Source: an uncultured bacterium (lineage in GTDB: Bacteria > Cyanobacteriota > Vampirovibrionia > Gastranaerophilales > Gastranaerophilaceae). Taken from it: 32,800 nt of DNA. The position numbers and the translations under genes are program-made. Shown here piece after piece: positions 1 to 32,800 of this stretch. The notes under the pieces were generated by a model, which saw only the letters and a program-made list of their open reading frames with translations, did not search any database and was not told the origin of the DNA. The stretch spans positions 1 to 32,800 of the forward strand of contig CADCNV010000009.1 in NCBI GenBank assembly GCA_902802825.1. The letters are read 5' to 3'. Position 1 is the first letter of the stretch, and each line of letters starts with the position of its first letter.

Positions 1-559
1 CATGTTGCATTGATTGATGATGTTGAAATAATGGACAAATTCAGAAACAGAACAAACAATACAATCAAAAAAGCTTTTTTATCGAATAAATGGATTCCTG
101 TAACAAAGAAATTCGAAAAATTCAGACAGCAATTTATTGACGGGAAAGATATAATTTTCAGAAATGCGCCGCACATGATTGTGGTTTCTGTTCCTGTTAA
201 TGCGCCATGTGCACCTGTTGATCCTATAATTTTACTAAGCTATTTTGAACTTTATGCTCAAAGTTTGGGGGTCGGTACATTGTGGTGCGGATTTGCGGAA
301 ATTGCTCTTAAACTTATGCCTGATTTGTGCCAGTACCTGGAAATCCCGGATGGCTATAAAGTGGGTTATGTCATGCTGTTTGGTAAAACCGATTTAAAAT
401 ACCAAAGAGCTACTCAACCGGAAGATTACGACATTACCATAGCTGAAGACGGATACTCAACCGGAAGATTACGACATTACCATAGCTGAAGACGGAGAAA
501 TTTTCCCTGCAACTTTTTGGGATAAAGTAAAAAGATATTTTTGGAATGCTTTAAGATAA
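1..559 (+). pseudogene. Nitroreductase-family protein, C-terminal part, frameshifted
   Basis: The frame is open from the first base of the window, so the N-terminus lies outside. The readable part matches the FMN-dependent nitroreductase fold: a hydrophobic strand after RNAPHM, the helix segment LSYFELYAQSLGVGTLWCGF, and the late strand YVMLFGKTDLKYQRA, which resembles the family's usual conserved strand near the C-terminus. Such enzymes use NAD(P)H to reduce nitro, quinone or flavin substrates; the substrate here is unknown. A perfect 43-bp tandem duplication (411-496) shifts the frame, so the protein ends at 489 with an unrelated 11-residue tail. Removing one copy restores a natural ending, GEIFPATFWDKVKRYFWNALR, with stop at 557-559. 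The damage is either a recent mutation or an assembly error. The shortened product would lose only the last few dozen residues and might still fold. Confidence 0.75.
411..496 (+). repeat. Perfect 43-bp tandem duplication inside the nitroreductase gene
   Basis: Bases 411-453 and 454-496 are identical 43-nt copies, directly abutting and beginning TACTCAACCGG. 43 is not a multiple of three, so the second copy shifts the reading frame. Confidence 0.95.
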
Positions 560-640
560 AATCTCCTCCAAATAAAGGATAAAAACTACTGTATTATCGT
601 AAATAATTTAATTGGGGTACGAAGTACAAGGGGCATCCTT

Positions 641-877
641 ATGGAAGAGTGGTTAGCCATGGAGGAAGAATTTTATTCACCTGCAAATGATGAAATATCT
701 GATTCAATTACGCAGAATTGGACTCAGCAGGCACTTGAATGTTATTATTTAAACTGCGACTGCAAAAGATGCTCCATTACCCAAGGGCATTACTCATTTA
801 TATGCCAGATGCCAAGAGTAATAGATACCCTTCTTGCAACCGTCGGAGCACCGGAACGGGAGCGAAAAACCGCCTGA
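641..877 (+). CDS. Small Cys-rich protein of unknown function
   Basis: 78 residues with an acidic N-terminus and then a compact Cys-rich core: WTQQALECYYLNCDCKRC followed by a further Cys in FICQMP. The spacing C-x5-C-x-C-x2-C, plus the later Cys, suggests bound metal, but no known metal-binding family is recognised. I associate this core with small proteins recurrent in Gastranaerophilales; that is memory, not a search. The start at 641 has only a weak AAGGGG upstream, and ATG 659 is an alternative that keeps the core. A strong terminator follows at 901, so the gene looks monocistronic. The restrained composition and the Cys spacing argue that it is real rather than a chance ORF; an overlapping frame at 739-921 is taken as its shadow. 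Confidence 0.6.
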   Translation: MEEWLAMEEEFYSPANDEISDSITQNWTQQALECYYLNCDCKRCSITQGHYSFICQMPRVIDTLLATVGAPERERKTA

Positions 878-900
878 ATAAATTGATTTTAAAAAAGTTT

Positions 901-936
901 TATGCGTACGTCCTTTTGTGACGTACGCATATTTTA
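901..936 (+). terminator. Rho-independent terminator after the Cys-rich gene
   Basis: Perfect 12-bp stem, 901-912 with 920-931, a 7-nt loop and then a T-rich tail (TTTTAT). Confidence 0.85.
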
Positions 937-1010
937 TATTGATAATGTAAATAATCTCTTTCTACTTACATAGATACATTTACCCCGCCCCTTTGCTTAA
1001 TTACTACAAC

Positions 1011-1037
1011 AAACGACCTCATAAAAGAGGTTGTTTT
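1011..1037 (+). terminator. Second hairpin terminator, just upstream of the Nudix promoter
   Basis: Ten-base arms 1011-1020 and 1027-1036 pair with one G-U, around a 6-nt loop; the right arm ends in a short T run. It may insulate the promoter at 1042-1070 from read-through. Confidence 0.6.
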
Positions 1038-1041
1038 ACTA

Positions 1042-1070
1042 TTTACATTGCTTATTTATTTTATTATAAT
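1042..1070 (+). promoter_or_regulatory. Sigma70 promoter, predicted leaderless, for the Nudix gene
   Basis: TTTACA (1042-1047), a 17-nt spacer and a perfect TATAAT (1065-1070). The ATG begins at 1077, 6 nt after the -10 box, so transcription should start at or next to the A of the start codon. No Shine-Dalgarno is present. Confidence 0.75.
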
Positions 1071-1076
1071 TTTGTT

Positions 1077-1616
1077 ATGGAGTTTGAAGAAAAAACATTA
1101 AGTTCGGAAATACAGTTTGAAGGGAAAGTTGTCAAGGTAATAAAAGATGACATAGAAACTTCTGACGGACATAAATCATTCAGGGAAGTAGTCGTTCATA
1201 ATGGCGGAGTAGTTATTGTTGCCCTGACAAATGACGATAAGATCATATTAACAAAACAATATCGTTACCCGCTAAAAAGCGTAAATATAGAACTTCCGGC
1301 AGGAAAACTTGAGATAGGTGAAAATCCTGATGATGCAGCCCCAAGAGAGCTTGAAGAGGAAACAGGATACAGAGCAAAAAATTGGAAATCGTTAGGTTAC
1401 ATCAACACAACTCCGGGAATTTGTACAGAAAAATTGTATCTTTATTTTGCATCTGATTTGGAATTTGTCGGGGAACATCCTGATGAGGGCGAAATTATAA
1501 AATCCAAAGAGTTTACGCTTGATGAAGTTTTTGAAATGATAAAAAACGGTCAAATTAATGATTCAAAAACAATTTGTGCCTTGTCAAGGGCTTTTTGTAA
1601 GGGTTTCAGTTTATGA
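1077..1616 (+). CDS. Nudix hydrolase, ADP-ribose pyrophosphatase type
   Basis: 179 residues from ATG 1077. The frame stays open upstream to 993, but that part crosses the terminator and promoter and reads unlike the family. A complete Nudix box is visible: G76-x5-E82-x7-R90-E91-L92-x-E94-E95-x-G97, whose glutamates bind Mg2+. The preceding strand, ILTKQYRYPL, and the ELPAGKLE lead-in are typical of the ADP-ribose pyrophosphatase (NudF/YqkG) branch, which cleaves ADP-ribose to AMP and ribose 5-phosphate in the cytoplasm. The stop overlaps the start of the HAD phosphatase gene (ATGA, 1613-1616), so the two are translationally coupled. Exact substrate is inferred from family resemblance only. 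Confidence 0.88.
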   Translation: MEFEEKTLSSEIQFEGKVVKVIKDDIETSDGHKSFREVVVHNGGVVIVALTNDDKIILTKQYRYPLKSVNIELPAGKLEIGENPDDAAPRELEEETGYRAKNWKSLGYINTTPGICTEKLYLYFASDLEFVGEHPDEGEIIKSKEFTLDEVFEMIKNGQINDSKTICALSRAFCKGFSL

Positions 1617-2404
1617 TTAAAATGATTGCCACTGATATTGACGGAACAATTTTACCCTATGGAGGAGAATTTCGGCCTGCAGTTTTGGATTGCATAAATG
1701 AATTAACCAAAAAAGGAATAAAAATTGTTCTTGTTACAGGCAGAATGCACTCATCTGCTGTCCCACTGGCAGAAAAACTCGGACTCAACACTCCTGTAAT
1801 TTCTTATCAGGGCGGACTTATTAAAGAAATGAACGGCAAAACGCTTTACCAAAGCAATTTAAAACCGCAAATTGCAAAAGAGATTATTAAATGGGCAAGA
1901 AAAAATAATGTTCATCTGAATTTGTATCTTGATGATAAATTGTATGTTGAAGAAGACAATGAAATTATTCAATATTACATAAAAGGCAAATTCGTTGATT
2001 ATACGGTATGCTCATTTGATGATTTGGAAATAAAAAATGTAAACAAACTTTTGGCAATTGACATTCACAATGCTGAACGCGTTACATCCTGGGTAAATAT
2101 TTTAAAGGAAAAATATCCTCAGTTATACATTGTAAAATCGACCCCGTATTTTTGTGAAATCGGTCCGTCAGATGCCAAAAAATCTTTGAGTGTCGAGTTT
2201 TTACGCAATTATTGGGGCATAAAAAAAGAAGAAGTTTTGACTATCGGGGATCAGAATAATGACATTGATTTGGTCGAATGTGGCGGGATTGGAATCGCAA
2301 TGGGCAACGGCACGGAAGAATTAAAATCATGCGCTGATTATATAACAGATACCTGCGATAATGACGGATTTGTCAAAGCAGTTGAAAAATTTTGCCAACT
2401 ATAA
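1613..2404 (+). CDS. Cof-type HAD-IIB phosphatase
   Basis: 263 residues. The HAD nucleophile motif DIDGTI (D8, D10) is at the N-terminus, a VTGR motif follows, and the closing GDQNNDIDLVECGG (Mg2+-binding Asp pair) and IAMGNGTEELK are the usual motif IV and following segment. The length and the large central cap fit the HAD-IIB (Cof/YkrA/YbjI) class, cytosolic phosphatases of sugar phosphates, FMN or similar small molecules; the substrate cannot be read from sequence. It shares ATGA with the Nudix gene upstream, forming a two-gene unit that may clean up nucleotide-sugar phosphates. The 3' end overlaps the convergent acetyltransferase gene by six bases. Confidence 0.88.
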   Translation: MIKMIATDIDGTILPYGGEFRPAVLDCINELTKKGIKIVLVTGRMHSSAVPLAEKLGLNTPVISYQGGLIKEMNGKTLYQSNLKPQIAKEIIKWARKNNVHLNLYLDDKLYVEEDNEIIQYYIKGKFVDYTVCSFDDLEIKNVNKLLAIDIHNAERVTSWVNILKEKYPQLYIVKSTPYFCEIGPSDAKKSLSVEFLRNYWGIKKEEVLTIGDQNNDIDLVECGGIGIAMGNGTEELKSCADYITDTCDNDGFVKAVEKFCQL

Positions 2405-2941
2405 ACTAAGACATCTTAGCTTTATTTTTTTTATTTTTAAATTCTCGTAATGTTCTTTTTCACGGTATGCAAATACCTTTGCAGGATTGCCTCCAGCAAT
2501 AGATAATGGAGGAATTTCACCATGAACAACTGCCCCTGCCTGAATAATTGCACCTTCGCCAATTTTTGCCCCGGGTAAAATGATTACTCTTGCACCTATC
2601 CATACAAAATCTTCAATTACAGTCGCATTATGTTTTATAAAATTTCCGTCATAAGGTAAGTCATCTCCTTTGTAATTATGAGTATCTGAAATTATTAATG
2701 CATCAAAACCTATCACCACATTATTACCAATTACTACTGAACCTTTACCACTTGTACGCAAACCGTTTAGACGTACATCATTTTGAATAACAGTATTTTT
2801 ATTTACGGTAGAATATTTCCCACAATATAAATTCTTACCAATACTCTTTGCTGTAAAACGAACCTGAATACTATTGCAAACAAGCCGAAAATTATCTCTT
2901 AAAAATTTGTTTGGTATTAAACAGGACAAAAGTTTTATCAT
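2399..2941 (-). CDS. Left-handed beta-helix (hexapeptide) acetyltransferase
   Basis: 180 residues. From about residue 35 the protein is hexapeptide repeats of the [LIV]-G-x4 kind (VVIGNNVVIGFDALIIS, VWIGARVIILPGAKIGEGAI) and closes with the HGEIPPLSIAGGNPAKV signature common to serine/maltose/xenobiotic O-acetyltransferases. The central SDTHNY segment holds the likely catalytic His. Members move acetyl groups from acetyl-CoA to sugars or small hydroxyl compounds, often in capsule or O-antigen modification. That fits the sugar genes a few kb away, but the acceptor is unknown. The start ATG follows a TATAAT box by 6 nt, with no Shine-Dalgarno. The gene diverges from the XRE regulator at 3015. 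Confidence 0.85.
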   Translation of the reverse strand: MIKLLSCLIPNKFLRDNFRLVCNSIQVRFTAKSIGKNLYCGKYSTVNKNTVIQNDVRLNGLRTSGKGSVVIGNNVVIGFDALIISDTHNYKGDDLPYDGNFIKHNATVIEDFVWIGARVIILPGAKIGEGAIIQAGAVVHGEIPPLSIAGGNPAKVFAYREKEHYENLKIKKIKLRCLSL

Positions 2942-2947
2942 AAAAAA

Positions 2948-2953
2948 ATTATA
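2948..2953 (-). promoter_or_regulatory. -10 box of the acetyltransferase, predicted leaderless
   Basis: On the minus strand TATAAT ends 6 nt (TTTTTT) before the ATG. The -35 is not clear. Confidence 0.6.
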
Positions 2954-2977
2954 CTACTTTTATGTACTATCAGAACG

Positions 2978-3015
2978 TATAATTTACAAAAATTTACGTA
3001 TACACTATACGTAAA
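2978..3015 (+). promoter_or_regulatory. Palindromic operator and promoter of the XRE regulator
   Basis: TTTACGTATA (2993-3002) and TATACGTAAA (3006-3015) form a perfect 10-bp inverted repeat around a 3-nt centre; its last base is the A of the regulator's ATG. A TATAAT lies at 2978-2983. The dyad sits over the expected transcription start and the translation start, as expected for an autoregulatory operator. Confidence 0.6.
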
Positions 3016-3230
3016 TGAATAAAGATTTTTATAAATTATTAGGTAAAAATATTAAAAACAGGCGAAAACAATTAGGTTACACCCAACAGGAATTGGCAGA
3101 TAAACTCGGCATTTCTCTCAATTTTATGGGGAAAATCGAAGTTGCATTTTCGAAACCTTCTTTGGATACTTTGATTAAAATCGCTGACGAGTTAGATACT
3201 AACGTTTCAGAACTTTGCAATTTTGAATAA
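3015..3230 (+). CDS. XRE-family (Cro/CI-like) DNA-binding regulator
   Basis: 71 residues, almost entirely one HTH_3 domain: the helix-turn-helix RRKQLGYTQQELADKLGISLNFMGKIE, then PSLDTLIKIADELDTNVSELC. It has no sensor or dimerisation extension, so it resembles the compact single-domain regulators that bind palindromes as dimers. A perfect 10-bp inverted repeat overlaps its own start codon, the natural candidate for its binding site; occupancy could also affect the divergent acetyltransferase promoter 40-60 bp away. No Shine-Dalgarno is visible before the ATG. The family assignment is firm. The targets are inferred from position only. Confidence 0.9.
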   Translation: MNKDFYKLLGKNIKNRRKQLGYTQQELADKLGISLNFMGKIEVAFSKPSLDTLIKIADELDTNVSELCNFE

Positions 3231-3626
3231 TTATTTTTTAAAGCTGTCGCGGCACAGGCCTTTTATCCACCAGGCACAATCAGAACAAAGTTCCTGATGC
3301 TTATCTTTTGTGAAAACTTTTGCTATTCTATCCAGAATCACAGAATACTTATATATTTTGCCTTTTGTAATATTCAAAATTTTTGCAACCTCTGAATCCA
3401 ACTGATTTACCGATTGTTCTATGCATCTTGATTTTTTATTTTTTAAGAGTGCAGGACATTTTTTACACAAGTCGTCGCTGCTGCCGGTAATCAGTATATC
3501 CGCATCAGGATTTTGCTCGAGCATTTGAGAAATTTTACTCCAGGAATTTGCCTGAGTTTTTGAATAATTTTGTCCTTTATATCCCTGTAAACACAAAAAA
3601 TGATGGGGTCTTAATGATATTTTCAT
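3231..3626 (-). CDS. DUF1284 family protein
   Basis: 131 residues opening with LRPHHFLCLQGYKGQNYS, the signature of DUF1284 (possible iron-sulfur-binding proteins). Cys residues recur in pairs or pattern: C-x-x-C in DLCKKCP, a Cys in KSRCIEQ, and LCSDCAWW plus GLC near the C-terminus, so a bound cluster or zinc is plausible. Function is not established for the family. It lies 13 nt after the stop of the PlsC-like acyltransferase on the same strand and was probably transcribed with it. Nothing in the sequence ties it mechanistically to lipid synthesis. Confidence 0.85.
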   Translation of the reverse strand: MKISLRPHHFLCLQGYKGQNYSKTQANSWSKISQMLEQNPDADILITGSSDDLCKKCPALLKNKKSRCIEQSVNQLDSEVAKILNITKGKIYKYSVILDRIAKVFTKDKHQELCSDCAWWIKGLCRDSFKK

Positions 3627-3639
3627 AATTTTTTAAATA

Positions 3640-4461
3640 TTACACATCAGCGACTTCCGGCAAATCAATGCTTTTCAGTCTTTGTTCTATACGTCTGTAC
3701 CATTTGAGGTGTTGTTTGAACAAAATTTGATAATCTTCAACTTTTCCTGTTGAAATATTACGGAACTGCTCATCACAAACATCTGTCAACGCCTGCTCTA
3801 AAAATTTTGTATATTCATGCCTGTCGATATTCTTATCTGAAAGCTCAATACATTTACCAAAATCCACTACGACTTCAGGTCTGTTATCCCTGAAAAAACA
3901 ATATTCAATTGCAACAGGAATAAGATTTATTTTACCATATTTTTTTACGGCATTTTGTGCAATATAAGCAAGACCTGTCTGAAATTCAATCGGTCTGTAA
4001 TGAGGCGGTCTTATAATTCCCTGAGGGAATATACACAATATATTTCTCAAATCTTTTAATAAATCTACCGAATATTTCAGCGCTTTCATAGCAGACTGAG
4101 GAGATTTTTTATTTACAGAATATGCTCCACCGCGTCTTAGAAGAGGGAATCTGTTTAATTCCTCGACCATAAGACGAATCTCTTTTTTACAGATTCGGTG
4201 CGCAATATTATATAAAACAATTCCGTCCCACCAGTTTGAATGCGGGAAAAACATAATTGTCGGAGCATCTTTATCTCTGTTTGTATAATTTTCTACACCA
4301 TTATATCTGAATGCGTAAAATCTGTTTTGCAGCATATTAAAGAAAAATAAACTCGCCACAGTAAGCCAAAACTTGTTTGTTTTAGCTGGTTTAAACGCTT
4401 CTTCCTTGCCCCTTAACTGAGTTGGCGGGACATCATTATATAATTTTTCCTTCACTACCAT
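3640..4461 (-). CDS. PlsC-like lysophospholipid acyltransferase
   Basis: 273 residues. The acyltransferase motif I, H-x4-D, is present as PHSNWWDG (H74, D79), and motif III appears as FPQG (about 145-148), where most family members have FPEG. A hydrophobic stretch at about 31-43 (FWLTVASLFFFNM) probably contacts the inner membrane. Members acylate lysophosphatidate or related lipids with acyl-ACP/CoA. The glutamate-to-glutamine change and the long N-terminus suggest a divergent subfamily, so the true acceptor may differ. A TAATAT box ends 6 nt before the ATG, with TTTTCA 17 nt further up, so the mRNA may be leaderless. Downstream is the DUF1284 gene. Confidence 0.8.
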   Translation of the reverse strand: MVVKEKLYNDVPPTQLRGKEEAFKPAKTNKFWLTVASLFFFNMLQNRFYAFRYNGVENYTNRDKDAPTIMFFPHSNWWDGIVLYNIAHRICKKEIRLMVEELNRFPLLRRGGAYSVNKKSPQSAMKALKYSVDLLKDLRNILCIFPQGIIRPPHYRPIEFQTGLAYIAQNAVKKYGKINLIPVAIEYCFFRDNRPEVVVDFGKCIELSDKNIDRHEYTKFLEQALTDVCDEQFRNISTGKVEDYQILFKQHLKWYRRIEQRLKSIDLPEVADV

Positions 4462-4514
4462 AAGACTATATTACTCCAACATCTGATAAATGAAAACCCT
4501 TTATAAAGAAATAT

Positions 4515-4994
4515 TTAAACTCTTTTTTCTAATAATACCACTGCATTGGCTTCTATTGCAAGTTTTTGACCGACGGCATCAAGATTTTCTTTTGTTTTTG
4601 CTTTTATAGAAATATTAAACGGCTCAGTTTCCAATATTTTTGCAAGCGCAGATTTCATTTTTGGGATATAAGGCATCATTTTTGGCTCCTGAGCAATAAT
4701 ATTACTGTCAATATTCACAATTGAATAACCTTTATCCTTTACAATTTCAAAAACTTTTTTTAATAACAATGTGCTGTCAATATCTTTATATTTTGCATCG
4801 GTATCAGGAAATAACGTCCCAATATCATCGATAGCCAAAGCACCCAGCATTGCATCTATAATGGCATGAATAAGTACATCTGCATCCGAATGACCTAATA
4901 AACCTTTTTCATGGGTAATTTTTATTCCGCCGATGATTAAATCACGACCCGAAATTAATTTGTGAATATCATAACCTATTCCGATTTTATACAT
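4515..4994 (-). CDS. ispF: 2-C-methyl-D-erythritol 2,4-cyclodiphosphate synthase
   Basis: 159 residues, normal IspF length. Metal ligands are visible: D9 and H11 in GYDIHKL and H43 in DVLIHAI. GHSDAD, DIGTLFPDTD and the KAKTKENLDAVG loop near the C-terminus complete the family signature. The trimeric cytosolic enzyme converts CDP-methylerythritol 2-phosphate to the cyclodiphosphate, releasing CMP, in the MEP isoprenoid pathway. No ispD is adjacent. A clear AGGAG lies about 7 nt before the ATG. The gene begins only 9 nt after the stop of the hydrolase gene at 5004, so it appears to be the second gene of that transcript despite no functional link. Confidence 0.97.
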   Translation of the reverse strand: MYKIGIGYDIHKLISGRDLIIGGIKITHEKGLLGHSDADVLIHAIIDAMLGALAIDDIGTLFPDTDAKYKDIDSTLLLKKVFEIVKDKGYSIVNIDSNIIAQEPKMMPYIPKMKSALAKILETEPFNISIKAKTKENLDAVGQKLAIEANAVVLLEKRV

Positions 4995-5003
4995 TTTATT
5001 CTC

Positions 5004-6218
5004 CTACCATTTTTTATCTAAAGCGTTTTTAAGCGCATGCTGAGCAAGAATTAATGCAGCAAAACCCTTTGCTTCATCATTCACATACTGCTCGCAATCG
5101 CAATATTCCTCAGGGGTACTTTTTACGTTTGAAGTACGATACATATTCCCGAGAGTGCCAAACTTTTTATTATAATTATAATCCATTACACCGTTAAATG
5201 CTCTTAACCCTGCATCAAAATACTTTTTATCAGGCACATAACCCTTTGTATAGGCATCTACAAGCGCATAAGACATCATCAAAGAACCGGAGGTTTCAAA
5301 TCGGTTGCACTTATAAATTTTCGGATAAACAACATTCTTCCACATGCCTGTTGTATAATCCTGATATTTCAGCATTCCGTCGAAAAATCTTGCTAATTGC
5401 TTCCTCATTGGCTTTGCATATTTTTCATCTTTTATAACATCTAAAAGCTCCATTTGAGTTAAAACATACCAGCCGACACCTCTGAGCCAGACAATATTAT
5501 TTAATTCCCCATCTTCAGTTGCACCATGAGCATACAAACCGTTATCCATACGCATTCCGTCTGCAACCCAATTCATACGTTCATATATATCCCGATAATT
5601 TTTTTCATCTGAACTGTATTTTGCTAAAAACGGAAAGATACTGTATAACCCGTCTAAGCCAAATTGCCAATATGCCCATTTCGGATTATTTACCTTATGC
5701 CTGTAGTTATTCCCGCATTTTTCAAGTTTACCCTGCTTAGGGATATTATTATGCGCTATTTCAATGGCTTTTGAATATTTTTTATCCTCTGCCTTCAGAT
5801 TATACATAGGATAATATACAAGTATAGTATCCACTTCCAGCGGTTTTGCCTCGTTTTCAGGATTATTTTTATTATTAACAGTTCCGTCAGGCAATAACAT
5901 ATCATTGTAATAGCTTTTTACAAAATCATAATAGTCATTGCGTTTCAGTAACGCAATCATCACAAAGGCATTGTAATATTTAAAATTATTTTGAGAATAT
6001 TCGACATTCCAGGTAAAATCTGCTACATCGAAAGACGGGTAATGAGAATTAGAATCAATTATTTTAGATATATATTTATCCGCAATTTGAGAATTTTTCA
6101 AAGAGTGATTATAAGACACCGCAACATTGTTATGATAAAAGAAGATACATATCACAACAATTATCGGAACAAGAAATAGCAAAAACAAAATTGTTAAAAA
6201 TTTATGTCTCTTACTCAT
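5004..6218 (-). CDS. Membrane-anchored GH88/GH105-like glycoside hydrolase
   Basis: 404 residues. Residues 8-28 are one strongly hydrophobic segment after KRHK with no obvious cleavage site, so the enzyme is probably anchored and faces outward. The rest resembles the (alpha/alpha)6 barrel of unsaturated glucuronyl/rhamnogalacturonyl hydrolases: WAYWQFGLDGLYSIFPFLAKY, NNIVWLRGVGWYV, and RFETSGSLMMSYALVDAY late in the chain. Such enzymes remove the unsaturated uronic acid left by polysaccharide lyases. No lyase is present here, so the substrate might be host or dietary glycan, or the cell's own surface polymer. The ATG follows TACAAT by 6 nt (leaderless). ispF follows in the same unit. Confidence 0.8.
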   Translation of the reverse strand: MSKRHKFLTILFLLFLVPIIVVICIFFYHNNVAVSYNHSLKNSQIADKYISKIIDSNSHYPSFDVADFTWNVEYSQNNFKYYNAFVMIALLKRNDYYDFVKSYYNDMLLPDGTVNNKNNPENEAKPLEVDTILVYYPMYNLKAEDKKYSKAIEIAHNNIPKQGKLEKCGNNYRHKVNNPKWAYWQFGLDGLYSIFPFLAKYSSDEKNYRDIYERMNWVADGMRMDNGLYAHGATEDGELNNIVWLRGVGWYVLTQMELLDVIKDEKYAKPMRKQLARFFDGMLKYQDYTTGMWKNVVYPKIYKCNRFETSGSLMMSYALVDAYTKGYVPDKKYFDAGLRAFNGVMDYNYNKKFGTLGNMYRTSNVKSTPEEYCDCEQYVNDEAKGFAALILAQHALKNALDKKW

Positions 6219-6258
6219 TTTTGGATTGTAGCACGTTTTTTGCTATAATGAACACTAT
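6219..6258. promoter_or_regulatory. Overlapping divergent promoters between hydrolase and MFS genes
   Basis: Only 40 bp separate the two start codons. Rightward: TTGGAT (6221-6226), 17-nt spacer, TATAAT (6244-6249), then 9 nt to the MFS ATG. Leftward: TACAAT on the minus strand (6225-6230) ending 6 nt before the hydrolase ATG. The leftward -10 overlaps the rightward -35, so polymerase could not occupy both at once. Confidence 0.65.
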
Positions 6259-7467
6259 ATGAAGAATATTAAGAATGTAGAAATCAATCCGTTAGCAGTT
6301 CTGAATTTTGCAACTTTTCTGCAATATCAAAGATTTGTTATGCCGATTTCATTCTTGTTTTATATATACAACGGATTGAATTTTTCAGATTTCATTCTCT
6401 GTCAGAGTATATACAGCGCAACATGCTTCATAGCCAAATTTTTAATGGGATTTGTCGGTGATATATTTTCAAAAAAATATGTTTTAATTGCAGCATACTT
6501 ATTATTCATGATCAGAGTTGTCCTTTGGATAAATTTTAGCGGCTTTTGGATAGTATTATCAGGAGAAATTTTATACGGTCTATTTAAATCATTATACAGA
6601 GGAAACGTTGACAGCTATATATATGAATATCTGGAGCAAAAAAAATCCGGCAGCGAAATGATTGATAAATACGGGAAATTGACATTTTATGCTTCTCTTG
6701 GTTCAGCCATAAGCTGTATTGCAGGGGTTATATTATACAAATTTTACGGTTTCCATATAATATTGTATATAGAACTTATTACGCAGATTCTTGCAATTTC
6801 TTGCTTATTATTGCTGCCAAATACAAAAAACAAAAATGGCAAAAAAATTGAACCGTTAATTTATGTCAAAAATATTATTAATGGGGCAAAATCCGTATTT
6901 ACGAACGCAAAAGTCAATTATAACGTTTACTATTCCGCAATGCTTACCGGCTTTACAAGCATATTTGTATGGAATTTTCAACCGCTTTTGAAACTATCTT
7001 CTGCACCTGTTATCCTGTATGGAATAATTAATTTTATAAACCAAATTTTTAGAGCAATAGGAGGATTAATTGCAAAGAATTTTGCATCAAAATTTAAAAA
7101 ATATTTAATTGCAATTGAATATTTCTCAGTTCTACTCTCGTTTATTCTTTTAATTTCCGGATATTATATTAAAAACTATATATTTATATTCTGCGCGTTA
7201 TTCATAATATGTATAGCCATAATTTTATTTATAATATTTAATGTATTTAACATATCTAACTTGCACAAAAATACTGAAAGCAGCGGCCGTGCAACATCTG
7301 CCTCCGTCAACACTTTCGCAGGAGATTTAGCATCGTTTTTACTATTACTGAATTTTAAATTTATATATGATAAATTAGGAATATACAATACACTTACAAT
7401 ATTTATGGTCTTTGCATGTATTATATTATTCCCCGCTTTTGGTAAAAGATTTCAAAACAATAATTAA
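6259..7467 (+). CDS. Major facilitator superfamily transporter
   Basis: 402 residues, almost all hydrophobic, with about twelve membrane segments. The loop after segment 2 reads GFVGDIFSKKY, the classical MFS motif A (G-x-x-x-D-x-x-x-[RK]-[RK]) in slightly divergent form, and a basic central loop (NTKNKNGKK) separates the two six-helix halves. Substrate cannot be predicted; neighbours suggest export or import of sugars or drugs, but this is weak. Promoter elements lie within the 40-bp gap shared with the divergent hydrolase. The 3' end meets the convergent epimerase gene: the four bases TTAA at 7464-7467 supply the stop codon for both. Confidence 0.88.
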   Translation: MKNIKNVEINPLAVLNFATFLQYQRFVMPISFLFYIYNGLNFSDFILCQSIYSATCFIAKFLMGFVGDIFSKKYVLIAAYLLFMIRVVLWINFSGFWIVLSGEILYGLFKSLYRGNVDSYIYEYLEQKKSGSEMIDKYGKLTFYASLGSAISCIAGVILYKFYGFHIILYIELITQILAISCLLLLPNTKNKNGKKIEPLIYVKNIINGAKSVFTNAKVNYNVYYSAMLTGFTSIFVWNFQPLLKLSSAPVILYGIINFINQIFRAIGGLIAKNFASKFKKYLIAIEYFSVLLSFILLISGYYIKNYIFIFCALFIICIAIILFIIFNVFNISNLHKNTESSGRATSASVNTFAGDLASFLLLLNFKFIYDKLGIYNTLTIFMVFACIILFPAFGKRFQNNN

Positions 7468-8408
7468 TCATTAAAATCTTCAATAAATTTCGAAATACCG
7501 TCCTGAAATTTAATTTTTGGGATATAGTTCAGAAGCTTTTTTGCTTTTGATATGTCAGCATAAGTTCTTATCATATCTTCACATGGTACAGGTTCGGTTT
7601 TTATATTTGCTTTTTTCCCAATTAATTTTTCCAACAAAGAAATTAAATAGCTCAAATTTACCGGATTTTCGCAACCTAAATTTATAATTTCATAAGGTGT
7701 TTGGTCATAATATATTGCAGATATTATACCATCGGAAATATCTTCTACATGAGTGTAATCACGATATGATGAACCATCTCCGTACATTGTCAGTATTTCA
7801 CCATTTCTGATTTGGCTTGTAAATTTCGTAATGGCCAAATCCGGTCTTTGCCGTTTGCCATAAACAGTAAAAAATCTCAGACACACTGCATTTATACCAT
7901 ACCGGCGGCTATATAGCTCAATATAATCTTCTGCAGTTTTTTTTGTTTGTGCGTAAACAGATAATTGCTTTAAATTTGTTAAATCTTCAGTAAATTTTTC
8001 AGCTGTACAATTCCCGTAAACAGAAGATGAAGAAGAAAAAATTATCTTTTTTACCCCATATTTTTTCATACATTCAAGGATACATAAAGTTCCAAAAACA
8101 TTAGTTTTCAGATAATCCAGAGGATAAAGCCCCGAATAACGCACGCCTGCCTTCGCAGCCAAATGCACCACAACATCAACATCATTACCGTTGAATATAT
8201 TGTCTAAAGAACCCATATCGGTAATATCAACTTCGCTGAAAGAAAAATTCGGATTGGAAATAAATTCTTTCATATTATGCTGTTTAATACTTTTATCATA
8301 AAAAGGGTCAAAGTTATCAATGCCAACTACCTTATGCCCATTTGCAAGAAGTTTTTGACATACCCAAGAACCTATAAAACCTGCACATCCTGTTATAAGT
8401 ATATTCAT
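7464..8408 (-). CDS. NAD-dependent nucleotide-sugar epimerase, UDP-glucuronate 4-epimerase-like
   Basis: 314 residues of the extended SDR class. The Rossmann glycine motif GCAGFIG (7-13), the acidic residue of VVGIDNFDPFYD, the serine cluster SSSSSVYG and the catalytic Y152-x3-K156 pair are all present. The segment DNFDPFYDKSIKQHN and the later FFTVYGKRQRPDLAI closely resemble UDP-glucuronate 4-epimerases (GalA-forming), though UDP-glucose 4-epimerase or a dehydratase is possible. It is the last gene of the minus-strand sugar operon, 15 nt after the broken GT8 gene, and would supply an activated uronic acid or hexose for the surface polymer. No terminator is visible; it ends tail to tail with the MFS gene. 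Confidence 0.88.
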   Translation of the reverse strand: MNILITGCAGFIGSWVCQKLLANGHKVVGIDNFDPFYDKSIKQHNMKEFISNPNFSFSEVDITDMGSLDNIFNGNDVDVVVHLAAKAGVRYSGLYPLDYLKTNVFGTLCILECMKKYGVKKIIFSSSSSVYGNCTAEKFTEDLTNLKQLSVYAQTKKTAEDYIELYSRRYGINAVCLRFFTVYGKRQRPDLAITKFTSQIRNGEILTMYGDGSSYRDYTHVEDISDGIISAIYYDQTPYEIINLGCENPVNLSYLISLLEKLIGKKANIKTEPVPCEDMIRTYADISKAKKLLNYIPKIKFQDGISKFIEDFND

Positions 8409-8423
8409 TTTTGCCTGCTAATT

Positions 8424-9398
8424 TTATTTTTCTATTAATGATTCTTCATCAAAATCGTTGTTAATTGAAGTCGCAAATTTACGCCATTCTTCGCCATATT
8501 TTGCAGCCGGATCACGCCATGGTTTTTTAAATCCGGAATAAGGAATTATAACTGCATTTTTATCTAATTTATCAATAGTGTAATAATACAAACTATAAGG
8601 GAAGAAAACTTTGTAATAATGGAATTTCTTTATATATTCGTCGTTCCAGCGCCCATTATCATTGTATATTGGTGAAAGTTTTTTTATAGTTTTGGGGGGA
8701 ATTATAACATTAAAAATCCGCTGAGTCTGATAAACTCGGTCTTCATCCTCATTTTTTGCTTTTATCATTTTTTCAGAAATTTTATCTTTTCTCATTTTAC
8801 TCAAATTTAACAATAAAACTCAGCAATTATAATAATTTTCTTCCTTCTGGAATATCCTTCCTTGCTTATCCACAAAAGGAACATAATCCGGCTCCAGCCG
8901 CATTACAGCACCAAGATAAAATTTAGATATATTGGTATTGTATAATTTTTTCAAATCTTTTCTTATCAAAGTATCTGAATCTATATATAAAACTTTACCC
9001 CTGTCCGGAAACAATTCAGTAAATTTAAATTTAAATAAATCTGTCCTGGTAACATATTTGTCTGTTTCATATTGACCTATATGAGCAATAGAAGATAATT
9101 TCTCCGGAAAAACTCTTATTTCAACATTTTCTTTAGATAAAGATTTAAATTCTATACATTCTTTTTCTTTCATATCAACACAAAGAACATCAATATGATA
9201 TACGCTGTCATAATTTTTATTCTCAATCGCAGATTTCATTGCGATCTTGGTATACTCTTTGTAATTTCGGTCTGTATTAAATAATAAATATACATCATCC
9301 GAATTTTCACTATTAATAAGCTTAAAACCCAAGAAAATCGATACGCCGACGATAATCAGTACACCTAACAGAATACATGCTAATTTTGATAATTTCAT
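8424..9398 (-). pseudogene. GT8 glycosyltransferase interrupted by an in-frame TGA
   Basis: Two consecutive minus-strand ORFs in the same frame, 9398-8820 and 8819-8424, together match the neighbouring GT8 gene from end to end. The first part has an N-terminal membrane anchor (about 7-28) and the metal-binding DxD motif as YIDSDTLI. It stops at TGA (8822-8820) straight after ENYYNC, where the paralogue reads KYNCGVILYNL. One base change (GGA to TGA) at that glycine explains the break. The second part carries the GT8 C-terminus (NEDEDRVYQTQRIFN, LSPIYNDNGRWND). Truncation after the DxD motif should abolish activity, unless the stop is suppressed or is an assembly error. It abuts the intact copy with no gap (TAA then ATG), so the pair looks like a tandem duplication. 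Confidence 0.85.
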
Positions 9399-10355
9399 TT
9401 ATTTATAGTCCTCATCTTTTACATACTTTAACCAATAATTTGACAAATCATTTCGCCTTTCCCAAGCTTTTTCTCTGTCCAAATAATGGATTATAACAGC
9501 ATTATCAAGCAATTTTTCAAATCGACAGCTATGCAATGCACAATACGGGAAATAGGCAAAAACAAAGAAATATCTTTTATACATTGTGTCATTCCACTGT
9601 ACCATTACATTATAAATCGGTGCCAATTTTACTATTTTATTTTGCGATAGTACATTATTAAAAATATTTTGAGTCATAAGCTCTCTGTCTTCGTCAATAT
9701 TTTTTTCGTGCACTAACTTTTCACTTATATCATATTTTCTCCATAAATTCAAATTATAAAGAATAACTCCACAATTATATTTTCGGACTTTTTTCGGATA
9801 AAATCTACCTCGAATTAATATCGTATCATAATCCTTAATAGGTTTATTTACAACTGCTATAAATTTATCTTTTAAGTTCGTATTGTACAAATCTGTTAAA
9901 TCCTTAACAATAGCGGTATCCACATCTATATAAAGTATTTTGTCTAAATCCGGAAACAAATCAGGCATAAAAAATTTGAATAAGTCCGCTCTTGTTACTC
10001 TGTGTTCAATTTCATAATTCCCGATGTTTTTAATATTGTCTAAACTGACAGGTACAAGATTTACATTTACATTTTCCGTTTCAAATTTATTATATTCATT
10101 ACAATCTTTTTTTGATAAATCTACGCAAATAATATTTATATTATATATGGAATCTTTGCTTTTACTTGCAACAGCAGAACGTAAAGTTGTTTTTAAATAA
10201 TTTTTATAGTTGACATCCGTAGTGAAAACAATATTAACAGTTTTGTTTGTATCATGTTTTTTTGTATTTTCACTTAATAATAAAAACAAATAAATAAAAG
10301 AAATTATACAAATACACAAAAATATTGTGCAAAATATAATTTTTTTATTATTCAT
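9399..10355 (-). CDS. GT8-family glycosyltransferase, membrane anchored
   Basis: 318 residues. Residues 5-27 form one hydrophobic anchor. The catalytic domain begins at VNIVFTTDVNY, continues through TRADLFKFFMPDLFPDLDKILYIDVDTAI with the metal-binding D144-x-D146, and closes with NCGVILYNLNLW, DEDRELMTQNIFNN and APIYNVMVQWND, all typical of GT8 (LgtC/GspA-like). Members transfer galactose or glucose from a UDP-sugar with retention of configuration. An N-terminal anchor is unusual for bacterial GT8 enzymes, which are mostly soluble. It lies 24 nt after kdsD and directly before its broken paralogue. The context is LPS or capsule assembly; donor and acceptor are unknown. Confidence 0.88.
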   Translation of the reverse strand: MNNKKIIFCTIFLCICIISFIYLFLLLSENTKKHDTNKTVNIVFTTDVNYKNYLKTTLRSAVASKSKDSIYNINIICVDLSKKDCNEYNKFETENVNVNLVPVSLDNIKNIGNYEIEHRVTRADLFKFFMPDLFPDLDKILYIDVDTAIVKDLTDLYNTNLKDKFIAVVNKPIKDYDTILIRGRFYPKKVRKYNCGVILYNLNLWRKYDISEKLVHEKNIDEDRELMTQNIFNNVLSQNKIVKLAPIYNVMVQWNDTMYKRYFFVFAYFPYCALHSCRFEKLLDNAVIIHYLDREKAWERRNDLSNYWLKYVKDEDYK

Positions 10356-10379
10356 AAAACCTCACCAAAAAATAAATTT

Positions 10380-11369
10380 TTACATTACACCATGATTTAA
10401 TAAATCGTGAATATGAATAACCCCGACAGGAATCCCATTTTCTAATACAAACAGATTTGTAATTTTCTTATCATGCATAATTTTCATCGCTTCTGATGCC
10501 ATAATATCTTTTGAAACAGTTTTTGGATTTTTTGTCATAAGTTCAATGGCGTGTTTTTCAAGAATTTGAGGAGATAACCATCTTCTGAGGTCCCCATCAG
10601 TTAACATACCGGTTAACAAACCCTCCGAATTAACAAATCCGACACAACCCAAACGTTTTGAAGTCATTTCCAATAACACTGACTGCATATCTGCGTTTTC
10701 ATCCAACAACGGCATTTCTTCTCCGACATGCATAAGATCTGAAACTCTTTGCAATATTGACCCGAGTTTTCCGCCCGGATGTCTGTCATTAAAATCTGAT
10801 TTTGTAAACCCTTTTCTTTCAATCATACAGGTTGTCAAAATATCACCCAAAACAAGAGTTGCAGTTGTAGAACTTGTTGGTGCCAACCCCAAAGGACAGG
10901 CTTCTCCGTTGTTAGGAAGCTTTAAAACAATATCACCTGCTTTGCCTAATGAGCTTTCAGGATTTTTTGTAATTGCGATAAGAGAAATTCCAAACCTTTT
11001 GCAATAATTCAAAATATCAACAAGTTCTTTTGATTCTCCGCTGTTTGAGATAGCAATGACAACATCGTCCTCTGTTATCATACCCAAATCGCCATGACTT
11101 GCTTCGGCAGGATGAACAAAAAATGACGGAGTGCCAGTTGAAGCCAATGATGCGGCAATCTTTTTACCAATATGACCTGATTTACCCATACCGGTAATTA
11201 TTATTCTCCCTTTTGCGTTCTGCATAAGATTTAGCGCCTGAGTCAAAGTCGAATCAAGACCATCACGAAGTTTTTCTATAGTATCTATTTCCATATTAAC
11301 GGTGCGAACCGCACTGTTTATATCCACAATACTTTGTGCCGAAATATCTTTTTCCATAATCATCGCCAT
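10380..11369 (-). CDS. kdsD: D-arabinose 5-phosphate isomerase (KpsF/KdsD/GutQ family)
   Basis: 329 residues, family length. An SIS domain (about 40-175) holds GKSGHIGKKIAASLASTGTPSFFVHPAEASHGDLGMI and the SNSGES motif, followed by NDRHPGGKLG; two CBS domains fill about 205-325. The enzyme makes arabinose 5-phosphate from ribulose 5-phosphate, the first step to Kdo, so the organism probably makes a Kdo-containing LPS or capsule. An AAAGGA about 7 nt before ATG supports the start. It appears to be the first gene of the sugar operon (two GT8 genes and the epimerase follow). KdsD, KpsF and GutQ cannot be separated by sequence alone; the operon favours a surface polysaccharide role. Confidence 0.93.
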   Translation of the reverse strand: MAMIMEKDISAQSIVDINSAVRTVNMEIDTIEKLRDGLDSTLTQALNLMQNAKGRIIITGMGKSGHIGKKIAASLASTGTPSFFVHPAEASHGDLGMITEDDVVIAISNSGESKELVDILNYCKRFGISLIAITKNPESSLGKAGDIVLKLPNNGEACPLGLAPTSSTTATLVLGDILTTCMIERKGFTKSDFNDRHPGGKLGSILQRVSDLMHVGEEMPLLDENADMQSVLLEMTSKRLGCVGFVNSEGLLTGMLTDGDLRRWLSPQILEKHAIELMTKNPKTVSKDIMASEAMKIMHDKKITNLFVLENGIPVGVIHIHDLLNHGVM

Positions 11370-11448
11370 TTTGAATCCTTTACATTATCCCGTCAATAAA
11401 GGAATAATAGCATAAAAAATAACATTGAAACAAGAAATTAATATAATT

Positions 11449-15215
<3,767 letters not shown>

Positions 15216-15314
15216 AACTAAGATACCTCTCCTCAAGTTTATATATTAAAAGTTTACCATAAACATAGAAAAGGCAACAATTTTTAAAGACAATCATCCA
15301 CTAAGGTAACAAAT

Positions 15315-15390
15315 CTTAGTGCCTTAGCATCCTGGTGCCCTAGTGCACTAGTATCTTAGTGCACTAGTATCTTAGTGCCTTAATATCGTA
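15315..15390. repeat. Tandem array of 8-nt units (octamer element C)
   Basis: Ten consecutive units in exact 8-nt register: the motif CTTA, or its variants CCTA, ACTA, CCTG and CGTA, begins at 15315, 15323, 15331 and so on to 15387. The commonest unit is CTTAGTGC. An inverted copy (CACTAAG) just upstream at 15298-15304 gives a short inverted arm. The array lies between the divergent secA and dnaG genes. Confidence 0.85.
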
Positions 15391-15415
15391 CTCTTATACG
15401 ATTATTTAATCTAAC

Positions 15416-15445
15416 CTTACAAAAACTGTATATTAGTGTTACAAT
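15416..15445 (+). promoter_or_regulatory. Predicted leaderless promoter of dnaG
   Basis: CTTACA (15416-15421), 18-nt spacer, TACAAT (15440-15445); the ATG follows after 6 nt. No Shine-Dalgarno. Confidence 0.6.
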
Positions 15446-15451
15446 TTCATT

Positions 15452-17344
15452 ATGGCTGGAACATGGGACGAATTAATACAAGATATTAAAAGCCGGTTAG
15501 ATATTGTGGATGTTGTATCCGAACAGGTCGTGCTGAAAAAGCGCGGGAATTCTTATTGGGGTTTATGCCCTTTTCATAAGGATAAAAACCCGTCATTTTG
15601 CGTTACGCCTTCAATGGGGATTTATAAATGTTTCAGCTGCGGAGAAGGCGGAGATGCAATAAAATTCATCATGAAAACAAAAAACATGGAGTTTCGCGAA
15701 GTTATTGAAGAATTAGCCGAAAAATTCGGACTTGAAGTTCCAAAAAGTCATAAATCCGATGGGTCCTCCAGAGAACTTAAAGAACAAATGCTCAATGCAA
15801 CAGCAATTGCGGCAGAAATTTATCATGATTTACTTTTGAGAGAAAAAGCAGACAATGCGCAGGATGCGCTAAAGTATCTGTCAAAACGGGGTATTGGTTC
15901 GGATATTATCAAAAAATTTCATCTTGGGATTGCACCAAAAGGTTTTTCAACATTGTATGATGAATTACGAAAAGATTTTTCTAACGACGTGCTTGAAAAA
16001 GCGGGATTAATACTGAAAAGTGAAAAAGGCGGTTATATAGACAGATTCCGCAGCCGCCTTATAATTCCTATCCGAAACGAAAACGGTCAGTACGTCGCAT
16101 TTGGTGCAAGAGCACTTGAAAGCGGACAAACGCCGAAATATATAAATTCGTCGGATTCATTAATATATAATAAGAGTAAAATTTTATACGGATTAGATAC
16201 GGCAAAAGATGCCATAAAAGAAGAAGATGCCGTAGTTTTAATGGAAGGTTATTTCGATGTAATATCTTCACAGGCGCACGGAATTGAAAACTGTGTTGCA
16301 TCTTGCGGAACAGCATTAACTCCCGACCATGTTCGCCTGTTATCCCGTTATACAAAATCCAGAAGAATTTATCTGTCATTTGATACTGACGGAGCGGGGC
16401 AAAAAGCAACAGTTAAAGGGGCTTCTGTCATAAAAGAAGTTTTTGCGGGGCTGGGAAACGTCAAGCAATTTGATGAAAGTTATCTGCCAATCAGTTCAAG
16501 CGCGGAACGCTACGCATGCGAAATACGTGTAATTGCACCACCTGAAGGCAAAGATCCCGATGAATTTGTCCGTTCGGTCGGAGCGGATGCATACAAAATG
16601 TATATGAAAAATGCCCCGCTATATATAGATTTTCAGATTAACAGTATCCTGAAGCAAAAGGACAATTACAAAACTCCGCAGGAAAAAGCCCAATTTATCA
16701 GCACAATTATCCCTGTACTTGGGGAAATTCAAAATAAAATTATTCGCTCGGAGTATGTCGAAATGGTTGCGCAAACTTTGGGCATAGAATCAGATGTAAT
16801 CAAATCAGAGCTAAAATCTTACGACAAAGCAAATATTCCTCAGGTAGAAAGAATTGTTAAGAATGTAACAAAAAATAATTCTGTGGCACAAAAAGCGCAA
16901 AAATTTTTATTGAGCGTTTTTCTAGTACCCGACAATCATTTTTCTTTCTCTCAATTAAGCGAAATGATGTCAGACGTTACATTCGATGATGAAATATTAA
17001 TAATTGTAAAATCTACAATTGACAAATTGATATGTACCGTAAATAATGTGAAGGAATTAATCGAACACCTATATACTGAATTTGTTGAAAACCCTGATGC
17101 GCAAGCGATTTTACCCGAGTTAATCGAACACGCACAAACCTACAAAGGTTTAAGTCAAGAGGAATTCAGAAACGCTATAAATGAAACTATTGCTAAAATC
17201 AATCAGTGTAAGCATGTCGAGGAAGTAGAACACATTAAAAAAATGTATAAAAGGATTGACGATGACGATCCTGAAGCTCTTAAAATTCAAATTCAATTAA
17301 GAGATAAAATAAAGAATAAAAGAAAAAAATCGGAGATGAATTAG
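15452..17344 (+). CDS. dnaG: DNA primase
   Basis: 630 residues. The N-terminal CHC2 zinc finger has C39, H42, C60 and C63. The RNA polymerase-like core follows, with the TOPRIM motifs VVLMEGYFDVI and YLSFDTDGAGQKA (acidic Mg2+ ligands). The C-terminal third is helical and poorly conserved, as expected for the DnaB-binding region. The protein makes RNA primers at the replication fork. Its stop (TAG 17342-17344) directly abuts the rpoD start, giving the classical dnaG-rpoD pairing without rpsU. Its promoter predicts a leaderless mRNA. A central stretch (about 340-360, KQFDESYLPISSSAERYACE) looks like a small insertion relative to the typical fold. Confidence 0.96.
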   Translation: MAGTWDELIQDIKSRLDIVDVVSEQVVLKKRGNSYWGLCPFHKDKNPSFCVTPSMGIYKCFSCGEGGDAIKFIMKTKNMEFREVIEELAEKFGLEVPKSHKSDGSSRELKEQMLNATAIAAEIYHDLLLREKADNAQDALKYLSKRGIGSDIIKKFHLGIAPKGFSTLYDELRKDFSNDVLEKAGLILKSEKGGYIDRFRSRLIIPIRNENGQYVAFGARALESGQTPKYINSSDSLIYNKSKILYGLDTAKDAIKEEDAVVLMEGYFDVISSQAHGIENCVASCGTALTPDHVRLLSRYTKSRRIYLSFDTDGAGQKATVKGASVIKEVFAGLGNVKQFDESYLPISSSAERYACEIRVIAPPEGKDPDEFVRSVGADAYKMYMKNAPLYIDFQINSILKQKDNYKTPQEKAQFISTIIPVLGEIQNKIIRSEYVEMVAQTLGIESDVIKSELKSYDKANIPQVERIVKNVTKNNSVAQKAQKFLLSVFLVPDNHFSFSQLSEMMSDVTFDDEILIIVKSTIDKLICTVNNVKELIEHLYTEFVENPDAQAILPELIEHAQTYKGLSQEEFRNAINETIAKINQCKHVEEVEHIKKMYKRIDDDDPEALKIQIQLRDKIKNKRKKSEMN

Positions 17345-18436
17345 ATGACAAGAAAAAGACAAGGTAGTTCTTCAGTTGTAAGTATTGAGGAAGAAGATAC
17401 GTTAGATTTAAGAGGTTTAGGCGAAGACGATTCGCTTGACAGTGACGCAATCAATTATATGAATGTTGATATTTCGACCGATAACATTGAAGACATTGTA
17501 ACTTCAAAAATGGGCGATAAGGTTTCATCAGATGATATTTATATGATGCATTCTTCAGATGAGCCGGATCCAAGAGATTTGGAAGTTCCTAAAAGTATCG
17601 CAATTGATGACCCTGTTCGTTTGTATTTGCGCGAAATCGGCCGCATTAAATTGCTTTCTGCAAATGATGAAATTGCACTTGCAAGACAAATATTAGAAGG
17701 CGGAAGCGCAGGAGCAATTGCAAAAAGAAAACTTGTTCAGGCAAATTTACGACTTGTTGTAAGTATTGCAAAAAAATACATCGGCAGAGGAATGTTGTTC
17801 TTAGACCTGATTCAGGAAGGCAATTTGGGCTTAATCAGAGCCGCTGAAAAATTCGACCACGAAAGAGGTTTCAAATTCTCGACTTATGCAACATGGTGGA
17901 TTCGTCAGGCAATCACCCGTGCAATTGCAGATCAGGCAAGAACTATCAGAATCCCTGTTCATATGGTTGAAACAATCAATAAATTGAAAAAAGTAACAAG
18001 GAAACTTGCTCAGGAATATTCAAGAAAACCGACAGAAGAAGAACTTGCTGCAGAAATGAATGTTTCAATTTCAAAACTTCGCGAAATTATTAAAATTGCT
18101 CAGGAACCGTTATCTTTGGAAACACCTATCGGTAAAGAAGAAGATTCTCGTCTTGGTGATTTTATTGAAGACAGAGAAGCAGATGCTCCGGTTAAAATGG
18201 TTGCATCAGAACTTCTTAAGGAAGATTTGGCAGAAGTTCTCTGCACATTGTCACCAAGAGAACGTGATGTATTGAGATTACGTTTCGGTATGGATGATGG
18301 CAGACAAAGAACACTTGAAGAAGTTGGTCAGTTGTTTGGCGTTACAAGAGAACGTATCAGACAAATAGAAGCAAAAGCACTGAGAAAACTTCGTCATCCG
18401 AACAGAAAGAAAAAATTAGAAGAATACGTTGAATAA
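17345..18436 (+). CDS. rpoD: Primary sigma factor (sigma70/SigA)
   Basis: 363 residues. An acidic N-terminus (about 1-85) replaces a standard region 1.1. Region 1.2 starts at [17 protein letters not shown]. Region 2 is complete ([38 protein letters not shown], then [17 protein letters not shown]), and regions 3 and 4 ([45 protein letters not shown]) are standard housekeeping sequences. The promoters seen in this window (TTGACA/TATAAT-like) suit it. It begins at the base after the dnaG stop; CGGAGATG about 10 nt upstream of ATG may serve as Shine-Dalgarno. A strong terminator ends the unit. Confidence 0.96.
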
Positions 18437-18440
18437 TTAT

Positions 18441-18471
18441 AAAAACCTCTCTTATCAAAGAGAGGTTTTTT
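18441..18471 (+). terminator. Rho-independent terminator of dnaG-rpoD
   Basis: Perfect 12-bp stem (18441-18452 with 18459-18470), 6-nt loop, T-run on the right arm. Confidence 0.93.
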
Positions 18472-18477
18472 ACAAGC

Positions 18478-18505
18478 TTGTTTTAGCGCATTTTTTATAT
18501 ATAAT
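18478..18505 (+). promoter_or_regulatory. Predicted leaderless promoter of lepA
   Basis: TTGTTT (18478-18483), 16-nt spacer, perfect TATAAT (18500-18505); the ATG begins 6 nt later and no Shine-Dalgarno precedes it. Confidence 0.7.
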
Positions 18506-18511
18506 CAGATT

Positions 18512-20314
18512 ATGACACTACGAGATAATGTTAGAAATTTTTGCATAATAGCGCATATTGATCACGGCAAATCTACCCTTGCCGACAGATTGTTAGAAAA
18601 AACAGGAACTGTTTCTCAAAGAGACATGCAGGAACAGCTTCTTGATTCTATGGATATTGAGCGTGAACGCGGGATTACAATTAAACTCAATGCGGCAAGA
18701 ATGAATTATAAAGCGCATGACGACAAAGAGTATGAATTAAATCTTATCGATACCCCGGGACATGTTGATTTTTCTTATGAAGTATCACGTTCACTTGCAG
18801 CTTGCGAAGGTGCTTTGCTAATAGTTGATGCCACTCAAGGAGTTGAAGCGCAAACATTAGCAAATGTTTATCTTGCTATTGAACAAAATCTTGAAATTAT
18901 TCCTGTAATTAATAAAATTGACCTGCCCTCTGCAGATGTTGAAAAAGTAAAACAGGAGATAGAAGAAATTTTAGGTCTTGATACATCTGTTGCAATACCC
19001 GTAAGCGCCAAAACAGGCGAAGGGATTGAAGATGTGTTAGAAGCCATTGTTGACTATATACCTGCACCTGTTGATAATACCGATAAGCCGTTACGCGCAT
19101 TGATTTTTGACAGCGTATATGACCAATATTTGGGAACCGTCTGTTATTTTAAAGTTGTTGACGGGGTTATGAATCTCGGCGATAAGGTCAGATTTATGGC
19201 AACAGGCAAGGAATGTGAGATTGTTGAACTTGGGTATCAAAATCCGCAAAGAGTACCTGTAAAACAATTAAAATGCGGAGATGTCGGATATTTTGCGGGA
19301 TCGATAAAAGAACTCACAAGATTTGTCGGAGATACTCTCACTACGGTTGAAAACAGTGCATCAGAGCCGTTACCCGGCTACAAAGAAGCACTTCCGATGG
19401 TATTTTCAGGACTTTATCCTGTCGATAATGAGGATTATGCCGATTTGAAAGAAGCATTGGAAAAATTAAAACTTAATGACAGCTCAATTACGTTTGAGCC
19501 GGAAACATCAAATGCTCTGGGATTTGGGTTCAGATGCGGTTTTCTTGGCATGCTGCATATGGAAATTATTCAGGAACGTTTGGAACGTGAATATGATCTG
19601 TCACTGATTACCACCGCTCCATCGGTTGTTTATAAGGTTCACAAAACAAACGGCGAAGTTTTAGACATTGATAATCCGTCAAATCTTCCTGATGCCCAGT
19701 ATCGTGATTTTATTGAAGAACCGTATGTAAAAGTTCAGATACTTGCGCCAAACGATTATGTCGGAACTTTAATGGATTTGGCGCAGTCAAAACGCGGAAT
19801 ATTTATTAACATGACTTATTTAGACAAAGTCAGAGTTGATTTGACCTACGAAATTCCGCTAAGCGAAGTAATTACAGACTTTTATGATCAACTAAAATCC
19901 CGCACAAAGGGTTACGCCAGCATGGATTATGAATTTTGCGGATATAAGCGCTCAAATCTTGTAAAATTAGATATTATGCTTTCAGGCGAAGTAGTGGATG
20001 CACTTTCTGTAATCTGTCATACTGACAGCGCTTATTATATAGGGCAAAAATTAACTGTAAAATTAAAAGAAATTATCCCAAAACAACTTTTTGAAGTTCC
20101 AATTCAGGCAGCAGTAGGCGGAAGAATTATTGCCAGAACAAACATTAAAGCAATGCGCAAAAACGTACTTGCAAAATGCTATGGCGGTGATATTTCCCGT
20201 AAAAGAAAACTTCTTGAAAAACAAAAACGCGGTAAAAAGCGTATGAAATCCGTCGGAAGTGTAGAAATACCTCAAGAAGCATTCATGGCTATTTTAAGTT
20301 TGGAAGAAGAGTAA
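18512..20314 (+). CDS. lepA: Elongation factor 4 (LepA) GTPase
   Basis: 600 residues, the normal length. G1 is AHIDHGKST, the switch region holds RERGITIK, G3 is DTPGHVDF, G4 NKIDLPSAD and G5 PVSAKTGEG. Domains II and III follow, then the LepA-specific C-terminal domain with [38 protein letters not shown]. The factor binds ribosomes and back-translocates or remodels stalled complexes. It stands alone between the rpoD terminator and an octamer-repeat region. Promoter geometry predicts a leaderless transcript. Confidence 0.98.
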
Positions 20315-20328
20315 CTTAATAAAGACAG

Positions 20329-20525
20329 TAAGATACCTAAGGCAATAAGGCACTAAGAAGGTAGGTCGGGTAAGTCGTATAGAATTGCAGGTTAGGCATA
20401 CTTGCCCAACAAATAAAGTCGTTAAGTTCTTTACAGGGATTAGTTATTTTCAATATAGTACGATTATTACTAATATTAATAACCTGATAAGAACTTAGTG
20501 CCTTAGTGCCCTAGTATCCTAGCGT
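20329..20525. repeat. Octamer element A: inverted arms around a conserved core
   Basis: Left arm: TAAG or TAGG recurs every 8-9 nt from 20329 to 20371. Right arm: CTTA or CCTA at 20494, 20502, 20510 and 20518, exactly 8 nt apart and in inverse orientation. Between them, 20421-20497 carries a core with TAAGTTCTT and AAGAACTTA pairing at its ends. The core resembles 31727-31804. It occupies most of the 363-nt gap between lepA and the next gene; TTTGTTAACA is repeated in tandem just after it. Confidence 0.8.
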
Positions 20526-20637
20526 CTTTTGTTAACATTTGTTAACAAATTACTCAAATCATGCAATTTCCTAATTCAAAAATACTTTATATATATACGA
20601 GAGATGGAAAATCTTATCAATAGGATGAACGATTAAA

Positions 20638-20669
20638 ACATATCACTATATGTGAGCAGAAAAAAGGAG
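20638..20669 (+). promoter_or_regulatory. Leader hairpin and strong Shine-Dalgarno
   Basis: ACATAT/ATATGT stem (20638-20653, 4-nt loop), then TGAG, then AAGGAG at 20664-20669, 8 nt before the ATG. The same order and the same Shine-Dalgarno spacing occur before the paralogue at 21288. Confidence 0.6.
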
Positions 20670-20677
20670 ATTGAACA

Positions 20678-21073
20678 ATGGGCGGAACAAACGGCGTAAA
20701 CGGAAGCGGAAACAATTTTCACATATCTGGTTTTTGGAGCAAACCAAATTTAGAAGCTGCAAAAACAGAACAATCAAAATTATCTCAACCGATTAAATTA
20801 ACATCAGATAATGTAAAACGAGAAGAATTAGGATTTGTAAATCCTTACAACAGCTCTGATGTAAATATCGCAGAATCAAGAGAAATTGCATCAAATACAA
20901 ACAAAATAATGGAACAATTAGGATATAACTTTAAAGTAACTCCAAAAGCAGTAGCTAGCGTAGCTGAAGGGTTAAATACACAAACTATTCCTTCATTAAA
21001 TACTGCAGATGATAATGCGGTTGCAGCTAGAGTCGCAACCCCAAAAGGACCATTCGCAGACTTATTTGCATAA
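20678..21073 (+). CDS. Small protein with conserved C-terminal GPFADLFA domain, copy 1
   Basis: 131 residues, no membrane segment or signal peptide. The N-terminal half is Gly/Asn/Ser-rich and looks disordered. The last 65 residues form a conserved domain shared with the next gene: IA-x-x-TN-x-I-x-x-LG[YF]N[FY]KVTP, VASVA-x-GLN, then D-x-AVAAR and the terminal GPFADLFA. I recognise no family. Strong Shine-Dalgarno, a leader hairpin and a private terminator suggest high expression. Identical C-terminal ends in two otherwise diverged copies suggest that the tail is the functional part, for example a docking or targeting signal; that is inference. Confidence 0.85.
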   Translation: MGGTNGVNGSGNNFHISGFWSKPNLEAAKTEQSKLSQPIKLTSDNVKREELGFVNPYNSSDVNIAESREIASNTNKIMEQLGYNFKVTPKAVASVAEGLNTQTIPSLNTADDNAVAARVATPKGPFADLFA

Positions 21074-21104
21074 ATCATAATAAAATCTTCTCTCTCACAT
21101 ATTT

Positions 21105-21134
21105 AAAGCCGATTGGATATCCAATCGGCTTTTT
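21105..21134 (+). terminator. Rho-independent terminator of GPFADLFA copy 1
   Basis: Perfect 12-bp stem (21105-21116 with 21121-21132), 4-nt loop ATAT, T tail. Confidence 0.93.
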
Positions 21135-21155
21135 AATATATTTTATCACTCCCTG

Positions 21156-21179
21156 CCCTCTCCTAAAATTAGGAGAGGG
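21156..21179. repeat. Perfect 10-bp hairpin, CCCTCTCCTA type
   Basis: CCCTCTCCTA and TAGGAGAGGG pair around AAAT. It lies beyond a complete terminator and is not needed for it. It resembles short C-run/G-run hairpins that end mobile repeats, such as those in the DUF559 insertion at 23037 and 23450. Confidence 0.5.
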
Positions 21180-21241
21180 TTTAGTTAGAGTTTGTTACAA
21201 AAACTTAACAATACATGACAAAATCCTAAAGATTATTAAAA

Positions 21242-21279
21242 ACATGCCGTAATCAATCATGTGAGTAAAATAGAAGGAG
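21242..21279 (+). promoter_or_regulatory. Leader hairpin and strong Shine-Dalgarno, copy 2
   Basis: ACATG (21242-21246) pairs with CATGT (21258-21262), followed by GAG and AAGGAG (21274-21279) 8 nt before ATG. The layout matches that of copy 1 although the loops differ. Confidence 0.55.
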
Positions 21280-21287
21280 ACCAAGTT

Positions 21288-21698
21288 ATGGCAGTTGAAT
21301 TTAACAAATTCGGAAAGTACAACAACTACAACTTACTTATTGGTCAGGAAGCAGCTAAAAAAGCGCAAGAAGGTCAGAAAGAAGAAGTAAAGGAAGTTGA
21401 AACAAAAGCAGCATTTAAAGGTTTAGAAAACGAAACCGATTTATTAACAAAAAATGCACAGAATCTTTATGGAGTAAAAATTTCAAAATTCACCCCAAAA
21501 GACAGTGACATTGCAGATGAAACAAATGCTATTTTGGCAGGATTAGGGTTTAACTATAAAGTAACACCGCAACAGGTTGCAAGTGTTGCAAACGGTTTAA
21601 ACGAAATCGTTTTACCGGGATTAAAATCAGTTGAAGACGGAGCAGTAGCTGCACGCATTGCAGATCCAAACGGTCCGTTTGCTGATTTGTTCGCTTAA
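21288..21698 (+). CDS. Small protein with conserved C-terminal GPFADLFA domain, copy 2
   Basis: 136 residues from ATG 21288, chosen because AAGGAG lies 8 nt upstream; an in-frame GTG at 21261 lies within the leader hairpin and is unlikely. The N-terminal half (VEFNKFGKYNNYNLL, then a Lys/Glu-rich stretch) shares little with copy 1. The C-terminal 65 residues align closely, including LGFNYKVTP, VASVANGLN, DGAVAARIA and the identical last eight residues GPFADLFA. No signal peptide, membrane span or catalytic motif is seen. It has its own terminator. It is probably a tandem duplicate whose N-terminus has been replaced or has diverged quickly. Function unknown. Confidence 0.85.
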   Translation: MAVEFNKFGKYNNYNLLIGQEAAKKAQEGQKEEVKEVETKAAFKGLENETDLLTKNAQNLYGVKISKFTPKDSDIADETNAILAGLGFNYKVTPQQVASVANGLNEIVLPGLKSVEDGAVAARIADPNGPFADLFA

Positions 21699-21752
21699 AG
21701 AACAGAGATTTTTTAAAACTTATAATATATATTTACTCACACACTTTTTTTT

Positions 21753-21780
21753 AAGTCGGTTGTAACACAATCGGCTTTTT
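21753..21780 (+). terminator. Rho-independent terminator of GPFADLFA copy 2
   Basis: Stem of about 11 pairs including two G-U (21753-21763 with 21767-21777), followed by TTT. Confidence 0.8.
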
Positions 21781-21790
21781 AATTATTAAT

Positions 21791-21822
21791 AAAAGCCCAT
21801 ACCATAAACAGTATGAGCTTTT
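21791..21822 (-). terminator. Terminator of the winged-helix gene
   Basis: Arms 21791-21802 and 21811-21822 pair with one mismatch around an 8-nt loop. Read on the minus strand it ends in a T run (TTTTATTAAT), so it suits the gene ending at 21866. Confidence 0.75.
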
Positions 21823-21865
21823 GTTTTAATTGATATATATTTTAAATAGTGGTAAATCCGGTTAA

Positions 21866-22093
21866 TTATCTTAAACTAACTTTTACAGCAGGTCCTTTTT
21901 GTTGAATTTCTACTTTATTCTCTCTTGCTAACCAACCTAAACCTAAATCTGCAAAGTTACCTTTCAAATCTAAATCTTTTTTCATTTTAGAAAAAGATAC
22001 AGTTCCGTTTGTATGGAGATATTCATAAATTTCTCCTGCACTAAAACCTATTTGTTCTTCTAATGTTAAACTGACTTTTTTTGATGTTGCCAT
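21866..22093 (-). CDS. Winged-helix protein, DUF2582 family
   Basis: 75 residues from ATG 22093, preceded by AAGGAG 11 nt upstream; the frame extends 21 codons further up but across the ribosome site. The pattern GFSAGEIYEYLHTNGTVSFSKMKKDL, then ADLGLGWLARENKVEI, matches the small winged helix-turn-helix family DUF2582 (PF10771), whose members are short stand-alone DNA-binding-like proteins of unknown target. The C-terminal QQKGPAVKVSLR would be the wing strand. It is monocistronic with its own terminator and diverges from the helicase gene. Confidence 0.85.
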   Translation of the reverse strand: MATSKKVSLTLEEQIGFSAGEIYEYLHTNGTVSFSKMKKDLDLKGNFADLGLGWLARENKVEIQQKGPAVKVSLR

Positions 22094-22252
22094 AATCTGT
22101 TTCTCCTTCCGTTCTAAAATTAATAATTGTATCCGTGACACTTTTTCGATACTCAAATAATATGATATTTTTAAATATTAAACATCATATTTAGGGTGTA
22201 CATTTTTGACAGGTTTTCATGCTAAAATACATCATAAGGAGTATTGCTCTAT

Positions 22253-25200
22253 ATGTTTATTGAGGGAAGTTTAGTTTCTAATAAAACGGATATTTTAATT
22301 GATAAATATGTACAACTTTTAAACAGCGGAATCAGTGCATCAGAAATACTTGTCCTCGTTCAAAATTCGACACTCAAAAATGATTTTCAGAATAAAGTAT
22401 TGGAAAAATTAACAGTTGACTGTACTGAAAAGCTACAAATTCACTCATTTTTTTCACTTGTATACAATACCGTAAATGACAATTGGGCATTTTTAGAAGA
22501 CCGGAACGTATTTGATAATCCTGCCATTCTACCGAATTTATCAGGTCTGGAAATTTCTCAATTTATATTGAAAGACATTTTAAAAGAAGTTCCGTTTAAA
22601 GGATACAATTCAAGGATGTCATTAATTCAGCAGATTTTCAGACGTTATTCACTGATAATACAGAATAATCTTTCGCCATCGGAAGTCGATGAACGGGCAA
22701 AAATACTAAAAGAGGGATTTAGTGATGAGGCATCCCTTGCTATCAAAAAATTGTTGCGTAAAACATTGGAATTAAGGGGATTTGATTATTTAAGACAATG
22801 TTTACTATTCAATTTTATTTATAAAAATACTGACTACTTTAAAAATATAAAGTATCTTATTGTTGATGATGCAGATGAATGTACCCCGATATGCATTGAT
22901 TTTATTGAATATTTATCCAAACAACTAAACGATTTTTATATCGCAATAGATCCTCTCGGATCAAGCAGATGCGGATATTTGAGCGCAGACAAAAATAATT
23001 ATGAACGGTTAAAAAAAATCTTCAATTCTGATATTGGCCCCCTGAAAGGGGGAAATGGCTCGCAGAGCCAAAGGGGGTTATGTAAGGGTATTAGGATACT
23101 CCCATATATAAAAGATTTCTCAAGAAAAATGCGGAAGGAAATGACTCCTCAAGAATTAAAAATATGGAATTTTATTCGCAAGGAACAGTTGGGGATAAAA
23201 TTCAGACGGCAACACCCAATTGATAATAAGTATATTGCAGATTTTGCCTGCCCTGAACAAAAAATTATAATCGAAATTGACGGTTCTCAACATATAGAAT
23301 CAACAAATGATAAATACAGGACATTTTACATAGAAAACATAGGATATAGAATTGTAAGATTTTATAATAATGAGGTTGATACAAATATTGATGGGTGTAT
23401 TGAGTTTTTAAAATCTGTAATAAATGCACCCCCTACCGCCTGCGGCGACTTCCCCCTAAAAGGGGGCAGAAGTGAATCAGCTGCTATTTGCCCCCTGAAA
23501 GAGGGAAATGGCTTGCAAAACCAAAGAGGACTGGCAGCAGATAAACTTTTTGCCAATGTTGCAAACGGAGAATTTAACAAGCTTGAAAACTTTTCATACA
23601 AATCTTTTTCAAAGCGCTCACAAATGACCGAAAGTGCAATTAATAAAATAAACGAACTGCTAAAAAAGGGGGCAAAACCAAACGAAATTTCCATAATAAG
23701 CCCCGTTATTGATGATATGCTGAAATTTACCCTCAAAAACAATTTTAAAACAGTAGATTTAGTATTTCTGACAGGCAGTGAAAAACTTATACAAAATAAA
23801 TTTGTACTTGGGGCAATTACTATTCTTAAACTCTGTACGGATTTGAAAAATGGCTTAAGCGAATTTGATATAAGAGTTATTTTATCTGAGTTTTTAAAAA
23901 TTCCTATAAAATACTGTGAAAAGATACTTCAACATTTTGAACAAACAAAAGAACTTATTCAGTATAAATTTGAAGATAGTGAATATACACAAAAATACGC
24001 AAACTTCCTCAAACTTGTTCATTCATTATCAATTTCAGACAAAAAAATATCCGAACAAATAATTAATATTTATAATGAATTATTTACCCCTGAAAAAATT
24101 AATAAGAATGAAATAAATAAATTTAACTTTTTCATCAAACAAATAACAGATTTTGAAAATATTTTCGGAAAAGAATTTAATAACCGAAAGACTGATATAA
24201 TTTTACAGATCGAAAACTCCGTTATTTCGGAAAATCCATATTCTGTTCTTGAAATTAAACAAAATGACCTTGTAATTTCTACTCCGCAAAAAATTATAGA
24301 TAATCATATTCAGACAAAATATCAATTCTGGCTTGATATTTCAAGCAGCGAATGGATAAAATCAGACACCGGCCCGCTGTATAATGCTTGGGTATTCCAA
24401 AAAGATTGGGATAAAGATAGCTATACAATCGAAGATAATATAAAACTATCAGCAGATAAAAATGCCCGAGTATTGCGTAAACTCTCGTTGTGCGCATTTG
24501 AGCATATATACTGTTATTCAAGCTTATTTGATTCAAACGGAGTCGAAAATTACGGCGGCATTGAAGAATATATAGTAACAACAGAAGAGACAGAACAACA
24601 AGAAAACGAACAGAGTTTTAATATTACCCCCCGCTCCGACCAAAAGGCGGTTCTTGATTATGAAAAAGGATATATGGGAATTTCTGCCGTGCCGGGAGCA
24701 GGAAAAACCACCATCTTACTTGCACTGATAATTAAATTGCTTGATAAAGGCATTAATCCCGAAAATATTTTTGTTTTGACTTATATGGATTCTGCAGCCA
24801 GAAATTTCAGAGAACGTATTAAAAATGTCCGCAAAAATTCATCAAAAATGCCAAATATAAGCACAATACACGGTCTTGCGCTGCGGATACTGAAAGAAAA
24901 CGGGAATCACGAAAAACTCGGACTTAATGCAGATTTTGAAATCTGCGATGATTCACAAAGGAACCGAATTTTAAGAGAAATTTCTCAAAAACTCGGATTG
25001 GAACAAAAAACAGCAGAAGAATTTGACAGAGCAGTATCAACATTTAAAATGAACGGCGGAATTTTGCCAAAAAATATTACCGATGAGAAACTGAAAAAAT
25101 TTGCTTATTTTTACAAAGCATATTGTGAAAATCTGAAAAATTCCAACCTGATAGATTATGATGATATGCTAACCGGTTCTGTCAAAATTTTAGAGCAGAA

Positions 25201-26578
25201 TCCTGATATATTGGCATATTATCAAAATATTTGCATGTATTTGATTGAAGATGAAGCACAGGATTCATCTCTTATTCAGCAAAAACTGATTCGACTTTTG
25301 GGCGGGAAATACAAAAATATAATAAGGTGCGGTGATGTAAACCAATCAATTACCGCGACATTTTCAAATGCAGATGTTGAAGGTTTCAGAAAATTTATAA
25401 CAGAGAATTACAATGTGAGCATGAACTGTTCTCAAAGATGCACAAAAGATGTCTGGGCTCTTGCAAACCAACTTGTTTCGATTTCGCTGGCAAATGAAAC
25501 AAGCAAAAATGCATTTTTTGAAATGTATATGGCTCCTGTTGAAGGGAAAAATCCTGTTGAGAAAAATGCTGTTATTTCTGAAATTTTTGACACTCCACAG
25601 GAAGAAAAAAGCCAAGTATTAAAGATTATCAGAGAAACACTATCCAAACACCCCGATTACACTGTCGGAATTTTACTAAGAAATAATTATCAGGTTGAAG
25701 CGTGGCAGAATTTGATTGAAAATGCCGGATTTAAAGTTATCACAAGGAATCAGTGTCTGGCACAAAAATCTATTTTCAGGGTAATTTTTGCGGTTATGAA
25801 AATTATTTTACATCCGTTTGACAATGATAATTTAGGCGAAAATTACGATATCATTTCCGAAACAGGACGATATAAATACGGGCTCGGGACGGAAATTAAA
25901 AAATACGAAAACCCGTTTATACAACTTAATTGTGACAATTTTAATAATCAAAGTTTGGAACAATTTTACTGGGATGTAAATTATTGGGTTTCGCTATGCT
26001 ATCTTCCGCCAAATGAACTCGTAGTAAAAATCGCACAGGATTTGGGAATTATGGAATCTGAAATTGACAAATCTAATATCCACCTGATTTCTACGTTGAT
26101 TAAACGAATCTGTATTAAAAATAATTCACTTTCTTACGCCGCCGACAGACTCTCAGAACTAGCCAAACGACCAAATTTAAGCGGTTTTAAATTTTTCTCC
26201 GAAGAAGATGAAGATGACAAAAAATCCCTTCAGGGTAAAGTGCAAATCATGACAATGCACAAATCAAAAGGAGATGAATTTAATCTCGTTTTCATCCCGG
26301 AAATGAGTGAAAAAAATCTGCCGCTTACTATTGAATCAATAAACCTTAAAAATGCAGATTTCATAGAAAAAATCAGATGTCTTAATCCGAATTATAAGAA
26401 AAAATCCGATTATGAACTAAAACAGGAAATTCTTGAAGAAAATCTGCGTCTTTTGTATGTGGCAATAACAAGAGCAAAAAACCAACTGCACATAACAACA
26501 AGCACAAAAGAACAAACACGATACGGAAAACTAAAAGACTCCGAACCAAGTGTAATTTTTGAAGAATTACTGAATTAA
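22253..26578 (+). CDS. Large double UvrD-type helicase with an in-frame DUF559 insertion
   Basis: 1441 residues from ATG 22253 (AAGGAG 11 nt upstream; TTG 22244 is less likely). The C-terminal half is a complete UvrD/Rep SF1 helicase: Walker A PGAGKT (814-819), THGLALRIL-type motif as STIHGLALRIL, DEAQD (1000-1004), GDVNQSI, MTMHKSKGDEFNLVFIP and LLYVAITRAKNQ. The N-terminal half looks like a degenerate second copy: GSLVSNKTD at the Walker A position, IHSFFSLVY, and YLIVDDADE at motif II, so it is probably inactive, rather as in AddB. Residues about 261-429 are foreign (see the insertion entry). Likely role: DNA unwinding in repair or recombination. It ends 6 nt from the convergent repeat-protein gene. 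Confidence 0.85.
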   Translation: MFIEGSLVSNKTDILIDKYVQLLNSGISASEILVLVQNSTLKNDFQNKVLEKLTVDCTEKLQIHSFFSLVYNTVNDNWAFLEDRNVFDNPAILPNLSGLEISQFILKDILKEVPFKGYNSRMSLIQQIFRRYSLIIQNNLSPSEVDERAKILKEGFSDEASLAIKKLLRKTLELRGFDYLRQCLLFNFIYKNTDYFKNIKYLIVDDADECTPICIDFIEYLSKQLNDFYIAIDPLGSSRCGYLSADKNNYERLKKIFNSDIGPLKGGNGSQSQRGLCKGIRILPYIKDFSRKMRKEMTPQELKIWNFIRKEQLGIKFRRQHPIDNKYIADFACPEQKIIIEIDGSQHIESTNDKYRTFYIENIGYRIVRFYNNEVDTNIDGCIEFLKSVINAPPTACGDFPLKGGRSESAAICPLKEGNGLQNQRGLAADKLFANVANGEFNKLENFSYKSFSKRSQMTESAINKINELLKKGAKPNEISIISPVIDDMLKFTLKNNFKTVDLVFLTGSEKLIQNKFVLGAITILKLCTDLKNGLSEFDIRVILSEFLKIPIKYCEKILQHFEQTKELIQYKFEDSEYTQKYANFLKLVHSLSISDKKISEQIINIYNELFTPEKINKNEINKFNFFIKQITDFENIFGKEFNNRKTDIILQIENSVISENPYSVLEIKQNDLVISTPQKIIDNHIQTKYQFWLDISSSEWIKSDTGPLYNAWVFQKDWDKDSYTIEDNIKLSADKNARVLRKLSLCAFEHIYCYSSLFDSNGVENYGGIEEYIVTTEETEQQENEQSFNITPRSDQKAVLDYEKGYMGISAVPGAGKTTILLALIIKLLDKGINPENIFVLTYMDSAARNFRERIKNVRKNSSKMPNISTIHGLALRILKENGNHEKLGLNADFEICDDSQRNRILREISQKLGLEQKTAEEFDRAVSTFKMNGGILPKNITDEKLKKFAYFYKAYCENLKNSNLIDYDDMLTGSVKILEQNPDILAYYQNICMYLIEDEAQDSSLIQQKLIRLLGGKYKNIIRCGDVNQSITATFSNADVEGFRKFITENYNVSMNCSQRCTKDVWALANQLVSISLANETSKNAFFEMYMAPVEGKNPVEKNAVISEIFDTPQEEKSQVLKIIRETLSKHPDYTVGILLRNNYQVEAWQNLIENAGFKVITRNQCLAQKSIFRVIFAVMKIILHPFDNDNLGENYDIISETGRYKYGLGTEIKKYENPFIQLNCDNFNNQSLEQFYWDVNYWVSLCYLPPNELVVKIAQDLGIMESEIDKSNIHLISTLIKRICIKNNSLSYAADRLSELAKRPNLSGFKFFSEEDEDDKKSLQGKVQIMTMHKSKGDEFNLVFIPEMSEKNLPLTIESINLKNADFIEKIRCLNPNYKKKSDYELKQEILEENLRLLYVAITRAKNQLHITTSTKEQTRYGKLKDSEPSVIFEELLN
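23037..23079 (+). repeat. Left repeat of the DUF559 element
   Basis: Begins GCCCCCTGAAAGGGGG and contains a second small dyad, GGCTCGCAGAGCC. It matches 23490-23534 imperfectly; most differences are C-to-T or G-to-A in the right copy. Confidence 0.75.
23490..23534 (+). repeat. Right, decayed repeat of the DUF559 element
   Basis: Direct copy of 23037-23079 beginning GCCCCCTGAAAGAGGG; the inner dyad has been lost by transitions. In frame both copies encode PLK-x-GNG-x-Q-x-QRGL. Confidence 0.75.
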
Positions 26579-26584
26579 TTACTT

Positions 26585-27466
26585 TTAGTATTTAATTTTA
26601 ATTTTTTCTATATCTCTGAAATTAGACGCATTAGATTTTGACTCTGTATCGCCAAGAAGCATAACGGCCTTGACTTTTGCTTTTTTACGCCTTGAATCCA
26701 TCGGGAATTTTGTTATCGGCTGATGCGCATAACTTCTTATTAAATTACGTATTTGTTTTTTGTCCTCATCTTTCAGATAGAATGAAAATACAGTTACATC
26801 TTTTATTGAGCCATCATCCGTAACAATAAACGAATAATAGAACCAAGTTCCAAGACCATAGTAATCAAGAGATTCAATATACATACTATCGTCAAGAATT
26901 CTGTTAACAAAATTACTTCTCCAGGTACTCCAGTCAATATTTTGATATTTATATCTTTCAGCTTCGCTGCGGTAATCCTGATTTCCAAAACCTACATTGT
27001 AATTACCGTATTCACCTTCGTTACCGTAATTACTGCCGCTATTACCAAAACGACCGCCTGCATTTCCAAACTCGCCGCCGGCATTATGAAATTCACCATT
27101 ATTTCCTACATTTCCGCCTGCATTACCGAATTTGCCCTGGTTGCCAAAATTTGCACCCTGATTTTGAAAATTACCGTTATTACTGAAACTCCCGCCACTA
27201 TTATTAAATTGACCGTTATTACCTATATCAACATTTGCATTTGAGCCGTTTACATTTTGATTATTTAAATTTCCGGCATTATTTAAACCGACATTAGCAT
27301 TTGAAATACCAGTATCACCTTGATTGATAACAATTTCCTGACTGCTTACTTTTACTCTCGATATAGTCTGCATATCTTTAGCAGTCAAAACTATCACAGA
27401 TATTATTACGAATATAACCACACCTGCAATTATTTGAACTTTAGTATTATGCTTTTTATTTCTCAT
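26585..27466 (-). CDS. Membrane-anchored Asn/Gly-repeat protein with TonB-like C-terminus
   Basis: 293 residues. After a basic start (RNKKHNTK), residues 10-28 are one membrane segment, so the body lies outside the cytoplasm. Residues about 60-165 are a low-complexity array of 6-7-residue units (F/Y-x-N-x-G-G/N), of the type GEFGNAGGRFGNSG. The last 110 residues (WSTWRSNFVNRILDD, FYYSFIVTDDGSIKDVTVFSF, PITKFPMDSRRKKAKVKAV) resemble the TonB C-terminal fold. No Pro-rich periplasmic spacer is present; the Asn/Gly array may take its place. It begins 9 nt after the FHA-like gene, as the last gene of a three-gene operon. TonB-like assignment is moderate; function unknown. Confidence 0.7.
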   Translation of the reverse strand: MRNKKHNTKVQIIAGVVIFVIISVIVLTAKDMQTISRVKVSSQEIVINQGDTGISNANVGLNNAGNLNNQNVNGSNANVDIGNNGQFNNSGGSFSNNGNFQNQGANFGNQGKFGNAGGNVGNNGEFHNAGGEFGNAGGRFGNSGSNYGNEGEYGNYNVGFGNQDYRSEAERYKYQNIDWSTWRSNFVNRILDDSMYIESLDYYGLGTWFYYSFIVTDDGSIKDVTVFSFYLKDEDKKQIRNLIRSYAHQPITKFPMDSRRKKAKVKAVMLLGDTESKSNASNFRDIEKIKIKY

Positions 27467-27475
27467 GTTTTAAAA

Positions 27476-29125
27476 TTAATCCAGTGTTTGGAAAACTTCA
27501 TTATAATTGTTAATCTTATGCATTGTACCGCTTAACATCATTGTTTCGGCAATCAACAACGCCGTAGGAACAAACGCAGCCATTGAACTTATGAACATAC
27601 CGGAAATATCTCCACCAATTTCCTGTATAAAGTATGAAACGTTCATAGTAAATTCAATTGCAACAATAACACAAGCTATTGCCATAGTTATATTTTTCTC
27701 TTTATGTAAACCCTTGATAGCATCTAAACCTAAGATATTGACACCATGGCTTGCATAATCATGAAATCCGTCAAACTTGATAATTTCAGATGCCTTAATT
27801 TGTTTCCCAATTGTAAATGCTCTTACAAATGAGAAAAACGCGAATATAATCAAGAATGTGGCAAGTACAAGGAATATAGGACTAAATCTTAATCCCCCAA
27901 CCCTTATCCAGCCGGCAGCTTCCGGGAAGCAACTTGCCAATGTGTTTGATACACCATAAGCAAGGAAAGGTGCTGTTAACATACCTATTATAATTTCAAA
28001 TACCATTTTAATCTGTGTATTCAAAAGACTGCTCTGTATCATATCTAATTTATTATCACTCAAACTGTTTATATATTTAGAAATGAGAGTTCTGTAACCT
28101 TTTAATGTAGTTTCAAAATCTTCTCTGTATTCAACATTCATCAATTGATAATTTGCAGTTTTTAATTGATATTTAAAGAACCCTGAAGCAGCGGAAACGA
28201 TAGCCAAAGCCCCGACAAACAAGGCCGAAACTAAAAATGATGCAACCAAATTTACATCTCTGTAATAGAATAGGTTGATTGCATATATTACTATCATAAA
28301 TGCGCAGGATACCATTACCATAATTCTCTGTATATCATTGTTTTCGCCATATCTTTTACTTTGTCCTGCATCAATTAAAGAATAAACTGATTGTTTCATC
28401 GCAAATGAAACTGCAAAAACTATAAGAGATATCGCAACCAAAAATCCATAGTTTGTAGTTAAGTTCAAAACCCCTTTGCTCGTATCAATCGGTAAGTGCA
28501 AAATAAAATTGGTCATACCGAAAGAACAGATAATAGACAAAATAAAAATTGCAGCATTTGAAAGGAATGAAATTTTTCCAAGTGAAGAAATCTGATTTTT
28601 TAATGCCTGAATTTTATAGCCAACCTCTTTTACAATAGCAATTCTGTTATTTTCAATTGTTCCGTTGAAAACATCTTTTCTGTCTCTACTTACACTTCTG
28701 CTGTTTTGCACTTGAGTTGCCGCCCTTTCTTTTGTTGTAACCGCACTCGCAGCCATAGCCGCTCCCGCAGCCATAGTTGCCACATCAATATTTACATCTT
28801 CAGAATTATTATCCTCAGACAAATCCTTTGGTGAATCCTGACCTACTACAACCAAAATACCATCTTTCAAACTGTTATGCCCTATTGAAAAATGTGCAGG
28901 AACAAGAACTTTTTTGAAAGATTTATTGTTAAATAATAAATCAGCACTCTCGTCGCTATTTACAAGGACATATTTTTTGTATTTTGGCGAAAATACCATC
29001 TTTGTGTTTATGATTTCTTCAGTACCTTCTATAACAAAATCACAATCAGGAGTAGTACCGATTGTTATAGTTTGTTTATTTTCAAATACTTTTATATCAG
29101 AACCGAATTTGATTTCTACATTCAT
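27476..29125 (-). CDS. FHA-like domain fused to a polytopic membrane protein
   Basis: 549 residues from ATG 29125, with GGAGA about 9 nt upstream; an in-frame GTG at 29140 overlaps that site. Residues 1-95 look like an FHA domain (VFENKQTITIGTTPDCDFVIEG, then KKYVLVNSDES), but the classic Ser/His phosphothreonine-binding pair is not obvious. A polar Ala/Thr-rich linker (about 100-165) is followed by roughly eight membrane segments between about 185 and 540 with long polar loops. The membrane part matches no transporter family I recognise. Position between vWA and TonB-like genes suggests a complex spanning the inner membrane, with the FHA-like part in the cytoplasm. Function unknown. Confidence 0.7.
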   Translation of the reverse strand: MNVEIKFGSDIKVFENKQTITIGTTPDCDFVIEGTEEIINTKMVFSPKYKKYVLVNSDESADLLFNNKSFKKVLVPAHFSIGHNSLKDGILVVVGQDSPKDLSEDNNSEDVNIDVATMAAGAAMAASAVTTKERAATQVQNSRSVSRDRKDVFNGTIENNRIAIVKEVGYKIQALKNQISSLGKISFLSNAAIFILSIICSFGMTNFILHLPIDTSKGVLNLTTNYGFLVAISLIVFAVSFAMKQSVYSLIDAGQSKRYGENNDIQRIMVMVSCAFMIVIYAINLFYYRDVNLVASFLVSALFVGALAIVSAASGFFKYQLKTANYQLMNVEYREDFETTLKGYRTLISKYINSLSDNKLDMIQSSLLNTQIKMVFEIIIGMLTAPFLAYGVSNTLASCFPEAAGWIRVGGLRFSPIFLVLATFLIIFAFFSFVRAFTIGKQIKASEIIKFDGFHDYASHGVNILGLDAIKGLHKEKNITMAIACVIVAIEFTMNVSYFIQEIGGDISGMFISSMAAFVPTALLIAETMMLSGTMHKINNYNEVFQTLD

Positions 29126-29146
29126 TAATTTTTTCTCCACAAAAGA

Positions 29147-29833
29147 TTATCTGCCAATAGCTCCAAGGAATTTGCTTAACTGTCTTGCTGCGCCTGTTTT
29201 ATTCCCGATAATCAACTTATCTTCACCCAATACAGGGCCTAATTTTTCCTTAACATAATCTAATTTGTCAGGAGCTGCAAACAAAAACATCATAGCAAAC
29301 TTGCCATCTGTTTTATCTTTTATTTTTTGAACATCTGCAGGGAATGTATCCCAGTGAATTTGGTTTTCAACCTTGCCTTCATTTTCCAAATCACCCATTA
29401 CGACAATTGCAGGGTTGTAGCCGTTTTTGTACAAATTCAGAGAATGAGTCATTGCTTTCTCTATGGCTAAACCATAAGCCGTACCGAACTCATCATTATC
29501 AATTTTAGTAAATTCTTTCAAAGATTTACGAATTTCTGAAGTCGATTGAGGTGAACCCTCATAAATGATATAAGATTTTTCCGAAACTCTTAAAATTTTT
29601 ATATGATCTTCCGGATCGAGCATTGAACATAACTGTTTCAATATCTTTGTTTGTTCAGGCAATTCTTTTGCATTTGAAGCCGAAGAATCAACTATAAAAA
29701 TTACTGATGCTTTATGAAATTCATCAGGTTTGACTTTTGATAATCCAAATACCGTAAGGCATAATGCTATGATAATTGCGCCTACAAATAATATAATTTT
29801 TAATTGTCCGTTACTAGATTTTCTGTTTCTCAT
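29147..29833 (-). CDS. Membrane-anchored von Willebrand factor A domain protein
   Basis: 228 residues. Residues 11-31 are a single membrane segment, so the domain is probably periplasmic. The vWA fold starts at ASVIFIVDSSASNAKE with an intact MIDAS motif D49-x-S51-x-S53, continues with FGTAYGLAIEKAM (the MIDAS Thr position) and PAIVVMGDLENEG (the third MIDAS segment, Asp). Such domains bind ligand proteins through a metal ion. The C-terminus (LGEDKLIIGNKTGAARQLSKFLG) is ordinary vWA helix. First gene of the unit with the FHA-like and TonB-like genes. No MoxR ATPase, the usual partner of bacterial vWA proteins, is present in the window. Confidence 0.85.
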   Translation of the reverse strand: MRNRKSSNGQLKIILFVGAIIIALCLTVFGLSKVKPDEFHKASVIFIVDSSASNAKELPEQTKILKQLCSMLDPEDHIKILRVSEKSYIIYEGSPQSTSEIRKSLKEFTKIDNDEFGTAYGLAIEKAMTHSLNLYKNGYNPAIVVMGDLENEGKVENQIHWDTFPADVQKIKDKTDGKFAMMFLFAAPDKLDYVKEKLGPVLGEDKLIIGNKTGAARQLSKFLGAIGR

Positions 29834-29882
29834 AATTATAACTTACCATAATTTTTTAAATTGTGTAATCATATAAACGATG

Positions 29883-29931
29883 TAAAGAGTTAAGACGATA
29901 AGAACTAAAATCTTATCATCTTAACACTTTA
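29883..29931. repeat. Octamer element D: short inverted pair
   Basis: TAAA/TAAG at 29883, 29891 and 29899, 8 nt apart, face CTTA at 29912 and 29920 (then TTTA at 29928). The two 20-nt arms pair with two mismatches around a short loop. It lies between rubrerythrin and the vWA operon and could also end rubrerythrin transcripts, but has no strong T tail. Confidence 0.7.
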
Positions 29932-29936
29932 AATTT

Positions 29937-30473
29937 TTAAGAAAAATATCTTTTCAAAAGCCCGTCAAAGCCCTTACCGTGACGTGCTTCATCTTTTGCC
30001 ATTTCATGAACAGTATCATGAATAGCATCATAACCAAGTTCTTTAGCTCTTTTAGCAAGTTCTAATTTACCGTCACAAGCACCAAACTCAGCTTCTGCAC
30101 GAAGTTCAAGATTTTTCTTTGTAGAATCAGTTACAACTTCGCCCAATAATTCTGCAAATTTTGCAGCGTGTTCAGCTTCTTCAAATGCATATCTTTTGTA
30201 TGCTTCAGCTACTTCAGGGTATCCTTCTCTTTCAGCAACTCTTGACATTGCAAGATACATACCTACTTCAGTACATTCACCTGAAAAATTAGCTCTTAAC
30301 CCTTCCATTACCTGAGCATCTTCAACTTTACCATCACCTACATGGTGTTCACAGGCATAAACTTTACCTTCTCCACCAATTGCTTTAAAAGTTGTAGCGC
30401 CGCATATAGGGCATTTATCAGGCATTGTATCGGATTCTGTTGACCAACCACAAACTGTACAAACAAATTTCAT
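29937..30473 (-). CDS. Reverse rubrerythrin (rubredoxin domain first)
   Basis: 178 residues from ATG 30473, preceded by AAGGTGG at a normal distance; a TATACT -10 box lies further upstream. The N-terminus is a rubredoxin-like iron site: C5-x2-C8 and C21-x2-C24. The ferritin-like four-helix domain follows, with the di-iron motifs E-x-x-H-style EEAEHAAKF and [10 protein letters not shown]. In classical rubrerythrin the rubredoxin domain is C-terminal, so this is the reverse type found in anaerobes, an NAD(P)H-linked peroxidase that removes hydrogen peroxide. Its presence fits an anaerobic life style. Monocistronic. Confidence 0.93.
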
Positions 30474-30553
30474 AATAACCACCTTTCCTTGTAATATCAA
30501 AAGTATAACAAAAAAAAGGACTTTTGCATAGTAGTTTATAGAAATTTACATTG

Positions 30554-30589
30554 AAAGAAGCGCCAGTTCTTTCGAACTGGCGCTTCTTT
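30554..30589. terminator. Very strong bidirectional hairpin terminator
   Basis: Perfect 16-bp GC-rich stem (30554-30569 with 30574-30589) with a 4-nt loop, A run at one end and T run at the other. Serves the minus-strand gene ending at 30644. Confidence 0.9.
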
Positions 30590-30643
30590 ATCTGTCACAT
30601 TATGCATTAAATGTTTTGAATGAAGATTCAACGTTTTTGGAAA

Positions 30644-31534
30644 TTACTTTTTTAACCGCATCCATTTCTGTTTCATTGCATCATTATATGCTTCTTCATC
30701 AGTTGTTGTAGTAGTTGTTAACGGATATGTACGGGAATTATTTTCATCTAATTTGATTGTAATTGCGATATATCTCCCTGAGGTATCTTTTTCAACGGTA
30801 GCTTCCTGATGTAATACTTCTCTTGTTTGTCTTGTTGAACCAAGTGAATAGCAAGGAATGCTTGCAAGTTGCTTGTTATTGTATTTTTGATCTTGAGTTA
30901 ATTCACTTTCTGCGTATAAATGTGGTTCATAGTTGCCTGTTGTAGTATTTTTTACATATCTGATGTAAAAATCTCCATTATCTGCAGTTTTATCCCGCAC
31001 CATTTTAAGAAGATATACTTCATTTTTAAGCATAGCTCTTTTTTGTGCAGTACTTAATTCTTGAGCATACTCATCATTTGCCAATTTTGTGTTAATTTGC
31101 TCATCAGTAAGGTTGTCAATAGCTTCATCAGTAAGGTTATCAATCTTTCTCAAAGTTGAACTTCCGATAACATATGCATTTTCTCTTTTTTCAACCAAAC
31201 TTGATGTAGCAGGAACGATAGCATAATCATCTTGCCATTCTTCAACATAATTAACATAATATCTGTTTGCAGCTCTTCCTTCCGTGGTTGTATCAGGTAA
31301 TAAGGAAATAAGTGTGTTAGTCATCGCACCGTCATTGAATGTATAAGATACTTTTGTATAGTCATCAATTGACGGAGGTGTAGGAACTTCCATATTACAC
31401 AGTTCGCTGTAATAGCTTGCTGATTCATTGGACAATGTAGTTCTCTGCTGGTTAATTTGTTGTCCTTCGAATTCAACATTATTCTTTCTAGCTGTTAAAC
31501 TTAAAAATCTTGCTTGTGATGCTGACATTCCCAT
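30644..31534 (-). CDS. Lineage-specific MGMSASQARFL protein, probably C-terminally frameshifted
   Basis: 296 residues. The opening, MGMSASQARFLSLTARKNN, then EGQQINQQRTTLSNESA, is one I associate with abundant uncharacterised Gastranaerophilales proteins; it predicts a helical, coiled N-terminus. The middle is polar, with a tandem IDNLTDEA/IDNLTDEQ repeat, and the end is a Thr run, then EEAYNDAMKQKWMRLKK. In another frame the same strand (30677-30600) reads NETEMDAVKKVISKNVESSFKTFNA and a stop, which looks like the family's normal C-terminus. So an internal deletion or indel has probably removed the tail from the frame. AAAGGA 9 nt before ATG supports the start. No signal peptide or membrane span. 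Function unknown. Confidence 0.7.
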   Translation of the reverse strand: MGMSASQARFLSLTARKNNVEFEGQQINQQRTTLSNESASYYSELCNMEVPTPPSIDDYTKVSYTFNDGAMTNTLISLLPDTTTEGRAANRYYVNYVEEWQDDYAIVPATSSLVEKRENAYVIGSSTLRKIDNLTDEAIDNLTDEQINTKLANDEYAQELSTAQKRAMLKNEVYLLKMVRDKTADNGDFYIRYVKNTTTGNYEPHLYAESELTQDQKYNNKQLASIPCYSLGSTRQTREVLHQEATVEKDTSGRYIAITIKLDENNSRTYPLTTTTTTDEEAYNDAMKQKWMRLKK

Positions 31535-31696
31535 GGCTTTTTTCCTTTCAAGTTATTTTTCTGTTATACATCATGTCGGCAGGTAAAAGCATGAACTTTA
31601 ATGTTTTTCTGCATGTTCTTAATATTTTGTTACAATAGGGATTGAAAAAGCCAGAAATTCAATTATAATAGTAATAATCGCACATTTACAATTTTA

Positions 31697-31836
31697 AAAG
31701 TTATTAAGTAGTTAAGTATATAAGCAGATAAGTTCTTTACGGGAATTAATTATTATACTGCTAAACAATTATTACCAATATTTATAATATTGATATAAAC
31801 TTATCTACCTAAATACTTATCTACATATATACTTAA
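31697..31836. repeat. Octamer element B, upstream of ssrA
   Basis: Left arm: AAAG then TAAG at 31697, 31705, 31713, 31721 and 31729, exactly 8 nt apart. Right arm: CTTA, CCTA, CTTA, CATA and CTTA at 31801, 31809, 31817, 31825 and 31833, also 8 apart, in inverse orientation. The core (31727-31804) is about 70% identical by eye to 20421-20497 and nearly the same length, sharing TAAGTTCTTTAC and ATTATTAC. It fills much of the 313-nt gap before ssrA. Confidence 0.8.
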
Positions 31837-31841
31837 TAATC
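31836..31841 (+). promoter_or_regulatory. Probable -10 box of ssrA
   Basis: AATAAT ends 6 nt before the first G of the mature tmRNA. It directly abuts the last unit of octamer element B, and the -35 region would fall inside that array. No good -35 is visible. Confidence 0.4.
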
Positions 31842-31847
31842 ATCATG

Positions 31848-32244
31848 GGGACGTTTTGGATTAGACAGGATGTTTTGGTGGTAATATGCAGCGGGTCGGA
31901 GCGCTGTTCTCCGTCATCAACGAGCAAAACAAATTAAGTGCTAACAATGTAAGAAAAGTAGACTTCGCTGGTGCTTACGCATTGGCTGCTTAGTCTATAT
32001 TAGCCACTCATAGAGCCCAGCTTGCCGGTTTTATGGGTCCATTATGCAAGCGGCAGTGTATTGATGCAAAGTAGATACATCAAGACAACTTTGCAAGGTT
32101 TAGAGTTTCCTTTAAATAAAACCTTGGGCTGATTCGTATGGTTTAGACATTTCCCTGAATCAGTTGAGCAAAAAATTGCCTACACTCGTAGAAGTATATT
32201 GTCATCCGTTTTGGACGTGGGTTCGACTCCCACCGTCTCCACCA
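31848..32244 (+). ncRNA. ssrA: tmRNA, one-piece
   Basis: The 5' GGGGAC pairs with GTCTCC (32235-32240), which is followed by the discriminator and an encoded CCA. The 5' tRNA-like part (TTTTGGATTAGACAGG) and the T-loop GTTCGACTCC (32221-32230) are diagnostic. The reading frame opens at GCT 31940 after TAAGT and encodes ANNVRKVDFAGAYALAA, stop TAG at 31991-31993. The RNA frees stalled ribosomes and tags the nascent chain for ClpXP-type proteolysis. The gene is not permuted, unlike the two-piece tmRNA of some marine cyanobacteria. Confidence 0.97.
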
Positions 32245-32436
32245 AAAAAGAGAACAGGTTTATCTTGTTCTCTTTTTTGGTATGATGAGTATGAAGGAGA
32301 ACACCATTTTAGGGTTCGGCGCAAGCCGCGCAAAGGCTGAAGCCGTCGGCGAAATCGTCAAGCTGTTCGCAGGACATATGAGCCGACGCGAAAACCGTCT
32401 AACGCGCGGCGCAGCAAGACATTCCCACCGTCTCCA
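32228..32436 (+). other. Possible integration scar at the tmRNA 3' end (att-like repeats)
   Basis: TCCCACCGTCTCCA occurs at 32228-32241 (tmRNA 3' end) and again at 32423-32436. The DNA between them after the terminator is conspicuously GC-rich compared with everything else in the window. The 3' end of ssrA is a known target of tyrosine integrases, so this looks like the remnant of an integrated element. No integrase gene remains in view. Confidence 0.6.
32244..32278 (+). terminator. Rho-independent terminator of ssrA
   Basis: 13-bp perfect stem (32244-32256 with 32266-32278), 9-nt loop, T6 on the right arm. The stem begins with the last A of the encoded CCA. Confidence 0.9.
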
Positions 32437-32455
32437 TTTTATAAATTGTAAATAA
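32282..32455 (+). CDS. Doubtful 57-codon ORF in the GC-rich scar
   Basis: ATG 32282 to TAA 32453-32455, with no good ribosome site at the first ATG (GAAGGAG lies downstream of it). It encodes SMKENTILGFGASRAKAEA, then an Arg-rich stretch, and ends across the att-like repeat. Codon use is GC-rich and unlike its neighbours. It may be a remnant of a mobile-element gene or no gene at all. Confidence 0.2.
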   Translation: MMSMKENTILGFGASRAKAEAVGEIVKLFAGHMSRRENRLTRGAARHSHRLHFINCK

Positions 32456-32800
32456 ATATGCGCATTGGGGAGGAGAACCCAACAGACCGACAGGTCTGTA
32501 TGTGGTTCGAGCGAGGAGCGAGCAGAGGGCGAAACAGATTTTGCTTGTGGCGTCAAGCCACATGCATTTTTCAGGACAATTGATCAGACGTAGAATTTGT
32601 CATTGCGAGGGCAAAAGCCCGAAGCAATCCAGCTATTGCCGATTTTAAGAGTGTTGATTTTAGGCAACAAATTATTTCCGGTATGCTGAAGTTTACCCTA
32701 TAGACTTCAAGTCTGTTTTAAGTTTTGTAATAGTAAAAAGTTTATAAATTCATTTTTTTGCTATTAAAAATTTTTATTTTCAATAAAAACAATTTCTACT
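32456..32800. other. Non-coding tail with hairpins and a dispersed-type repeat
   Basis: I see no gene here. A hairpin with arms GTGGC and GCCAC lies at 32547-32561. A CATTGCGAGG...GAAGCAATCC repeat lies at 32598-32634. From about 32650 the DNA returns to the AT-rich background and shows no clear promoter or ORF before the window ends. Confidence 0.5.
32598..32634. repeat. CATTGCGAGG/GAAGCAATCC dispersed-type repeat
   Basis: TGTCATTGCGAGGGC, a short A-run and GCCCGAAGCAATCC form an imperfect dyad. This word pair is familiar to me as an intergenic repeat in several unrelated bacteria; only one copy is in the window. Confidence 0.5.

Follow-up and report, generated by a model that had tools for sequence, protein, structure and literature searches.

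The locus examined here raises the question of why a helicase gene should hold, in frame within its coding sequence, a nuclease domain set between palindromes. It lies in a 32,800-nucleotide stretch of DNA (the window) from a MAG related to the Gastranaerophilales, a group of gut bacteria, and the helicase is a single-copy gene in it. An earlier reading made from the sequence alone had described a 510-bp, 170-codon DUF559 segment with the frame open at both ends, and this description holds, coordinates included: the helicase frame reads through and the segment matches PF04480. The parts of the locus are as follows.

22244-26578, + strand: ORF of the host UvrD/AddA-like SF1 helicase (1444 aa), frame open throughout the insert
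23030-23539, + strand: in-frame insert of 170 codons, DUF559 plus C/G-run palindromes
23028-23035, + strand: remnant of spacer s, CTGATATT, which recurs ahead of the second P(b) and yields the 'GATA' edges (repeat alignment)
23036-23079, + strand: left palindrome P(b), GCCCCCTGAAAGGGGG-AAATGGCTCGCAGAGCCA-AAGGGGG, translated as GPLKGGNGSQSQRG
23108-23416, + strand: DUF559 nuclease domain, predicted PD-(D/E)XK type (Pfam match; the invariant E, D, E and D are present)
23428-23470, - strand: right palindrome P(a), CCCCCTACCGCCTGCGGCGACTTCCCCCTAAAAGGGGG, inverted relative to P(b)
23471-23485, + strand: spacer s, from P(a) to P(b)
23486-23529, + strand: second P(b), a direct copy of the left palindrome

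The full layout is P(b)-DUF559-P(a)-s-P(b), in which inverted palindromes flank the nuclease and a third palindrome copy, direct relative to the first, lies on the 3' side. The flanking repeats reported earlier are real: C/G-run palindromes are present, and a 49-nt direct repeat at 23028 and 23481 is 86% identical. Inserts in the genomes G021 and G006 have the anatomy (a-s-b)-DUF559-(a-s-b), the repeats being direct, ~100 bp long and each made up of two halves in inverted orientation; in G006 the b on the right is shortened. The left-hand unit of the window copy is without its a and most of its s, which makes the two edges of the insert resemble each other: the 'GATA' edges CTGATATTG and CTGCTATTTG both come from the end of spacer s, which stands ahead of P(b) in either copy. 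The sequence-only reading had taken GATA for a target duplication; the repeated spacer end explains the edges best, and at the helicase we rejected a target-site duplication of the kind left by IS elements and transposons, since in sister species the a-s-b unit is complete on either side.

The helicase itself has two halves. A Pfam search identifies active-looking UvrD-type domains at aa 799-1420, and aa 1-800 form an N-terminal degenerate UvrD-like half whose AF2 model has UvrD as its top PDB match, followed by AddB and AdnB. The insert is in this first half, after ...KNNYERLKKIFNSD. The host fold is modeled with confidence on either side of it; DUF559 forms a separate domain, and the linkers encoded by the palindromes have low confidence (pLDDT 24-30).

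Among the genomes compared, all of them MAGs, the helicase was found in 45 of the 46 species of the genus, and the nuclease occupies the helicase loop in three of these (window, G021 and G006). The G024 gene has the a-s-b palindrome unit alone, in frame, that of G020 has s-b alone as an in-frame scar, and that of G025 retains a decayed trace at the insert loop; G022 and G023 have a different sequence there, and the remaining orthologues a short variable native loop. The segment is an insert relative to its orthologues: most are without it, which sets aside an ancestral domain common to all. The empty site predicted earlier, with NSD joined to KLFANV, is seen in no orthologue, as the native loop intervenes. 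The eight species in question, the window among them, form one clade of the helicase tree (91/97), in which the scar-bearing G024 is sister to G021 and G006 with their full inserts (99/99). The simplest history would be one gain followed by losses through direct-repeat recombination, each leaving an in-frame scar. This order, full insert to scar rather than the reverse, is the one favored by parsimony; the scars could in principle be pre-insertion copies of the palindrome and not relics. Between the window and G021, dN/dS is 0.075 at dS 0.99 for DUF559 and 0.097 at dS 1.27 for the host helicase segment, showing that insert and host are similar in age and both constrained, with the nuclease under purifying selection. 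Since the insert is about as old as the split between these two species, vertical descent alone accounts for the window insert within that clade.

We think it probable that the insert belongs to a Gastranaerophilales family of non-splicing, in-frame, nuclease-encoding palindromic elements that are lost by recombination to in-frame scars. Genic copies have no stop codon and are read in frame with the host gene, so they would be carried as an extra loop domain of the host protein and not be spliced out; frame preservation and the AF2 model of a separate DUF559 domain on linkers suggest that the chimera is translated as one protein. The nuclease may cut alleles that are empty or bear a palindrome, the element would then be copied in during repair templated by the occupied allele, and homologous recombination between the direct repeats of (a-s-b)-DUF559-(a-s-b) could delete the nuclease and leave one in-frame palindrome unit. 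Mobility and cleavage are steps that we infer. Of the readings proposed from the sequence alone, a selfish unit that tolerates being translated fits best, with homing and expression of the chimera taken as presumed parts of it.

The nuclease domain is well defined. PF04480 matches segment residues 27-129 with E=1.6e-31 and 108.8 bits against the Pfam curated cut-off of 20.6, and the solved structure with the best sequence match is PDB 3hrl. The E, D and E-x-D positions expected of a PD-(D/E)XK fold do not vary among 126 copies and are retained in the window, and these catalytic-type residues are equally invariant in genic and intergenic copies; the insert is a predicted PD-(D/E)XK-type, Vsr-like nuclease. 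Intact catalytic-type residues, strong purifying selection on the insert (the dN/dS of 0.075) and its presence in three related species would also suit a domesticated accessory domain, that is, a single fusion kept as a useful helicase-nuclease chimera comparable to AddAB or RecBCD. We regard this as unlikely, however, given that sister species without the nuclease keep in-frame palindrome scars, that an unrelated DUF559 subfamily sits in the same helicase loop of other genera, and that the element family is found in a kinase, a methyltransferase, a GTPase and a peptidase, in which a nuclease makes no obvious sense.

The arrangement is recurrent and not a one-off, as the palindromic element family would predict. 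The genus has 78 strong DUF559 copies, of which 22 are embedded in frame in a host ORF, the hosts being M14 carboxypeptidase (13 copies), PrmA (4), the helicase (3), a DNA methyltransferase (1) and a flavoprotein (1). It was thus only partly right that such elements usually sit between genes, as the sequence-only reading had it, because these 22 are genic. Across the order, 286 genomes were sampled and 108 have DUF559 matches, with loci chosen at this level for long frames and so not a measure of the genic share; further hosts here, by NCBIfam identity, are PriA, IspE, PrmA, HydF, HydE (at its C terminus) and the helicase of other genera. In-frame insertions occupy fixed loops of at least eight unrelated host genes: PriA (restart of replication), IspE (isoprenoid synthesis), PrmA, HydF, M14 peptidase, DNA methyltransferase, flavoprotein and helicase. 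The PriA site is directly ahead of the Walker A segment (GVTASGKT), and PriA of G024 and G025 has a palindrome-only scar at this site. At the PrmA site the insert is full in four cases, several genes have an in-frame scar of palindrome alone, and ~30 are cleanly empty (AKENAxKNxVECxFEL). The window genome itself has a palindrome-only in-frame scar in ispE (contig C37), at the loop that holds the nuclease in other species. The 43-bp repeat noted earlier has relatives elsewhere in the genome, this ispE copy being one, and repeat and DUF559 occur as a unit at other loci.

Several further arrangements were observed alongside these. The ispE gene of the window genome appears to have, in addition to its C/G-run palindrome, an in-frame insert that is a repeat of a different type, CHCEEFNNKILRGKILCHSEQSVESENFTPL (L006, ~1180-1290, C37). 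In G076 a single 577-aa IspE frame (L305/L365) has two DUF559 domains, one upstream of the enzyme and one inside it. Beyond the 22 internal copies, DUF559 precedes a CCA-adding-enzyme-like protein in one fused frame at L079 (G026) and L081 (G019). Contig C7 of the window genome holds a second DUF559 copy (L001), which lies between genes, has a start and a stop codon of its own and is associated with a palindrome family other than that of the insert.

The palindromes might instead be non-autonomous, RPE- or MITE-like repeats moved by unknown machinery, with DUF559 a passenger or a captured defence or repair nuclease. Pattern and DNA searches, from which the genome-wide counts derive, found many palindromes standing alone in both genic and intergenic places, and their orientation relative to DUF559 varies (L084 compared with other M14 copies, and G014 compared with the window), both of which this alternative accommodates. 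However, in 111 of the 126 DUF559 copies the inverted-repeat match between the two flanks scores higher than the 99th percentile obtained with shuffled flanks, so that matched inverted palindromes bracket most copies, and in the helicase and flavoprotein pair the nuclease clade and the palindrome family go together. We judge non-autonomous palindromes to be as improbable as domestication, and favor an element that includes its nuclease. Dispersed palindromes lying in frame in unrelated genes are, as such, an RPE-like trait. Palindromes of the window family were seen within long open frames at L204 (G022), L213 (G024) and L223 (G020), with >300 aa of the frame to their left and >110 aa to their right. 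An intergenic hairpin at 21156-21179 of the window, CCCTCTCCTAAAATTAGGAGAGGG, is similar to a palindrome that accompanies a different DUF559 family (L102, G024).

The nuclease phylogeny bears on how the sites were occupied. Built on an alignment of few columns that leaves many forks unresolved, the tree of 126 copies groups by host gene, requiring 16 changes over 12 host groups as opposed to 61 in shuffles. The copy inside the G014 flavoprotein is nearest to that of the window (100/99), and the two have the same palindrome family, indicating that one element family has entered two unrelated genes. The inserts in the helicases of other genera (L226, L227, L269 and L271) belong to a different DUF559 subfamily, and starred branches force two changes. 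With helicase inserts from two unrelated subfamilies, the same loop has been invaded at least twice independently. In those genera a unit X is found alone in the helicase of L300 and L298, as opposed to X-DUF559-X in L271 and L226, respectively. A phylogeny that tracks the insertion site, together with empty alleles in relatives, is characteristic of homing elements, and both are found here.

Host-gene-specific clades, of which the monophyletic PriA clade of 15 is an example, are also intein-like, and might suggest an unrecognised intein, intron or translational-bypass element that is removed to give a mature helicase without the insert. We consider this very improbable. An intein was ruled out, as Pfam and NCBIfam searches gave no match to a Hint or splicing domain and just 67 residues (26 + 41) lie outside DUF559; a recognisable group I or II intron was ruled out by an Rfam search with no match at E<=1 and by the host frame being open throughout. 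Neither bypass nor RNA splicing would need the frame to be open in full inserts and scars alike. An assembly or binning artefact, to which MAGs are in general open, is extremely improbable, since such inserts are present in assemblies from independent projects (RUG, RGIG, BRZ) and the species differ by synonymous divergence with their frames open.

What is new here is the combination of in-frame palindromic elements with a nuclease. It is tempting, though we would put it at somewhat under even chances, to see in this a further class of homing, in which autonomous nuclease-encoding palindromic elements settle in frame at fixed loops of conserved genes, persist translated and unspliced, and decay to palindromic scars. 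The origin of in-frame palindromes inside bacterial proteins has been puzzling since the description of Rickettsia palindromic elements (RPEs), and the RPE accounts, in the portions consulted, name no mobilising gene; if true, the proposal would offer an engine for mobilising 'protein-coding palindromes'. Splicing, moreover, would not be needed for an intein-like lifestyle where the insertion site is a tolerant loop. Mobilisation is testable, since full elements, scars and empty sites coexist in related species and in several host genes. A practical consequence is that annotation will mistake such chimeras for genuine multidomain proteins.

The open literature, in the parts available and with most subscription journals outside its coverage, yielded no description of palindrome-flanked or in-frame DUF559 copies, and nothing closer to these elements than RPEs and the yeast WHO elements. 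By analogy, the closest named relatives are the Rickettsia palindromic elements and homing elements. RPEs and Wolbachia palindromic elements are described as short palindromes that lie in frame in unrelated genes, recur at the same orthologue loci and are tolerated in the product (PMC3767692, PMC10969869). The likeness is one of behavior, the in-frame palindromic lifestyle, and we claim no homology to named RPE families; RPEs are repeats of 100-150 bp, with a nuclease unmentioned in the portions consulted, whereas the palindromes described here belong to an unrelated group of bacteria and enclose a conserved nuclease. Like inteins and their homing endonucleases, the elements place a nuclease in frame in conserved genes, sometimes near functional motifs (in PriA, before GVTASGKT), and have a nuclease phylogeny that follows the insertion site and relatives with empty sites; unlike inteins, they are without a Hint or splicing domain, are inserted in variable loops and leave scars that persist in frame. 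WHO elements are of homing type, are linked to a host gene and involve no protein splicing; they lie downstream of FBA1 and replace its 3' end (PMC7282813), whereas the element here interrupts the gene and is read through, and its nuclease family is unrelated. Caulobacter VsrA, a DUF559 protein, is reported to be needed for a DNA damage response, with a proposed role in mismatch repair (PMC12907096), which suggests by analogy that members of the family can act on DNA. VsrA is a protein of its own; the domain that it shares with PDB 3hrl and with the elements described here is found, in the latter, inside other proteins and between palindromes.
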